Source of the DNA: Roseiflexus sp.
GTDB lineage: Bacteria > Chloroflexota > Chloroflexia > Chloroflexales > Roseiflexaceae
Assembly (NCBI GenBank): GCA_017743475.1
Contig: JAGHYV010000004.1
Span: forward strand, 25,813-89,812
DNA length: 64,000 bases
Direction of reading: 5' to 3'
This document shows positions 1-64,000 of the stretch, piece by piece. The number at the start of each line of letters is the position of its first letter. Within the stretch, counting starts at the first letter, position 1. Both the position numbers and the translations under genes were made by a program. The notes beneath the pieces are model-generated. The model made no database searches and was not told the origin of the DNA. It worked only from the letters and a program-made list of their open reading frames with translations.

Positions 1-1130
1 CGTTCAAGCGCACGCGTAATGCCAACCCAGTCGCGGTCACGACGCGCCAGGACAAGCGCGCGCTCGTAATATGCAATCGCGGCTTGCGACTGGCGCAGCG
101 CGCGTGCAGCATCGCCAAGATGGATGAGCGCAATGCACTGACCACGTGGATTCTGCGTCAGTTCCTGCAATTCACAGGCGCGTTTATACGACTCCATTGC
201 CCGTTCGTGACGCCCAAGCCGGCTCAGCACCGCGCCAATAACAGTATACGAGCGCGCCTGACCGACAATATCGTTGATCCGACGACGCAGTTCCAGACTC
301 TCCTCCGCTGATGCCAGCGCGTCGGCAGCCCTGTTTTGATCGAGCAACGTCAGGGCGAGTTTATCCTTCAGGATTGCCTGCCCGATCAGGCTGCCGCGCC
401 CCTGCTCTAGCGACAGAGCGCGGGTGTAGAATGTGAACGCCTCACGACTCGATCCCAATACCCGATAGACATCACCAATACTGGTGAGCACCCGCGCCAG
501 TTTAAGCTTGTCGTCGGCAGTTTCGTGCTCCTCGCGCGCCAGTTGCAGTTCCTGCAACGCTTCCAGATGCCGCCCCTGCAACTGATGCACCTTCGCCAGA
601 TGCAACCGGGCTTCGGCTTCCAGATCGCTCAGATCGTCACGGGCAGCGCGATCACGCGCAAGGTTCAGCGCAGCCTCAGCCTGCATCAGTTGCCCCAATT
701 CCCGATGCATGCGACCAACCCCCAGCAGCGCACGCGCTTCCGCCTCAGCATTCTTGAGGCGTTGCGCCGCTCGCAGCATTCGACGGGCGTATTCGAGACC
801 TTCGCGATACTGACCGCCGAATTCGAGCACTGCAAGCGCCAGGGCGCAGGCGCGCAGTTCGTAGGAGCGCTGCTCTGCAACATCAAGGCGCTCAGTCAAC
901 GCTAGTACCCGCTCGGTCCATCGGCGCGCACCGCTGAAATCGAGGCGCGCAATGCGTGTCTCGGTAACTGACATTGCCGTTTCGACGGCAGCAGCATAGA
1001 CACCCGCCTGTTCCCAATGCCAGGTTTGTATCTCGCGCCAGTCTTCGGGTGCACGTTCGTCGTCGCTATAGCGTGCAGCCAGTTCTTCGGCGACACGACG
1101 GTGGAATGCACTTGTGCTTTCGTCTGTCAC
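1..1130 (-). CDS. TPR-repeat protein, 3' part off the left edge
   Basis: The ORF track misses this gene because no stop codon falls inside the window. Translating the minus strand from a GTG at 1130 gives about 376 residues with no stop. They form repeated helix pairs of TPR type, for example ALLGVGRMHRELGQLMQAEA, VLTSIGDVYRVLGSSREAF and ALIHLGDAARALRQSQAAI, at roughly 34-40 residue spacing. No signal peptide or catalytic domain is visible in the part present. It starts 7 nt after the murC stop on the same strand, so it is probably the last gene of the dcw transcript, although a link to cell-wall synthesis is only positional. TPR arrays normally serve as protein-interaction scaffolds; the partner is unknown. 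The GTG start is my choice, because the nearby ATG leads at once to a stop. Confidence 0.8.
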   Translation of the reverse strand, partial: MTDESTSAFHRRVAEELAARYSDDERAPEDWREIQTWHWEQAGVYAAAVETAMSVTETRIARLDFSGARRWTERVLALTERLDVAEQRSYELRACALALAVLEFGGQYREGLEYARRMLRAAQRLKNAEAEARALLGVGRMHRELGQLMQAEAALNLARDRAARDDLSDLEAEARLHLAKVHQLQGRHLEALQELQLAREEHETADDKLKLARVLTSIGDVYRVLGSSREAFTFYTRALSLEQGRGSLIGQAILKDKLALTLLDQNRAADALASAEESLELRRRINDIVGQARSYTVIGAVLSRLGRHERAMESYKRACELQELTQNPRGQCIALIHLGDAARALRQSQAAIAYYERALVLARRDRDWVGITRALE

Positions 1131-1137
1131 GCCATGC

Positions 1138-2544
1138 TCAATTCTGCTGTCTGAGAGTGTCGATGATCAATTCTCCCACACGATACCCGTCGCCAGCCCC
1201 CAGAGTCAGTAGCACGTCTCCAGGACGTAAGAGCGCACCAATCGTTGCGGCTGCCTCGACAATATTCCCCACTACCTGAACATCGTTATGCCTGATGCAT
1301 CTAGCGAGCGCAAGCGCAGCAGTGCGAGGATCTCCTGTCTCGCGCGCCGGGTAAACATCGCCGATCCGCACAACATCTGCACAATCAAACGCGTCTGCCC
1401 AGGCATCACGTAACGCCTGCGTGCGCGAGAAGGTGTGTGGTTGCAGATAGACGACGAGCCGGCGTTGCGGAAAACGCGTCCGTGCGGCAGCCAGGGTTGC
1501 ACGCGCTTCCGTTGGGTGATGTGCGTAGTCGTCGATGATTGTGATACCGTTTGCCTCGCCTTTAACGTCAAAACGTCGGCGTGCTCCGCAGTAGACGGCA
1601 AGCGCATCCGCAATTGCAACGCGCTCGACCCCCAAAAGGGTTGCGACTACAATTGCTGCCAGGGCGTTGCGCACATTGTGATCACCGACCAGGCGCATGG
1701 TATATGTGCCGTCGAATCGGGTGCCAAACGTGCGCCGGTCATACTGCCAGAGATCGAAATGGGTCATCCTTCCATCATAGCATACATTTGCCGCCATCCA
1801 GTCCATCAGCGCCAGGCGACACGAAGCCGGGTTGCGGGCAATCGCTTCTTCAATGCCATATTGCTGCGCATCAGGGTAATTGGCGACGCGCAACGCGCCC
1901 GGATCATCGCCACACACGATCAGGCGCTGTGGCTGCGCCACACGTCTGGTAAATAAACGGAATGCCGCTTCGTAATCGTCGGGCGATGGATAGATATCGA
2001 CATGATCCCATTCGACATTGGTAATCACTGCCACATCTGGTATCAATGCCAGAAACGTCCGATCATACTCGTCGGCTTCGACCACAAGCGGCGCCGCCGG
2101 ATCGCCCCACCGCGCGTGTACGCCGAGATCGGGCGTCTCTCCGCCAATCAGAAAACCAGGATCGCTGCCCGCCCGCGTCAACATCAGCGCAATCAGCGCC
2201 GTTGTTGTGGTTTTTCCGTGGGTGCCGGCGACTGCCACCACGCGCCGCTGCTGTGACCACTCGCGCCATAGGTCGGCGCGTCGCAGCACCGGGATGCCGC
2301 GCGCACGCGCCGCTGACAGTTCGACGTGATCATCTCGCACAGCGGAGGTTGCCACGAGCGCATCGGCACCTGCGATCCATGCAGGATCGTGCCCATCACG
2401 GATCAGCGCGCCGCGTTGTTCAAGTGCTTCGGTGAGCGCGTTGCGCTGCACATCCGACCCGCTGACTGTGTGCCCCTGATCTAGAAGGATATGCGCAATC
2501 GCGCTCATTCCTGCGCCAGCAATACCGGTAATGTGATAATGCAT
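1138..2544 (-). CDS. murC: UDP-N-acetylmuramate--L-alanine ligase
   Basis: MurC adds L-alanine to UDP-N-acetylmuramate with ATP hydrolysis, the first step of the cytoplasmic stem-peptide pathway. The 468 residues match the usual family length. The N-terminal Rossmann domain opens with HITGIAGAGMSAIAHIL, and the ATP-binding loop AGTHGKTTTT lies at about residues 106-115. The central-domain segment NVEWDHVDIYPS and the C-terminal FDVKGEANGITIIDDYAHHP are also family features. It lies 18 nt downstream of the small membrane-protein gene and is the last recognisable Mur ligase of this cluster. The ATG start gives the canonical N-terminus. Several ORF-track lines on the plus strand over this region are shadows. 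Confidence 0.96.
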   Translation of the reverse strand: MHYHITGIAGAGMSAIAHILLDQGHTVSGSDVQRNALTEALEQRGALIRDGHDPAWIAGADALVATSAVRDDHVELSAARARGIPVLRRADLWREWSQQRRVVAVAGTHGKTTTTALIALMLTRAGSDPGFLIGGETPDLGVHARWGDPAAPLVVEADEYDRTFLALIPDVAVITNVEWDHVDIYPSPDDYEAAFRLFTRRVAQPQRLIVCGDDPGALRVANYPDAQQYGIEEAIARNPASCRLALMDWMAANVCYDGRMTHFDLWQYDRRTFGTRFDGTYTMRLVGDHNVRNALAAIVVATLLGVERVAIADALAVYCGARRRFDVKGEANGITIIDDYAHHPTEARATLAAARTRFPQRRLVVYLQPHTFSRTQALRDAWADAFDCADVVRIGDVYPARETGDPRTAALALARCIRHNDVQVVGNIVEAAATIGALLRPGDVLLTLGAGDGYRVGELIIDTLRQQN

Positions 2545-2562
2545 CGTTTTCTGCTCAACAGG

Positions 2563-3216
2563 TTATTTTTTTTGTCCGCCGCCGCTGCCGCCGCTACCGC
2601 CGCTATCGACCGCCCAGATACGGTTGAAGCGTATCACCGTCACAATAAGTAGCGTTATGACGAATGCAGTGATGGTCGAAGGAATGATGCTGGTCCAGGT
2701 TGGCAAACTGTTCAATGCCGTCGCAAGTGTTGGCGAAACTTCCACTGTTGGCGCAAATTCTCGCCAGAAGATCGATACAGCACTGGTTAGCAGCACGGCG
2801 GTATACAGTCCCGTTAACGCTCCCAGAATACGCAGCGGACGTTTGCCGCCCCATCCGCCGAGCGGTTTGCCTTCCCACGGAAACGAATACCCGATACCGA
2901 TGGCAACCAGCGCGATAAAGAGCAGTACCCGCAGCAGGAGCGGCGCTTCGAGATTTTCGGGAATGATCGGACCGAGCGGCGCGACATCGGCAGTACTGCC
3001 GCCAGTCAGAAAGACAGCCAGGCGCGGCAGGTTACTGTACGTTCGGTTGATCAGGTCAACAATGAAATTGCCACCCTGGACTGACACCAGATAAGCAATC
3101 GTGGTCAGCAACCCCAGGCTGACAATATACCGAAACCCCCAGACCCAACCAAGGATGCCGAGCGCCGCAAGGATCGAATAGGTAACGAACGGACCACTTA
3201 GATCGATTGTTATCAT
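2563..3216 (-). CDS. multi-pass membrane protein of unknown function inside the dcw cluster
   Basis: This protein of 217 residues has about five hydrophobic segments (near residues 10-30, 32-48, 95-112, 130-150 and 178-196) and a Gly/Ser-rich, Lys-ending C-terminus (GGSGGSGGGQKK). The topology vaguely recalls CvpA-like proteins, but I see no diagnostic motif and do not assign it. Its ATG overlaps the murG stop (ATGA), and murC follows after 18 nt, so it is almost certainly translated with murG and murC. Tight coupling between a lipid II glycosyltransferase and a Mur ligase suggests an envelope role; that is inference from position only. Confidence 0.75.
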   Translation of the reverse strand: MITIDLSGPFVTYSILAALGILGWVWGFRYIVSLGLLTTIAYLVSVQGGNFIVDLINRTYSNLPRLAVFLTGGSTADVAPLGPIIPENLEAPLLLRVLLFIALVAIGIGYSFPWEGKPLGGWGGKRPLRILGALTGLYTAVLLTSAVSIFWREFAPTVEVSPTLATALNSLPTWTSIIPSTITAFVITLLIVTVIRFNRIWAVDSGGSGGSGGGQKK

Positions 3217-4532
3217 GCCGTTTGTCTCCTGATCGCCAGCGTCTCCAGCATGAACGCGAGCCTGTGTGCTGCGTCCGGTTGCGCCAGCGCCCGCGCGCGT
3301 TCCGCCATAGCACGACGCTCTTCTGAACAGTTGATGAGCCGGTAGATCTCACGAAACAGCAATCCTTTTTCTGTCGTGTCTGCCAATGCAGCATCGCTTA
3401 CCTTGACTGCAGCGCCGCGCTGTACCAGGTAGTCGGCATTCTCATCCTGGTGAACGTGAGGGTACGGCACCAGCACTGCCGGTAAGCCGACCGCTGGTAA
3501 TTCTCCGAGTATCGATGCGCCGCTGCGACAGACTGCGAGATCGGCAGCGACCAGCGCGGCGATCATCGTTGGTGTTGCGGGCGAATCGCCCTGCCCTGAT
3601 GCGTCGGGCACGCTATGCAAATACTCAAAGAGATGATACCGCTTTTGCAGGTTCTCTGGCAATGCCCTAATCGCCGCACGCAGAAATGCCGCATCCCCTT
3701 CCCGACCACATACATGAATAATCTCCATTAATGGTAGCAGCAAGGGTAGCAGGGCAGCAATGGCGCGATTGATGCTACGCGCCCCGCGACTGCCGCCAGC
3801 GACCAGCAGTGTCGGCACGTCGTCGCTCAACCCAAACGCTGCGCGGCACGCACGCCGGTCAGCGTGAAATAATTCCCGCCGCACCGGATAACCGGTAACG
3901 ATCAGGCGGACTATTCGATTCTGCGTTGCCAGGTAGGGCACGGCACGCTCAAAATCCACTGGGGTCAACCCCAGATAGCGCCCGGAGTCGGCCACACTAC
4001 AGGCGACCAGGTTTGCCAGGCGAGCCAGCAAACGCACTGCCAGTCCAGGAACAACATCAGGCTGGTAGATCACCGTCGGCACGCGCGATAGCCGCGCTGC
4101 GAGAAATACCGGTACGCACACATATCCACCCGTTCCCAGGATTGCCGCAGGGCGATCATGGGCGATCAGACGACGCGCCGCCCTGGTTCCACGCGCCAGT
4201 ATCATCAGGTTGCGCACCGCGGTCAATGGATTCTGCCCCCGCACCGCAGCCGCAGGCAGCGCGTGGAAAGGCAGGGTGCTCTCACGCGCCACCAGCCCGG
4301 CTTCCATGCCGCCGACACTGCCGACATACAGCACCGACCATCGTGTGTAGAGCGACATCGCCCGGCTGTGTCCACCATCTGTGTCAGTGACGACGAATTG
4401 CGCCCCACGCGCGTTGAGTGCTGCGGCGACGGCTAGCGCTGGATACACGTGCCCGCCCGTTCCGCCACCAACCAGCCAGGCGCGCAAAGGAAGCAGTCCG
4501 TCCGGATCGCGTAGTGTCCGTGACTGTTTCAT
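3213..4532 (-). CDS. murG: UDP-GlcNAc:lipid I N-acetylglucosaminyltransferase
   Basis: MurG transfers GlcNAc from UDP-GlcNAc to lipid I to make lipid II at the inner face of the membrane. Family glycine-rich motifs are present: LVGGGTGGHVYPALAVA near the N-terminus, GGSRGARSINRAI at the start of the second Rossmann half, and CRSGASILGELPAVGLPAVLVPYPH in the UDP-GlcNAc site. At about 439 residues it is longer than the usual 350-370; additional residues seem to lie in both halves, for example the segment around VPDASGQGDSPATPT. I chose the ATG three codons inside the track ORF because a GGTGAG ribosome-binding site precedes it. The gene starts well inside the 3' end of ftsW, and its stop overlaps the start of the next gene. 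Confidence 0.94.
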   Translation of the reverse strand: MKQSRTLRDPDGLLPLRAWLVGGGTGGHVYPALAVAAALNARGAQFVVTDTDGGHSRAMSLYTRWSVLYVGSVGGMEAGLVARESTLPFHALPAAAVRGQNPLTAVRNLMILARGTRAARRLIAHDRPAAILGTGGYVCVPVFLAARLSRVPTVIYQPDVVPGLAVRLLARLANLVACSVADSGRYLGLTPVDFERAVPYLATQNRIVRLIVTGYPVRRELFHADRRACRAAFGLSDDVPTLLVAGGSRGARSINRAIAALLPLLLPLMEIIHVCGREGDAAFLRAAIRALPENLQKRYHLFEYLHSVPDASGQGDSPATPTMIAALVAADLAVCRSGASILGELPAVGLPAVLVPYPHVHQDENADYLVQRGAAVKVSDAALADTTEKGLLFREIYRLINCSEERRAMAERARALAQPDAAHRLAFMLETLAIRRQTA

Positions 4533-5655
4533 CGGTCTCACCAGGAGACGTGGCGCGGGTATAACGCGAAATGTTTAGCAGTATGCCAACTGCCGTCATA
4601 CACACGGTCAACGACGTTCCGCCGTAACTGATAAAGGGCAGTGTCAACCCTGTGAACGGAATAAGGGTCGTTACCACAGCAATGTTGATCAATGCCTGAA
4701 AGACCAGCCAGGCAGTGATGCCAGTTGCGAGTAGCGCTGCAAAGGGATCGGACGATCGTCCGGCGATACGCATCCCGCGGTAGGCAATCACCAGAAAGCA
4801 GGTGACAACGAAAAGGGTTCCGATCAGACCAAACTCTTCGCCAATGATGGCGAAGATGGCATCGGTGTGTGCTTCGGGTAACCAGAAGAACTTCTGGCGT
4901 GCCTGTCCAATGCCGACGCCAAACAGTCCGCCGCTCGCCAGGGCGTAAAGTGCATGCACCGGTTGATACCCCGCACCCTGGTAGTGCGCAAACGGATCGA
5001 TCCAGGCAGCGATCCGCTCCTGCCGGTATGCCGCAATGTTGATCAATCCCCAGAATGCGCCACCTGCAATGACTGCTGCTCCAATAACATGGAGCACGTT
5101 TGCGCCAGCGACAAAGTACACAATCCCGGCAATGATCACTAGCACAATCGTCGTTCCGAGATCGCCCCCTAGCATTACCAGCCCGCACACTACGCCGAGC
5201 GTCAGTGCGAACGGAACCAGTCCATAGGTCACGTTGGTCAGTTTCTCGCCGCGACGTGATAGCCAGTCGGCGAAGTAGATTACCAGCGCCAGTTTAGCAA
5301 TCTCCGATGGTTGCATACTGAACGCGCCAATGCGGATCCAGCTACGTGCGCCGTTGGCTTCAGTCATTGATGCTGGCAGGATCAGCGTCAGCAGGAGAAG
5401 GAAAAGCGTACCCGCCATCAGATGCACCGAGAAGCGCCGCCAGATGCGGTAATCGATGCGTTGCGCCACAAGTAAGCCAGCTGTGCCGATCAGGGCAGCG
5501 ATCATCTGCCGTCCGGTGTAGTAGAATTGATCGCCAGTATCGGCATACGCGCGCATAAACGATGCGCTGTAGACCATGACCAGTCCAAGCGGGATCAGTA
5601 CCCCAACTGCCGTCAGCAGGGGGTAGTCTGGTTTGCGTTGACGCATGACTGCCAT
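4384..5655 (-). CDS. ftsW: SEDS-family lipid II polymerase / division protein FtsW
   Basis: FtsW is the SEDS glycosyltransferase that polymerises lipid II with its partner PBP at the septum. The sequence holds about ten membrane helices. Family motifs include the [24 protein letters not shown] block, the [30 protein letters not shown] type periplasmic loop (here [20 protein letters not shown]) and the C-terminal [16 protein letters not shown]. The last roughly 35 residues ([17 protein letters not shown] and onward) are low-complexity and overlap murG in another frame, so the tail is probably unconstrained. I place the start at the internal ATG giving [14 protein letters not shown], which brings the first helix to the usual position; the track ORF is 16 codons longer. 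FtsI, the cognate transpeptidase, is in the same cluster. Confidence 0.94.
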   Translation of the reverse strand: [423 protein letters not shown]

Positions 5656-5730
5656 ATGCCACCAGGTATGAATGGGGAACGCAGTATGACTGCGTCCCAG
5701 CACTACTCCGGATCAAATCATGGACTGCAT

Positions 5731-6582
5731 CTACGGCGAAATTGTTTGCAGCGGCGGTGTGATAATCAGCGCCAGCGCGATCAGCACTGCCAGTACCGCC
5801 ATTGTCGCTGGCCATCCGACGCGCAGACTCAATCGCACGACTGTCGGTGGATAGGAACGCTGGTCGAGCGCAAAACGCGGCGCCAGCAGCCATCCGATCA
5901 CTGCACCAGTCAGCAACCCACCGATATGTGCATTGTTGTCGATGTAGGGTGACGTAAATCCGAGCGCCAGATTGATCATCACCACAAATATCAGGCTGCC
6001 GAGTTGCTGGCGTGCGATGCCGCCCAGCACCGAACGCCCAACAATGTAGAAGGCGATCAGCGCGCCAATCAGACCAAAAATCGCTCCTGACGCGCCAACC
6101 GAGGGGTTGGGATTGAACGCATACGACATCACTCCGCCGCCCAGACCGGCAATCAGGTAAAGCGCCAGGAAGCGTTGCGAGCCGAAGATGCGTTCGGCTT
6201 CGAAACCAAGTGAATAGAGCGCAAACGAGTTGAAGAACAGGTGTGCAATGCCGCCGTGGAGAAACATTGCGGTCAGAAAACGGTAGTACTGCCCGCCGAT
6301 AAAAATCGCGGCATTCTCTTTCGCGCCCCAGATCAGGGTCAGTTCGTACACACTCACGACGCCAGCAATACGGATGCCAATCACGTCCAGCAACCAGGGT
6401 CCAACGAAGACGAGAATGTTGATCACCAGCAGAATGCGCGCCGCCCAGGGCATAAATAGCGGAACACGCATGCGCACCGATCCTGCTTCAGCCTGTTCGG
6501 CAGGCGCTGGTTCTTCTGGAGGGCGCCCCGCTGCTTCGAGATCGCGCAGGATACGCTGATAATCGCTGTCGTTGTCGCTCAC
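5731..6582 (-). CDS. rhomboid family intramembrane serine protease
   Basis: Rhomboids cleave transmembrane helices of substrate proteins within the membrane. The 283 residues begin with a soluble Pro/Glu-rich segment (about 1-45), followed by seven hydrophobic helices. The catalytic serine lies in VGASGAIFG (Ser165), the catalytic histidine in [11 protein letters not shown] (His219), and the loop-1/helix-2 motif [18 protein letters not shown] (His114 to Asn118) is intact, so it should be active. The GTG start overlaps the murD stop (GTGA), showing translational coupling with murD. A rhomboid gene embedded between murD and ftsW is not a standard part of a dcw cluster; its substrate is unknown. 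The stop codon is TAG, one of several ordinary TAG stops in this window. Confidence 0.93.
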
Positions 6583-7979
6583 GTGAAACTCTCAACGATG
6601 CGGCGAAACGCTTCACCACGATGAAATTCGTTGCGGAACATGCCAAAACTGGCGCATCCCGGCGAAAGCAGCACAACGTCGCCGGGTGCAGCGATGTGAC
6701 GGGCTGCCATAACCGCTCGCTCAAAGTCGTCGAATGGTCCGCATACTTCGACCGACGGATCAACCATACGCAGAGCCTGCTGCAACTTCGGGGTGGCGGT
6801 TCCGTGCACCAGTACGACTGCTTTGACGCGCCCGGCAATCTTACGCGCAAGATCATCGAATGGCAACTGTTTGTCTGCGCCGCCAGCGATCAGCACAATT
6901 GGATCGTCGAAGGCGCGCAGGGCTGCTATCACTGCTTCGGGCGCTGTTGCTGTGGTGTCGTTGACATAACGCACACCGTCAAGTTCTCGTACCAATTCCA
7001 GTCGATGTTCGACGCCGGTAAACGTTTGCACGGCGCGTCGAATATGATCCGGCGCAACGCCAAAGGAACAGGCTGCCGCAGTTGCCGCAGCAATGTTCCC
7101 AAGATTATGCGCGCCACGGAGTCGCACGTCGTCGCGTGTGCAGATGACGTGCCTTTTGCCGCACTGATCACGCCAGATCAACTCGTCTCCCTGCCAGAAG
7201 GCTGCCCGGCCTGTGCGTGCAAGTGCCAGATGGGTGGCGCTGGCGAACCAGACCACATCGTCAGGGCGCTGTTCAACCACCGCCATCGTACGGATGATCG
7301 GCGAGTCGGCATTCAGCGCTACTGCGTCACCAGGGCGTTGATGTCGCCAGATCTGCTCCTTTGCCAGAATGTACGCTTCCATCGTTCCATACCGGTCCAG
7401 ATGATCTGGCGCAATAGTGGTGATACAGGCAATCTTCGGGCTTAGCCCGGCTTCGCCCAACCCTTCGAGCGCAAACGATGAGAGTTCCAGTACCACAGGG
7501 GTTGCGGCGGTAATCGCAGGCAACTGATCGAGCGCCGAAATGCGCAGATTGCCAGCAATCACGGTATCCGGAAACTGTTCACGCAACATAGCGCCGAGCA
7601 GGAGAGTTGTTGTCGTTTTGCCCTTGGTGCCGGTAACGCCGAGGATGGGTCCGGGGCAAAGCCGGAAGAAGATGGTCATCTCCATCTCGATCGTTGCGCC
7701 AGCCGCCCGCGCAATCTGGAGATAGCGCGAGGTGGGCGGCACTGCCGGGTTGCGGACCACAATCTCCGCTCGACGAAAATCATCGTCACGGTGTTCGCCC
7801 AACACGAAACGGATCGGCAAACCAGCAAGTGCATCAAGCGATGCACGCAGGTCATCGGGTCCGCGTAGATCGGTGACTGTCACATCGGCGCCCTGCAAGG
7901 CGAGAAATCGAGCTACGCCTGTTCCGCCGCCGTGAATGCCAAGCCCCATAACCAGCGCGCGTTTGCCTGCCAGTTGCAT
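6579..7979 (-). CDS. murD: UDP-N-acetylmuramoylalanine--D-glutamate ligase
   Basis: MurD adds D-glutamate to UDP-MurNAc-L-Ala in the cytoplasm. The protein has 466 residues, close to the family norm. The N-terminal domain begins [20 protein letters not shown], the ATP-binding loop [11 protein letters not shown] lies near residues 115-125, and the C-terminal domain has the typical [16 protein letters not shown] and [15 protein letters not shown] blocks plus [12 protein letters not shown]. The gene begins 6 nt after the mraY stop and its own stop overlaps the rhomboid start, so it is part of one tightly packed transcript. The ATG start gives a natural N-terminus. Confidence 0.96.
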
Positions 7980-7985
7980 ACTGCT

Positions 7986-9077
7986 TTACCGCTCCACTGT
8001 TACTGCCGGACGTTCGACTGCCATCCACGCCTCTTGCGCATCATCGATCGTCAGCGCCAGCGATATGCCAACCAGCGCCGACACCATGCCTATCAGCACG
8101 AAGCGCTGCATTACCTGCGTTTCGCTCCAACCGAGCAGTTCAAAGTGGTTGTGCAGTGGCGACATTTTGAAAACCCGACGCCCGACGCCAGTGCGCCGTT
8201 TCGTCCATTTGAAATAGCCAACCTGGATGATGACCGAGAGCGCTTCGGCAACGAACACCAGACCGACGACCGGCAACAGCAGCCATTGCTGCGACTGAAG
8301 GGCAATCACACCCAGCACTGCTCCCAGTGAGAGCGAACCCAGATCACCCATGAACACCTGCGCCGGGTGCGCGTTGTACCATAGAAATGCCGCACACGCA
8401 CCGACAAGCGTGAAACAGAACGCCATCAGGTTGATGAACTCGCCGTTCAGGAAGGTGATCACCCCATAGGCGGCGAATGCCAGCGTCAGATTCCAGCCTG
8501 CCAGACTATCGAGACCATCAGTAAGGTTCACTGCATTGCTTGTGCCGACAATGATCAGCATAGCAAACGGGATGAACCACAGACCAATATCGAACTGCCC
8601 GACAAACGGAACGCGCACCTGCCCGAAGTTTGCCAGACCGAACGGTGGCGGCAGATAGAGCGCCAGCGCAGCGCCAAAGGCGATTAGCATCATCAACGCC
8701 ATTTTGGTCTGCGGCGTAAACCCATAGGTCTTTGACCGACTCCCAACCAGCGACATGTAATCATCAATCGCGCCAAGGATGGCAAACGCAATCAAAACCG
8801 CGAGTGGTAGCAGAATCGACCAGCGATCAATCAGGTTGAACGCCACGGTCAGAACAATGACCGGCAGCAGGATGATGATCCCGCCCATCGTTGGCGTACC
8901 GGTTTTGACCAGGTGACTCTGTGGTCCTTCGAGGCGAATCTGCTTGCCAATCCCATGGCGGCGCAGGAAGCGGATCCAGTATCCGCCCGTTGCGAGGGTC
9001 AGGATAAAGGCAGCTGCTGCCAGCAGCAGCGCTCGTGCCATATCTTGCACCAGTAATGCCTGGAGCGTTTCGCGCAC
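7986..9077 (-). CDS. mraY: phospho-N-acetylmuramoyl-pentapeptide-transferase
   Basis: MraY is the polytopic enzyme that moves phospho-MurNAc-pentapeptide onto undecaprenyl phosphate to make lipid I. The protein has 363 residues and about ten transmembrane helices. Conserved cytoplasmic loops are visible: TPTMGGIIILLPVIV, the aspartate pair in GAIDDYMSLVGSRSKTYG, NAVNLTDGLDSLAGW and MGDLGSLSLGAVLGVIAL, and the C-terminal PLHNHFELLGWSETQVMQRF. The start is a GTG with a good AGAGGAGA ribosome-binding site, giving MRETLQALLVQ. It follows murF by 60 nt. Confidence 0.96.
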   Translation of the reverse strand: MRETLQALLVQDMARALLLAAAAFILTLATGGYWIRFLRRHGIGKQIRLEGPQSHLVKTGTPTMGGIIILLPVIVLTVAFNLIDRWSILLPLAVLIAFAILGAIDDYMSLVGSRSKTYGFTPQTKMALMMLIAFGAALALYLPPPFGLANFGQVRVPFVGQFDIGLWFIPFAMLIIVGTSNAVNLTDGLDSLAGWNLTLAFAAYGVITFLNGEFINLMAFCFTLVGACAAFLWYNAHPAQVFMGDLGSLSLGAVLGVIALQSQQWLLLPVVGLVFVAEALSVIIQVGYFKWTKRRTGVGRRVFKMSPLHNHFELLGWSETQVMQRFVLIGMVSALVGISLALTIDDAQEAWMAVERPAVTVER

Positions 9078-9137
9078 GTGTATCTCCTCTACGTCATTGA
9101 TCTCCGGGACGATAGATATCTGCAGAACGATGGAGCA

Positions 9138-10610
9138 TCACGGACGATGCTGCTGCAACCGCGCCACAATACTCTCCATCAGCATACCACGCGACCCCTT
9201 GATTAACACAAAGTCGCCGGGTGCCAGGTAGGACATCGCCAGGTCTGCCGCTTCGTCATTATCGTCAACGCTCCACACCTGTTCAGGCGCCATGCCAGCC
9301 TGAAGCGCCTCATCAGCGATCCAGCGCGCCCGTCGCCCAACCGTGATCAGGAACTGGGCGACTTCGGCAACACGCGCTCCGACTCTGCGATGCGCCTCCT
9401 CTTCAATGCTTCCCAATTCCAGCATATCACCCAGAATGGCAATGCGCCGCCCCTCAAGGTCTGCCAGCAGGTTGAGCGCTGCCAGCATCGAGGCTGGCGA
9501 TGCATTGTACGTATCGTCGATCAGCGTTGTCTGATTGACGCCAGGCACAGCCAGAAGCCTGAGTTGCGCGCTCTCATCGCGCAGCCCAGCGATGATCGCT
9601 TCCCATTCCATGCCGAGCAGTAACCCGGCGGAAGCTGCAGCAAGCGCCGTGTGAACGCTGTGCCGCCCTAGCAACGGGAGTGTCAAATAGAAAGCATCAC
9701 CCTGATAATGCACCCGAAAACTAATCCCCTGCAACCCACGACTTTCGATCGAATCCGCCCAGAGATCCGCTGCCGGGTCGAGACCGTAGAAGAATGGGCG
9801 AGCACGCGTCACCTCCGCCATTGCGCGCACCCGTGGGTCATCGATGTTGAGGATCGCAAACCCATCGTCGGGCAGCGCCTGCGGCAACTCGCTTTTGGCG
9901 CGTTGGATCGCTTCGATACTCCCCATCCGCTCAAGGTGAGAAGGCCCTACATTGGTCACAATCCCGAGGCGTGGCCGGGCGAGAGCCGCCAGATGCGCGA
10001 TCTCACCCGGACCGTACATGCCCATTTCCAGCACCGCCACCTGATGGTCGGCGGTCAGTTTGAGCAGCACAATAGGCAATGACGCCTCGCTGTTGTAACT
10101 TCTTGGACTTTTTAAGGTGCGAAAGCTGCGCTGGAGCACGCTGGCAGTCACCTCTTTCGTCGAGGTTTTGCCCACGCTCCCGGTAACGCCAATCACGATA
10201 GGGTGATATTTCCCCCGGTGATAGGCTGCCAGCCGGTTCAGCGCCGCCTGTGGATCATCAACAGCGATCAGTAGCACACTATCGGGTGTCGCCTGTTCGA
10301 GTCCTTCCCCAGTGACCGGATCGATCACCGTGTAAGGATGTGCGAGCGACAGGTTTGACAGTTTGTCCCGGCGCACCAGGGCGCCGCGCGCACCACGCGC
10401 TGCCGCATCTGCCAGAAATTCGTGGCCATCGACCCGCTCGCCACGCAGTGCAACGAACAGGCACTCCGACGTCGCCAGCCGCGAATCAATCACCGCTTCG
10501 CTAAAGGCGACCTGCATCAATGCGGGCGGTAGCGATAGCTTGCGCCGATCCGCTTCCGCCTGCACGCCAAGCAGCACTTCGTCCAGTTGTAACACCGCCG
10601 TGTCCTTCAT
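9138..10610 (-). CDS. murF: UDP-N-acetylmuramoyl-tripeptide--D-alanyl-D-alanine ligase
   Basis: MurF adds D-Ala-D-Ala to the UDP-MurNAc-tripeptide, finishing the cytoplasmic precursor. The 490 residues show the MurF order: an N-terminal domain with DSRLATSECLFVALRGERVDGHEF (about 42-65), the ATP loop GVTGSVGKTSTKE near residue 141, the YNSEASLPIVLLKL and VLEMGMYGPGEIAHL central motifs, and the C-terminal DDTYNASPASMLAALNLL. In many bacteria murE sits directly before murF; here the preceding gene is ftsI, so murE must lie elsewhere or be replaced. The ATG start has only a weak ribosome-binding site. Confidence 0.95.
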   Translation of the reverse strand: MKDTAVLQLDEVLLGVQAEADRRKLSLPPALMQVAFSEAVIDSRLATSECLFVALRGERVDGHEFLADAAARGARGALVRRDKLSNLSLAHPYTVIDPVTGEGLEQATPDSVLLIAVDDPQAALNRLAAYHRGKYHPIVIGVTGSVGKTSTKEVTASVLQRSFRTLKSPRSYNSEASLPIVLLKLTADHQVAVLEMGMYGPGEIAHLAALARPRLGIVTNVGPSHLERMGSIEAIQRAKSELPQALPDDGFAILNIDDPRVRAMAEVTRARPFFYGLDPAADLWADSIESRGLQGISFRVHYQGDAFYLTLPLLGRHSVHTALAAASAGLLLGMEWEAIIAGLRDESAQLRLLAVPGVNQTTLIDDTYNASPASMLAALNLLADLEGRRIAILGDMLELGSIEEEAHRRVGARVAEVAQFLITVGRRARWIADEALQAGMAPEQVWSVDDNDEAADLAMSYLAPGDFVLIKGSRGMLMESIVARLQQHRP

Positions 10611-10689
10611 CCATCACAGGAATCAATCCGGCGGCATTGTAACATAACCTTATCTGACCGGAAACAACGGCACAGTATGCGTCCTGCGC

Positions 10690-12546
10690 CTACCGATTGA
10701 GACGCCCGCCCACCGTCTGTCCTGGATCGACCAGTCCCATATCGGGGGCGATCCGTGCATACTGGAGCAGTTGCGTCGCTATCGACTGGAAGAGCGGGAT
10801 CGCGGTGCGCACTGCCCAATAATCGTCGCGTGGGCGATCAACTTTCACCAAGATGGCGAAACGCGCACGCTCAGCTGGCGCAAGCCCAACGACCGATCCG
10901 ATCGTCGCATCGGCGATATACCCGCCGCGTCCGTCCGGGATCGACGATGTGCCAGTTTTGGCGCATACTTCATAGCCGGGCACAAGCCATGTATCACCGT
11001 AGTGACCGGTCACGCCCGCCCAGACAACCGGTGCATAATGGTTGGCGGATTTCACCAGCATACGGCGCACTGTCCACGCTACGCCCGGCTCGATTGGTTG
11101 TCCAATCTGTTTAGGCTGGGTAATGACACAATCATCGCCGCGACAGCGCCGTTCGACAACATATGGGCGCATGAGTTTGCCGTCGTTGCCAATCGCAGCC
11201 ACCATACGCACCAGTTGAAGCGGTGTCACGGCAATCCCCTGACCATACCCATTGGTGTCGAGCACCAGCGGACTCCAGCCCTGTCGCGCTGGTGTCTGCA
11301 CCATGCCTGCCGCTTCACCAGCAATGTCGATACCGGTGGGATGTCCAAAACCAAACTCATTCAGCATTGCGTAGAAGCGATCAGCGCCGATCAGTTCCGC
11401 AAGTTGCAGCGCACCGACATTGCTCGAGTAGTAAAGTACCTTTTCCGGGTTGACAGGACCGTTCCCCGCCCCATTCCAGTTCGACAGACGCCATCCATAG
11501 CGATAGACACTGCCGGGGTCATCGACAACCGTATCAGCGGTAAAAGCGCGCGTCTGCAACCCGGCGGCAACCGTAAAGATCTTGAAAGTCGAACCCGGCT
11601 CATACTGTGTCCCGATAGCCGGGTTCAGGTTGTACATTTCCGGTGCATACTCGAAGTAGCGGTTCGGATCAAACGTTGGATAACTGGCCATGCCAAGGAT
11701 CGCACCGGTGCGCGGGTCCATCACGATTACCACGCCACTGTCGGCGTTGTGCTCATCAACCGCTTTTTTCAGTTCGGTCTCGATAACGTGCTGGACCGTA
11801 GGATCGATAGTCAACTGGAGATCGACGCCTGGCGCGGCTGGCTGAATTTCCTGCGGCGCGATCCAGATCGGATTGCGCTGCGAGTCGACTTCCGCTGTAA
11901 TGACGCCAGTGCTGCCACGCAGCAGCGTATCGTAGTACCCTTCGATGCCGCTGATGCCGACGTGATCGAAATTGACTGCGCCAACCACGTGGGCAGCGAA
12001 GGTCTGTTGCGGGTAGACACGGCGCGGTTCGTACTGGAGCAGCAGTCCAGGCTCGTCGAGCGCTATGATGCGTTCGGCGATCTCTGGTTCGAGCCAGCGT
12101 TTGATACGCACCTGATAACGCGATGTATTCTGCATCGCTGCCAGAATGTCGGGCGACGGAATGCCCAGTAGACCGGAAAGGGTCAGCGCCAGGCGCTGTG
12201 CCTGCTTCTGATCGATCAGCGACGGTACAACATACAGACTCTGGAAATCGACATCGAGCGCCAGGACGTTTCCTTTGCTGTCACGAAGAACGCCGCGCGG
12301 CGCAGGGATCGGCAGGCTTTGATACACCTCAGCGCGCGCCATCTCTGCCAGCGTGCGTCCACCGACCCGCACCTGCCCGGTCTGAATGCTGCCCAGATGC
12401 ACCGCCACGCGCACGATGATCACCACAGCAATCAGCAGGATCAGGTTTAGCCGCCAGCGACTGATTGTGATCGGGTGTGTCGGTATGGCGCTGCGCCGCG
12501 CTGGAATGCGATTGACAACCGTGCCGCGTGTGGTGCGGGCAGCCAT
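10690..12546 (-). CDS. ftsI: septal penicillin-binding protein (class B transpeptidase)
   Basis: This protein cross-links septal peptidoglycan outside the membrane. It has 618 residues: a cytoplasmic tail rich in Arg, one transmembrane helix (about 33-52), a pedestal domain (GGRTLAEMARAEVYQSLPIPAPRG onward) and a transpeptidase domain with all three catalytic motifs: STFK (Ser319), SSN (374-376) and KTGT in the segment CAKTGTSSIPDGRGGY. No PASTA domains follow, unlike many Gram-positive homologues. The ATG has an AAGGA ribosome-binding site. It sits between an ftsL-like gene and murF, the classical dcw position for FtsI. The stop is TAG. Confidence 0.95.
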   Translation of the reverse strand: MAARTTRGTVVNRIPARRSAIPTHPITISRWRLNLILLIAVVIIVRVAVHLGSIQTGQVRVGGRTLAEMARAEVYQSLPIPAPRGVLRDSKGNVLALDVDFQSLYVVPSLIDQKQAQRLALTLSGLLGIPSPDILAAMQNTSRYQVRIKRWLEPEIAERIIALDEPGLLLQYEPRRVYPQQTFAAHVVGAVNFDHVGISGIEGYYDTLLRGSTGVITAEVDSQRNPIWIAPQEIQPAAPGVDLQLTIDPTVQHVIETELKKAVDEHNADSGVVIVMDPRTGAILGMASYPTFDPNRYFEYAPEMYNLNPAIGTQYEPGSTFKIFTVAAGLQTRAFTADTVVDDPGSVYRYGWRLSNWNGAGNGPVNPEKVLYYSSNVGALQLAELIGADRFYAMLNEFGFGHPTGIDIAGEAAGMVQTPARQGWSPLVLDTNGYGQGIAVTPLQLVRMVAAIGNDGKLMRPYVVERRCRGDDCVITQPKQIGQPIEPGVAWTVRRMLVKSANHYAPVVWAGVTGHYGDTWLVPGYEVCAKTGTSSIPDGRGGYIADATIGSVVGLAPAERARFAILVKVDRPRDDYWAVRTAIPLFQSIATQLLQYARIAPDMGLVDPGQTVGGRLNR

Positions 12547-12558
12547 ATAGCGTTCCTT

Positions 12559-12957
12559 CTACGGGTTCAGCGGCAAGCTATCATCCGATGACGATTCACG
12601 GTCAGTGGTTGTGCCAATGGTAATATACCGCGCCTGTTCCGGTCGCATTGGGCGAAGGTTCATTCGGAGCGCACGGCGCTCAATGTCAGCGAGCGACTGA
12701 GCGCGCGCCAGACGCAAACGCAGATTACTCTGCTCGCGCAGCAACAGCGTTTGCTGACGCTGCAACTGAGCAACAGCGTGCCCCTGGGTCGCTAGATGCC
12801 CGGTTTGCGCAAGCGTCAACCCGCTCATCAACGCCAGCCATAGTGCGGCGGCAATCAACCGTCGCCCACCATCGAGCCGCAGATAGCGCGCGAGTTTAAT
12901 GCGCCGCTCTTTCGCTTCACGGATGGTTGGATAGAGCGGTTTGAGTGTGACAGCCAT
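12559..12957 (-). CDS. FtsL-like bitopic membrane protein
   Basis: The 132-residue product has a basic N-terminus, one transmembrane helix (about residues 33-52) and then a predicted coiled coil, AVAQLQRQQTLLLREQSNLRLRLARAQ, followed by a LRMNLRPMRPEQARYITI segment typical of FtsL/DivIC-type septum proteins. Sequence identity in this family is poor, so the assignment rests on size, topology and its place between rsmH and ftsI, where FtsL is encoded in most bacteria. It would bridge the FtsQ-B-L complex to FtsW/FtsI. An AGGGGA ribosome-binding site precedes the ATG. Confidence 0.8.
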   Translation of the reverse strand: MAVTLKPLYPTIREAKERRIKLARYLRLDGGRRLIAAALWLALMSGLTLAQTGHLATQGHAVAQLQRQQTLLLREQSNLRLRLARAQSLADIERRALRMNLRPMRPEQARYITIGTTTDRESSSDDSLPLNP

Positions 12958-13012
12958 CGGTTCCCCTCTCTTCTTCAGTTGTGCAATGGAATGGAACAGC
13001 GTGCATTTTCGT

Positions 13013-13900
13013 TCACAATACCCGTTCCGCTACCCGCAACCTGGCGCTGCGACTGCGCGGGTTGGCGCGTTGTTCTTCGACACTGGCTTCGACCGGCTTG
13101 CGTGTGATGATACGCAGACGACCGGCCTGCGCTTCGGCACGCAGCGTGTGCTTGACGATCCGGTCCTCCAGCGAGTGAAATGCAATGATCGCCATTCTCC
13201 CGCCCGGTACTAGCAGGTTAACGATCTGCGGCAATGCTGCTTCCAGGCTTGCCAGTTCATCATTGACTGCAATCCGCAACGCCTGAAACGTGCGCGTCGC
13301 CGGATGAATTCTGCCGCGCTGCCCACCCAGCGCTCGACTGACAATCGCTGCCAGTTCATCGGTGGTCGTCAGCGGTTTGCGCTGCCGCGCTTCGACGATC
13401 GCGCGTGCGATGCGGCGCGAACCGCGTTCCTCGCCATATCGAAAGATCAGGTCGGCAAGTTCCTGTTCCGGCAGGTCGTTGACCAGATGTGCTGCCGTTA
13501 CCAGCGCGTCCGGATCGAATCGCATGTCAAGCGGAGCGTGTGACTGAAATGAAAATCCCCGCTCTGGCATGTCAAGTTGATACGATGAGACCCCCAGATC
13601 GAGCACCACACCCTCTACCTGCGCAAAACCGGATGTCGCCGCCAGTTGTCCGATCTCCCGAAAACTGCCGCGGACAAGCGTCACCCGATCACCGTATGGC
13701 GCCAGTCGCGCTGCCGCCGCCGCCAGCGCTGCCGGGTCACAGTCAATCCCCAGCAGACGACCGTTGGGCGACGATGCCTCCAGGATCGCTGCGGCATGAC
13801 CGCCGCCGCCAACCGTTCCATCGATATACCGACCGCCAGGGCGCGGCAACAGCCCGGCGACTACCTCTGCAAGGAGTACTGGCGTGTGATGGTATTCCAA
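13013..13900 (-). CDS. rsmH: 16S rRNA (cytosine(1402)-N(4))-methyltransferase
   Basis: RsmH (MraW) methylates N4 of C1402 in the 16S rRNA P-site using S-adenosylmethionine. Conserved blocks are [12 protein letters not shown] at the start, [16 protein letters not shown] (SAM site), [27 protein letters not shown] and the C-terminal [13 protein letters not shown]. The track ORF begins 44 codons upstream, but those codons are entirely encoded by a 7-bp tandem repeat and read as SWFLVLG-type heptads foreign to the family. A TTG at 13900 gives a family-like N-terminus of 295 residues and immediately abuts the repeat. No clear ribosome-binding site is visible for either start, so the start remains uncertain. 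Confidence 0.93.
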
Positions 13901-14026
13901 GAACCAAGAACCGAGAACTAAGAACCAGGAACCGAGAACCAGGAACCGAGAACTGAGAACCGAGAACCAAGAACCAGGAACCGAGAACCAGGAACCAAGA
14001 ACTGAGAACCAAGAACTGAGAACCAG
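13901..14026. repeat. heptanucleotide tandem repeat, 18 units
   Basis: Eighteen consecutive 7-bp units fill exactly 126 bp on the plus strand. Each is GAAC followed by C or T, then A or G, then A or G: GAACCAA, GAACCGA, GAACTAA, GAACCAG, GAACTGA. No unit is shifted and there is no spacer. On the coding (minus) strand the array ends precisely at the TTG likely to start rsmH. Because 7 is not a multiple of 3, each change in copy number would shift any reading frame that enters from upstream. The frame joining rsmH is open across the whole array. Confidence 0.97.
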
Positions 14027-14200
14027 GTTCAACGTTCAAAACTCGACCTTCTAACGTTCAACCTTCAACGCTTCGACCTTCTAACAACCTTCAACTCTCA
14101 ACCCTCAACCTTCAACGCTCCAACTTATCACAACTCAGACGACAGAAACGTACTTCGGCTTTCAACCTTCAACAATAGTTCAACGTTCAACTTCACTCTT
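14027..14200. repeat. degenerate STTCAAC repeat field between rsmH and mraZ
   Basis: Next to the GAACCRR array is a second low-complexity field built of loose 7-8 bp units of the type CTTCAAC, GTTCAAC, CTTCTAAC and CCTCAAC. It reaches the mraZ stop codon, with one roughly 30-bp stretch of ordinary sequence near 14125-14158. On the minus strand it reads GTTGAAGGTTGAACGTTGAA. Similar words occur at the copA 3' end (about 20889-20901), near 26596 and near 33642, so this is a dispersed repeat word. No gene is seen here. Confidence 0.85.
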
Positions 14201-14632
14201 TCAAAACCGCAACTCTGCCAGTTTCTGCGCGAACAGGCTCGCATTTGCATCCATAGTGCTCAACACATGCTGCCAGCGGCGCGGCGCCCAGATCTCGAAG
14301 TGCCGGTTCAGACCTGCAATGATCGCTTGATCACCAAGTTCAGCAAACTCACGCAGGTTCTGCGGAATAAGAATGCGTCCCTGCCGGTCAAGCGTCATGT
14401 CAGCGGCGCCCGCAAACAACATGCGCTGCAAATGGCGCGTCTCTTCGCTGCCGATCGGCAGACTGCTCACCTGGCGCGCCAGTTCTTCCCAAACACTGCG
14501 CGGGAACCCCATCAAACATTTATCGAAACCGCGCGTGATCACCACCCCCTCGCTAAGAGCATCTCGAAACCGGGCCGGTATCGCCAGACGACCCTTGTCA
14601 TCGATGGTATGTTCGTATTCACCTAAAAACAC
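14201..14632 (-). CDS. mraZ: transcriptional regulator MraZ
   Basis: MraZ is the DNA-binding regulator that opens dcw clusters and represses its own promoter in Escherichia coli. The 143 residues carry two SpoVT/AbrB-like halves: MFLGEYEHTIDDKGRLAIPARFRDAL at the start and MTLDRQGRILIPQNLREFAELG near residue 80. Between them is the typical RGFDKCLMGFPRSVWEELARQVSSLP. The start codon is GTG, and the ribosome-binding site is weak. Upstream are a strong promoter and three GTGGGG boxes at exact 10-bp intervals, the expected MraZ target, so autoregulation is likely here too. Confidence 0.95.
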   Translation of the reverse strand: MFLGEYEHTIDDKGRLAIPARFRDALSEGVVITRGFDKCLMGFPRSVWEELARQVSSLPIGSEETRHLQRMLFAGAADMTLDRQGRILIPQNLREFAELGDQAIIAGLNRHFEIWAPRRWQHVLSTMDANASLFAQKLAELRF

Positions 14633-14710
14633 AATTGTTCGTCTGAACTAACCGGTTGATAACGCAATTAACCCGCCAATCGCGCTGCACATTGTAAATT
14701 GCACTCAAGC

Positions 14711-14740
14711 ATAGTATGGAGATAGAACATTTGTTTTCAA
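14711..14740 (-). promoter_or_regulatory. possible second mraZ promoter
   Basis: The minus strand reads TTGAAA, an 18-nt spacer, then TACTAT, about 80 nt before the mraZ start and downstream of the MraZ boxes. It fits a sigma-70/A pattern, but the match is weaker than that of the upstream TTGATA/TATAAT promoter. Confidence 0.4.
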
Positions 14741-14766
14741 CTCGCAACTCCTTGAACATCGTATTT

Positions 14767-14792
14767 CCCCACTTTGCCCCACATTTCCCCAC
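14767..14792 (-). promoter_or_regulatory. MraZ operator: three GTGGGG boxes at 10-bp spacing
   Basis: The minus strand carries GTGGGGAAAT, GTGGGGCAAA, GTGGGGAAAT: three direct GTGGGG boxes with exactly one helical turn between starts. Known MraZ proteins bind TGGGN direct repeats separated by 5 nt, which this matches. The boxes start immediately after the probable transcription start of the TTGATA/TATAAT promoter, a position suited to repression. A further GTGGG-AATAA-GTGGT pair lies inside the promoter spacer. Confidence 0.85.
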
Positions 14793-14801
14793 CCGATGGT
14801 G

Positions 14802-14830
14802 ATTATATACCACTTATTCCCACATATCAA
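14802..14830 (-). promoter_or_regulatory. main dcw promoter upstream of mraZ
   Basis: The minus strand shows TTGATA (14830-14825), a 17-nt spacer and a perfect TATAAT (14807-14802). This is the best sigma-70/A-type promoter of the window. It would start transcription near 14795 and leave a leader of about 160 nt before mraZ, beginning with the MraZ boxes. Confidence 0.82.
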
Positions 14831-15151
14831 GCAGAATGTGCATGATCTGCAAAACTTCGTTGCTACGATCGCATGTCGTTATCGGTGTTGCCTACCAGGA
14901 CGTGGCGGCGCCCTGACCGTCTCGTGCTTTACCAATGCCCAGGTCTGGACCTGCAGGTCGGTACACAATTCATCCAGGTCTGTCTGGCGATTGAAGCAGT
15001 GTCTGGACTGTTCCGGGTGTATCTCCGGCTTGACAGGCGCACCGGTTTGAGTTATTATCAAAAACGATAACGATATTAATTCGGGAAACGTTGGAAAGGG
15101 AAAGATCGAAAGCGCCTATACCGACACGCAACATCAGTCATCGAGGTATCT
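14831..15151. other. divergent intergenic region with a palindrome before the protease gene
   Basis: There is no convincing gene in this 321-bp stretch between the dcw promoter and the plus-strand protease gene. The listed small ORFs have no coding character. Near its right end is an AT-rich imperfect palindrome, GTTATTATC-AAAAAC-GATAAC (15051-15072), loosely similar in look to metal-regulator operators. A GAGGT ribosome-binding site precedes the ATG at 15152. Confidence 0.5.
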
Positions 15152-16816
15152 ATGCACACACGTCTTCAACACATCATCCTCGTGATTGGTCTGTTCTCGC
15201 TGTCTGGTTTTGTTCTGTCCGCCATAGGGGCACGCGCTGCAGAACCGCCATCCACCGTCCCGCCGAATGTCGTTGGCGGCGAGCCGGTCAATCCCGGGGA
15301 GTATCCATGGCTTGCGGGTCTGCTCGTAGCCAGCGTGCAGGAAGAGGCTGCCGTCTTCTGCGGCGGTGCGCTGATCGACGACGGCGCTCCGACTGCTAGT
15401 TCACAATGGGTGCTTACAGCAGCGCACTGCCTGGTTAGGAACGGTGAGGTTAGGTTGCCATCAGCGATCGAGGTGCTTGCCGGTCAGCACGACCTGACGC
15501 AGGTTCAGCCAGAACAACGGCATCCGGTTGAGGAAATCATCGTGCATCCGCTTTACCTCTCCGGATACGCGCCTGTCAACGATATTGCGCTGCTCCGCCT
15601 GGCTGCACCGGTGAACGTGGGTAACACCCTGCCTGTCGCCACTCCCGCTGATACTGCATTCTTTGCACCCGGCGTCGATGCACAGATCGCCGGGTGGGGC
15701 AATCTCCTGCCGCAGACTGGCGTTCAGCAACCGGATATTGCACACAAGGCGGTCGTCAAGATCGTGGATGACGCCACATGCAATGCGCGGTATGATCGCG
15801 CGCTGGGTATTGAGCATCTCTGCGCGGGCAATATGCTGACTGGCGGCGTTGACACCTGTTAGGGCGACAGCGGCGGTCCGCTTATGGTAATGAAAGGCAG
15901 CACACTGATCCACGCCGGTATTGTCAGTTTTGGTCAGGGGTGCGCCTGGCCCCATTTCCCTGGCGTTTATGCGCGCACAGCAACCTATGCCAGCTGGATC
16001 AATGCGGTCATCAATAACCAACCGCACGTTGATGTCATACAGGAGGGTCCGTATCCCATCTGGCCCGGCGAGGATGTTCCCGATCCCACGTTGTTCCATA
16101 TCTCGACTGCTGCGCCAGGCGAGCCGTTTACGTATACGCTACGGGTCGCCAATACCGGTATGCAGGTCCTCGATACGCTGACCATTACTGCCACATTGCC
16201 TGGCAGCGCCAGTCTGATCGCCATTAACGACGGTGGAATCGCCGCAGGACCTGTTATCACCTGGACTGCAACCAATCTAGCGCCTGGCGAGGTGATCGAG
16301 CGCTCGTATGTCGTCTCCACCACCACGAGCGTCACGACCGGTCCGTATGGGGTGATGGCGATCAGCGGATCAACAACGGTAACGTCGTCCGGGCGTTTGC
16401 CGATCACGACGCTGATCAATACACCGCGGCTGCACCTTCGCACATTTGCTGAATCAGAGGTGGAAGTGGGATCGGTCTTTGGACAACGCTTTCTGCTGGT
16501 CAATTTTGGGCAGGGTAATGAAGCAGACGTGACGACGCCCATAGATGTGCGCGCAAAGATTCCCCCTGGCGCCAGCATTGTGGCTATCAATAATGGATCG
16601 ATCATTGGCGACGAGGCGCGCTGGCAAGTTTCAGGGTTAACCGGGGAGAGTTTCGTGTTTCTGGGTATGGATGTGCGCGCCGGGGCTGTTGGCAGCGTCT
16701 TTCGCATCACCGATTTCCAGGCGCAGATCGGTAGCGCGACACCTACCCTTGGCGCGACTGCAAGCCAGACGGTCATCACCGAAGCACGCCGTTATCTCCC
16801 CCTCATAGTCCGCTGA
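15152..16816 (+). pseudogene. secreted trypsin-like serine protease interrupted by an in-frame TAG
   Basis: One reading frame runs from 15152 to 16816 with a single TAG at 15860-15862. The first 236 residues hold a signal peptide (MHTRLQHIILVIGLFSLSGF), the S1-type activation site VVGGEPVNPGEYPW, the catalytic histidine in LTAAHC and the aspartate in NDIALLRL. The amber codon falls in DTC-stop-GDSGGP, where trypsins usually have DTCQGDSGGP; CAG to TAG is one transition. The catalytic serine and all later sequence (GIVSFGQGCAWPHFPGVYAR, then two DUF11-like beta domains, then a YLPLIVR end) remain well preserved. Without readthrough the product lacks its nucleophile. The intact downstream part implies a very recent mutation, a sequencing error, or readthrough. 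The two track ORFs (15152-15862 and 15884-16816) are halves of this gene. Confidence 0.88.
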
Positions 16817-16830
16817 ACCCGGTTGTGATA

Positions 16831-16857
16831 GAGCGGCGCTGGTTCGCAGCGCCGCTC
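16831..16857. terminator. hairpin between convergent genes
   Basis: A perfect 10-bp stem GAGCGGCGCT/AGCGCCGCTC with a 7-nt loop lies 15 nt after the protease stop and about 50 nt before the end of the convergent acyl-CoA dehydrogenase gene. No T-tract follows, so intrinsic termination is uncertain; the position favours a bidirectional barrier. Confidence 0.55.
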
Positions 16858-16905
16858 CAAATCGTGCTATTCGGGAGAGGTGCGGGCAATCGGGGCGGAG
16901 ACAGC

Positions 16906-18072
16906 TCAGTACAGGCGCACCTTGTAACCCACCGTCTTCAGCAGTTCGCTGGCAATGACATACCGCTGAATTTCGTTGGTGCCTTCGTAGATGCGGAAGA
17001 CGCGCGCATCGCGGTACATGCGCTCAAGCGGCAGTTCGCGCGAGAAGCCCATGCCGCCGTGGATCTGGATAGCTTCATCGAGGATCCACGCCAGCGAATC
17101 GGTGCAATACAGTTTGACGATGCTCGATTCGAGTCGCGCAGTTTCACCACGGTCCACCTTCTTCGCACAATCGTACACGATCTGTTCCATCGTGTAGATT
17201 TTTACCGCCATATCTGCCAGTTTGAACTGGATCGCCTGAAAATCAGCGATTGGGCGACCAAACTGCTGCCGTTCGACGGCGTACTTGAGTGACAGTTCAT
17301 ACGCTTCCTTCGCCGCACCAAGGCAGGCGGCGCCCAAACCACAGCGTCCAATGTCGAGCGTCTGGAGCGCGAGCGCATACCCGCGCCCGACTTCGCCAAG
17401 CACGTTTGACGCTGGCACACGGCAATCTTCGAAGAAGATCGAAGCAGTGTGCGACGCGCGCAACCCCATCTTCGGCTCGACTTTGCCGACCTTGAAGCCG
17501 GGGAAGTCTTTCTCAACAATGAACGCAGTGATACCACGCGGACCGGCCTCCGGATCGGTGCTGGCAAAGACAACAATGACATCAGCGAACGATCCGTTGG
17601 TGATCCACATCTTGCTGCCGTTGAGCACCCAGAAATCGCCATCGCGCACGGCAGTGGTACGAATATGGGCAGCATCACTGCCAGCGTTCGGTTCGGTCAA
17701 TGCCCATGCACCCCACTTGCGACCTTCGATCAGCGGGCGCAGGTAGCGCTCCTTCTGGTCTGGCGTCCCTGCGAGATGGATCGACATGGAACAGAGCTGA
17801 ACATGCGCCCCCAGTATTGTCCCTGTTGATGCACATTTACGGTTTATTTCTTCCAGCAGAACGCAGTAACCCGTAATCCCGGCATCGGAACCACCGTATG
17901 TTTCGGGGAAGGGAACGCCAAGCAGACCAAGATCGGCGGCTTTACGCAACATCTCAAATGGAACCCGCTCTTCTTCATCGATCTCGCGGGCGATCGGGGC
18001 GATCTCCTTGTTGGCGAACTCGCGGACAGTCTGTCGCAACAATCGGAGATCTTCGGGAAGTTCATACTCCAT
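16906..18072 (-). CDS. acyl-CoA dehydrogenase
   Basis: This flavoenzyme of 388 residues oxidises acyl-CoA thioesters at the alpha-beta bond and passes electrons to ETF. The fold order is N-terminal helical domain ([24 protein letters not shown]), the beta domain with [38 protein letters not shown], and a C-terminal helical domain with [22 protein letters not shown] and [34 protein letters not shown]. The glutamate in YEGTNEIQ is the usual catalytic base of short/medium-chain enzymes. Chain-length specificity cannot be told from sequence by eye. It stands alone, divergent from copA; a TATAAT lies upstream. Confidence 0.95.
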
Positions 18073-18106
18073 CGTGTGGTCTCCCTTCTACCTGTGCCTT
18101 TTTTCC

Positions 18107-18112
18107 ATTATA
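18107..18112 (-). promoter_or_regulatory. TATAAT -10 box of the acyl-CoA dehydrogenase gene
   Basis: A perfect TATAAT on the minus strand lies 35 nt before the ATG, with a GGGAG ribosome-binding site between. No good -35 hexamer is present at 16-18 nt, so another factor may be needed. Confidence 0.5.
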
Positions 18113-18168
18113 ACACGTTGCAGCATGGAGATGCTGGCACGATGACGACTCAGCGCACGCTTCTGTTT

Positions 18169-18198
18169 TTGCCCACACTGCGATCTTCAGGGTACAAT
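18169..18198 (+). promoter_or_regulatory. probable copA promoter
   Basis: TTGCCC, an 18-nt spacer and TACAAT lie about 45 nt before the chosen copA start. No obvious CsoR or CueR operator is seen. Confidence 0.45.
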
Positions 18199-18240
18199 AA
18201 TAGATCAATCATATTCATTGACGAAAGAAGAATAAACTAT

Positions 18241-20934
18241 ATGCCCGATCAACAGATTCATCTCACCGTCACCGGTATGACCTGCGCATCGTGCTCCGGT
18301 CGCGTCGCCAGGGCGTTGCAGAAGGTTCCAGGCGTGATTGAGGCACGCGTCAATCTGGCAAGCGAGCAGGCGGAGATCCGTTTTGACGCAGCGCAGACGA
18401 CGCCGGAACGGTTGGTGGCGGCGGTCGAACAGGCTGGCTATGGCGTGATTACCGAGCGTGTCGAAATACCGGTGACCGGCATGACATGCGCGTCGTGCGC
18501 AGCACGGATCGAGAAGGCGCTGCGCAGGGTTCCCGGCGTGATCGAGGCGACGGTCAATCTGGCGAATGAACGCGCAACAGTACTGTTCTCACCGTCCGAT
18601 GCGGGACGGAGTGACCTGGTTGCCGCCATTGAACACGCCGGTTACGGCGTGATCGATCAACGCAGCACCGCCGCATCTGGTGAAGACGGCGAGGCGGTGG
18701 CGCGTGCACGCGAACTGGATCTGCGTCGCCGCACGCTCACGGTCGCAGTAGTGTTGACCACCCCTATCTTCCTGCTGTCGATGGGGCGCGATTTTGGACT
18801 GATCGCCCCCTGGTTGATCGGAGCGGGCGCGGACATGGCGCGCTCGATGAGCGGACCAATCCACGCGATGATGGAACACATTGCTGCGCGCGACGATCTG
18901 CTCAACTGGCTGTTTCTTTTCCTTGCCACGCCGGTGCAGTTCTATGCCGGGCGCGATTTCTATGTCCATGCCTGGAAGGCATTGAAGAACCGCACTGCGA
19001 CGATGGACACCCTGATTGCAGTCGGATCGTCAGCGGCATACTTCTACAGCCTGGCGCTGATGCTCACTGGTCTGGCAGGTCATGTCTACTTCGAGACGGC
19101 AGCCGTCATCATCACCCTGATCCTGGTCGGCAAATATCTGGAAGCGCGTGCAAAGAGTCAGACCGGCGCGGCAATCAGGGCGCTGATCGGGTTACAACCG
19201 AAGACAGCGCGCGTGGTGCGTGGCGGACAGGAAGTGGACATCCCTGCCGCCGATGTGCGTCGCGGCGAGATTGTGATCGTGCGTCCCGGCGAGAAGATAC
19301 CGGTCGATGGCATTGTCATCTCCGGCGCATCCGCCGTTGACGAAAGTATGATCACCGGGGAGAGCATGCCGGTGGAAAAGCGCGAAGGCGATACCGTCAT
19401 TGGCGCGACGCTGAATCGCAGCGGGAGTTTCCAGATGCGCGCGACGCGCGTCGGCAGAGAGACGGCCCTAGCGCAGATCATTGCGCTGGTGCAGCAGGCG
19501 CAGGGAAGCCGCGCACCGGTGCAGCGCCTGGTCGATCAGGTGTCCGCCGTCTTTGTGCCCATCGTCCTTGTGATTGCGCTGGTTACATTTCTCGCCTGGT
19601 TCTTTATCGGCGGAACGGGCTTCACCCAGGCGATGATCTTTGCCGTGGCAGTGCTGGTGATCGCCTGTCCCTGCGCGCTGGGGCTGGCGACGCCGACCGC
19701 TATCATGGTGGGGGTAGGCACAGGCGCCGCACACGGCATTCTGATCAAGAATGCCGAAAGCCTGGAGCGCGCAGGGAAGGTTCAGGCGGTTGCGCTCGAT
19801 AAAACCGGAACAGTGACAGTCGGAAAGCCGTCGGTCACCAACATCGTACCGCTTTCGGTTGCGACAGTTGCCAGCAACGCACTGGCGTTCCGATTGAATG
19901 CGAGTGATCGCCAGGAAACGCTGCGTCTGGTTTCGTTCGACCATGGCGCAGACCTGGCTTCGTCCGTTATCAACGGCAAACCTCTTACTCTAGACGATGT
20001 GCAGCGCAACAATCTGCTGCGATGGGCGGCAAGCGCCGAGGTGCGCAGCGAACATCCGCTTGGCGAGGCGATCGTTCGTGCAGCACGGGAAGCCGGTATC
20101 CCGCTGGCTCAACCTCAGCACTTCGAAGCCGTTGCGGGGCAGGGAGTGATTGCTACGGTTGAAGGGCATAGCGTGGCAGTCGGCAGTCTAGCGCTTCTGC
20201 GCGAACGCGGCATCGATCCATCAGCATTCGACAGCGACCTGACACGCCTGCAAGACGAGGGGAAAACCGTTATGCTCGTCACCATCGATGGCGTGGCGCG
20301 GGGGGTCATTGCCGTCGCCGATACGATTAAGCCGACCTCGCGCGCAGCAGTCGAGGCATTGCACCGCCAGGGGATTGATGTGTGGCTGATCACCGGCGAC
20401 AATCGCCGGACGGCAGAAGCGATTGCCCGTCAGGTGGGCATCGATCCGTCGCGGATCTACGCCGGGGTGCGCCCGGAAGACAAGGCGCGTATCGTTCGTG
20501 AATTACAGCAAGGACGCCGAATTGTGGCAATGGTTGGTGATGGCATCAACGACGCACCAGCACTAGCGCAGGCTGATGTCGGCATTGCGATCGGCAGCGG
20601 CGCCGATGTGGCGATGGAGACTGCTGACATTACGCTTATGCACGGTGATCTGCGCGGTGTAGCGCAGGCAATCGATCTCAGCAAACGTACATTGCGCACG
20701 ATTCGCTGGAACCTGTTCTGGGCATTCATTTATAACATCGCCCTGATCCCGATCGCTGCTGGCGCGCTCTATCCGCTGACCGGGTGGCAACTGAGTCCTA
20801 TGCTGGCTGCCGCGGCAATGGCGTGCAGTTCGATCTTCGTGGTGACCAACTCGCTCAGGCTGCATCAGGCGCTGGGGTTGCAACAAAGGTTGAACGTTGA
20901 AAGAGGGGACAAGGTGAGTTCACTTTACGGGTAA
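18241..20934 (+). CDS. copA: heavy-metal (copper-type) P1B ATPase
   Basis: This pump exports Cu(I), or a similar soft metal, across the membrane. From the ATG at 18241 it has 897 residues: two heavy-metal-associated domains with GMTCASC motifs (about 10-16 and 80-86), eight membrane helices, the ion-site motif [13 protein letters not shown], the phosphorylation motif DKTGT, the SEHPLGEAI histidine-proline motif and the hinge [24 protein letters not shown] favours Cu+/Ag+. Between DKTGT and SEHPLG there is extra sequence (about 40 residues around [19 protein letters not shown]) not usual in this loop. The last 15 or so residues are encoded by a GTTGAACGTTGAA repeat word. The track ORF start 55 codons upstream has no support; the region before 18241 holds the promoter. 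Confidence 0.94.
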
Positions 20935-20946
20935 GGAAGATACTGA

Positions 20947-21432
20947 TTGACACGCAACGCGGAATCGCTCATTCACCATAAACCGATCCATGCCGTTGGC
21001 GCAGTCGTCTACCGGCACAATGCACAGGGTCGTCTTCAGATTCTGCTGATCAAGAAACGTAAGGGCTACTGGACATTACCGAAGGGCAAGGTCTCTCCAA
21101 CTGAAGACGATACTTCTGCGTTGCTGCGCGAACTACGCGAAGAGACCAATCTGACGGGCATTGTCGAAGAACGGATAGCGCAGGTGATGTATATTACGCC
21201 ACGACGACGGTTGCCACGGCTCAAAATTGTGACATACTATCTTGTACAGGTGGCACCGGAAGCCATCGCCACACCGGGAGGGCACCCCGGCGAGATTATT
21301 GAGCGCGTGCGCTGGACTTCTCCCGCTGCAGCGCTCCACCGGGTCAAACGCAAGCGCATTCGTGAAATCATCGCCTGTGCTCAAAACGTGCTGGTCAAGC
21401 GTCAGCAGGGTCGTGGAGCAGCAGATCGATGA
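20947..21432 (+). CDS. Nudix hydrolase
   Basis: Nudix enzymes hydrolyse nucleoside diphosphates linked to another moiety. The 161 residues carry the box [23 protein letters not shown], matching GX5EX7REUXEEXGU apart from the penultimate glycine, which is Asn here. Flanking beta strands ([23 protein letters not shown] and [12 protein letters not shown]) fit the fold. The substrate cannot be predicted. The start is a TTG preceded by AAGGAAG, 12 nt after copA. Its TGA overlaps the ruvA ATG (ATGA), so it is coupled to ruvA, which hints at a genome-maintenance or nucleotide-sanitising role by association only. Confidence 0.88.
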
Positions 21433-22022
21433 TCGCATCGATTCGCGGAATACTCATTGCAGTGGCAGCGGATCACGTCGTTGTAGAGACTGGCGGCATC
21501 GGATGGATGATCTACGCGCCACGTCCAGTGATCGCTGCGCTGGGTGACATCGGCGCTACGGTACGCCTGTTCACCTGTCTGCTGGTGCGCGAAGATTCGC
21601 TCACCCTCTATGGCTTTGAAACTGTCGAACAACGGCAGTTATTCGAGACACTGCTCAGTGTGACCGGTGTTGGTCCACAAGCGGCGCTCAACCTTCTCTC
21701 ATCGGGAACCATTGATGAACTGCGGCTGGCGATTGCAACCGGTGATGTGACGCGGCTGGCGCGCACGCCGCGGATCGGCAGGAAAATCGCGGAGCGGCTG
21801 GTGTTGGAATTGAAAGGGAAAATCAACGTCAAGGGATTACCGACCGGCACCGCAGTCACCCCCGCAGTCGCAGCAGTGAATGCCGAGTTGAACGAGGCGC
21901 TAATCGGCATGGGATTTACCGACGCAGAAGCGGCAGCTGCGATTGCAGCGCTCCCATCAGACGCCCCCCTTGATCTCGAGGCGCGCTTGCGGCTAGCATT
22001 GCGCTATTTTGGCACACCGTAA
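21429..22022 (+). CDS. ruvA: Holliday junction branch migration protein RuvA
   Basis: RuvA binds four-way junctions and loads the RuvB helicase for branch migration. The 197 residues include the N-terminal OB-fold ([31 protein letters not shown]), the helix-hairpin-helix segments [18 protein letters not shown] and [23 protein letters not shown], and a C-terminal domain III ([22 protein letters not shown]). Length and order are canonical. ruvB and ruvC are not adjacent in this window. The ATG start is fixed by the overlap with the Nudix gene. Confidence 0.95.
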
Positions 22023-22156
22023 ACTGTGTACAACCCTCCCAATTACGATCTGTCATCGTGTAATGCAGGACTGAAGAACGATTGATCCTCCTTCCTGCGT
22101 TCATTACAATACGCGACCGGAAAACGGAAGAGCACTACATCGCCACGAGCACTGCG

Positions 22157-25100
22157 ATGAACGCTGCTGATCCGCTGCGATCAGCACATGTTGTGCGGCG
22201 CATTGTTCTCAGTTTCGCACTAACGATCGGCCTGATCGCTGCGATTGCATTAATCTCCTACGGCTGGACGCAACTCCTCTTTGCTGCTGAACGGGGGCGC
22301 GTGGATCTGGTTATCGCTAGCACGCGACAACATGCGCTCTCACAGCGTATCGCATTATCGGCTGAGCGCCTGATGGCTACGTCTGACCCGGAAGATGCCG
22401 CCCGTGCGCGCACGACTCTGAGCGAAGCAATCGATGAGATGACGCAGCAGCATGAGAACCTGATCCGCGCTGTCGCATCGCTGCCACGTGACGATCCACA
22501 CGCACAGGCGATCCGCCGCCTCTACTTCGATCCGCCAGCGTCGCTCGACGCGCGCGTGCAGGAGTACCTGGAGTATGCACAGCGCCTGCATGACGCTCAG
22601 AGTCCGCAACACTCTGATCTGCTGGCGATCCAACATGCAGCGCTATATGATCTGCCGAGCCTCTTCGACACGGCAACCCGTCTGTACAGTGACGAGCGGC
22701 GCGCCCTTTTGTCCACAATGGATGCGATGCATGCTGTTGTCTTTGGCATGGTACTGATAGTGCTGATGCTGGAGGGCGTATTCATCGTGCGACCGATGGT
22801 GCGACAGACGCAACAGTACATCGCACAGCGCGACGAAAGTGAAGCGCGTTTGCGCGCCCGCGAAGCAGTAACGCGTGCTCTATACGATATAACCTCAACC
22901 ACACAGATGGATTACCTTCAAAAGGTGCAGGCGCTGCTTGCTATGGGGTGTGACTACTTCCGGATGATTACCGGCATACTCACCAGAATCGATGGCGAAG
23001 AACTGGAGGTCGTTGCAGCGCATCAACCTCCTGAGCACCTGGCACCCGGTCAGCGCTTTGCGCGTGCCGATAGTTACTGCACTGCCGTTCTGGAGTCCTG
23101 CACGCCGGTTGGCATCAACCACGCTGGGCGCTCTGCTTGGCGCGATCACCGCTGCTACGCGCTTCAGCGCATGGAAGCATACATCGGCGCACCAGTGCGG
23201 ATGCGGGGCGTAACGGTCGGCACGCTCTGTTTTGCCAGCACCACACCCCGTCAGGCGCCATTCACCGATGGAGATTACGATCTGATCCGCCTCATGGCGC
23301 AATGGATTGGCAGTGAACAGGATCGCTTGCAGACCGAAGCCGCGCTGCGCGAGAGCGAGGAGCGCTTCGCTCTGCTTGCAAGCGTCACAACCGAAGGAGT
23401 CGTTATCAGCGAGCAGGGGATAATTGTTGACGCAAATGCTGCTGCCAGCGCACTGCTCGGTTGCCCGCTTGAACAACTGCGCGGCAGGTCGGTATTCGAG
23501 TTCACAACTCCCGAAGGGCGAGAAAAAGTCGCTCACGCGCTTGCCACTGGATATGATCATCCCTATGAGGTGCTTGCCCGCCGGAGTGATGGAACCCTCT
23601 TTCCAGCAGAGGTAACCGGACGGAACATCCCCTATTACGGACGGACAGCGCGCGTGACGACCATCCGCGACATGTCGCGTCAGCGCCTCGCGGAAGCCGC
23701 CTTGCGTGCCAGTGAAGAACGCTTCCGCCAGTTAGCGGAGAATGTCAACCAGGTCTTCTGGATCTGCACTCCGGCGCTCGATCAGGTGCTATATGTCAAT
23801 CCGGCGTACGAACGCATCTGGGGACGATCCTGCGACAGTCTGTACGCTCAACCGGCATCGTTGTTCGAGGCGATTGTTCCGGAGGATCGCGAGCGCGTTC
23901 TTGCACTCCACAATGCCGAATATCATCGTGGATACAGCATCGAATTCCAGATTCGGCGGGACGATGGTCAGTCACGCTGGATTCTGACCCGCACTTTTCC
24001 AGTAGTGAACGAGGCAGGAGTCATCTATCGTATCGCTGCTATCTCGGAAGATGTGACCGGACGCAGGCAGGCGGAGGAAGAGCTACGCGCGACATTGGCA
24101 GCGCTTGAGACGCAATATCACGCAGCAGATCGCGCCCAGAGTGAGATGCGCGCAATCCTCGACGCTTCCAGTGAAGCAATCGCGCTCCTGGCGCCTGATG
24201 GCACGTTCCTGACGGTCAATCGCTGTTTCTTCGACATGTTCGGCACGACCGCAGAACGTGTGCTCGGACAGCGACTGGCAGACATGTATGCCGCCATCCG
24301 GCAGATCTTCGACAATGCTGATGAATTGTACATTCGTATGTACCATGCCCTTCAGGATACTCAGACTATTTTCCACGAACGCGTGTCGCAGCGTAAACCG
24401 CAGCAACGTGAACTGGCAATCTTTTCTTCGCCGGTATGGACAGCTAACCAGACGCACCTCGGGCGCCTTTACATCTTTCGCGATGTTACACACGAACGCG
24501 CCGTTGAGCGGATGAAATCTGAATTCGTGGCAATGGTGTCGCACGAACTACGCACACCGCTGACCTCGATCAAAGGGTACGTGGATATGCTGCTCGATGG
24601 CGATGCAGGACTGCTTGCCGATGAGCACCTGGAACTCCTGCGCATTGTCAAATCGAATGCTGATCGCCTGCTACTGCTGATCAACGATCTCCTCGACATG
24701 TCAAAGATCGAAGCAGGAAAACTGTCGCTCCACCGCATTCCGCTCGATCTCCGCCCGCTCATCTGGCAGGTCGCTGCCGCCCTGCGACCGCATCTCGATG
24801 CAAAGCAGCAACGCCTGACCCTTGATCTGCCAGAGACCTCACCGGATGGTTCAGCCCCGCTTATCGCAGGCGATGCGGCGCGTCTGAGTCAGATTCTGAC
24901 CAATCTTCTCTCCAATGCGATCAAGTATACTCCTCAAAACGGCGAGATTACAATCCGCCTGACAAAAGAACCACCCTGGCTCTGCATCGCCGTCCAGGAT
25001 ACCGGCATTGGCATGACACTCGAAGAACAGGATCATATTTTTGATCGCTTCTACCGTGCACGCAACCGCGCAACCCGTGAAACCAGCGGAACAGGACTCG

Positions 25101-25276
25101 GTCTGGCAATCACTCGTTCACTTGTCGAACTTCATGATGGACGGATTACAGTTGAAAGCCAGCCAGGACACGGTTCGACATTTCGTGTCTATATTCCGCT
25201 GTTAGAGTATGTCGATCAGCACGACAACGCCCTAACAGCAACGCGGACCGATGGCAGGGAAGAGCGTGATGGATGA
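22157..25276 (+). CDS. membrane histidine kinase: PilJ-like sensor, GAF, three PAS domains
   Basis: From the ATG at 22157 the protein has 1039 residues. Order: transmembrane helix (about 18-40), an extracytoplasmic helical sensor resembling the type IV pilus methyl-accepting (PilJ) domain with STRQHALSQRIALSAERLM, a second helix (about 190-210), a GAF domain (about 248-390), three PAS domains (about 398-511, 518-634 and 658-778), HisKA with SHELRTPLTSIKGY (His795) and an HATPase with NLLSNAIKYTP, DTGIGM and SGTGLGLAI. It is complete and should autophosphorylate. The stop overlaps the ATG of a duplicated relic of the following response-regulator gene. Starts upstream of 22157 are possible but have no supporting site. 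The signal is unknown. Confidence 0.92.
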   Translation: MNAADPLRSAHVVRRIVLSFALTIGLIAAIALISYGWTQLLFAAERGRVDLVIASTRQHALSQRIALSAERLMATSDPEDAARARTTLSEAIDEMTQQHENLIRAVASLPRDDPHAQAIRRLYFDPPASLDARVQEYLEYAQRLHDAQSPQHSDLLAIQHAALYDLPSLFDTATRLYSDERRALLSTMDAMHAVVFGMVLIVLMLEGVFIVRPMVRQTQQYIAQRDESEARLRAREAVTRALYDITSTTQMDYLQKVQALLAMGCDYFRMITGILTRIDGEELEVVAAHQPPEHLAPGQRFARADSYCTAVLESCTPVGINHAGRSAWRDHRCYALQRMEAYIGAPVRMRGVTVGTLCFASTTPRQAPFTDGDYDLIRLMAQWIGSEQDRLQTEAALRESEERFALLASVTTEGVVISEQGIIVDANAAASALLGCPLEQLRGRSVFEFTTPEGREKVAHALATGYDHPYEVLARRSDGTLFPAEVTGRNIPYYGRTARVTTIRDMSRQRLAEAALRASEERFRQLAENVNQVFWICTPALDQVLYVNPAYERIWGRSCDSLYAQPASLFEAIVPEDRERVLALHNAEYHRGYSIEFQIRRDDGQSRWILTRTFPVVNEAGVIYRIAAISEDVTGRRQAEEELRATLAALETQYHAADRAQSEMRAILDASSEAIALLAPDGTFLTVNRCFFDMFGTTAERVLGQRLADMYAAIRQIFDNADELYIRMYHALQDTQTIFHERVSQRKPQQRELAIFSSPVWTANQTHLGRLYIFRDVTHERAVERMKSEFVAMVSHELRTPLTSIKGYVDMLLDGDAGLLADEHLELLRIVKSNADRLLLLINDLLDMSKIEAGKLSLHRIPLDLRPLIWQVAAALRPHLDAKQQRLTLDLPETSPDGSAPLIAGDAARLSQILTNLLSNAIKYTPQNGEITIRLTKEPPWLCIAVQDTGIGMTLEEQDHIFDRFYRARNRATRETSGTGLGLAITRSLVELHDGRITVESQPGHGSTFRVYIPLLEYVDQHDNALTATRTDGREERDG

Positions 25277-25353
25277 TCTGTCGCTATGGGTTGATACAAA
25301 CGTACGACTGGTGCGACGCATTTTGGGTGGTTGATGATGATCCGGACATCAAT
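25260..25353 (+). repeat. relic copy of the response regulator 5' end (tandem duplication)
   Basis: Bases 25260-25353 repeat 25370-25462 with about 85 percent identity by eye, at an offset of 110 then 109 bp because of one extra base. The relic starts ATGGATGAT overlapping the kinase TGA and would encode MDDLSLWVDTNVRLVRRILGG before a frameshift-created stop. The intact copy encodes MDDPLLWVNTNAQPVRRILVVDDDPDIN. This looks like an imperfect tandem duplication across the original kinase/regulator overlap, with the first copy decaying. Confidence 0.9.
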
Positions 25354-25378
25354 TTATATATCGGAGAGGAAGAGCGTA

Positions 25379-26554
25379 ATGGATGATCCGTTGCTATGGG
25401 TCAATACAAACGCGCAACCGGTGCGGCGCATCCTGGTGGTTGATGATGATCCGGACATCAATCGCCTTCTGCGCGTCCGTCTGACTGCACGCGGGTATGA
25501 GGTGGCTACCGCTGCAAGCGGTGAGGAGGCGCTGGAACTCCTGTCAGAAACACCTGCTGATATTGTGTTTCTCGATATCTCCCTGCCCGGCGTGAGCGGT
25601 TTGCAAACCCTAGCGGAAGTGCGTCGACGCGGGATGGATACTGCGGTCATTATGACCACTGCCTTCGGCTCGGAGCAGATCGCAGTCGAGGCGTTACGCC
25701 AGGGCGCCAACGACTATCTGCGTAAGCCATTCGAGTCAGACGAGTTTTGTCGTGTGTTGAAGCGCACAGTGCAGTGGCTCGAACTTGAGCGTCAGAACCG
25801 GCTGCTGCGCCGGCACCTGGAAGCGCATCACCGCCGTCTGAAGAGCGAGCTGGCGCGTGCCGCTGAGGTGCAGGCGCGGTTGTTGCCGCAGATGGCGCCA
25901 GCACTAACTGGGTTTCAACTCGCTGCCGAATGCATCCCTGCCCGTGATGTCGGCGGCGACTTTTACGACTGGCAGCAACCTCAACCGCATCTGCTCAGTT
26001 TCTGGCTCTGTGATGTCATGGGGAAGGGAATCGATGCAGCGCTCCTCATGGCGACGGTACGCGCCGTTATGCGCGCAGTCGTGCGTCGTAGCCCGCCTGC
26101 CGAAGCAATGCGCTACGTAACGAATGCGCTCATCGATGACCTGGTACAGTCAGGACGGTTCGTTACCCTCTTCCTGGCGCAACTCGATACCAGCAGCGGA
26201 CGCCTCGCCTCAATCGATGCAGGACACGGGTTAGCCTTTGTGCGACGCGCCGATGGAACGGTCGAGACTCTCGATGACCAGCGTGGTCTGCCGCTTGGCG
26301 TGCTTCCCGACGAGCAGTACGCTCAACGCGAAACAGTGCTCGCTCCGGGGGATGCTCTGATCGTCTACAGCGATGGGCTGGTCGATGCGCGCGTCGATCT
26401 CGATCTGACGCCGCACGTTCTGGCGAGTCATCTCTACGGCGCAACTAGTGCATTGGCGATGCTCGACCGCCTGGTGACGCTGCTGGCGCCGGTGCAGACA
26501 CCGCCTGATGATATGACGCTGCTGGTGGTGTATCGGAAGACTGGTCAGGGATGA
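25379..26554 (+). CDS. response regulator with PP2C-type (SpoIIE/RsbU) phosphatase output
   Basis: The 391 residues form a CheY-like receiver (RRILVVDDDPDINRLLRVRL, phospho-acceptor Asp66 in VFLDISLPG, conserved Thr in TTAF and Lys in LRKPFESDEF), a short coiled linker (LELERQNRLLRRHLEAHHRRLKSELARAAEVQARLLPQ) and a SpoIIE-like PP2C domain with the metal-binding aspartates in DVGGDFYDW and CDVMGKG, and DDMTLLVVYR at the end. Such proteins usually dephosphorylate an anti-anti-sigma STAS protein. A STAS/anti-sigma pair lies about 4.7 kb downstream, a plausible target. The track start at 25331 reads out of the duplicated relic; the ATG at 25379 has GGAAGAG before it and equals the old overlap start. 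Confidence 0.93.
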   Translation: MDDPLLWVNTNAQPVRRILVVDDDPDINRLLRVRLTARGYEVATAASGEEALELLSETPADIVFLDISLPGVSGLQTLAEVRRRGMDTAVIMTTAFGSEQIAVEALRQGANDYLRKPFESDEFCRVLKRTVQWLELERQNRLLRRHLEAHHRRLKSELARAAEVQARLLPQMAPALTGFQLAAECIPARDVGGDFYDWQQPQPHLLSFWLCDVMGKGIDAALLMATVRAVMRAVVRRSPPAEAMRYVTNALIDDLVQSGRFVTLFLAQLDTSSGRLASIDAGHGLAFVRRADGTVETLDDQRGLPLGVLPDEQYAQRETVLAPGDALIVYSDGLVDARVDLDLTPHVLASHLYGATSALAMLDRLVTLLAPVQTPPDDMTLLVVYRKTGQG

Positions 26555-26631
26555 GACGCTTTGCTTAGAAGAGCGCGAAGAGACATACGGATAACTTTGA
26601 ACCTTGTACGTGACATGTTGAAGCCTGGGAA

Positions 26632-26675
26632 CGCGGGCTTCCGACCCGCCGCCTCCAGAACGCACGCTTTGCGTT
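26632..26675. terminator. pair of small hairpins after the response regulator gene
   Basis: GCGGGCTTCCGACCCGC (5-bp stem) and AACGCACGCTTTGCGTT (6-bp stem) follow each other in the 177-bp gap before the BcsB-like gene. No long T-run follows. They may end the kinase/regulator transcript or be fragments of a dispersed GC-rich repeat. Confidence 0.35.
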
Positions 26676-26731
26676 ATTGAGGTTGCCCCGCAACGTCACG
26701 ACGTACCTTCGGTGTAAATACGAGGAAGCCA

Positions 26732-28888
26732 ATGCACATCTCCTGTTACCATCACCGCATCCGTACACACTTGAGCCTGGCATGGGCGCTTCTGTTCCTG
26801 AGCGTCCTCATGTTGAACACTGCGCCCTCCAGCGCTGCGGCTGCGGCACGGTTGTCGTCCGAACCGAGGACATATCGCTTCGCCGATCTTGGCTACGGCG
26901 ACCGGACGGCGCGAACGATGTATGGCAGTCTGGATTATTTCTTTCCGGTTCCCGCCGGTGAAGAACCACTCGAAGGCGCGCGCCTGGAACTGATCTACAG
27001 CCACTCGCCGCTGCTGCTGCCGGAACGCTCGACAATGACCATTATCGTCAATGGTCTGTCGGTGCAGAGCGTGCGACTCACGCCAGACACCCGGACGAGA
27101 GCATCATTGACCGTGCCGCTGCCACCAGACCTGTTCAGCGGCGAGGGGTTCTTTGTGCAGGTGCGTTTCTACATGCGTCTGACTCGTGACGAGTGCGAAG
27201 AGACCCGCAATCCGGCGTTGTGGGCGACCATCCACGGCGACTCGCGCCTTGTGCTGCCGACGCGACCGGTCAGCACATACCGCCTGGAGCATCTCGACCG
27301 CCTGTTCCGTCCCCCGCCCGATGATCGTCCACCACTGACGCTGGTTATCCCGCCATCACCATCGCCCGAAGAACTGGAAGCGGCCGGGCTGATTGCGTTT
27401 CAGTTGGGACGCTGGGCGGCTGCCGTTCGCGCCGACTCGCGTCTCGACGTCGCTACGACCGTGCCCGACACTGCCAGCATCGTTATCGGAAGCGCACCCG
27501 CGCTGGCAGGGATGCTGCCATGGGGCGCCGTCGATTGGAACGGAACTGCGGTGACCATCAACGGCATTGCCATTCCCATAGATCACGGCGCCCTTGCGCT
27601 GGCGAACGACGGAACGCCACGCCTCCTCGTCACCGGCGCAACCCCGGCGGCAGTCCGCCTTGCTGCACGTACTCTCGTCACGCCGGAACGACGCGCCCTG
27701 CTTGATGGCGCGTATGTGGCGATTACCGATGCGCCGGTTGCCACAACGACGCTGGCGCCCTGGGTGAACGGCGCTGCCAGTTTCGCTCAACTCAATGTTC
27801 CAGAGCGGGTTGTGAACGGTTCTGGCGAGCATCGCATCGACCTGGGGTTCACCCGCCCCGCCGGGTGGCGTTTACGCGACGGCAGCACACTGACGCTCGA
27901 CGTGGAAGTGACCCCGGCAGTGCGCCGTGAAACGTCCTGGATTGCCGCCAGCGTCAATGGCATCGATCTGGGAGCGCAGCCGCTGCGGTTCGACACGGAT
28001 CGCCCTCAGCGGTATTCGTTCGCCCTGCCTGCCGATCTGCTCACCACAACCCTCGACGGCAGATCGATGCGCACCCTCGACCTGACCGTGCGCCTGTTTC
28101 TCGATCCGCCTGAGGAGGGGTGCGTTGTCGTCGATGGCGATAGTCTGCGCGCGACGTTGCTCCCCACCTCGGCGTGGCGTCTGCCGCACGACGTTATTTC
28201 GACGCTCGATCTCGGTCGGTTTCCCACACCCATGCTGAGCATCGATTCCCGTCTGCCGCTGACCGTGGTGTTGCCGCAACAACCCAACACAGCGGAGTAT
28301 GCCGCAGCGTTGCGCCTGATAGCGGCATCAGGTCGATGGGCGGACACCGACAGCATACCGGCGCCACAGCTGACCACTGCCGATCGTCTGGAAGAGCGCA
28401 GTGGGCGGCATCTCGTCCTGATTGGCAGTGCGGAACGCAATCCTATCAGCGCCGAAGCAATAGCCCGCCAACCAAATCGCCTAGCGCTACTCCAGGCTGT
28501 CGTCTACCGTCCCGACGACAATGGGCAGTGTCGCCTGCTGCTCACCCCTTCGCCCTGGCAACGCGACGCTGCGCTGCTCCTGATCGACGGTGCAACGCCG
28601 GAGGATCTGACCATCGGGGTTGCTGCGTTTGAACGCCGTGAAACCATCGAGCGTCTGCGCGGTCCGCTTGCGCTGATTCGCATCAATGCACTGCCCCAGA
28701 ACAGTGCTGGTGCATCAGATGTCGCTCCTCCGCCGATCAGTCTCATACCGCAGATCGAAACACCGCTGCTAGAGCGATTACCCGGCTGGCAGATCGCAGG
28801 CGCCGTGTTACTCGGTGCGTTTTTGAGCGCACTTGTTATTCTGCTAACCATTCAGGTGCGACAACGAACGCGACGGAAAACGCCATGA
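26732..28888 (+). CDS. BcsB-like periplasmic subunit of a cellulose-synthase-type complex
   Basis: The protein of 718 residues has a signal peptide (about 1-38, ending near SSAAAAA), a long beta-rich exported region and one C-terminal membrane anchor (about 688-708, AGAVLLGAFLSALVILL) with a basic tail. The pattern of two carbohydrate-binding plus flavodoxin-like domain repeats of BcsB fits: GSLDYFFPVPAGEEPLEGARLELIYSHSPLL near the start and the related LDVEVTPAV and LPLTVVLPQQPNTAEYAAALRLIA segments further on. BcsB guides the nascent glucan through the envelope and its C-terminal helix packs on BcsA. A BcsA-like synthase follows after 162 nt. Whether the polymer is cellulose is not shown by the sequence. 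Confidence 0.85.
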   Translation: MHISCYHHRIRTHLSLAWALLFLSVLMLNTAPSSAAAAARLSSEPRTYRFADLGYGDRTARTMYGSLDYFFPVPAGEEPLEGARLELIYSHSPLLLPERSTMTIIVNGLSVQSVRLTPDTRTRASLTVPLPPDLFSGEGFFVQVRFYMRLTRDECEETRNPALWATIHGDSRLVLPTRPVSTYRLEHLDRLFRPPPDDRPPLTLVIPPSPSPEELEAAGLIAFQLGRWAAAVRADSRLDVATTVPDTASIVIGSAPALAGMLPWGAVDWNGTAVTINGIAIPIDHGALALANDGTPRLLVTGATPAAVRLAARTLVTPERRALLDGAYVAITDAPVATTTLAPWVNGAASFAQLNVPERVVNGSGEHRIDLGFTRPAGWRLRDGSTLTLDVEVTPAVRRETSWIAASVNGIDLGAQPLRFDTDRPQRYSFALPADLLTTTLDGRSMRTLDLTVRLFLDPPEEGCVVVDGDSLRATLLPTSAWRLPHDVISTLDLGRFPTPMLSIDSRLPLTVVLPQQPNTAEYAAALRLIAASGRWADTDSIPAPQLTTADRLEERSGRHLVLIGSAERNPISAEAIARQPNRLALLQAVVYRPDDNGQCRLLLTPSPWQRDAALLLIDGATPEDLTIGVAAFERRETIERLRGPLALIRINALPQNSAGASDVAPPPISLIPQIETPLLERLPGWQIAGAVLLGAFLSALVILLTIQVRQRTRRKTP

Positions 28889-28913
28889 ATGAGTCCACCG
28901 CAAAAAGGCTACA

Positions 28914-29033
28914 TTACCGCAGAGGCGCAGCGTTCATAGAGGAAAATGCCATATCGTGTCGCTCAAACGCACGCTTCGCCGCACGTACATTTCATTTTTG
29001 AAGTTCTCTGTGCTCTCCGCATCTTGGCGGTAC
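28914..29033. repeat. imperfect inverted repeat between bcsB- and bcsA-like genes
   Basis: The left arm TACCGCAGAGGCGCAG (from 28914) and the right arm CTCTGTGCTCTCCGCATCTTGGCGGTA (28005 style; here about 29006-29032) are diverged inverted versions of one ACCGCAGAGACGCAGAG-like phrase. I recall similar phrases scattered between genes in several bacterial phyla. It lies wholly in the 162-bp gap; the track start at 28946 is inside it and is not used. Confidence 0.5.
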
Positions 29034-29050
29034 GTTTTTGCAGTGAAGTC

Positions 29051-31084
29051 ATGAATCGTTTCGTCCAGAAACTGCTGCCCGAAGACCCCGATCTGCGCGC
29101 AGAATTGCGCCTGGGATTGCTGCGCGTGCTCGTTGCCGCTAATCTGCTCCTCGGCTTCCTGTATCTGAGCTGGCGCTACTCTGCAACGATCAACTGGGCC
29201 GCCTGGCCCATCGCCATTGGTCTGGTGATTGCCGAAACATACAGTTATATTGACGCATGGCTGTTTGGGCTGACTCTCTGGAAACTGAAGCAGCGCGGCG
29301 AACCGCCGCCACCGCCCCCCAACGCAACTGTCGATGTCTTCATCACCTGCTACAACGAACCAGTTGAGATTGTGCGCGAAACAGCGATCGCTGCACGCGA
29401 CATTCGTTACCCGCACCGCACCTACCTGCTCGACGACGGCAATTCGCCAGCGATGCAGGCAATGGCAGAGGAGATCGGGATCCGGTATCTGGTACGCTCC
29501 GAGGAATGGAAAGGAAAACAGCGCCACGCCAAGGCAGGCAACCTAAATAACGCTCTCTGCCACACCAATGGCGAATTTGTGCTGGTGCTGGACGCCGATC
29601 AGATCCCATCACCCCATATTCTCGATCGCACGCTTGGATACTTTGCCGATGAGCGTGTAGCGCTGGTGCAAACACCACAATGGTTCTACAACGTTCCCCC
29701 AGACGACCCGCTTGGCAGCCAGGCGCCGCTCTTCTACGGTCCCATTATGCAGGGAAAAGATGGCTGGAACGCAGCGTTCTTCTGTGGATCGAACGCTGTC
29801 CTGCGCCGCGAGGCGCTCATGCAGATCGGCATCGCCAATTATGTGCGCGACCTGGAACTGCGGGTGCAGCGCGCCCTGCGCACCGCCGATACCCTGCTGC
29901 ACAAGGCTGCGCAACAGGTGAAGACCGCCGGGAATCAGGCGCTTCAGGCGGCCATTGACGAATTGCATGCTGCCGTGCGCACGAGTCGTCGCATGTTGCG
30001 CGAGGGACGCCCCATCCAGGAAGTCACCTGGTACTTCCAGCAGTGCGCTGCCGCCGCCGCGCGCCCAATTGTTGCCGACGACCTGGCGCGCCTGCGCGAC
30101 GAACTGACGACCATCCCCGGACTCGAAGGGGATGATGACCTCACCTCAACGCTGAGCCGGTCGCTCGATGACGAAGCGATCCTGCATACACTGACGACGC
30201 GCGAACGCTCGCCGCTGGCAGCCATTGCCACCGTGCGCGAGTTGCTGCTGGCGGTTGATATCGACCGCGCTGATGAAGCGCAACCGGTGATGCCGCTGGC
30301 AACGATCTCGGTGACCGAAGACATGGCGACGGCGATGCGTCTGCACGCCGCAGGGTGGCGTTCCGTCTATCATCATGAAATCCTGGCGCGCGGTCTGGCG
30401 CCAGAGGATCTCCGCTCGGCGCTCCAGCAACGCCTCCGCTGGGCACAGGGAACGATCCAGGTGATGCTGCGCGAAAATCCACTCTTCATACCGGGGTTGT
30501 GCTGGGGACAGCGCCTGATGTACTTTGCCACCATGTGGAGTTATCTTTCCGGTTTTTTTAGCGTTATCTACCTATCCGCGCCGATCTTCTACCTGATCTT
30601 TGGAATGCTGCCGGTGCGCACGCAGGCGGACGAATTTTTCTGGCGGCTCGTGCCCTACCTGATCACAAACGAACTGGTCTTCGCAGTAGCTGGATGGAAA
30701 CTGTCCACCTGGCGCGGAAGGCAGTACAGTTTGGCGCTCTTCCCACTCTGGATCCGGGCAGTCATCAGCGCCATCGGCAATGTGTACGCCGGACGACCGC
30801 TTGGTTTTGTTGTGACGCCAAAAGTACGTCAAGGAGGCACGCCTCTCTGGGGCGTATTGCGCCTGGTGCGGATCCAGCTCATCACCATAGCGCTCCTGGT
30901 GCTGGCTGCCGTATGGGGATTAACGCGACTGGCGTTAGGCTGGCAGATTGAAGGCATTCCAACACTGGTCAATGTCTTCTGGATCGGGTATGATTTGCTT
31001 ATGTTGAGCGTGGTGATCGACGCGGCGCTCTATCAACCGGACGAACAGGAACAACCTATGTCGGTGGCTGCGTCAGCAGCATAG
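29051..31084 (+). CDS. BcsA-like family 2 glycosyltransferase without PilZ
   Basis: This processive-type membrane glycosyltransferase of 677 residues has two N-terminal helices (about 25-70), a GT-A domain with VFITCYNEP (about 95), LDADQIPSP (about 180), VTEDMATAMRLHAAGW (about 420) and QQRLRWAQG (about 458), then about five C-terminal helices. These are the D, DxD, TED and QxxRW motifs of cellulose/hyaluronan-type synthases. Two oddities: roughly 145 residues rich in Ala/Arg/Leu helices separate FFCGSNAVLRREAL from TED, where BcsA has about 15, and no PilZ domain follows the last helix, so direct c-di-GMP activation as in BcsA is not expected. The ATG at 29051 gives a normal N-terminus. Confidence 0.88.
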   Translation: MNRFVQKLLPEDPDLRAELRLGLLRVLVAANLLLGFLYLSWRYSATINWAAWPIAIGLVIAETYSYIDAWLFGLTLWKLKQRGEPPPPPPNATVDVFITCYNEPVEIVRETAIAARDIRYPHRTYLLDDGNSPAMQAMAEEIGIRYLVRSEEWKGKQRHAKAGNLNNALCHTNGEFVLVLDADQIPSPHILDRTLGYFADERVALVQTPQWFYNVPPDDPLGSQAPLFYGPIMQGKDGWNAAFFCGSNAVLRREALMQIGIANYVRDLELRVQRALRTADTLLHKAAQQVKTAGNQALQAAIDELHAAVRTSRRMLREGRPIQEVTWYFQQCAAAAARPIVADDLARLRDELTTIPGLEGDDDLTSTLSRSLDDEAILHTLTTRERSPLAAIATVRELLLAVDIDRADEAQPVMPLATISVTEDMATAMRLHAAGWRSVYHHEILARGLAPEDLRSALQQRLRWAQGTIQVMLRENPLFIPGLCWGQRLMYFATMWSYLSGFFSVIYLSAPIFYLIFGMLPVRTQADEFFWRLVPYLITNELVFAVAGWKLSTWRGRQYSLALFPLWIRAVISAIGNVYAGRPLGFVVTPKVRQGGTPLWGVLRLVRIQLITIALLVLAAVWGLTRLALGWQIEGIPTLVNVFWIGYDLLMLSVVIDAALYQPDEQEQPMSVAASAA

Positions 31085-31209
31085 CGTAGTCTGATATGGC
31101 GGATTCCTCTCATAATCGGTGCTCCAGGGGTAACGTGATGAAAACCAACCACGAAATTTAACCCTGAGATCAGCAACAGAACGACCCGCATAGGAGGCAA
31201 AAGCGAGTC

Positions 31210-31563
31210 ATGATACTCCAGATCGAACAGGGCGATGATGGGGTCACAATCGTGCGTATGGAAGGTCGACTGGATCTGCTGACAGCTGCCGATGTCAAGC
31301 ATGATCTCACTGACCTGGTTGCCGATGGCCGGCGACGGCTGATTTTCGACCTGGAACGGGTCAGTTTTGTGGACAGTTCTGGGCTTGGCGCGCTGATCAG
31401 CAGCTTGAAGGCTGCGCGACAGGCAGGCGGTGATCTGCGGATCGCGCGGGCCAATGAGCAGGTTCGCACATTGCTGAAATTGACAACCCTCGAACGGGTG
31501 TTGCGACCCTACGAGACTATCGAGGAGGCTCGTGCTGGCTACACCTCGATCGCTGCTGATTGA
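31210..31563 (+). CDS. STAS-domain anti-sigma factor antagonist
   Basis: The 117 residues form a single STAS domain of the RsbV/SpoIIAA type: MILQIEQGDDGVTIVRMEGRLDLLTAADVKHDL and the phospho-acceptor loop FVDSSGLGALISSLKAAR, where the first serine of DSSG is the usual phosphorylated residue. A good AGGAGG site precedes the ATG. Its 3' end overlaps a GHKL-type kinase gene, the normal partner-switch pair. The PP2C response regulator at 25379 could dephosphorylate it; that link is inference. Confidence 0.92.
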   Translation: MILQIEQGDDGVTIVRMEGRLDLLTAADVKHDLTDLVADGRRRLIFDLERVSFVDSSGLGALISSLKAARQAGGDLRIARANEQVRTLLKLTTLERVLRPYETIEEARAGYTSIAAD

Positions 31564-32017
31564 AGCACAGGTTGCCACACAGACAATGGCAGAGGGTCTC
31601 GATGCCATGCACCATCTGCTGGCATGCTTCTGGGAAGACGCGGCACGCATCGACTATCTGCCCTCTGAAACGTGGCGACACCTGTTTACAACGGCGCTGG
31701 CGGAGGTTGTGGCGAATGGTTTGCGCCATGCGTATGCCCCCGAGACGCCTGAGCGCCCGTTGCGGTTGCGGCTGCGCCTCTTTCCAGATCGCGTCGAGGC
31801 GCTCCTGATCGATCAGGGCGAGCCGTACCGTTCAGCGCCCTGCACCACGAACCTGCCCGATGATCGTGTTGACATCGCAGACCTGCCAGAGAGCGGGTAT
31901 GGATTGAGCATCGCGTATGCAGCACTCGATATGGTGCGCTACCATCGCACGCGTGGCGGGTACAATTGCTGGAAACTGGTCAAAAAATTGCAGCAGAAGC
32001 ACAAAAGTAAATCTTGA
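31532..32017 (+). CDS. RsbW-like anti-sigma factor / serine kinase
   Basis: The 161 residues fit the small GHKL ATPases that bind sigma factors or phosphorylate STAS proteins. Visible motifs are the N-box HLFTTALAEVVANGLRHAY, a degenerate LLIDQGEPY (G1-like, DxGxP) and PESGYGLSIAYAALDMVRYHR (G2-like). The GTG start, with GAGGAGG in front, lies inside the 3' end of the STAS gene (32-nt overlap), so the two are translationally coupled. No sigma factor gene is adjacent, so the final target is not known. Confidence 0.88.
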   Translation: MLATPRSLLIEAQVATQTMAEGLDAMHHLLACFWEDAARIDYLPSETWRHLFTTALAEVVANGLRHAYAPETPERPLRLRLRLFPDRVEALLIDQGEPYRSAPCTTNLPDDRVDIADLPESGYGLSIAYAALDMVRYHRTRGGYNCWKLVKKLQQKHKSKS

Positions 32018-32099
32018 TTTACCACACGCAGTGGTATATACTTGCGACGGTATGCGTTTGCGCTGCCGTCACAACCATGCACGCAAAGGAGGCTTCCAG

Positions 32100-32882
32100 A
32101 TGGCTAATACGCAGACCCGTCGCGCTGCACCTGATCTCCAATCGTCGAGTGATTCGTCTACGATGCTTGCGCCGCGCAAGCGCGCGATGCCATTGTGGGG
32201 GTGGTCGCGCAATCAGACGCAGGCGCAGGTGGATAGCAGGCAACCACAGCGCGGTTCGCGTCTGACGTCCTTCTGGAAGGCATTGATCATCACATCATTT
32301 GTGATCAACATTGTGCTGCTGACAGTGGTGCTGTTGCTTGTCGGGTTCATTGTTCAATGGCGACAGCAGATCACATCGACTGCCATGCTGGGGCAGGGGT
32401 TTGCTGCCGATAATGTCGCCGAACTGCGCAGCATCGTCGCTGGATTGCAGGGCGCAACGATTCGTACTACGATCCCGCTCGATCAACCGCTGCCATTGAA
32501 GGGCGCTGGCGTGATCGTGCCGGTTGATCAGCAGACGACAGTAACACTGGTCGAACCAGTTCCATTGCAGTTGAGCGGAGCAGATATCGATCTCGGCAAC
32601 GGCAATCGCCTGCGCGCTAATAATATCCGCCTTACCTTGCCAGCAGGAACGCCGTTGCGCATTGCGCTAAAGATGGATATTCCGCTCGACGACGTCACCA
32701 TTCCGGTGCGCCTCAACGTACCGGTCGAAATACCGCTCAAGGATACCGAACTCGGTCCACAATTCCAGCGTCTGGGATGGCTGGTGGATCGTCTTGTCGG
32801 TCCCCTCGCGCCAGTATTGGGACTCGACCCGATTCCGCCTGCGCCGCCAGCGCCACGCTATCAACCATCATCACAACCATGA
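32100..32882 (+). CDS. single-pass membrane protein of unknown function
   Basis: This protein of 260 residues has a polar, Arg/Gln-rich cytoplasmic N-terminus (about 1-60), one strong transmembrane helix (about 63-85, ALIITSFVINIVLLTVVLLLVGFIV) and a likely extracytoplasmic part dominated by alternating hydrophobic beta-like strands such as TIRTTIPLDQPLPL, TTVTLVEPVPLQL and VTIPVRLNVPVEIPL, then a Pro-rich end. I do not recognise a family. An AAAGGAGG site supports the ATG at 32100; the track start is 61 codons too early. The stop overlaps the HAD gene (ATGA), so it is co-translated with it and follows the STAS/RsbW pair by 82 nt. Confidence 0.82.
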   Translation: MANTQTRRAAPDLQSSSDSSTMLAPRKRAMPLWGWSRNQTQAQVDSRQPQRGSRLTSFWKALIITSFVINIVLLTVVLLLVGFIVQWRQQITSTAMLGQGFAADNVAELRSIVAGLQGATIRTTIPLDQPLPLKGAGVIVPVDQQTTVTLVEPVPLQLSGADIDLGNGNRLRANNIRLTLPAGTPLRIALKMDIPLDDVTIPVRLNVPVEIPLKDTELGPQFQRLGWLVDRLVGPLAPVLGLDPIPPAPPAPRYQPSSQP

Positions 32883-33577
32883 CAGCACATAAACTCGTTC
32901 TCTGGGATATTGATGGCACGCTGCTCTACAGCGGCGGCGTTGCGGGCGAAGCGATGCGCGCCGCAATGACGCGCGTCTATGGTCGCCCATCTGTCAATGA
33001 ACGGCGCTCCTACGCTGGCAAAACGGATCAGCAGATCATCCTCGAGACCTTCCCGGAACGTTCACCGGAGGAACTGCTTGGCCAGCTTGATGAGTTTACC
33101 GCTGCCTACCTGGATATCCTGAGTGCGTGGGAGGATGCATTTCGCACCCGCGGGCGCATCCTGGAAGGCGCAATTGAAATCCTGCAACGACTGCGTGCCA
33201 GAGGGGTTGTCCAGTCATTGCTGACCGGGAATCTTGCACCAGTAGCGCATCTCAAACTGCGCATGATGAATCTCGTTGAGTTTTTCGACTTCGAGATCGG
33301 CGCATATGGCAGCGACAGTCCGCGCCGCACGGATCTCCCCTCGATCGCGGCAGAGCGTGCTGCCCGGCGCTATGGACGTGTCTTTGCCGGACCCGACATT
33401 GTTATCGTTGGAGACACGCCAAACGACATTGCATGCGCACGCGCCGTCGGTGCACGCGCCGTGGCAGTTGCGACTGGTCCGTTTGGCGTCGAAGAACTGC
33501 GTACGCATGCCCCTGATGCAGTACTCCCCGATCTCACCGATACCAGCGCTGCGCTGACAGCCATACTTGCTCAGTGA
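32879..33577 (+). CDS. HAD-superfamily phosphatase (phosphoglycolate phosphatase-like)
   Basis: The 232 residues show HAD motifs: LVLWDIDGTLLYSGG (motif I with nucleophile and acid-base aspartates), SLLTGNLAPVAHLKL (motif II Thr), a Lys-free middle, and VIVGDTPNDIACARAVGARAVAVATG (motif IV, DTPND). A C1-type helical cap lies between motifs I and II. Such enzymes remove phosphate from small metabolites, often phosphoglycolate or sugar phosphates; the exact substrate is unclear. The ATG overlaps the preceding stop. The motif order is complete. Confidence 0.88.
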   Translation: MTAHKLVLWDIDGTLLYSGGVAGEAMRAAMTRVYGRPSVNERRSYAGKTDQQIILETFPERSPEELLGQLDEFTAAYLDILSAWEDAFRTRGRILEGAIEILQRLRARGVVQSLLTGNLAPVAHLKLRMMNLVEFFDFEIGAYGSDSPRRTDLPSIAAERAARRYGRVFAGPDIVIVGDTPNDIACARAVGARAVAVATGPFGVEELRTHAPDAVLPDLTDTSAALTAILAQ

Positions 33578-33730
33578 AGCAACGGCTTCAGGAGCGTTTC
33601 CGGTGCAGCTCCTGCACAAGAATTTGGTCTTCCTCTTTCCAGCGTTCAACCTTTCTACCACATCGTGATCAATCAGGATGCATTCCCGCCGAGGCGCACC
33701 ATAGCGGCAACCCCGAACCAACAACGAAAT
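33578..33730. other. intergenic stretch between convergent HAD and flp genes
   Basis: There is no gene in this 153-bp stretch. It contains a copy of the GTTCAACC repeat word near 33642. The overlapping plus-strand track ORF 33574-33972 is antisense to the pilin gene and is a shadow. Confidence 0.6.
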
Positions 33731-33756
33731 CGCCCCCCTGGTTACCCAGAGGGGCG
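33731..33756 (-). terminator. intrinsic terminator of the flp pilin gene
   Basis: On the minus strand an 11-bp stem CGCCCCTCTGG/CCAGGGGGGCG (one G-U pair) with a GTAA loop is followed by ATTTCGTTGTT. It starts 25 nt after the flp stop codon and would make flp monocistronic. Confidence 0.75.
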
Positions 33757-33780
33757 GCGACCAACGAGCGCGAACCGATA

Positions 33781-33939
33781 CTAGCGGCTCAGACCACTAT
33801 TGATCTGGCTGAAGACCTGGCTGACGCGGTTGCCAAGCAGGGTGAGGATACCGATGACAACGATGGCGATCAGCACGAGGATGAGTGCGTACTCAACCAG
33901 ACCCTGGCCTTCTTCCCTGGCGAAGAAACTGCGAACCAT
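33781..33939 (-). CDS. flp: Flp/Fap-type (type IVb) pilin
   Basis: This gene is too short for the ORF track. The minus strand encodes 52 residues from an ATG at 33939 with a strong AAGGAGG site: MVRSFFAREEGQGLVEYALI, then a hydrophobic helix LVLIAIVVIGILTLLG and a short tail ending NSGLSR, stop TAG. The Glu at +5 of GQGLVEYAL and the hydrophobic helix are hallmarks of Flp pilins processed by a TadV/CpaA prepilin peptidase (cleavage expected before or near GLVEY). It has its own promoter and terminator. Tad assembly genes (tadA, B, C, Z) are not in this window. Confidence 0.92.
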   Translation of the reverse strand: MVRSFFAREEGQGLVEYALILVLIAIVVIGILTLLGNRVSQVFSQINSGLSR

Positions 33940-33987
33940 TGCGAAACCTCCTTAGAAATTGGGTTGAACTAAATGAACCACAACCCT

Positions 33988-34016
33988 AGTATAGACATCG
34001 GATCCCTGGTTCTCAA
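33988..34016 (-). promoter_or_regulatory. flp pilin promoter
   Basis: The minus strand shows TTGAGA (34016-34011), a 17-nt spacer and TATACT (33993-33988), 49 nt before the pilin ATG. It is a strong sigma-70/A match, in keeping with abundant expression of a structural subunit. Confidence 0.78.
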
Positions 34017-34200
34017 TAGGCAATCAGTCCCAAAAAAAAGACGGTACTCTGTGAACGCTCTCTTAGGAAACGGGTAGGACTTTTGGGCGATACGATAACG
34101 GGTAGAAGCGATAACAGGCAGAGCCTGGCAAAACGACCAGAGAGCCCCACAGCTTGGACAGTCCGCTGGCTTCAAGGCAATGTTCTTTTCTCTAGCATTC
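34017..34200. other. gap upstream of the flp promoter
   Basis: No coding sequence is seen. It contains an A-run and a repeated word ACGATAAC / GCGATAAC at about 34090-34110, which could be a regulator site. The DegS-like kinase gene ends at 34201 on the same strand. Confidence 0.4.
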
Positions 34201-35277
34201 CTACATCGGTAGGGGGATCAACGCTTCGACGCGCGTACCACGTCCGATGGCGCTTTCGATGCCGAACTCACCGCGGAGCAGCGTTTCGACCTGTTGACGG
34301 AGTGTGGCGATTCCCATGTTGCGCCGTCCGCTGTCATCAGCCAGCACGTCGCTGACGTGGAATCCGCTGCCGTCATCCTCGACCGATACGTGGATCATGC
34401 GCGTTCCACCAACATCATCGCGCACGCTGACAAGCACGCGCGCCTGGGTGGCATTAGCATGCTTGATGACATTGTTGAGCGCCTCTTGAATAAAGCGAAA
34501 AATGGCGACTTCGTAGTGGGAAGGCAGGCGCATATCAAGATTCTGCACCATCAGGTTGATGTCGAGTTTGTTCTTTTCGCTTACCTGCTGAACATAGCGG
34601 CGTAACGTCGGCGCAAGACCGAGATCGTCGAGGATCATGGGGCGGAGATCGAAGATGAAGCGGCGCGTGTCCTGGAGGGTGGCATTAATGGCATGTTTGA
34701 GAGCGCCAAGCTCAGCGCGCGCCATCTCGACATCGCGGTCAAGCAGACGCTGGCAGATTTCAGCACGCAGCACGAGGTTGCTCATCGATTGCGCCGGACC
34801 GTCGTGCATCTGCAGCGAGATGCGCAAACGTTCTTTTTCCTGCGCCTGAATAATATCAGCGATCAACTGGTCGCTTCCAATCATCCCAGGCGCACTGCCG
34901 GAGGGTGCAGCAATGCCCAGCAGTGGTTCGAGCGCAGTGATCAGTTCAAACACCTGACTCTGCCGTTGTTTGGTGGCCTGCTGACGATATTGCAGTTGCT
35001 CAAGCTGGCTGCGCATCGTCAGGAGACGCATTTGCACCTCCTGCGCCGAAGCATAAAAATTCTTAATGTCCGCCTTGCTGTACCGATCAATATTGACATC
35101 CAGATCACGCAGGCGATTTGAGACGGCCAGTTCGCGTTGCTGGAGTTTTTCGACCTCGTTGGAAGTTTGCCGCAAAAGTGCTTCGATCTCGATCAGTTCC
35201 TTGCGCGCTTTTTCCAAATCGGCATTCAATTTATCGTAGAGTTCTTTGATAGATGGCGCAGTATCATTCACCGTCAC
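34201..35277 (-). CDS. DegS-like soluble sensor histidine kinase
   Basis: This protein of 358 residues has no membrane helix. The first about 125 residues are a long coiled coil (LNADLEKARKELIEIEALLRQTSNEVEKLQQRELAVSNRL), like the sensor part of Bacillus DegS. Then comes HisKA_3 with EKERLRISLQMHDGPAQSMSNLVLRAEIC (phospho-acceptor histidine in MHDGPAQ) and an HATPase with EALNNVIKHANA, DDGSGF and GIATLRQQVETLLRGEFGI. These kinases pair with NarL/DegU-type regulators, but no such gene is adjacent. It lies upstream of the pilin gene on the same strand, but the pilin has its own promoter in the 260-bp gap. Confidence 0.92.
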   Translation of the reverse strand: MTVNDTAPSIKELYDKLNADLEKARKELIEIEALLRQTSNEVEKLQQRELAVSNRLRDLDVNIDRYSKADIKNFYASAQEVQMRLLTMRSQLEQLQYRQQATKQRQSQVFELITALEPLLGIAAPSGSAPGMIGSDQLIADIIQAQEKERLRISLQMHDGPAQSMSNLVLRAEICQRLLDRDVEMARAELGALKHAINATLQDTRRFIFDLRPMILDDLGLAPTLRRYVQQVSEKNKLDINLMVQNLDMRLPSHYEVAIFRFIQEALNNVIKHANATQARVLVSVRDDVGGTRMIHVSVEDDGSGFHVSDVLADDSGRRNMGIATLRQQVETLLRGEFGIESAIGRGTRVEALIPLPM

Positions 35278-35353
35278 AACAGCCTCCAGAGCGCAGCTTT
35301 GGCAGAATTACAAAGGCAATCGCCGGGTATTATACCACCCTCGACGACTGCCT

Positions 35354-36109
35354 TCATAGAGAACAGAACCGAAGCCGCCAGACGTTGATCAGCGCTTCGA
35401 GGACAATACGCTTCGACATCTTCGAGCACCCGACACGCCGGTCTGGAAAGATGATCGGCAGTTCGCCAATACGAAAACCAGCGCGCATGGTGCGATAGAC
35501 CAGTTCGATCTGGAAAGCGTACCCGTTCGACTGAATATCATTAAGATTGATGGTCTCCAACACCCGACGCCGATAGCAGCGAAAACCGCCAGTCGCATCC
35601 ATGACTGGCAGCCCCAGGATCGCACGGGCATAGAGGTTGCCGCCACGACTGATCATCTGCCGGACGATCCCCCAATCGGTCGTGCCGCCGCCCGGAACAT
35701 AGCGTGAACCGATTGCCAGGTCGTAGCGCGTTTCGGCGGCTGCCAGCAACTGCGGCAGGTATGCCGGATTGTGGGAAAAATCGGCGTCCATTTCGCAGAT
35801 GTATGCCGCGCCTTCAGCAAGCGCGCGGCGAAAACCGGCGATGTAGGCGCTGCCCAACCCGCGTTTCTCCGGTCGCAGCAACAATCCGACACGTGGCTCC
35901 TCGGCAGCCATATCTGCCACAATGCTAGCAGTCCCATCGGGCGAATTGTCATCGACGACCAGCACCCGGAAGCGTGACATCTCCAGGATGCGCCGGATGA
36001 GTTCCGCGATGTTCTCGCGTTCGTTGTAGGTCGGAATAACAACCGTGCAGTCAGCCAGCCCGATATCAATGAACGCTCGTTTTTGCGTGATCGGTTGCGG
36101 CAACGTCAT
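35354..36109 (-). CDS. polyprenol-phosphate hexose (mannose-type) synthase, GT2
   Basis: The 251 residues match dolichol-phosphate mannosyltransferase-like GT2 enzymes: CTVVIPTYNERENIAELIRRIL, VLVVDDNSPDGTASIVADMA, CEMDADFSHNPAYLPQLLA (DAD) and DLAIGSRYVPGGGTTDWGIVRQMISRGGNLYARAILGLPVMDATGGFRCYRR. It lacks the C-terminal membrane helices or GtrA domain of some relatives. The product would be a polyprenyl-phosphate-linked sugar used by GT-C transferases outside the membrane. The ATG at 36109 has AAGGAG in front. The two predicted membrane proteins on the opposite strand begin about 250 bp away and could use its product. Confidence 0.9.
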   Translation of the reverse strand: MTLPQPITQKRAFIDIGLADCTVVIPTYNERENIAELIRRILEMSRFRVLVVDDNSPDGTASIVADMAAEEPRVGLLLRPEKRGLGSAYIAGFRRALAEGAAYICEMDADFSHNPAYLPQLLAAAETRYDLAIGSRYVPGGGTTDWGIVRQMISRGGNLYARAILGLPVMDATGGFRCYRRRVLETINLNDIQSNGYAFQIELVYRTMRAGFRIGELPIIFPDRRVGCSKMSKRIVLEALINVWRLRFCSL

Positions 36110-36363
36110 GCGATCTCCTTGCCAGCACACAAAGACCCAAAACTGGCGCGGTTGATCTACCAGCGCCTGTCCATTATACTCGTCACATCGCCTCCTGCGC
36201 GATCACGATCATGACGCGAGAAGGTAGCAAAACGGCAACAAAATTGTCCGCCAGAAAGCGCTCTCTGCTCGTTTCGGGACGTATCTGGGGCGGACCCAGA
36301 GCAACGATTGATACAGCTGTGCGTCGCACGAACACGTCTGTGCTTCGTACTGTTGGGGGACTC

Positions 36364-37857
36364 ATGCGTAATGCGCCGTTCCCTGCGCTTATTCATCTGT
36401 ACGGCCTGATCCCCCTGGCCGTGGTGGCAGCGCTGATCACGCTAGCGCCAACCGATCCGCACGATTTCTGGTGGCATCTGCGGGTGGGGCAGATTGTAGC
36501 CGAAGCGGGTGTACCGCGCACCAACATGTTTGCCTGGACTGTTCCGCCTGATCAACCGTTCGTCTACGCTGCCTGGCTTAGCGACTGGCTCTTCTATCAG
36601 ATGTATCTCATCTACGGGTTGCAGGGTCCGGTGCTGGCGCGCAATATCCTGGGAACGCTCGCGTTTGCGCTGGTATTGTTGGAAGCCTGCCGACGCAGTG
36701 GTTCGTGGCGTCTGGCTGGGCTGGCGGTTTTCCTGGCAGGGATGATGACGATTAACAATCTGACGACGCGCCCGCAGAACTGGGCATGGGCGCCGTTTAT
36801 GGCGTATGCGATCATTCTTGGCGCATATGCGGCAAAGCAGGTAGGATGGCATGCGCTGCTAGCGTTGCCACCGTTGATGGTTTTCTGGGTGAATGCGCAC
36901 GGCTCATTCGTGTTGGGGCTGGCGCTGCTGGCCCTGCACGGCATTGGCGAGGGGACGCGAGCCCTCTTGCGACACCCGGATGCGCCCGATTTCCGCCGTC
37001 TGATAGCGCTTGTGGTGGCAGCGCTCGCAACATTGGCTGCCACCCTGGTCAATCCGATCGGCGCCGATATTTTCGCATACGTTGTGAAATTATTAACCGA
37101 TCCGCCGAGCCAGAGGTTGGTGAACGAGTGGCAACCGCCAACCGTGCGGAGCCTAGCAGGTCAGGTGTTCTTTCTGGCGACGCTGTTCCTGATCGCTGCG
37201 CTGGCGCTTGGTCGGCGGCGTTTGAACCTGACCGATACGTTGCTGTTGTGCGCCTTCTTGTGGCTGGCGTGGAGCGGCATGCGCTATGTGGTCTGGTTCG
37301 GCATGCTGGCAATGCCGATGCTGGCGCAGTGTCTGGCGCGTCCTTCGTCGCAAGCTGCCGCGCAACGCGGAGACCTGTTCGCCGCAATCATTGCGCTTAC
37401 CCTGGTTCTTGGGGTCGGCGCGCTGCAACCACCGTTCAAGTCGTCACTCAACCTGCCGGAATCCTACCAGGGTTTGTTCGCCGATGTGCCAGGAGCGCCA
37501 CTGCTCTACAGCGCCGACACGCCGGTCGGGGCGGCTGCGTACCTGCGCGATCATCCTGGCGGTCGGCTGTTCAACGATATGGCGTATGGTTCGTACCTGA
37601 TCTGGGCGCTTCCTGCGCCGCAGGTGTTCGTCGATACACGCGTCGAACTTTACCCGCTGGCGCTGTGGGAAGATTACCTGGCGCTCGGCGAAGCGCGTGC
37701 GTATCGCACCCTGATCGAACAGTACGGCATTGATCGGGCGCTGCTCAGTCGATCACGGCAGGCGCCGCTCGTCGCTGCACTGGCTGCCGATCCGTCCTGG
37801 GTTATCGAGTACGAGGATCGGTATAGTATTCTGTACCGACGTGTTGAAGAAAGGTAG
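36364..37857 (+). CDS. multi-pass membrane protein, first of two tandem paralogues
   Basis: The 497 residues have about ten to eleven hydrophobic helices. The first external loop has DPHDFWWHLRVGQIVAEAGVPRTNMFAWT, a middle motif WVNAHGSFVLGLALLALHGI, then NEWQPPTVRSLAGQ and, near the C-terminus, NDMAYGSYLIWALPAPQVFVDTRVELYPLALWEDYLAL. The layout, with an acidic/histidine motif in the first loop, resembles GT-C-type glycosyltransferases, but I cannot name a family. The ATG at 36364 is preceded by GGGGGA; the track start 51 codons upstream lies in the divergent promoter area. The next gene, 10 nt on, is a clear paralogue. Confidence 0.85.
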   Translation: MRNAPFPALIHLYGLIPLAVVAALITLAPTDPHDFWWHLRVGQIVAEAGVPRTNMFAWTVPPDQPFVYAAWLSDWLFYQMYLIYGLQGPVLARNILGTLAFALVLLEACRRSGSWRLAGLAVFLAGMMTINNLTTRPQNWAWAPFMAYAIILGAYAAKQVGWHALLALPPLMVFWVNAHGSFVLGLALLALHGIGEGTRALLRHPDAPDFRRLIALVVAALATLAATLVNPIGADIFAYVVKLLTDPPSQRLVNEWQPPTVRSLAGQVFFLATLFLIAALALGRRRLNLTDTLLLCAFLWLAWSGMRYVVWFGMLAMPMLAQCLARPSSQAAAQRGDLFAAIIALTLVLGVGALQPPFKSSLNLPESYQGLFADVPGAPLLYSADTPVGAAAYLRDHPGGRLFNDMAYGSYLIWALPAPQVFVDTRVELYPLALWEDYLALGEARAYRTLIEQYGIDRALLSRSRQAPLVAALAADPSWVIEYEDRYSILYRRVEER

Positions 37858-37867
37858 CGTTCCATCT

Positions 37868-39367
37868 ATGACCTCGCCTTCGACCCTCGAATCCGTTCCA
37901 AAACCGCAGGCGCGTCTGTGCCCAACGCTTGATCAGGTATATGTGACGGCTGCGTTGATGCTGATTGCGCTTCGCCCCTTGTTAACCCCCATTCCGCCGC
38001 ACGACTTTTGGTGGCATATGGCAACCGGGCGCGCGATCATGGAGACTGGAACGATCCCGCAGAACGATCTTTTCTCCTATACCCGCGCTGGCGAGCCGTT
38101 TTTTAATCAGGGATGGCTGGCGCAATTGTTGATGGCACTGATCCATCGGATCGGCGGATTGCCGTTGATCATCGTGGTGCAGGCGCTGGTGCTGGCGCTG
38201 GCATATGGGCTGCTGCTCCGTCTCTGCATCCTGTGTACCAACCGGATCCGGGCGTGCGTGGCAATTCTGCTGCTGGTGACTATGCCACTGTCGTTCGATA
38301 ACTGGACGGTCCGCCCGCAAACGTATGTATTCCCACTGTTTGCCGGGTTTCTGACAGTGCTGACCGAGTACCGTCTTGGAATGGCGCGTCGCCTGTGGTT
38401 GCTGCCGATCATCATGGCGTTGTGGGTGAATATGCATGGCTCGTTTGTGCTCGGTTTAGGACTGATCGGCATCGTCTTCGCCGGCGAAACCATCAAGCGC
38501 TGGCGTGGCGCGCCAGGTCCCCGTATGGATGTACCGCTCATCGTGTGGGGGGCGGCAACCGCAGCCGCAACGCTCCTCAACCCGCGCGGCGTTGAGGTGC
38601 TGGGGTATGTGACAAACCTGATTGGCAGCAGTCAGGTGACCGATCTGGTCACGGAGTGGTCGCCGCCGACTGTTCGAGACATCAATGGCGTCATCTTCTT
38701 CCTGTTTCTGATCGTCGCCGCTCTCACACTGATCTATGCGCGCACCCGACCCGACCTGACCGATCTGATGCTGTTTGGTGCGTTTCTCTGGCTGGCGCTC
38801 GGCGCCACGCGCAATATCGTGTGGCTGGGGTTTGTGGCAACGCCGCTTCTGGCAGTTCAGGCAACGACATTGCTGCCACCGCCGCCACAACGCCGGTTCC
38901 AGGGCATTCCGACAATGAATATAGCACTCATCGGTCTGCTAGCGCTGATCCTGCTGATTGGCTCACCCTGGGTAAAGCCTGCCCTCTTGCCGCCCGAAAC
39001 TGGCGCCTTACTCGCAAAGGGCACGCCAGTTGAGGCGACGCGAGCGCTTCAGGAATTGCCACAACGACCGCAGCGACTGTTTCATGCCATGAGTTACGGT
39101 TCGTATCTGATCTGGGCAGCGCCGGAACAGAAGGTCTTTATCGATCCGCGTATCGAGTTATATCCGTTCGAGCAGTGGCGCGACTACATCTTGCTGGGGC
39201 AGGGAGTTGAAGTTGAGGCGCTGCTGGCAAAATACCGCATTGACGGCATGATGCTGAGCATCGAAGAACAGGCACCGCTGCTGGAATACGCCCGCACCCA
39301 CGCCAACGTGTGGCGCGAGGTGTACGCAGACGAAGAGACAGTGGTGCTGGTGCGATCAGGGGGATAA
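37868..39367 (+). CDS. multi-pass membrane protein, second tandem paralogue
   Basis: This 499-residue protein repeats the architecture of its upstream neighbour: PPHDFWWHMATGRAIMETGTIPQNDLFSYT, WVNMHGSFVLGLGLIGI, TEWSPPTVRDINGVIFFLFLIV, ARTRPDLTDLMLFGAFLWLALGATRNIVW and MSYGSYLIWAAPEQKVFIDPRIELYPFEQWRDYILLGQG. The shared motifs in the first loop and at the C-terminal soluble end are likely functional sites. It is probably a polyprenyl-phosphate-sugar-dependent transferase, by inference from topology and the nearby synthase. The track start is 46 codons too early, inside the upstream gene. Confidence 0.85.
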   Translation: MTSPSTLESVPKPQARLCPTLDQVYVTAALMLIALRPLLTPIPPHDFWWHMATGRAIMETGTIPQNDLFSYTRAGEPFFNQGWLAQLLMALIHRIGGLPLIIVVQALVLALAYGLLLRLCILCTNRIRACVAILLLVTMPLSFDNWTVRPQTYVFPLFAGFLTVLTEYRLGMARRLWLLPIIMALWVNMHGSFVLGLGLIGIVFAGETIKRWRGAPGPRMDVPLIVWGAATAAATLLNPRGVEVLGYVTNLIGSSQVTDLVTEWSPPTVRDINGVIFFLFLIVAALTLIYARTRPDLTDLMLFGAFLWLALGATRNIVWLGFVATPLLAVQATTLLPPPPQRRFQGIPTMNIALIGLLALILLIGSPWVKPALLPPETGALLAKGTPVEATRALQELPQRPQRLFHAMSYGSYLIWAAPEQKVFIDPRIELYPFEQWRDYILLGQGVEVEALLAKYRIDGMMLSIEEQAPLLEYARTHANVWREVYADEETVVLVRSGG

Positions 39368-39497
39368 ACGCGACCTGTTGTGCGCTTCTTGTGCTAGAAA
39401 AGTGACGAAGATATGAAAGGTACGCGCAACGATGACAATAGACTTCATCAAGATTTAATAATATACTATTTTTGTACAATCTGAAAAGAGAAAAACA
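39368..39497. other. AT-rich gap before a transposase relic
   Basis: No gene is seen here. The stretch TTTAATAATATACTATTTTTGTACAATC near 39452-39482 is much more AT-rich than its surroundings, consistent with residual insertion-sequence DNA or a promoter. Confidence 0.4.
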
Positions 39498-39700
39498 ATG
39501 TGCAAGCATCGATCCATTATTGAAAATCCGGAAAATGACGCTCTGCGACCGGCCTGACCGCTGATGAGTTTCACGCGGTGTTTCCGATCTTTCACGCCGC
39601 ATTTGAAGCATATATGAAACTTCGCACCATTGATGGCTGGCCTGGTCATCGAAGACTGGTCATCCCCGTAGTTTGCTTGCTGAAGAGACGGTGGCACTAA
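39498..39700 (+). pseudogene. relic of an IS5-like transposase N-terminus
   Basis: Two overlapping frames joined by one frameshift read MCKHRSIIENPENDAL and then ATGLTADEFHAVFPIFHAAFEAYMKLRTIDGWPGHRRLV. This resembles the N-terminal helix-turn-helix of DDE transposases of the IS5 group, which commonly read ENPxxxxALTGLTxxEFxxLLPxF. Everything after the HTH is lost. No inverted terminal repeats are obvious. The assignment is by eye and tentative. Confidence 0.5.
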
Positions 39701-39706
39701 TGCGAG

Positions 39707-40951
39707 TTATTCATACCGCAGCGCATCGATCGGGTTGAGCCGCGAAGCGCGAATAGCAGGGTAGATACCGAAGATCAACCCGACAATAATCGATGTGAGC
39801 GTTGCAAGCAGGATCGCATCGAGTTGCACACGCGCCTCAGCACCTTCCGCCACCCTCTGTAGAAAGACCGTTCCCAGCGCCGAGAGCACATATCCCAATG
39901 CAATCCCAAGCAATCCGCCGAGCAGACTCAGAGTTGTCGCTTCGACAACGAACTGAAAACGAATATCGCGCCGCCGCGCCCCGACCGCTTTGCGCAACCC
40001 GATTTCGCGGGTTCGTTCGGTGACTGAAACGAGCATAATATTCATAATGCCGATTCCGCCTACCAGCAGCGAAATCGCTGCAATTGCACCAAGAAACGCC
40101 GTCAACGCACCAGTAATCGTCCCAAACGAGGCGATCAGGTCTTGCTGCGTCACAATGGTAAAATTGTTGTCCTGATAGGTCAATCCATTCCGGCGACGCA
40201 GAACATCGGTGACCTGATCGATCACTGCATCGATACTGCGTTCATCAATTGCCTGGATGTAGACCACACTTACATCGATCCGACTCACAGTCCCTGGTGG
40301 CGACGGAAACAGGCGCGTTTGCGCAGTCGTGATTGGCACAAATACCAGATTATCTTCGCTGGGACCGAAATTGCCGCCGCGCGGCGCTATTTCGCCGATC
40401 ACCTCAAAACTAACATCGTTAATACGGATGCGCTTTCCAATCGGGTCTTCGTTGGGGAAGAGCGATTCGCGCACATCTGCGCCAATCACTGCCACCCGTG
40501 ATCGCAGGTCAGTCTCTGTCTGATCGAAAAAGCGTCCGCTGATCACTCTGGCGTTACGCACCTGCGGATAGTTTGGCGTCACCCCCGCGACACGCCCGTC
40601 GAAACTGGCACCAGCATAGACGATCAGTGCGCCACGGGTCAACTGAGGCGTCACCGCTGCGGCTGCTGGAACATTGAGCGGATCGGCGAGCGCAGCAACG
40701 TCTTCATTCGTCAGGCGCGGCGGAACACGCCGATTCTGTTCAGGATCGTTGGTGCCGGGAAACAGGAAAACCAGGTTCGACCCCAACCCCTGCAACTCGC
40801 GGGTGACCAGCGTCTGAATGGCACCGCCCAGCGCCAGCAGCGTAATGACTGCACCGACGCCGATAATGATCCCAAGCATCGTCAGCACGGAGCGCAATTT
40901 GTTGGCTGCCAGGCTATTCAGCGCGATTCGGATGGTTTCGATCAGGTTCAT
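39707..40951 (-). CDS. MacB/FtsX-type ABC transporter permease
   Basis: This permease of 414 residues has an N-terminal helix (IALNSLAANKLRSVLTMLGIIIGVGAVITLLALG), a large periplasmic MacB_PCD domain (about 45-280), and three C-terminal helices in an FtsX domain (TAFLGAIAAISLLVGGIGIMNIMLVSVTERTREIGLRKAVGAR and the IYPAIRASRLNPIDALRYE end). The family moves lipoproteins, peptides or macrolides, or transmits mechanical signals, with a separate ATPase. No ATPase gene is adjacent; it sits 25 nt after ribF at the end of the nusA operon, so its partner is encoded elsewhere. Confidence 0.92.
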   Translation of the reverse strand: MNLIETIRIALNSLAANKLRSVLTMLGIIIGVGAVITLLALGGAIQTLVTRELQGLGSNLVFLFPGTNDPEQNRRVPPRLTNEDVAALADPLNVPAAAAVTPQLTRGALIVYAGASFDGRVAGVTPNYPQVRNARVISGRFFDQTETDLRSRVAVIGADVRESLFPNEDPIGKRIRINDVSFEVIGEIAPRGGNFGPSEDNLVFVPITTAQTRLFPSPPGTVSRIDVSVVYIQAIDERSIDAVIDQVTDVLRRRNGLTYQDNNFTIVTQQDLIASFGTITGALTAFLGAIAAISLLVGGIGIMNIMLVSVTERTREIGLRKAVGARRRDIRFQFVVEATTLSLLGGLLGIALGYVLSALGTVFLQRVAEGAEARVQLDAILLATLTSIIVGLIFGIYPAIRASRLNPIDALRYE

Positions 40952-40975
40952 GGTTGTTGTGCCATTCGCATCAGG

Positions 40976-41908
40976 TCAGACAACATCATGCGCCTGCAAC
41001 CAGTCGCGCGCAGCGGCGACGTCGCGGGTGATCTGCGCCACCAGCGACGTAATGCCATCGAACTTCTGCTCACCACGCAGACGATGCAGGAACATCAATC
41101 GCAATTCCTCGCCGTACACCTCATCGCTGAAATCGAGCAGGTATGCCTCGACGGTCCGCCGCGCTCCATCGAAGGTCGGGCGCACGCCGACGTTGGTCAC
41201 TGCGCCATAGGTGACGCCGCCAAGCAGAGCGCGACAGACATACACCCCGTGCGCTGGCAGCATACGACGCGGATCGACATGGATATTGGCAGTTGGGAAA
41301 CCAATCGTTCGCCCGCGCCGGTCACCTTCGACGATCGGACCGCGCAGACCATATGGGTAGCCAAGCAACCGATTCGCCGATTCAATATCGCCATTGTCCA
41401 AAGCCGCACGAATGCGCGTTGAGCTGACTATCTCACCATCGAGCAGGAACGGCTCGACACGATACACTGTATAGCCGAAGGTCTGTCCGATTGCCGCCAG
41501 ACGCTCAGCATTGCCTTCCCGACCACGACCTAGTGCAAAGTCCCAGCCAATGCAGAGTTCACGGATTGCCAGCGATCCGCATAGGCAAGCCATAAACTCG
41601 TGCGCAGTCAGTACCATCAGCTCTCTCGTAAACGGCATGACGATCATCAGATCAGCGCCGAGCGCAGCAATCAATTCTGCCCGCTCAACGATGGTTGTAA
41701 GCGTGGGTCGCTCATTCCCCGGACGAACAACAACATCCGGATGCGGATCGAAGGTCAGCACCGCCGCCTGACACTCCAACGCACGCGCGCGTTGCACGGT
41801 CGTACTGATCAGGTGGGCATGCCCGCGATGCACGCCATCGAACGCGCCAATGGTTAGTACGGTTGGTCGTTCGTTGATCGATTGTGGAAGACCGTAAATA
41901 ATATTCAT
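40976..41908 (-). CDS. ribF: bifunctional riboflavin kinase / FAD synthetase
   Basis: RibF converts riboflavin to FMN and FMN to FAD. The 310 residues have the N-terminal adenylyltransferase domain (LTIGAFDGVHRGHAHLI, with the HxGH signature as HRGH, and VSSTRIRAALDNGDIESANRLLGYPY) and the C-terminal kinase domain (GRTIGFPTANIHVDPRRMLPAHGVYVCR, YGAVTNVGVRPTFDG, and VEAYLLDFSDEVYGEELRLMFLHRLRGEQKF). Its ATG overlaps the truB stop (ATGA). The truB-ribF pairing is common in bacteria. No FMN riboswitch is seen, in keeping with the coupled position. Confidence 0.96.
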   Translation of the reverse strand: MNIIYGLPQSINERPTVLTIGAFDGVHRGHAHLISTTVQRARALECQAAVLTFDPHPDVVVRPGNERPTLTTIVERAELIAALGADLMIVMPFTRELMVLTAHEFMACLCGSLAIRELCIGWDFALGRGREGNAERLAAIGQTFGYTVYRVEPFLLDGEIVSSTRIRAALDNGDIESANRLLGYPYGLRGPIVEGDRRGRTIGFPTANIHVDPRRMLPAHGVYVCRALLGGVTYGAVTNVGVRPTFDGARRTVEAYLLDFSDEVYGEELRLMFLHRLRGEQKFDGITSLVAQITRDVAAARDWLQAHDVV

Positions 41909-42807
41909 GCGTTAGTCCAATCGAATACTTTTATCGGACGCCAGTATGTGCCATCAAGACGTAGAATCGCGATCAGCGTCCCATCAGGAGCATGAGCGCG
42001 CGCTCGTGGCGCTGCGCCGGATGGTGCGGCGAGCGGCATGCCGTGCCGGAGGCGTCGGGCGCTCTCTTCATCGACCTGGACGGCATACCAGTCGGCGACG
42101 GCGATCTCAGGCGGCAGCAGATGTCGGCGCACGATGTCACGCGTCGAAAGCGCTTCGGCTTGTGCCTCCTCTTCCAGAACCCTCAGCGGCAGTGCGTCTT
42201 CGATACGGAATGTCCCGACTGCAGTGCGGCGAAGCGCAGCGAGATGCGCGCCACACCCCAGCGCTGCCCCCAGATCGCGCGCCAGCGCGCGAATGTACGT
42301 TCCGCTGCCGCACACCACATCGAGAGTCAGCAGTGGCGGATCGAACGCGATCAGGTCGAGACGCTCAATATACACCTGTCGCGGCGGCGTTTCAACCGTC
42401 ACACCAGCGCGCGCCAGTTCATACAGCCGCCGTCCCTCATAGTGCAATGCCGCATACATAGGCGGCGTCTGCCAGATTGTCCCAAGCAATGGCGCAAGTG
42501 CGCGTTCGACCGTTTCCCGGTCCAGTGGTGGAACCGGATGCCGAGCAATAATCTCGCCGTCTGCATCATCAGTTGTCGTGGTCACACCCAGGCACAAGGT
42601 CGCCCGGTACTGCTTCAGCGTCTGATGCTGAACATACTCAATCAACCGGGTTGCTCCGCCAAGCGCAACAACCAGCACTCCGGTCGCTGCCGGATCGAGC
42701 GTGCCCGCATGCCCAACGCGCCGTTGCCCGCTAAGGCGACGAATCCATGCCACGACATCGTGCGATGTCATACCGGCGGATTTATCAATGTTAAGAAATC
42801 CATGCAT
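41905..42807 (-). CDS. truB: tRNA pseudouridine(55) synthase
   Basis: TruB makes pseudouridine 55 in the T-loop of tRNAs. From the ATG at 42807 the protein has 300 residues with MHGFLNIDKSAGMTSHDVV, the catalytic segment RRVGHAGTLDPAATGVLVVALG (Asp38), AYHAALHYEGRRLYELAR-like YAALHYEGRRLYELARAG and VVCGSGTYIRALARDLGAALG. The C-terminus has a PUA-like part. The track start is 24 codons upstream and reads back into the nrnA end; the internal ATG gives the standard N-terminus. It follows the nrnA-like gene by 13 nt. Confidence 0.95.
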   Translation of the reverse strand: MHGFLNIDKSAGMTSHDVVAWIRRLSGQRRVGHAGTLDPAATGVLVVALGGATRLIEYVQHQTLKQYRATLCLGVTTTTDDADGEIIARHPVPPLDRETVERALAPLLGTIWQTPPMYAALHYEGRRLYELARAGVTVETPPRQVYIERLDLIAFDPPLLTLDVVCGSGTYIRALARDLGAALGCGAHLAALRRTAVGTFRIEDALPLRVLEEEAQAEALSTRDIVRRHLLPPEIAVADWYAVQVDEESARRLRHGMPLAAPSGAAPRARAHAPDGTLIAILRLDGTYWRPIKVFDWTNA

Positions 42808-42820
42808 GTGGTGATCTGAG

Positions 42821-43822
42821 TTAGGGCAGGTCATGCGCTGCCAGCGCCTTGAGCAGCGGAACCACGGCATCGGCGGCATCTGCTGGCGTCATTGGGATAT
42901 TGGCACCTGCCGCCTGCGCGTGCCCGCCACCCCCCCAGCGCTGCGCAATATCCGCCACATTTAGCGGCGCACGCGCCCGCAGGCTCACCTTTGTTGTGCC
43001 ATCGTCGCGTTCTTTGAACAGCGCCATCACTCGCGCCTCGCCTATTCGTTGCAGCACGCGAATGACTTCGTCTGCCGCTTCCTCCTCAGCGCCGGTCGCC
43101 GCGAACATCTCCCTGCTCACCGTCACCCAGGCGACGCCATCCTCACAGCGCAATCCGGCGAGCGCGCGTCCCATCAACGCCGCGCTGCTCGCGGGCAACC
43201 CATAGTACACTGCCTGAATAATCTGAGCGTGGTCGGCACCAGCTTCGAGCAGTGCAGCTGCAGCACGCAGCGATGCCGGACGGGTGGCATTCGTCTGGAA
43301 ACTTTGTGTATCAGTCGTTAGCCCAAGCAGCAGACAGGTAGCGATTGTCCTGTCGATATCCACTCCCATGGCGCAGAAGAGCCGATAGAGCAGATCACAG
43401 GTGGAGGCAGAGTCTGGGTCAATCAGGTTGAACGTCGCACTGCCATCATTCGTCACGTGGTGATCGATAACCACAACCGGCAGCGTTGCCAGAAACGCTG
43501 CATGCTCATCGTAGATCAGCCCAATACGGGTCAGATGCGCAGTATCGACAAGGATCGCCAGGTCGACCAACGGGAGCGCCATCCCCGACTGATAGAGAAT
43601 GATCTGATCGGCGCCGGGGAGCCACTGCGTATACCCTGGCACAGGCGGCATGAGGATCGCCGTGCGCTGTTTGCCAAGGGTGCCAAGCGCGTGCCACACG
43701 CCCAGCGTCGCTCCAACCGCATCGCCGTCGGGGTTAATATGCGTCAGAATAAGAATGTGCTGCGCAGCGGCGATGCGTTCGGCAAGTGGCGCTGCTGCGA
43801 TGGCTGGATCGTTGTAGATCAT
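42821..43822 (-). CDS. DHH-family phosphoesterase (NrnA-like)
   Basis: The 333 residues carry DHH/DHHA1 motifs: ILILTHINPDGDAVGATLGVWHAL, LAILVDTAHLTRIG, VVVIDHHVTNDGSATFNLID and, in the DHHA1 domain, WGGGGHAQAAGANIPM. Homologues degrade nano-RNA and dephosphorylate 3'-phosphoadenosine 5'-phosphate with Mn2+. In many Gram-positive and related genomes nrnA lies in the nusA-infB-rbfA-truB cluster, as here. The ATG overlaps the preceding methyltransferase stop. Confidence 0.92.
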   Translation of the reverse strand: MIYNDPAIAAAPLAERIAAAQHILILTHINPDGDAVGATLGVWHALGTLGKQRTAILMPPVPGYTQWLPGADQIILYQSGMALPLVDLAILVDTAHLTRIGLIYDEHAAFLATLPVVVIDHHVTNDGSATFNLIDPDSASTCDLLYRLFCAMGVDIDRTIATCLLLGLTTDTQSFQTNATRPASLRAAAALLEAGADHAQIIQAVYYGLPASSAALMGRALAGLRCEDGVAWVTVSREMFAATGAEEEAADEVIRVLQRIGEARVMALFKERDDGTTKVSLRARAPLNVADIAQRWGGGGHAQAAGANIPMTPADAADAVVPLLKALAAHDLP

Positions 43823-44415
43823 GCAGGCACCTTGTGGATGTGATAAACCGTATGGCCAGCACGCTTCTTGACTTCTTTCAGGCGCAGGTTATGGCGACGC
43901 CCCAGCGCTGGTATCAGGCGGTTGAGACCACTGACTACCACAAACCAGTAGTCACCACCGGGATGGAGATGTTCGAGCGGATCGAGAATGAACTCGCGTT
44001 CGATGGCCTCATCGCCAATTTTTGCCGGGATGTTGGAGACGATCAGATCAAAGGGAAGAGCAGGAATGTGCTCGAACCCAACGCTGCCAATCACCTCGAC
44101 ATTAGGGGTCTGATTGAGTGCAGCGTTATGACGGGCATAACGCACTGCCAGGAGATCGCGGTCGGCTAAAATAACGCGCGCCTGCGGGAACCAGCGCGCC
44201 AGAACGATCCCGATCACACCGCACCCGCACCCCAGATCGAGGATCGTCTGCGGTGAGCATGGCGCAATCGTGCGCAAGAACAGGTCGGTCCCCTCATCAA
44301 TCTGATAGGACGAAAAAAGCGTATGTGCCACGTCGAATGCGAACGTCTGGCCCCGACAGGTGTACGGAATTCGCTTTTTGTAATACACATCGACTGGGGT
44401 CGCGACCGTCGTCAT
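43819..44415 (-). CDS. class I SAM-dependent methyltransferase, small (RsmC/MTS-like)
   Basis: The product of about 198 residues (209 from the TTG used in the track) has the SAM-binding motif ILDLGCGCGVIGIVLARWF, the acidic strand VILADRDLLAVRYARHNAAL and DLIVSNIPAKIGDEAIEREF. The NIPAK motif stands where N6/N2-type methyltransferases have NPPF/Y, so the substrate may differ from RsmC. It begins after rbfA and overlaps nrnA, as an extra member of the translation operon. I prefer the ATG at 44415, with GGA upstream. The likely substrate is an RNA or ribosomal protein; this is inference. Confidence 0.85.
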   Translation of the reverse strand: MTTVATPVDVYYKKRIPYTCRGQTFAFDVAHTLFSSYQIDEGTDLFLRTIAPCSPQTILDLGCGCGVIGIVLARWFPQARVILADRDLLAVRYARHNAALNQTPNVEVIGSVGFEHIPALPFDLIVSNIPAKIGDEAIEREFILDPLEHLHPGGDYWFVVVSGLNRLIPALGRRHNLRLKEVKKRAGHTVYHIHKVPA

Positions 44416-44457
44416 TGCGCATCCATTTCCAGACGCAGGCAATCGCAAATCAACCCA

Positions 44458-44850
44458 CTACTCCGCCAGTTTGTCATCTTCAGGTTGCTGAGTGGGGGAG
44501 TCGGCACGCTCTCCGGCGGCGCGCCGAAGCAGTTCATCGATATGCAGACTATAATCAACGGACGTATCGAGGATCAACCGCAATTCTGGCACGAAGCGCA
44601 GATAGTTCAGTTCTTCCGCCAGACGCCGGCGCAGGAAGCCTTTGGCGCGTTCGAGCGCCGCCATCGTTTCCCGCCGCTCATCTGGCGTTCCCATCACCGA
44701 GATCCGCACCCGCGCGATCTGCAGATCGGCAGTCACCTCAACCCCCACAACCGTTGCAAATCCAACCCGCGGGTCCTTCAATTCATACTGAATAATCTCT
44801 CCTAGGATCCGCTGGATCTCGTGACCAAGCTGTTCGGTGCGCTTACTCAT
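44458..44850 (-). CDS. rbfA: ribosome-binding factor A
   Basis: RbfA is a KH-like factor that helps 30S maturation at the 5' end of 16S rRNA. The 130 residues include [51 protein letters not shown] and [36 protein letters not shown], canonical for the family. A polar tail follows. The ATG overlaps the infB stop (ATGA). It ends with TAG. Confidence 0.95.
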
Positions 44851-47009
44851 ACTGTTCGTTCCACGCGCTCTCTGCGATAGAACTCCATCGTATCGCCGGG
44901 CGTAATATCGTTGAACCCTTCAACAATCAAGCCGCACTCATAGCCAGCCTGTACTTCGCGCACATCATCCTTGAAACGCTTCAGACTGGCGATCTTCCCA
45001 TCGTGAAGAACGACCCCGTTCCGCAGCACACGCACATTATACTGGCGTGAAATCTTCCCCTCGGTCACGTATAGACCCGCCACAATCTCACGGGTCGGGA
45101 GGCGGAAGATATTGCGCACCTCAGCGAATCCTTCGGTCACCTCACGATACTCCGGTTCCAGCATACCGATCATCGCCTTCTTGATGTCTTCGGTCAGCTG
45201 GTAGATGATATTATAGAACCGGATATCGACGCCGTGCTGTTCAGCCTGCCGGCGCGCTGCCGGATCAGGGCGGGCGTTGAAGCCGATGATAATCGCACGG
45301 GATGCAATAGCCAGGTTCACGTCACTCTCGGTAATTGTCCCAGTACCGCGATGGATAATCCTGATCTGCACCTCATCGGTATTAAGCTGGCTCAGGGCAT
45401 GTTCGATTGCGCCAATCGATCCCTGGACATCCGCTTTCAAAATGATGTTCAGTTCTTTGATTTTTCCCTGCTGAATGGAACTGAACAGTCCATCAAGGCT
45501 GACGCCGCGCGAGCTTGCCATCGCTTCAAGGCGCTGTTTGCGTTGTCGTTGCAGTGCGATCTCACGTGCCACTGCCAGATCGGGCATAACCTGCAAAATA
45601 TCGCCCGCCTGCGGCACATCATGTAGACCAAGAATAACTACTGGCGTTGCCGGTTCGGCGAAACGCAGACGCTTCCCCGCATCGTTGAACATTGTGCGAA
45701 TTGTGCCGGTCGTACTTCCAACTAGCACATTATCTTCCAGGCGCAATGTTCCGTTCTGCACCAGCACAGTAGCCACTGGACCGCGCGTGCGATCCATTTC
45801 GGCTTCAATAATCGTTCCAACTGCTGGCGCATTGGGGTTCGCCTTGTACTCATTAAGGTCGGCGACGAGCAGAATGATCTCAAGTAACCCGTCGATGTTC
45901 TTCTTCAGTTTGGCGGACACCTCAACCGATGGAACATCACCGCCAAACTGCTCGACGATCACACCAGCGTTGGCAAGTTGCTGGCGGACGCGATCCGGAT
46001 TAGCATTGGGCGCATCAATTTTATTGATCGCCACAATCATCGGCACGCCCGCTGCTTTCACATGTGAAATCGCCTCTAGCGTCTGCGGCATCACCCCATC
46101 GTCGGCAGCAACGACGAGCACCACAATATCGGTCACCTGGGCGCCGCGTGCGCGCATTGCAGTGAATGCTTCGTGCCCCGGCGTATCGAGGAAGGTGATT
46201 TTCCGTCCGTGCAGTTCAACCTGATAGGCGCCAATATGCTGCGTGATGCCGCCAGCCTCGCTCTCTGCCACCCGCGTCGAACGGATCGCGTCGAGCAGTT
46301 TCGTCTTCCCGTGGTCAACGTGACCCATAATGGTGACAACTGGCGGGCGCGGTTTCATATCCTTTGGATCTTGCGCAGCCAGCACATCGCGGATATTCTC
46401 GACGACCCCTTCCAGTTGCGGCGGCACATATTCGACTGTCTCGATGCCGAAATCAGCAGCAATCACTGCAGCAGTTTCATAGTCGATCTGCTGATTGATG
46501 TTGGCCACCACGCCAGCCTTGAGCAGTGCCTTCAAAATCTCAGAAGCGCCGACGCCAGTCGCCTCTGAGAACTCGCGCACTGTCATTGTCATTGGCAGCG
46601 CGATTGGTCCTTTCGGACGCACAGGCGCGCGCACAATGGTCGTTGGGCGCGCTAATCCGCCCGGAGTACGCGCAGGTGTCGCGGTGCTGGTAGCACGTCC
46701 GCTCCGATTGCTGCGTCCTCCTTCATTTTCAGCAAAACTCTCATCACGCCGGCGACTATCGCTGCCGCGTCCACTGCCGCGCCCGCCACCCGAATTGCGC
46801 CCACCGCCCGGATTGCCCAGGCTGCGCCCGCCGCCCGGATTGCCCGAACCGCGCCCGCCGCCCGGATTGCCCGAACCGCGCCCGCCGCCCGGATTGCCCG
46901 GACTGCGCCCGCTACCCGAATTGCTCGAACCACGCCCGCCGCTGGCGAACTGAATATGATGCTGCGCGTTAATAGCGCTCTGATAACTAGAGAGCTCCAT
47001 GTCACTCAT
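44847..47009 (-). CDS. infB: translation initiation factor IF-2
   Basis: IF-2 is the GTPase that places fMet-tRNA on the 30S subunit. The 720 residues hold a Gly/Asn/Arg-rich N-terminal segment (about 26-90), an IF2_N domain ([27 protein letters not shown]), the G domain ([56 protein letters not shown]), and domains II-IV ending in [22 protein letters not shown]. The N-terminal segment is built of GNPGGGRGS-type repeats in place of the usual charged Lys/Glu/Pro linker. A GAGGAGG site precedes the ATG. infB follows ylxR by 100 nt. Confidence 0.96.
46800..46930. repeat. 27-bp repeats encoding Gly-rich IF-2 linker
   Basis: About four copies of a 27-bp unit, GCCCGCCGCCCGGATTGCCCG plus six bases on the plus strand, encode [27 protein letters not shown] and GNPGGGRNS in infB. 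The unit is a multiple of three, so copy-number changes keep the frame. Confidence 0.9.
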
Positions 47010-47109
47010 TGTCGTTCCTCCTCACTACAGGCCAGGCCCGCGGTTGGTACGCTCTGTTGTACTCTATCAGCAGTGCTTCGCTCTGGCTCTAGCGGAGGAA
47101 GCAACCGAC

Positions 47110-47430
47110 CTACTTCACACCCGTCGCCAACGGTAGCGTTCGTGCGTATGCCTCAAGTGCTGCTAGATCTTCAGGGTGCAGCGCACTTACCCGCAGTGCA
47201 CGTTCCAGTGCATGGCGTCGAAGCGCCTGATCCCAGCACGCCGGATTGTTGCACAGATAAGCGCCACGCCCATTTCGTTTCCCTGTCGGATCGATATGCA
47301 CCCGAGCGTCAGCGTCGCGCACCAGACGAATCAGCGTGCGCTTGGCATTGGTATGGCGACAGGCGACGCATGTACGCTGCGGTACATGCTTCTGACGCGG
47401 TCCTTTCTTCTTTTTTGCCGTCTGCGTCAC
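47110..47430 (-). CDS. ylxR: YlxR-family RNA-binding protein (RnpM)
   Basis: The 106 residues (from GTG at 47430) belong to the DUF448/YlxR family encoded between nusA and infB in most bacteria; Bacillus YlxR is reported to bind RNase P RNA and affect its activity. Motifs: HVPQRTCVACRHTNAKRTLIRLVRD, the GRGAYLCNNPACWDQALRR segment and a basic N-terminus (TAKKKKGPRQKH). I choose the GTG with GGAG eight bases ahead in place of the TTG at 47475. Between nusA and this start is a GGGCACAATGTGCCC palindrome. Confidence 0.9.
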   Translation of the reverse strand: MTQTAKKKKGPRQKHVPQRTCVACRHTNAKRTLIRLVRDADARVHIDPTGKRNGRGAYLCNNPACWDQALRRHALERALRVSALHPEDLAALEAYARTLPLATGVK

Positions 47431-47478
47431 TGCTGTACTCCGGTCAGGGCACAATGTGCCCTTCACGTCTCTCAACCA

Positions 47479-48801
47479 TTACTCCTCGTCGTCATCCTCT
47501 TCGTCGTCTTCAACCAGAATATAGGAAGCAACCAGACGATCACCGCGATAGATGTACAGTTTCTGCGGTGTTGCGCGCAACTGAACCGTTTCACCGACCA
47601 GATCATCGCCGAGCGGGCCATAGCGGTGCTTGCGATAGACGATCGTGCCATCAGCATAGACTTTGCGGGTCTCAACCTTTGCTGTCGCCAGCGCCGCTTC
47701 AGTCGCCAGCGCCTCAGCTTCTGCTGCATCGCGCGCTTCAGCAGCGGCACGCTCTTCATCGAGCAACGCCGATGCACTCTTGATATCGATACGCCATCCG
47801 GTCAACTTTGCTGCCAGGCGCACATTCTGACCCTCTTTGCCGATTGCCAGGGAAAGCTGCTTATCCGGCACGATCACCGTCGCCGCGTGTTCATCATCGC
47901 GCAGTTGCACCTCTACGACCTGCGCCGGTGACAGCGCATTGGCAATGAACTCTTTCGGATTGGACGACCACTGAACCACATCTATTTTCTCACCATTCAG
48001 TTCATTGACAATGTTCTGGATCCGGATCCCACGCATACCGACGCATGAGCCGACCGGGTCGATTCCCTCCTGGCGCGCGACGACCGCCACTTTTGTGCGG
48101 ATACCCGGCTCACGCGCTATCGACTTAATCTCAACAGCGCCATTATAAATCTCTGGCACCTCCATCTCGAACAGGCGCGTGATCAGATTTTTGTGTGCAC
48201 GCGAAGCGATCAATTTTGGACCGCGATCCTCACGCCGGATTTCCATCAGATAGACTTTCAGGCGCTGCCCATGGTAGTAGCGATCGGTCTCAACCTGCTC
48301 TTTCGGCGGCAGAATCGCCTCAGCTTTCCCCATTTCGAGGATGACGTTACCTTTCGCTATCCGCTGCACTGTCGCGGTCACCAGTTCGCCCTCGCGATCC
48401 ATGTACTCACTATAGATGTGCTCGCGCTCGACTTCTTTGATTCCCTGAAGAATGACCTGCTTCGCCGTTTGTGCGGCAATTCGCCCGAAATCCCTGGGCG
48501 TTGCCTCTACCACGACCGACTCGCCTAACTCGACGTCAGGCTTGATCTTGCGCGCACTCTCCAGGTCAATCTCGAAGCGCTCATCTAAGACGTCGTCAAC
48601 GACCTGTTTTTCGGCATAGACACGAGCCATACCGGTGACAGGGTCGAGTCTGACCGAGATCTCCATTGGCGGCGGGTTCGGTCCCAGCGTCCGACGATAG
48701 GCAGTCGCCAGCGCTTTTTCCATCACTTCGACGATGGCTTCCTTTGGAATACCGCGTTCGGAGGCAATCTGCGAGATTGCTGCATAAAAGTCGCTTTTCA
48801 T
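47479..48801 (-). CDS. nusA: transcription termination/antitermination factor NusA
   Basis: NusA binds RNA polymerase and controls pausing, termination and antitermination. The 440 residues show an N-terminal polymerase-binding domain ([29 protein letters not shown]), S1 ([34 protein letters not shown]), KH1 ([41 protein letters not shown]) and KH2 ([27 protein letters not shown]). After KH2 comes an Ala/Glu-rich coiled segment and a short beta-like tail with an acidic end ([10 protein letters not shown]), so it lacks the Escherichia coli acidic repeats. The ATG has GAGGA in front. A hairpin leader upstream may allow autoregulation. Confidence 0.95.
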
Positions 48802-48863
48802 CGTATCCTCAGCGTCGTGCTTGCGTGGTCGCTCAACCGTCAGATGATCACGCTAACAACAAG

Positions 48864-48886
48864 AAAAGTGGGGAATGCCCACTTTT
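48864..48886 (-). terminator. terminator-like hairpin in the nusA leader
   Basis: On the minus strand a perfect 9-bp stem AAAAGTGGG/CCCACTTTT with loop CATTC is followed by CTTGTTGTT. It lies between a promoter and the nusA start, about 21 nt after the predicted transcription start, and so may act as an attenuator. Confidence 0.6.
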
Positions 48887-48913
48887 TGACGCAACCGCGA
48901 ACTCATGGCTTAT

Positions 48914-48942
48914 AGTATACCATTTTCGCGGAATGGGCGCAA
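48914..48942 (-). promoter_or_regulatory. nusA operon promoter
   Basis: The minus strand shows TTGCGC (48942-48937), a 17-nt spacer and TATACT (48919-48914), roughly 110 nt before the nusA ATG. The -10 box is good and the -35 moderate. Confidence 0.6.
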
Positions 48943-48955
48943 ACTCCGTTCGTTA

Positions 48956-49129
48956 TTACAGCGACGGATAGGGATACGACAAGCCTGGCGCAGTAGCATG
49001 TGGAGTCACTGGCGTCGCCGGTGCCGTCGGGAGCGGAACAGGCGCGCCGGGCATGCGCCCGCCCTCAACTATCTCACAGGCGATCAACAGCACCACCAAC
49101 AGGGCAAAGATCCGTCGAAAAGCCAGCAT
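48956..49129 (-). CDS. small secreted Pro-rich protein, hypothetical
   Basis: From an ATG at 49129 the ORF encodes 57 residues: a typical signal peptide MLAFRRIFALLVVLLIACEI followed by a Pro/Thr/Ala-rich tail (PGAPVPLPTAPATPVTPHATAPG). The Cys after the hydrophobic core could be a lipobox (LLIAC). There is no clear ribosome-binding site; a TATACT box lies about 30 nt upstream. It sits where rimP is usually found, but shows no resemblance to RimP. It may be real or chance; no family is recognised. Confidence 0.4.
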   Translation of the reverse strand: MLAFRRIFALLVVLLIACEIVEGGRMPGAPVPLPTAPATPVTPHATAPGLSYPYPSL

Positions 49130-49314
49130 TATATCGCGCAAATCTTATCGCTAATCCCATCTCAGTATACCAGAAACAGTGCAGTCGGCTTCGCCATTGA
49201 CGCACAGAATCGCCATTCTGGCAGGATCTTCTTCCTGTTCCCAATCCCTGACCCGATCTGTGTCTGTCGCTGGCGCGGTATATCTGTGAAGCCACAGTAG
49301 ATGGGAGGCGGAGC
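49130..49314. other. divergent gap upstream of yifB
   Basis: No gene is seen. It contains minus-strand TATACT and plus-strand TTGACG elements without matching partners, and a GGGAGG ribosome-binding site for yifB. Confidence 0.4.
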
Positions 49315-50832
49315 ATGCTGGCGAAGGTCTACAGCAGCGCCGTTATCGGTCTCGAAGGGGTACTGGTCGAGGTTGAAGTGGATATTGCGCAGGGGTTGCC
49401 AGGGTTTACCATCGTCGGTCTGGGTGATACCGCTGTGCAGGAGAGTCGCGAACGGGTGCGCGCTGCGGTGCGCAACAGCGGATACTCATTTCCCATGAAA
49501 CGGATCACGGTCAATCTGGCGCCAGCCGATCTGCGCAAAGCCGGTCCGGCGTATGATCTGCCGATTGCAATTGGCCTGTTGCTTGCATCAGAACAGATTC
49601 AGGGCGACACGAGCAATGCGGTCTTCATCGGCGAACTGGGACTCGATGGCGCAGTACGCCACACCGACGGCGTCTTGCCGATGGTCGCCGTGGCGCATGA
49701 GCGTGGTATCCGGCAGGTTTTCGTTCCAAAGGAAGATGCCGCCGAGGCGTCACTCATTAATGGAGTGAGCATTGTGCCGGTGCAGCGCCTCGATGATCTG
49801 GCAGCGCATCTGAGCGGCGCACGATGGTTGCCAGAGTATGCGGGCGTGCCTACACACACCAAACTTGTACCTGAATATCCTGTTGACTTCACTGTCGTAC
49901 GAGGACAGGAGCACGTTAAGCGCGCCCTGGAGGTCGCTGCAGCTGGCGGACACAACGTGCTGATGACCGGCAGTCCAGGCGCAGGGAAAACCCTCATGGC
50001 ACGCGCCTTGATCTCGATCCTGCCACCCCTCACAATGAGCGAAGCCATCGAAGTGACGAAGATCTACAGTGTCGCCGGGCAGTTGCCGAAAGATACACCG
50101 CTGATCCGCCAGCGGCCGTTCTGTGCACCGCACCATACCACATCGCTCGCCGGGCTGGTTGGCGGCGGAGGCGCGCGCGTCAAGCCCGGCATGGTGTCAC
50201 TGGCGCACCGCGGTGTGCTGTTTCTCGATGAATTGCCAGAATTCGGCAGCAAACTCGACGTGCTGCGCCAGCCGCTGGAAGATCGGATAGTGACGTTGAG
50301 CCGCGCCGTTGGCAGCATTACCTACCCGGCATCCTTCATGCTGGTTGCCGCCCAGAACCCCTGCGTGTGCGGCTGGTACGGCGATCCAGAGCGTCCGTGC
50401 ACCTGCACAGCATCCGCCGTTGCGCGCTACCAGCGGCGCGTTAGCGGACCGTTGCTCGACCGGTTCGATATTTTTGTCACCGTGCCACGTGTGCCCTTCG
50501 AGAAATTGAACAGCCTGCAACCTGGCGAAGGATCAACAACGATCCGCGAGCGGGTCATTGCTGCTCGACAAATCCAGGAGCGCCGTTTTCGCGATATGCG
50601 CATGCTCACCAACAGCGATATGGGACCTGCCGAAGTGCATCGGTATTGTGTGCTCGACAATAAGGGTCAACTGGTGTTACAGAGCGCGATGCGGCAGCTT
50701 GACCTGTCGGCGCGCGGGTATCACCGGGTATTGAAACTAGCGCGCACCATCGCCGACCTCGCTGGCGTCGAACGAATCACCGCGCAGCATGTTGCTGAAG
50801 CGCTCCAGTACCGCTTTCATCAGATAGAGTAA
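49315..50832 (+). CDS. YifB/ComM-family Mg-chelatase-like AAA+ ATPase
   Basis: The 505 residues match YifB/ComM: an N-terminal Lon-like fold (VYSSAVIGLEGVLVEVEVDIAQGLPGFTIVGLGDTAVQESRERVRAAVRNSGYSFP), an AAA+ module with Walker A GSPGAGKTLMARAL, Walker B VLFLDELPEF and PFCAPHHTTSLAGLVGGG, a C4 zinc-like insert (NPCVCGWYGDPERPCTCT) and the C-terminal domain (LSARGYHRVLKLARTIADLAG). ComM acts as a helicase in integrating transformed DNA in Gram-negative bacteria. A GGAGG site precedes the ATG. Confidence 0.93.
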   Translation: MLAKVYSSAVIGLEGVLVEVEVDIAQGLPGFTIVGLGDTAVQESRERVRAAVRNSGYSFPMKRITVNLAPADLRKAGPAYDLPIAIGLLLASEQIQGDTSNAVFIGELGLDGAVRHTDGVLPMVAVAHERGIRQVFVPKEDAAEASLINGVSIVPVQRLDDLAAHLSGARWLPEYAGVPTHTKLVPEYPVDFTVVRGQEHVKRALEVAAAGGHNVLMTGSPGAGKTLMARALISILPPLTMSEAIEVTKIYSVAGQLPKDTPLIRQRPFCAPHHTTSLAGLVGGGGARVKPGMVSLAHRGVLFLDELPEFGSKLDVLRQPLEDRIVTLSRAVGSITYPASFMLVAAQNPCVCGWYGDPERPCTCTASAVARYQRRVSGPLLDRFDIFVTVPRVPFEKLNSLQPGEGSTTIRERVIAARQIQERRFRDMRMLTNSDMGPAEVHRYCVLDNKGQLVLQSAMRQLDLSARGYHRVLKLARTIADLAGVERITAQHVAEALQYRFHQIE

Positions 50833-50887
50833 AGCACAGTGACAGACTCTGCGTACAGAAATCCGCCCCCACTGATCGCGCGCAGGA

Positions 50888-51493
50888 TCATTGTGATGCA
50901 GCGACGAGGATGAGAAACGTTGCCACGAACCAGTGAACGAGGAAGGGCTAGACGAATGATTTCGTGCGCCACTCCAGCCAGCCGAAACCAAACCCGCCAA
51001 TGACCGTGAAGAAGGTTTCCAGTTCCGGCTTGCCGATATGCACCAGGACGAACGGAACAGACTGGAGCCACAGCGCTTCGGGACCGAGTTGACGCGCATA
51101 GCCGAACAGGATCCATCCACGGAACAGAAACTCCCAACCGATTAGACCAAGCAGGGTTGTCCACGGCAAACCCACCGTTAACCCGCGATAGTAGGCGTTG
51201 AGCGCCGGATCATACCGCCCAAAGGCATACAGGAGCGGCGTCATGACGCCAATGCCGAGCAGAGTGAGAACGATACCAGCTTTCCAGTCGCCAATGTTAA
51301 AGCCCTAGATGCGCGGGTGTTCGCGACAGATAATGATGATGACGAACAGCGGCACAAACAGGTAGAGAATGACACGATCCCAGTACTTGTACGGTGTAAT
51401 GCTGTAATATCTGTCAAATACCAGCAGTGAAACGCTGATAACGCTGATTGCAACGATATTCCAGTCGAACGACATGGTTCGCCTAGCAGCCAT
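50888..51493 (-). pseudogene. CPBP-type intramembrane protease with two in-frame TAG codons
   Basis: One minus-strand frame from ATG 51493 to TGA 50888 is broken only by TAG at 51307-51305 and at 50950-50948. Pieces read IVAISVISVSLLVFDRYYS, CREHPRI-stop-GFNIGDWKAGIVLTLL, then LLGLIGWEFLFRGWILFGY with the E..FR motif of CPBP (CAAX-protease-like) proteins, PFVLVHIGKPELETFFTVIGGFGFGW, and KSFV-stop-PFLVHWFVATFLILVAAS. All parts stay conserved and in frame. An extra N-terminal piece (MNDMQRQILGERRTSKLRTNLVKWLLGEP) lies upstream in another frame and may belong to it through a frameshift. Track ORFs 50948-51244 and 51305-51493 are fragments. Confidence 0.8.
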
Positions 51494-51561
51494 TTCACCA
51501 GATTGGTGCGCAGCTTTGAGGTTCGTCGTTCACCGAGTATCTGACGCTGCATATCGTTCAC

Positions 51562-51880
51562 GTTGTATTGACCGCGTTCAGTTCGTTGTCGAGCCTTTCG
51601 CCGCCGAACCGTTTAATATCGCGCCGCTCACCGTAGAGCGAGAGCATCCTGCCTTCGTGAGACAATTGAGGGCGGGATGTCCTTGCTCCCGTTATGGGTC
51701 ACACTGCTTCTTCATGCAAGCGAGAAGCCGATGTACCCAGGCGATGCGAGGACATGCAATGTTCCGGCGCGCCAGGGAGAGTATTTGAACGTGCGATAAT
51801 ACCTCTGTCAGGCAGCGTGTATCGTTTCTGATGACGTTCTGAGATTTTGGTATTTCTCCATCAGGAACAGGTATCTCTTT
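51562..51880. other. 319-bp gap without recognisable features
   Basis: Both strands lack a convincing ORF, RNA or strong promoter. It separates two broken genes (CPBP and Uma2) and is probably decayed sequence. Confidence 0.5.
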
Positions 51881-52885
51881 CTAGCAGGAAGACGCCATTG
51901 CCTTTGTACTGTAACTCACCTCCAGCGCAATCCCCAGCGCTTGCAGACGCTCGCGTAGCATGGCAGACGCGCTTCGGTTTCCCGCGCTGCCGCTTCCCGC
52001 TGCGCACGCTCCTCCGCTTCCATCCACGCTCACGCTTTGGCTTAACGCGTCGCTGCTTTGCGCCTTGCGCTCTTCCGCTTCCATTTGCGCTGCCGCTTCC
52101 TGCCGTGCCCGTTCTTCTGCCTCGGCATGCACTGCCACTTCGCGCCGCGCCTGTGCCGCCGCTTCTTCCGCCTGCGCTTCCGCCTTTGCCGCCTGCCCCA
52201 CTACCATCACATAGTCCCCGATCTCCCGCCCCGCCGCGTCATAGCAGACTACGTGGTCGCGCCGTATTCCCGGCCATACGTCCGCAATTGCCAGGTACAC
52301 CCGTCCCTCCGCGTCTGGTGCCTGCAACCGGTATGTCCCCGCTTCCAGACGATAGTCGAGCAGCCGTAACCGCCCGCATCTCGCTTCGCCCGTATCGTCC
52401 ACAATCACGTACTGCGCTACTCCACCCGCGCATAATGATCCACCTTGATCACCACGTCGTTCTCGCACGCATCCGGCGAAACGATGTCGATGATCAGCGC
52501 CGGGCGCGTTCGCTTGACCGCTACCTCAAATGTGCTCCAGTTGCGCCACTTGCGCACGCTGGGGATGACCATCACGTCCAGTCCGTGTGCACGCAGGTCG
52601 GGAAGGTCCCACGCAATGCGCACGTTGCTGAGCACAATCACTCGACGGGATTGCTCCAGACGCAAGCGCAGCACGGCGGTGAGGTCCATCCGGTCGGTCT
52701 CGTGGCGGTCGCTGTGCACGATAAAGTCTCCCTCTTTAGGGTGGAGCGCGTCGTCGAGGGTAAGTAGAACCTGTTTGAGATGATAGGGATTATCGGGGGT
52801 GGGACACGGCACGAGGCGCCACCTATAGCAGAATGGGTCGGCTTTGGCGTCGGTGAGGGGAACCGATTGTGGCGTCGCGGTTGTC
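51881..52885 (-). pseudogene. Uma2-family (DUF820) protein, start lost and multiply frameshifted
   Basis: Minus-strand pieces together form a Uma2-type restriction-endonuclease-fold protein: ADPFCYRWRLVPCPTPDNPYHLKQV, TLDDALHPKEGDFIVHSDRHETDRM, RPALIIDIVSPDACENDVVIKVDHYA, then after a one-base shift VAQYVIVDDTGEARCGRLRLLDYRL and GREIGDYVMVVGQAAKAEAQAEEAAAQAR. A further pair of shifts hits the coiled-coil tail, where MEAEERAQREAAARETEARL appears in another frame. The upstream in-frame sequence has no start codon near the expected position. Uma2 proteins are very abundant in filamentous Chloroflexota and Cyanobacteria; their role is unclear. This copy should be inactive. Confidence 0.8.
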
Positions 52886-52920
52886 GTAGGGGATAGAATA
52901 GCACAGCATGTATCGTTACT

Positions 52921-53910
52921 TTACGGTTGGGCAACTGACTCCTCCACGCGCAGGACGAGTTTTCCAGCGTTTCGGTTCGCTTCCATAACACGGTGCGCTT
53001 CTGCGGCCTGGTGCAACGGGTAGATAGTGTCAATAACTGGACGCAACTCGCCACGCGCCAGGCGGTCGTGGGCAAACGCAACGAAATCAGCGGTGAGAGC
53101 GGTTTTCTGCGCTAATGGCATGCGACGCAGGGTTGCACCGGTCACGTGCAATCGTTTTGCTAGGATTGGTCCCAGGTCGATCTGCCCTGCCGATCCTCCC
53201 AGAAATCCGATCAACTGCAATCGTCCGTCGAGCGCCAGCGCCGCAGCATTCTGCTGCCAGTAGGGAGCACCAACGAAATCCAGCACCAGATCAACGCCGC
53301 GACCGCCAGTTGCTTCGAGTACTCGCGCCGCGAACGACTCTTCACGGTAATTGACTGCAAGTTCTGCGCCGAGTTCACGACAGAGCGCACATTTTTCCGG
53401 TGAGCCAGCAGTGGCGAAGACTCGTGCGCCAGCAACACGCGCCAGCTGGATGGCTGCGGTTCCGACGCCGCTGGCGCCAGCATGGATTAGTACTGTCTCG
53501 CCTGCCTGTAACCGCCCTAGCGTGAACAGGTTGAGGAACGCGGTCAGGAAGGCTTCCGGAATGGCAGCTGCTTCCTCGAAGGAAAGAGAATCCGGTATGC
53601 GCATAACCATGCCGACAGGCACGACTGCCAGTTCGGCATAGCCGCCGCCAGTCACCACAGCCATCACCCGATCACCGACGCGCCACGAACCGGCAGGCGT
53701 CAGTACTTCGCCTGCGAGTTCCAGCCCAAGAATGGGCGACGCACCCGGAGGTGGCGCATACACTCCGCGCCGCTGGAGCAGATCAGCGCGATTAACCGCC
53801 GTGGCGCGCACACGCACCAACACCTCGTCGGCGCCCGGAATCGGGTCAGGTGCATCGTCATACCGTAAAACATCCGGGCTGCCAGGAGCATCGAACAGAA
53901 TAGCTTTCAT
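52921..53910 (-). CDS. NADPH:quinone reductase / zinc-free alcohol dehydrogenase-like oxidoreductase
   Basis: The 329 residues follow the quinone oxidoreductase branch of the MDR superfamily: MKAILFDAPGSPDVLRYDDAPDPIPGADEVLVRVRATAVNRADLLQRRGVY, a GroES-like N-terminal part, then the Rossmann motif VLIHAGASGVGTAAIQLARVAGARVFATAGS and LDFVGAPYWQQNAAALALDGRLQLIGFLGG. Zinc-ligand cysteines are absent, as in QOR. It resembles human PIG3-type enzymes and would reduce quinones or enals with NADPH. The ATG overlaps the stop of the upstream Rsm22 gene, so both are co-translated. Confidence 0.93.
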   Translation of the reverse strand: MKAILFDAPGSPDVLRYDDAPDPIPGADEVLVRVRATAVNRADLLQRRGVYAPPPGASPILGLELAGEVLTPAGSWRVGDRVMAVVTGGGYAELAVVPVGMVMRIPDSLSFEEAAAIPEAFLTAFLNLFTLGRLQAGETVLIHAGASGVGTAAIQLARVAGARVFATAGSPEKCALCRELGAELAVNYREESFAARVLEATGGRGVDLVLDFVGAPYWQQNAAALALDGRLQLIGFLGGSAGQIDLGPILAKRLHVTGATLRRMPLAQKTALTADFVAFAHDRLARGELRPVIDTIYPLHQAAEAHRVMEANRNAGKLVLRVEESVAQP

Positions 53911-54923
53911 GGCTTCTCCTCAAGTGTCTGTCCCCATTCGAGATGTTTAACCCATCGGAAGGCGTCCCGATCGCGTTTGAGTACGCGATGACGCACAATG
54001 CCGTCGCGTGACGAGATCAGGACTTCGGCATAGGCTTTATTATAGGACGGCTCAAGAATGACGCGTCCCCAGATTGGTCGTTCGGGAGGAAAACGAGCAA
54101 GTGCGGCATAACTGTACTTTGCATCCTCCCACGGCGACGGCGCGCCACGCGCGCGCCGCTGAAACTCAGGGCGGCGCAATCGTTGCGGGAAGTGACACCA
54201 GTCATCGTTGAGCGGACAGGGGAGATTGTGGGCGCATGGCGCAATGGTGATAGCGCCATTGGCGAGCAACTGGTCGCGCGCGGCACGCACAACGTTGAAA
54301 CCGCTCGGCGTACCGGGTTCGACGATCAGCAGCATACCATGCGTCATGCGCCACGCGGACGCGATAACAGCATCACGTTCCTCTGGTGGGATCTCGCCAA
54401 GGACATGCCCAAGAACGACCAGATCGAACACGCCTCTGTGCTCAATAGGAGTACTCAGGTTCCGCTGAACCCAGTGTGCATGGCGCAGTGCTGGATTCGT
54501 ACTTGCGCGCGCAAGATCGCGTCCTAGTGCAATCAGTATCGGCTCGCGCTCCCAGGCAGTGAGGTCGCGGAGCGACTGCCAGCACACGGTTGCCGCCCAC
54601 AATGCCGTGCCAGGTCCGCTTCCCATATCGAGCATGGTCTTCGGTTGCCACGACGGTGCACGCGCTGCAGCGGCATGCATCGCGCCATACAGTTGCACAT
54701 ACGTGGCAGGCATAATCAGAGCAGCATATCCAAGTGCATCAAGGCGGGTACGCACGATCGGAGCGGCGTCGGCGCTGTGGAGATTGCGGTACTGATCGCT
54801 CAACGCTCGCGCAGCGTTCAACCAGCGCGTTTCTGGTACAGCACTGAGCGCCTGCGCTATGGCATTGCGCAGCTCAGTGGGGAGCGCAATCATGCGCGGA
54901 TCAGGCGGTAGACGTTCGATCAT
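53907..54923 (-). CDS. Rsm22-family ribosomal small-subunit methyltransferase-like protein
   Basis: The 338 residues match bacterial homologues of mitochondrial Rsm22/METTL17: IMPATYVQLYGAMHAA, the SAM site TMLDMGSGPGTALWA, LVVLGHVLGEIPPEERDAVI, LLIVEPGTPSGFNVVRAARDQLL and the cysteine block IAPCAHNLPCPLNDDWCHFPQRL. The Cys pattern is known in this family as a likely Fe-S or zinc site. The proteins are thought to help assembly of the small ribosomal subunit. It begins 60 nt downstream of purF on the same strand. Confidence 0.9.
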   Translation of the reverse strand: MIERLPPDPRMIALPTELRNAIAQALSAVPETRWLNAARALSDQYRNLHSADAAPIVRTRLDALGYAALIMPATYVQLYGAMHAAAARAPSWQPKTMLDMGSGPGTALWAATVCWQSLRDLTAWEREPILIALGRDLARASTNPALRHAHWVQRNLSTPIEHRGVFDLVVLGHVLGEIPPEERDAVIASAWRMTHGMLLIVEPGTPSGFNVVRAARDQLLANGAITIAPCAHNLPCPLNDDWCHFPQRLRRPEFQRRARGAPSPWEDAKYSYAALARFPPERPIWGRVILEPSYNKAYAEVLISSRDGIVRHRVLKRDRDAFRWVKHLEWGQTLEEKP

Positions 54924-54983
54924 GCCTGAGTGAAGCGGGGATGCAAGGCTGTTTCGTGTGTAATTGGCTCATGCAGCGCTTAT

Positions 54984-56384
54984 TTACGCCTCGAATACTT
55001 CTTTTTCGAAGAAATGCACATCCACAGGGTATCTGCCAGTAAAACACCCATGACAGAACCCCTTGTTGGCGCTTCCTGTTGCCCGAATAAGGCCCTCCAG
55101 GCTGAGATATGCCAGACTATCGACCCCCAGATGATCGCGAATCTGCGGTAACGTCATCCGATGGGCAATCAACTCTGGATACGTCGCCATATCGACACCA
55201 AGGAAACAGGGATGTCGGATCGGCGGCGATGAGACGCGCATATGCACCTCGACTGCACCAGCATCCCGCAGCAAGCGCACAATCGGACCCGACGTATTTC
55301 CGCGCACAATACTATCATCCACCAGCACGACGCGCTTTCCTGCCAGGCTATCGCTCAGCGGGTTGAACTTCAACTGCACGCCCAGTTTGCGCAGGCGGTC
55401 ATCCGGTTGAATAAAAGTACGCCCGATATAGCGGTTCTTGATCAATCCTTCCTGGTAAGGAATGCCTGATTCTTGCGCATAGCCGATTGCAGCAGGAACC
55501 GCGCTATCCGGAACCGGAATGACAATATCCGCGTCGGCAGGCGCTTCGCGTGCCAGTTCACGTCCGGCAGCAACACGCGCGGCGTGCAGTGTCTGGCCAT
55601 CGATGATGCTGTCGGGACGGGCAAAGTAGATATACTCGAAGAGGCACATCGCCCGTTGCGGCGCAGGTGAATGCGCAATCGTACGTGGACCACGCTCATC
55701 AAATGCCATAATCTCGCCAGGTGCAAGTTCACGTTCCAGGGTAGCGCCAATGGTTGCCAGCGCGCAACTCTCCGACGCCACCACCCATCCGCCATTTCCG
55801 AGATACCCGTAGCAGAGCGGGTGCAGCCCCCACGGGTCACGCACGGCATAGAGGGTGTCGCGCGTCAAAACAGTGAGACAGTAGGCGCCTTCGGCGCGGC
55901 TCATAAAGACACGCAGTTTCTCTTCCCACGTGCGACCCTCGCCGCCAGCCAGCATCTGGATAATCACTTCGCTGTCGCTCGACGAGGTCAAACCAACGCC
56001 CCGCTGCAACAACTCGCGCCGCAATTGCGGCGCATTTGTCAGATTTCCGTTATGACCGACTGCCAGAGGACCTAGTGCGCTCTCGACAACAAAAGGTTGC
56101 GCATTTTGCAGGCGTGAAGAGCCGGTTGTGGAATAGCGAGTATGCCCGATAGCAATATGCCCCTTGAGTGGGCGCAGTTTCTCTTCGTTGAACACCTGTG
56201 CAACCAGACCCATCTCCTTGTGAAGATGGATGCGTCGTCCATCAGATACGGCAATGCCAGCGCTCTCCTGACCTCGATGTTGCAACGCATAGAGACCGAA
56301 AAATGTCAGGCGCGCCACATCCTCGTGCGGTGCGTAAATGCCAAAGATGCCGCACTTATGCTCTGGCCTGTCGCCCCTTGCCAT
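54984..56384 (-). CDS. purF: amidophosphoribosyltransferase
   Basis: PurF makes 5-phosphoribosylamine from PRPP and glutamine, the first committed step of purine synthesis. From the ATG at 56384 the protein has 466 residues. The short leader MARGDRPEHK precedes the catalytic Cys11 of CGIFGIYAP, so propeptide cleavage is expected as in Bacillus PurF. The glutaminase (LTFFGLYALQHRGQESAGIA, HTRYSTTG) and PRTase (VVLVDDSIVRGNTSGPIVRLLRDAGA) motifs are complete, and CHGCFTGRYPVDV at the C-terminus fits the Fe-S-binding type. AGGAG precedes the start; the track ORF is 86 codons too long. A TATAAT lies upstream at 56497-56502. Confidence 0.95.
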   Translation of the reverse strand: MARGDRPEHKCGIFGIYAPHEDVARLTFFGLYALQHRGQESAGIAVSDGRRIHLHKEMGLVAQVFNEEKLRPLKGHIAIGHTRYSTTGSSRLQNAQPFVVESALGPLAVGHNGNLTNAPQLRRELLQRGVGLTSSSDSEVIIQMLAGGEGRTWEEKLRVFMSRAEGAYCLTVLTRDTLYAVRDPWGLHPLCYGYLGNGGWVVASESCALATIGATLERELAPGEIMAFDERGPRTIAHSPAPQRAMCLFEYIYFARPDSIIDGQTLHAARVAAGRELAREAPADADIVIPVPDSAVPAAIGYAQESGIPYQEGLIKNRYIGRTFIQPDDRLRKLGVQLKFNPLSDSLAGKRVVLVDDSIVRGNTSGPIVRLLRDAGAVEVHMRVSSPPIRHPCFLGVDMATYPELIAHRMTLPQIRDHLGVDSLAYLSLEGLIRATGSANKGFCHGCFTGRYPVDVHFFEKEVFEA

Positions 56385-56496
56385 GAGATGACTCCTGATG
56401 CTGGCTTCCCCGGCGGTTGTTGTTTTAACGATGGAGCGCCGACGCGGACCGGAACTTCGCGCCAGGGGTATGTATCGCCGCGACCTGCGCATAGGT

Positions 56497-56502
56497 ATTA
56501 TA
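56497..56502 (-). promoter_or_regulatory. TATAAT -10 box upstream of purF
   Basis: A perfect minus-strand TATAAT lies 113 nt before the purF ATG in the divergent gap shared with an ABC exporter. No good -35 is present. No PurR-like box is recognised. Confidence 0.45.
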
Positions 56503-56620
56503 CCGCAATACATGCGAGAACATACGATCCGGGGCGGTTTGTGATAGAGCGATATTGCGTTCTTTGCCGCATTTGCCATCCTGTACAATAGACAGGGGGT
56601 GTGCCACTGTGCAGGAGCGT

Positions 56621-57643
56621 ATGATGACATCGACACGCGCAAATGCTATCGAAGCCACGAATGTCAGTCTGGTTTTTGGCGAGCATGCTGGCGTCTTCGA
56701 TCAGACGTACCGTGTGCCCGAAGGAACAATCCTTGGGCTGATTGGACCGAGTGGCTGCGGCAAGACCACGACCGTCCGCCTGGCGTTGGGTCTCTACCGA
56801 CCGCAGACGGGAACCATTCGCGTTCTTGGCGCCGATCCAGCGACATTCCGTGCCGAACATCGGGCACGCATTGGCTACATCCCGCAACAGTTCGTGCTCT
56901 ACCCCAATCTGAGCGTCGCGGAAAATGCAGAGTTCATTGCATCACTGTACGGCATGCGCAGTCACCAGATCCGCAGGCGTCTCGATGAACTGCTCGAATT
57001 CGTCGATCTTGCCGCTGCGCGCAACCGACTAGGACGTCAGCTATCGGGCGGGATGCAGCGCCGTTTGATGCTGGTTGGCGCGTTGATGCACAACCCTGAT
57101 CTGCTGTTTGCCGATGAACCAACGGCAGGCATCGACCCGGTGCTGCGCGGGCGATTCTGGGAGTATTTCCGCACCCTGCGTGACGAAGGGCGCACCCTGC
57201 TGATTACAACCCAGATCGTCAGCGAAGCGATGTACTGCGACTATGTCGCTGTCATGCGGCAAGGGCGCCTGCTTGCGATTGATACGCCCCAGAACCTCAA
57301 ACGACGCGCATTAGGCGGCGAGATCATCCACCTGACGCTGGCGAATCCGGCGAATCTGGCAAAGGCGATTGGGGCGCTACGCCGTTATCCACACGTCAAA
57401 GAAGTTCGGCATGTGCCAGAGTCGGATCGTGAACTCTACGTCACCGTTGATGATGCTGGCGACTGGCTTCCGGAGGTGCTCAATGTGCTGGAAGACCCGC
57501 AGGGTCCCAATATCGTCGTCGAAAGCGCCGAAGAACTGGCATTGACATTCGATGATGTCTTCATCCGCATCATTCGACAGTGGGAAGCGCAACCGGAGGA
57601 TCAAACCGCAGATGCGATCATCGGGGGAGAACAGCATGGATAG
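56621..57643 (+). CDS. ABC-2 type exporter, ATP-binding subunit
   Basis: The 340 residues form a complete nucleotide-binding domain: Walker A IGPSGCGKTTTVRL, Q-loop YIPQQFVLYPNLSV, signature LSGGMQRRLMLVGALMHNP, Walker B LLFADEPTAGIDP (the usual D-E pair), and H-loop position replaced by TTQIVSEA, where many ABC proteins have THxxxEA; the switch histidine is thus Gln. A C-terminal regulatory extension of about 100 residues follows. CAGGAG precedes the ATG at 56621. The stop overlaps the permease start region, and the pair makes a half-size exporter. Confidence 0.9.
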   Translation: MMTSTRANAIEATNVSLVFGEHAGVFDQTYRVPEGTILGLIGPSGCGKTTTVRLALGLYRPQTGTIRVLGADPATFRAEHRARIGYIPQQFVLYPNLSVAENAEFIASLYGMRSHQIRRRLDELLEFVDLAAARNRLGRQLSGGMQRRLMLVGALMHNPDLLFADEPTAGIDPVLRGRFWEYFRTLRDEGRTLLITTQIVSEAMYCDYVAVMRQGRLLAIDTPQNLKRRALGGEIIHLTLANPANLAKAIGALRRYPHVKEVRHVPESDRELYVTVDDAGDWLPEVLNVLEDPQGPNIVVESAEELALTFDDVFIRIIRQWEAQPEDQTADAIIGGEQHG

Positions 57644-59207
57644 TGCATCGCCAGTACGACCGACACAACGTTCTCAAACCACATCGCGTTCATCCGACGG
57701 GTTATCACAGTGGTTCATTCGCATCCGCGCCTACTTTCTGAAAGAAATCCGCGAAATCCGGCGTCAACCGCTCCTGATTATCAGCCTGATCGCCGGTCCC
57801 CTGCTGGTACTGGTTCTGTTTGGCATCGGTTTTGTCAACAGCAATCCGGTACTGCGGACGGCGCTCATCCTGCCGGATGATCTGCCGGACGATGTGCGCA
57901 CCCGACTGGTGAGCCTGATCGGTCTCAACTTTCAGATCACCAACCGCACATACACGCTATCTGAGGCGCGCACAGCCCTGGAGCACGGCGATCTCGATGT
58001 GGTGCAGGTGATTCCCGATGATATGTTTGGCAAACTGCAGCGCAGCGAACACCCAACGATCCTGGTCTACTCCAATGCCATCAATCCACTGGTCGAGGGA
58101 TGGGTTCAGTACCTGGCATACGCGCAGGTCAACGAGATCAACAAAGCGTTGCTCATCGAGCAGACTCGTCTGGCGCAACAACAGGCGCGCGAAATAGGGG
58201 TGCGCATTGCGCTTGGAGCGGACCGTCTGACCGAACTCGAACGCGAGGTGAGTCGCGCTGAACAGGAAGCGATTCGTCAGGAATTGCGCGCCCTGCGCGC
58301 ATTCCTCGAGCAGTTTCGCGCAACGATACCGCTGGAGAACCTGTTTGCCGGTCGGAGCGAGGATATCGAACAGGTGCGCATGCGCACCGACGATGCGATC
58401 CGCGCGCTCGACGACGTTGACGCAGTCCTGGCGTCGGGAAACATCGAAGAGGGACTGAAGGAACTGCGCGACACAAAGGAATTGTTGACCCTGCTCGACC
58501 AGCAGATCACGATTTTTATCAGCATCGCGCCGGAGACGATCGTCTCGCCTGTGCAACAGCGATATCAGAACATTCGCACCGAAGCGAGCGGTGAGGCAAG
58601 CGGCGCTTATCCGGCAGTGGTATACTATGCACCAGGCGTCCTGGCGCTCCTGGTGCAGCACACGGCAGTGTCGCTCGGTGCGCTGGCGCTTGTGCGCGAA
58701 CGAATGATGGGAGCGTTCGAGTTGTTCCGCGTTTCGCCCGCCAATATGGTGCAACTGCTGATCGGCAAATATCTCGGCTATACCGTTTTTATTGCCCTTG
58801 CATCAGTTGCGCTCGCGGCAGCAATGCGTCTGCTGGGAGTGCCGCTCCTGGGGAGCTGGTTCCTGTTTGCGCTCCTGCTCCTGTTGCTCACTATTGCATC
58901 ATTGGGAGTTGGATTTCTCATCTCGACCGTCGCCGGATCGGATAGCCAGGCAATCCAGTTTGCGATGATCAGTCTGCTGTTATCGATCTTCTTTAGCGGG
59001 TTCTTCATCAGTCGCGACAGTTTTGCGGCATGGGTTGCGCCGATCATCGCACTTATTCCGATGAGCCATGGGGTTGAAGGATTCCAGGATGTGATGCTAC
59101 GCGGCATTCCGCCCGATCCGGAGGTCTGGATTGAATTGGGCGCCATTGCAGCAGCGACGTTTGGATTGGTGACCTTCCTGACGCAGCGACAGTTCCGTCG
59201 CGCATAA
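57636..59207 (+). CDS. ABC-2 type exporter, permease subunit
   Basis: The 523 residues have one N-terminal helix (LLIISLIAGPLLVLVLFGIGF, about 48-68), a large extracytoplasmic region (about 70-340) with coiled-coil segments (LTELEREVSRAEQEAIRQELRALRAFLEQF), and five C-terminal helices (ALLVQHTAVSLGALALVRERMMGAFELFRVSP onward). This is the YhgE/DrrB-like ABC-2 layout with an enlarged external domain. The substrate is unknown. The ATG at 57636 has GGGGGA and overlaps the ATPase gene by 8 nt; the track start lies inside that gene. Confidence 0.9.
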   Translation: MDSASPVRPTQRSQTTSRSSDGLSQWFIRIRAYFLKEIREIRRQPLLIISLIAGPLLVLVLFGIGFVNSNPVLRTALILPDDLPDDVRTRLVSLIGLNFQITNRTYTLSEARTALEHGDLDVVQVIPDDMFGKLQRSEHPTILVYSNAINPLVEGWVQYLAYAQVNEINKALLIEQTRLAQQQAREIGVRIALGADRLTELEREVSRAEQEAIRQELRALRAFLEQFRATIPLENLFAGRSEDIEQVRMRTDDAIRALDDVDAVLASGNIEEGLKELRDTKELLTLLDQQITIFISIAPETIVSPVQQRYQNIRTEASGEASGAYPAVVYYAPGVLALLVQHTAVSLGALALVRERMMGAFELFRVSPANMVQLLIGKYLGYTVFIALASVALAAAMRLLGVPLLGSWFLFALLLLLLTIASLGVGFLISTVAGSDSQAIQFAMISLLLSIFFSGFFISRDSFAAWVAPIIALIPMSHGVEGFQDVMLRGIPPDPEVWIELGAIAAATFGLVTFLTQRQFRRA

Positions 59208-59254
59208 TGTCCACATGGGTCGATTTCTGAAAACAACCCGCGTCCACGCACGAT

Positions 59255-59299
59255 GAAGAATCGCCAGTCAAGTCGTCAACTGATCGTCGCCGATTCTTC
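59255..59299. repeat. inverted repeat in the gap before the metalloprotease gene
   Basis: GAAGAATCG and its perfect complement CGATTCTTC are separated by 27 nt, 48 nt after the exporter stop. It may be a weak terminator or an operator; no T-run follows. Confidence 0.35.
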
Positions 59300-59360
59300 G
59301 ACAGGAGAACAGGAAGCCGGTTGCGATCAACAGGCGAAACAACACTAGAAGGAAACGAAT

Positions 59361-60053
59361 ATGTTCAGCCCGCTCTATCTGATCGTCATGCTGCTCGGTG
59401 CAGGCATTACGCTGTGGGCGCAGTGGAAAGTGCAGTCTACGTACAAGAAATATGCGCAGGTACGCAATGTGCGCAATATGACCGGTCTCGATGTGGCGCG
59501 CGTGCTGATGCGCAACGAAGGTCTCGATCACGTGCGCATCGAGCAGATCGGCGGCGAATTGACCGATCACTACGACCCTCGCGCGAAAGCGATGCGTCTC
59601 TCTGCCGGTTCAATCGCCCACCCTTCCGTTGCGGCGATGGCAGTCGTCGCCCATGAGTTGGGACACGCGCTCCAGGATCAGCAGGGGTATGCCTGGTTGC
59701 GGGTGCGCTCTGGAATTGTGGGCATTGTCAATGCTGGCTCACAACTTGGTAGTCTGCTCCTGATTACCGGGCTGGTGCTCGGCACATTTTCGCGGGCAGG
59801 TCTGGCGATTGCGTGGATCGGTGTGCTGCTGATGAGCGGCGGCGCCATTTTCAGCCTGGTGACGCTGCCGGTGGAGTTCGACGCCAGCGCCCGCGCACGT
59901 GCAATGCTCGAACGGTATGGTCTGGTTACCCGACAGGAGGCGGAAGGCGTCAAAGCTGTGCTCGATGCGGCTGCGCTGACGTATGTCGCTGCCGCTGCCA
60001 CCGCTATTCTGCAAATGCTGTACTACGTTTCGCTCCTTGTGCGGCGGCGTTAG
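59361..60053 (+). CDS. YugP-type membrane zinc metallopeptidase
   Basis: The 230 residues fit the neutral zinc metallopeptidase family (DUF2268-unlike, YugP type): an N-terminal helix (LYLIVMLLGAGITLWAQWKVQSTYKKYAQ), the DHYDPRAKAMRLS segment and the zinc motif AVVAHELGHALQDQ (HEXXH), then three to four further helices (IVNAGSQLGSLLLITGLVLGTF, IAWIGVLLMSGGAIFSLVTLPVEFDAS) with the conserved VEFDASxRA stretch, and VLDAAALTYVAAAATAILQML. The physiological substrate is not known. The ATG is 20 nt after a GGAGAACAGGAAG-type purine stretch. It stands between an exporter and a convergent signalling gene. Confidence 0.92.
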   Translation: MFSPLYLIVMLLGAGITLWAQWKVQSTYKKYAQVRNVRNMTGLDVARVLMRNEGLDHVRIEQIGGELTDHYDPRAKAMRLSAGSIAHPSVAAMAVVAHELGHALQDQQGYAWLRVRSGIVGIVNAGSQLGSLLLITGLVLGTFSRAGLAIAWIGVLLMSGGAIFSLVTLPVEFDASARARAMLERYGLVTRQEAEGVKAVLDAAALTYVAAAATAILQMLYYVSLLVRRR

Positions 60054-60109
60054 CACATTTTACGGCGCGGATGGAGCGTCGCCTGGCAGCGTCTGATCTG
60101 GCAGCCAGT

Positions 60110-62506
60110 TCATCCAACGCACGATTGCGGCATATGCGGTCGCGCTGCCAGCAATCCAGTCATGGTATCGGCATCGGCAGCGCGCCCGAACAACCATCCC
60201 TGGGCATACGGACACCTGAGCTGGAGGAGCGCTGCGCGTTGCTCTTCGGTTTCCACCCCCTCGGCGACCACGCACAACTGCAACTCCCGGGCAAGCGTGA
60301 TGACAGCACGTATGATCATCGCCGCGTGCGGATCGTGCATCATTGACCGGACAAACGATCGATCGATCTTGACCCCGTCTACTGGCAGACGTGCCAGATG
60401 GCTGAGCGACGAATACCCGGTACCAAAATCGTCCAGCATCACACGCACACCTAGCGCCTTAATCGGAAGCAACTGTGACAGAACCAGATCGAGATCGTTC
60501 ATTGCTGCCTTCTCGGTGATTTCGATGGTCAACGCCGCGCCGGGCAGATTCTGCTGACGCAACACCTGTTCCACCTGCGTGAGCAGATCGGCCTGATCGA
60601 GGTGCTGGCTGTGGATATTGACGCTAATCGGAATATCGGCAACCGCGCCAAACCGGTCGCGCCAGCAGCGCGCCTGACGGCAGACTTCGGAGATGCTCCA
60701 GTTGCCGAGCGTCGGGACGAGGTCGGCTTCCTCGGCAATCGGCAAGAAACTATCGGGGAACAGCAAGCCATGGCGCGGGTGTCGCCAGCGCATAAGCGCT
60801 TCGAAACCGCATATCTCACCGCTGCACAGATCGACAATCGGTTGATAGTGCATCTCCAGCGTCTGATGCTGTACAGCCTGGCGCAGATCAATTTCGAGTT
60901 GCAATTGCCGCGCAGCCTCTGTATGCATCGCTTCCTCGAACATGACAATCCGTGATCGCCCACGCGCCTTCGCCTGATGTAATGCCGTATCAGCATTGTG
61001 CAGCAGCGTCATCGCATCACTCGCCCGACCATCATCGACAGCAATGCCGATACTGACGCCGACAGTCAACGAATGATCCCGGACCATGACTGGATGGCTC
61101 AGCGTATGTTGAATACGCTGCGCAACACGCCAGATATCCTCTACCGATCCTGGCATGTCGATCACCACGGCAAATTCATCGCCGCTGAAACGGGCCACCG
61201 TATCGCTAGGTCGGGTGATGTGCTTCAATCGTCCCGCAACAGCGATCAACAGCTCATCGCCAACGGCGTGCCCCAGACTATCGTTGATCTGTTTGAAACG
61301 ATCCAGATTGATCAACAAGACGCCACACGGTAGCGACCGTCCTTGATTCCGCCGGTCTAACGCCTGTTGCAACCGGTCGATCAGCAATGTCCGGTTCGCC
61401 AGACCGGTGAGCGGATCGTGTGATGAAAGATACGCCAGGCGAGCTTCGGTCAATTTTCGCTGCGTCATGTCGGTATGCACGGCAATCAGGGCAACCGCCT
61501 GTCCAGCAGAGTTCAGTACCGGATCGAGATTCACATGTACACTAAGCGTATTGCCATGACGATCAATCAGGCGCATCTCACCACGGTACGACTGACCGTT
61601 GCATACCGCTGCCAGCGCTGCGCGCGCCATGCCGGGATCGCGATACAGGCGCAGCAATCCGCCCGCCGCCCGCAGATCATCGAGCGTCAGGCCAACCATG
61701 GTCTGGAAGGCAGGGTTCTGATAGTGCGGAATACCGTCGAGATCGGCAATGACGATGCCATCGCTAGTGCTGGAAATGGCCGCCATCATCAGGCGCAGAT
61801 CGACATCGATGCGATGCTGCCGCGACGCTGCGCGCAAGATTGCCAGGTAGGCATCATCTGAATGCTCATCAAGCACGTGGAGCAAAAACAGCTCTGCTGT
61901 AATCGGCTCGCCATTACGCTGCGGAATCTCAATTGTAGTCACCAGGTTCGAGACAATCGGCGTCCCAAACGGCTCGCCGATCAACTGCCCGGTCAGATTG
62001 CCGAACAAAGTGACTGCCGCCGGGTTTGCCTGCGTAATCCGTCCGTCACGAGCGATCAGCAGTGCTGGATTGCTGCTCCGCAGTACCAGCTCCTTTAATG
62101 AAACCGGTTGATCCCGATGCGCATCTACATCTAGATGATGTGCCACCGCGCTGCGCATGCGGCTGATCAGCACATTGGCTGCAGCGTCAGAACTGATCAC
62201 ATTGTGCGCACCGGCGGCTAGCGCTGCTGGAGCGCGCGAATCAATATCGCCGACCACCAGCGCTAGAATTGGCACATGGGGAGCAATTGCTACAATCGAG
62301 GCGATCAGTTCCAGGGGAACTTCGGGAAATGGGCTGATGTCGAGCAGGGCTGCATCGGCGCGGGAGACGAGCAATGTTTGCAACGCCTGTTCGGGAGAGA
62401 CGTGTTCCAGTGTGATTGCAAGATCACCGAACACTGACCGTATCCTGCCTGCGACATCATCATTCTGGGCAATCAACAGCACTCTAAGGGGCATCTTATC
62501 ATTCAT
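60110..62506 (-). CDS. receiver-like/PAS/PAS/GGDEF/EAL signalling protein
   Basis: The 798 residues contain an N-terminal receiver-like domain (about 5-125, LRVLLIAQNDDVAGRIRSVF; the phospho-aspartate region reads ALLDISPFPEVP), two PAS domains (about 140-250 and 255-375), a GGDEF domain (LTGLANRTLLIDRLQQALDRR; active loop FSGDEFAVV, so SGDEF) and an EAL domain (EICGFEALMRWRHPRHG, IEITEKAAM, LDDFGTGYSSLSHLARLPVDGVKID). EAL catalytic residues look complete, favouring c-di-GMP breakdown; SGDEF may be active or regulatory. No membrane helix is present. The convergent neighbour is the YugP gene. The window has no PilZ protein to act as effector. Confidence 0.92.
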   Translation of the reverse strand: MNDKMPLRVLLIAQNDDVAGRIRSVFGDLAITLEHVSPEQALQTLLVSRADAALLDISPFPEVPLELIASIVAIAPHVPILALVVGDIDSRAPAALAAGAHNVISSDAAANVLISRMRSAVAHHLDVDAHRDQPVSLKELVLRSSNPALLIARDGRITQANPAAVTLFGNLTGQLIGEPFGTPIVSNLVTTIEIPQRNGEPITAELFLLHVLDEHSDDAYLAILRAASRQHRIDVDLRLMMAAISSTSDGIVIADLDGIPHYQNPAFQTMVGLTLDDLRAAGGLLRLYRDPGMARAALAAVCNGQSYRGEMRLIDRHGNTLSVHVNLDPVLNSAGQAVALIAVHTDMTQRKLTEARLAYLSSHDPLTGLANRTLLIDRLQQALDRRNQGRSLPCGVLLINLDRFKQINDSLGHAVGDELLIAVAGRLKHITRPSDTVARFSGDEFAVVIDMPGSVEDIWRVAQRIQHTLSHPVMVRDHSLTVGVSIGIAVDDGRASDAMTLLHNADTALHQAKARGRSRIVMFEEAMHTEAARQLQLEIDLRQAVQHQTLEMHYQPIVDLCSGEICGFEALMRWRHPRHGLLFPDSFLPIAEEADLVPTLGNWSISEVCRQARCWRDRFGAVADIPISVNIHSQHLDQADLLTQVEQVLRQQNLPGAALTIEITEKAAMNDLDLVLSQLLPIKALGVRVMLDDFGTGYSSLSHLARLPVDGVKIDRSFVRSMMHDPHAAMIIRAVITLARELQLCVVAEGVETEEQRAALLQLRCPYAQGWLFGRAADADTMTGLLAARPHMPQSCVG

Positions 62507-62702
62507 AACGCATCGTATTTGTCAGGAAGCATGGCATAGACCGACGAAGCGACGGACGCCCTCTCATAGCAGCGCTGCAAGCACGATGTTGCCTACGTGC
62601 ATAGCCCTGTATTGCTATCAGGGTTGCAGGCAGGGATAGGTTATACAAGAGCATGTGCTGCAATGAATTGCAGGAACAGGCATCATTCGGTAATGAGGAG
62701 AA

Positions 62703-62778
62703 TGGCGGTCCAGGAGGGACTCGAACCCCCAACACCCAGTTCCGAAGACTGGTGCTCTATCCATTGAGCTACTGGACC
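62703..62778 (-). tRNA. tRNA-Arg (anticodon TCG)
   Basis: The minus strand folds into a full cloverleaf: acceptor stem GGTCCAG/CTGGACC with discriminator G and an encoded CCA, D-arm GCTCAATGGATAGAGC, anticodon stem CCAGT/ACTGG with loop CTTCGGA (anticodon TCG, reading CGA and probably CGN after modification), and T-arm GGGGGTTCGAGTCCCTC. The length is 76 nt with CCA. Confidence 0.96.
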
Positions 62779-62791
62779 ATACAACATTTTT

Positions 62792-62820
62792 AGTGTATCA
62801 CAGAGAGTTACATTATGCAA
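62792..62820 (-). promoter_or_regulatory. tRNA-Arg promoter
   Basis: The minus strand shows TTGCAT (62820-62815), a 17-nt spacer and TACACT (62797-62792), ending 14 nt before the tRNA 5' end. Confidence 0.75.
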
Positions 62821-62903
62821 CGTTCCATTAACCTGCTGCGTCACTTTGACAATTGTTGCAAGGTTTCTCCAGCTGTTCTCCGTCTCTGCCTGCTACACTT
62901 CGG

Positions 62904-63113
62904 ATGAGACCAACAGCAAGCACCTCTCTCGAAAGAGGCATAAAGCCATTCTTCGTGCTCATTGTCGGTGCGTTGACTGTCGGGGCATTGATGTTCAGCA
63001 TCCCAATCGGTGCAGCACAGAATAGTCTCGGCTCTCCGGGGGATTGTCCGTTCGGCGGCGTGTGTCCCGCAGGGATGCTGATGGTGCTCCACACAGGCAG
63101 CGGCATACCGGTG
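62904..63113 (+). pseudogene. N-terminal fragment of a secreted protein, fused to a regulator relic
   Basis: From ATG 62904 the frame encodes a clear signal peptide (RGIKPFFVLIVGALTVGALMFSIPIGAAQ) and about 30 mature residues (DCPFGGVCPAGMLMVLHTGSG). It then runs without a stop into sequence resembling an OmpR-type DNA-binding domain and ends at 63230. The junction suggests a deletion that removed the rest of the secreted protein and the front of the regulator. The fusion point is approximate. Confidence 0.5.
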
Positions 63114-63335
63114 CAGGAGCGCAATGGTGGACTGATTCGGCGTAGCTACCGATGTGTTAGACGTGTCATGACAGAACCTGCTGGTCGAGCTGCAAAGCGG
63201 CAAGACCATTGCAATGGAACACACCATTGACAGTCATATCAAAAAAACCTGCGCTTGAAACTCGATGTCACTGGTGCTAAGGTCAGGATCGAGACTGTCT
63301 CCGGTGTAGGGTATCGTCTGACGGTGGTTTTGTGA
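63114..63335 (+). pseudogene. C-terminal relic of an OmpR-family response regulator
   Basis: Frames split by one or two shifts read VMTEPAGRAAKRQ, AMEHTIDSHIKK and LDVTGAKVRIETVSGVGYRLTVVL. The order, and the words DSHIK and ETVSGVGYRL, are those of the winged-helix output domain of OmpR/PhoB-type regulators. The receiver domain is missing. The TGA overlaps the GTG of the histidine kinase relic, as in a normal operon pair. Confidence 0.7.
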
Positions 63336-63904
63336 TTCGGCGTCTCTGGTTCCAACTCGTTTTGGCATTTGCTCTTGTGACGACCGTGAGCGCGTTGACA
63401 GCAGCACTTGTGGTGAATGTGCGCGCTGGTGATGAGTTTCGCACCTTTGCGGCACAGAACCAGGTGCGGCAACTCGACCTGATACTGCGTCTTGCCGAAT
63501 ATTACGCGGATCATCAAGACTAGAGCAGCGTCGAGACTGTGTTTGCCGGCATTTGCATGATGGGACTGAGGGGACAAGGGAAGATATGCAGACTGCTTGC
63601 GTTGATCCTTACCGATACTGATAGTCAGATTGTCTGTCACAGCAATGCGGTGAGCATTACGCAGGGTAGCGTCGGCAGTGCCGAATAGCGCCGCGCTATG
63701 CCGGTGATGGTTCAGGGCGAACCTGGATATCTGGTAGCGCAACTCCAACGCGACACTGCACTTTCCTCCATTACTCGACTCTCTCGATCAGTTCATTCAG
63801 GTAATGATCCAGGCATGTTTGATTGCGGGTGCGCTTGGGTTACTTTCGGGGATCTTCAATGGTATGCGGGCTGGTTGCACCGCTTAATCATCTGGCGGAT
63901 GGTC
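63332..63904 (+). pseudogene. N-terminal relic of a sensor histidine kinase
   Basis: From GTG 63332: MIRRLWFQLVLAFALVTTVSALTAALVV (first helix), a periplasmic region DEFRTFAAQNQVRQLDLILRLAEYYADHQD, then TAG, GICMMGLRGQGK, another TAG, PVMVQGEPGYLVAQLQ, and after frameshifts IQACLIAGALGLLSGIFNGM (second helix) and LVAPLNHLADG, the start of a HAMP domain. All catalytic domains are absent. At least two stops and two frameshifts are present. Confidence 0.7.
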
Positions 63905-63978
63905 TTTGAAGAATTACTCCAGTATATCCTATGCAGGCAGGCTTCGCCTTGCATAGCCGAGGGCTGATGGTCTTTGAA
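63898..63978. repeat. small palindrome flanked by 13-bp direct repeats
   Basis: GATGGTCTTTGAA occurs at 63898-63910 and 63966-63978. Between the copies is an inverted repeat, CTATGCA/TGCATAG (63929-63956), with an inner GGC-TTC-GCC stem. It sits exactly where the kinase relic loses similarity. Beyond it, to the window end, nothing is recognised. Confidence 0.7.
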
Positions 63979-64000
63979 TACATAATCCGCTATCCGAGAC

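Follow-up and report, generated by a model that had tools for sequence, protein, structure and literature searches.

A stand-alone flp gene in Roseiflexus and a promoter element common to it and to unlinked tad genes

Can a reading frame of 52 codons, far from any tad cluster, encode the pilin of a Tad pilus, and how would its expression be matched to that of a machine encoded elsewhere? The question is raised by the minus strand of a 64,000-nucleotide stretch of Roseiflexus DNA (the window, meaning here the whole stretch analysed), part of a genome of 206 contigs that is estimated to be 100% complete. The first-pass annotation had described at this place an overlooked Flp pilin of 52 residues with its own promoter and terminator; "overlooked" is true of the mechanical ORF track, which shows an antisense ORF instead, and is limited to that track.

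The flp gene and its signals

The translated ORF, MVRSFFAREEGQGLVEYALILVLIAIVVIGILTLLGNRVSQVFSQINSGLSR, matches the Pfam family Flp_Fap (PF04964) marginally, at 32.2 bits, equal to the curated gathering cut-off of 32.2 (E 9.6e-8); in a six-frame scan of the genome the same profile scored flp at 31.0 bits, just below that cut-off, and no NCBIfam profile exceeded its cut-off against the product. The nearest solved structures by sequence are Tad pilins, PDB 8u2b (E 8e-4) and PDB 8u1k (PilA, E 2e-3), which match over residues 15–50 and resemble the product in Pfam family, size, hydrophobic helix and the motif G^XXXXEY; unlike the genes of such Flp/Fap pilins, flp of the window stands alone, far from the tad cluster and next to a histidine kinase gene. 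The 52-aa product contains the processing region EEG^QGLVEYALILVLIAIVVIGIL, with the G^XXXXEY motif, and a single hydrophobic helix; EEGQGLVEYALILVL is present in all but one relative examined. Cleavage is predicted as MVRSFFAREEG^QGLVEY..., with E at +5 and Y at +6, which would leave a mature Flp of 41 aa.

Flp matches were found in 47 of 60 related genomes, the relatives falling in the order of Herpetosiphon, Chloroflexus-type bacteria and Oscillochloris. Identity is 96–98% within the genus and mostly 65–96% across the order Chloroflexales, where the N-terminal half of Flp hardly varies. When the window was compared with six relatives (five of the same genus, one of the same family), pS was 0.13–0.34 and pN 0.009–0.051, i.e., the synonymous proportion was ~5- to 30-fold above the non-synonymous one, and substitutions were mainly at third positions; judged from these alignments, flp is under strong protein-level constraint in the genus. 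Because pS greatly exceeds pN in the flp frame, this frame is taken as the protein-coding gene and the 132-aa antisense ORF at 33574–33972 (+) as incidental. The antisense ORF is open and longer, but the family match, the codon-position pattern and the conserved promoter and ribosome-binding site all lie on the minus strand; the ORF was rejected as a real gene, and the converse reading, with the pilin frame as the incidental one, deserves practically no credence. The pilin proposed by the first-pass annotation is thereby upheld, and the pilin itself is ordinary: its family is known, and flp and tad genes have already been published for relatives.

Many relatives carry tandem flp pairs 59–263 bp apart (loci L135, L137, L138, L139, L140 and L148), and the window has a single copy. 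The proteins of a pair are identical, the copies differing by 0–7 synonymous and 0 non-synonymous changes, which suggests gene conversion or recent duplication.

The signals around flp are listed in Table 1. Scans of single sequences say little about them: TTGAGA-17-TATACT (34016..33988) was the sole promoter-like site in the 1.4 kb scanned, against 0.7 expected by shuffling, and the hairpin (33756..33731) the sole terminator-like site, against 1.0 expected, which is no better than chance. Their conservation in relatives, on the other hand, is clear. The blocks CTATACT, CTATTGAG, AGTACC and GGGACT are invariant in six relatives, and an RBS-like purine run is retained; in the genus alignment, inspected by eye, the hairpin stem is preserved by compensating substitutions (e.g., CGCCCC/GGGGCG versus CACCCC/GGGGTG). 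The strong ribosome-binding site and the separate transcription unit proposed earlier for flp find support; a terminator-like hairpin is also present, but outside 33781–34016, the interval to which the terminator had been assigned.

Table 1. Features of the flp locus, with positions in the window.
Feature	Position	Strand	Evidence
flp, 52-aa Flp/Fap (Tad) prepilin, ATG start	33781..33939	-	PF04964, orthologues, PDB relatives, pN << pS
Ribosome-binding site AAGGAGG, 7 nt before ATG	33947..33953	-	Sequence; RBS-like purine run kept in relatives
-10 box TATACT (CTATACT invariant in six relatives)	33988..33993	-	Scan and conservation; consensus spacing
Proximal element GGGACT-N6-CTATTG (RGDACY-N6-CTATTG), 20 nt before -10	34014..34031	-	Genome pattern scans
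Distal box AGTACC, 17 bp upstream of proximal box	34043..34048	-	Spacing conserved at flp promoters
Terminator-like hairpin, 11 pairs, weak T-run, 25 nt past flp stop	33731..33756	-	Scan; stem conserved
DegS-like histidine kinase (HisKA_3, HATPase_c, DegS sensor), same-strand neighbour immediately upstream of flp	34201..35277	-	Pfam; adjacency to flp in relatives

The tad genes and a promoter element in common

The first-pass annotation had named a lack of tad genes in the genome as grounds against the pilin; this objection falls away, as a search found them in a cluster on contig C179. Profile searches identified tadE, tadE (with a PA14 domain), tadG, rcpC, tadZ, tadA, tadB and tadC there, so that TadA, TadB, TadC, TadZ, RcpC and TadE/TadG are all on one contig; the RcpC match, at 27.9 bits, is just under the cut-off of 28.8. 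A dedicated TadV peptidase was not found in the genome, where one A24 prepilin peptidase of PilD-like size is encoded on contig C136; it may act in place of TadV. TadZ (L042:15184-16473) has a full receiver domain (E 2e-28), whose acidic pair, phospho-acceptor Asp and Lys are visible in the sequence; since the domain is seemingly complete with all catalytic residues, TadZ may be a phosphorylation target.

Further genes of this type were observed in the same genome. A divergent second tad-like locus (L041, contig C147) encodes TadE, a SAF-domain protein, a ParA-like protein, two T2SSE ATPases that differ from each other and another two proteins not recognised by Pfam T2SSF, and a further T2SSE (TadA-like) ATPase (L043:8168-9601, contig C144) lies away from recognised tad genes. 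The second Flp-like gene, flp2 (L045:4662-4892, contig C143), is conserved in the genus and encodes 76 aa with a longer N-terminus.

Alignment of flp upstream regions revealed the blocks AGTACC, GGGACT, CTATTG and TATACT, and the full pattern, derived mainly from these regions, is RGDACY-N6-CTATTG-N20-TATAMT. A pattern of such kind together with the -10 box occurred in 33 of 83 flp upstream regions, compared with 0.015 expected from first-order Markov resampling; in 169 kb of the window's own genome, matches to related patterns were confined to the promoters of flp and tadE and to the region upstream of flp2. A scan of 60 genomes with RGDACY-N6-CTATTG-N19..21-TATAMT yielded 57 sites in 31 genomes, 31 of them before flp, 25 before tadE or tadG and 1 elsewhere, while the reversed pattern, used as a control, gave 0 sites in the 60 genomes; flp sites were assigned by position relative to the flp matches of each genome, and tadE/tadG sites by position. 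As the pattern was taken from flp promoters, the flp part of these counts is circular and the sole independent sites are those of tadE/tadG and flp2; the window's own tadE site had been seen before the scan, which leaves the remaining tad sites as independent evidence. The sole strict match with no recognised pilus gene downstream is L205:551 (G033:C241:20850).

A second scan covered 748 kb of named loci; every one of its 31 sites stands before flp or tadE, with 0 for the control, in a set that was fetched by its flp genes and is biased towards them, and that partly overlaps the 60 genomes (several loci are the same). About 8 of these loci belong to Anaerolineae or other Chloroflexota outside Chloroflexales. 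The 18-mer taken without the -10 box had 5 matches in the own genome versus 7 for the reversed control and is specific only together with the -10 box or by position; two of its matches, on contigs C152 and C191, are near no pilus gene and were treated as chance occurrences.

The arrangement of the element bears on how it may work. The TTGAGA (34011–34016) that the first-pass annotation had taken for the -35 box overlaps CTATTG of the conserved element, TTG being common to both, and at flp2 the element, conserved in the genus, stands ~10 bp (one helical turn) nearer a TG-extended -10 TATAAT. Given this overlap and this shift, TTGAGA is more probably one half-site of an operator than an ordinary -35 box; of the promoter proposed earlier, the conserved -10 TATACT stands and the -35 assignment gives way. 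In the window's genus and in Chloroflexaceae most flp promoters have a second box 16–17 bp upstream, which occurs at flp in many genera; tadE promoters are without it. The sequence comparisons suggest that the element is a putative operator rather than a -35 box and, since it is common to flp, the tadE operon and flp2, would place the unlinked pilus genes in one regulon.

Could the pattern instead be the promoter class of an alternative sigma factor? CTATTG sits at the place of a -35 box, and its 20-nt spacing to TATAMT is nearly fixed. The shifted 18-mer at flp2, however, suits an operator set in helical phase better, the extra box is found at flp only, and the -10 box is of the ordinary TATAAT type; we therefore consider a sigma factor unlikely, if worth keeping in mind, and retain the response-regulator operator. 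That flp is a relic or spare pilin unused by the C179 machine, with flp2 or another gene providing the real pilin, might be supposed from its separation from the tad genes and from the second Flp-like gene on contig C143. Strong purifying selection, 96–98% identity in the genus, the promoter element held in common with tadE and the frequency in relatives of tandem flp duplicates with identical proteins make this highly improbable.

Kinase, regulator and the control of the pilus genes

The first-pass annotation missed the adjoining kinase and the regulon. Among 44 kinase-bearing genomes (E <= 1e-60), the kinase adjoins flp (flp within 1.1 kb downstream on the same strand; the flp copy compared was hand-chosen in each genome and is a 66% copy in G011) in 26, that is, in 26 of the 28 where both are on one contig; in a genome of 5 Mb, chance alone would place a neighbour at 2 kb or less about once in 1000. 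The two genes are on different contigs in 16 of the 44 genomes, through contig breaks in some and, in others (family f2 and genus g17), probably through true unlinking.

Other genes of the neighbourhood (34201–39367) were also observed to be kept. In several further families of the order, a GT2 glycosyltransferase (35354–36130, -) stays by the kinase–flp pair, and so do two related proteins of 545–548 aa (36211–37857 and 37730–39367, +), the first of which has no Pfam match.

In the window's genus only the kinase adjoins flp, and no response regulator lies beside the kinase. A fuller arrangement is seen in a locus of the Anaerolineae type (L086), where, by Pfam, a histidine kinase, a NarL regulator, a DegS-like kinase, flp, tadE, tadE and tadG follow one another in a row; by similarity, the same cluster is present wholly or partly in four further loci (L082, L083, L090 and L094). 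The best match of the L086-type regulator in the window's genome (52%, E 1.5e-81) adjoins the best match of the first kinase, on contig C169, and the C169-type regulator is retained at 75–99% identity across most of the order; NarL regulators being numerous, the assignment of the C169 pair rests on best hit plus gene order. Histidine kinase and regulator genes are in this way tied to flp and tad, by the kinase beside flp and by the Anaerolineae order kinase–regulator–kinase–flp–tadE. On the simplest reading, the pilus cluster of an ancestor came apart in Chloroflexales, giving three pieces, namely, kinase–regulator, kinase–flp and the tad cluster, the direction of the change being our inference.

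Across the 60 genomes kinase, regulator and flp co-occur, in the direction that the two-component model predicts; most genomes that lack them come from a single clade (g8), and the pattern accordingly reflects few independent events. This clade, a small-genome genus of the same family (G012, G015 and G017–G025), had no matches to flp, the DegS-like kinase, the C169-type regulator or the control element.

The pilin, the tad cluster, the element held in common and the adjacency of the kinase are established from sequence. Together they argue for an unlinked Tad-pilus regulon with flp as the major prepilin, a shared element and, most likely, two-component control, a reading that we regard as probable. 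The flp product would serve a Tad (type IVc) pilus as its major prepilin, to be cut after Gly11 by a prepilin peptidase, for which the C136 enzyme is a candidate, and polymerised by the TadA/B/C proteins of contig C179. A signal would be sensed by a two-component system, through the DegS-like kinase by flp and/or the kinase–NarL pair on C169; the phosphorylated NarL regulator would bind RGDACY-N6-CTATTG just upstream of the -10 box and bring in polymerase at flp, flp2 and tadE. That flp has two boxes would be in keeping with a promoter that is stronger, or set differently, for the subunit of greatest abundance.

The flp-side kinase might alternatively have the receiver domain of TadZ as its target and control assembly or position of the pilus, with transcription set otherwise. 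The full receiver domain with its acidic pair, phospho-acceptor Asp and Lys would fit, as would the lone position of the kinase in the window's genus, but its Anaerolineae homologue adjoins a DNA-binding NarL regulator and the promoter element is common to flp and tadE; we consider this unlikely too and prefer transcriptional control by the two-component system.

Known systems and the biology of the pili

Two described systems are similar in outline. In Pseudomonas aeruginosa the two-component system PprA-PprB, with a regulator of the NarL family, directly activates flp/tad (PMC3510237), the likeness being one of function; the genes for the PprAB kinase and regulator are part of the tad locus itself, whereas here flp, the tad cluster and the kinase–regulator pair are on three contigs. 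In Pectobacterium a two-component system is encoded beside flp/tad and its adjoining regulator raises flp and tad transcription (PMC3767616), but the proteins are an OmpR-type regulator and a BaeS-type kinase, unlike the NarL/DegS type of the present genome.

For filamentous Chloroflexota themselves, a passage of PMC7332563 lists flp and tad genes for R. castenholzii, C. aggregans and 'Ca. Viridilinea mediisalina', with the same gene set as here (rcpC-tadZABC, tadEEG, flp), and proposes Tad pili for surface motility and a role in gliding; it also reports pili for relatives without naming the subunit. The promoter element, the kinase by flp and the split regulon do not figure in that passage. 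In the literature searched, beyond whose reach most subscription journals lay, no description was found of a Chloroflexi Flp/Tad regulon, nor of the operator and how far it extends phylogenetically, of the split arrangement or of the kinase–flp pair.

Tad pili are a published candidate for the gliding of filamentous Chloroflexota (PMC7332563); adhesion or surface movement would be the role expected of the pilus considered here. We lean, with a little more confidence than doubt, towards a wider proposal: in Chloroflexales and at least part of Anaerolineae, Tad pili would be under a dedicated and ancient two-component regulon with a diagnostic operator, the genes having become dispersed over the chromosome in Chloroflexales but held under common control by the operator, and the flp-side DegS-like kinase would be the sensor that switches on surface pili and, perhaps, gliding. 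An element that marks flp and tad genes order-wide allows pilus genes to be found where genomes have them scattered or unannotated and, together with the candidate kinase and regulator, offers a handle on when the pili are made.
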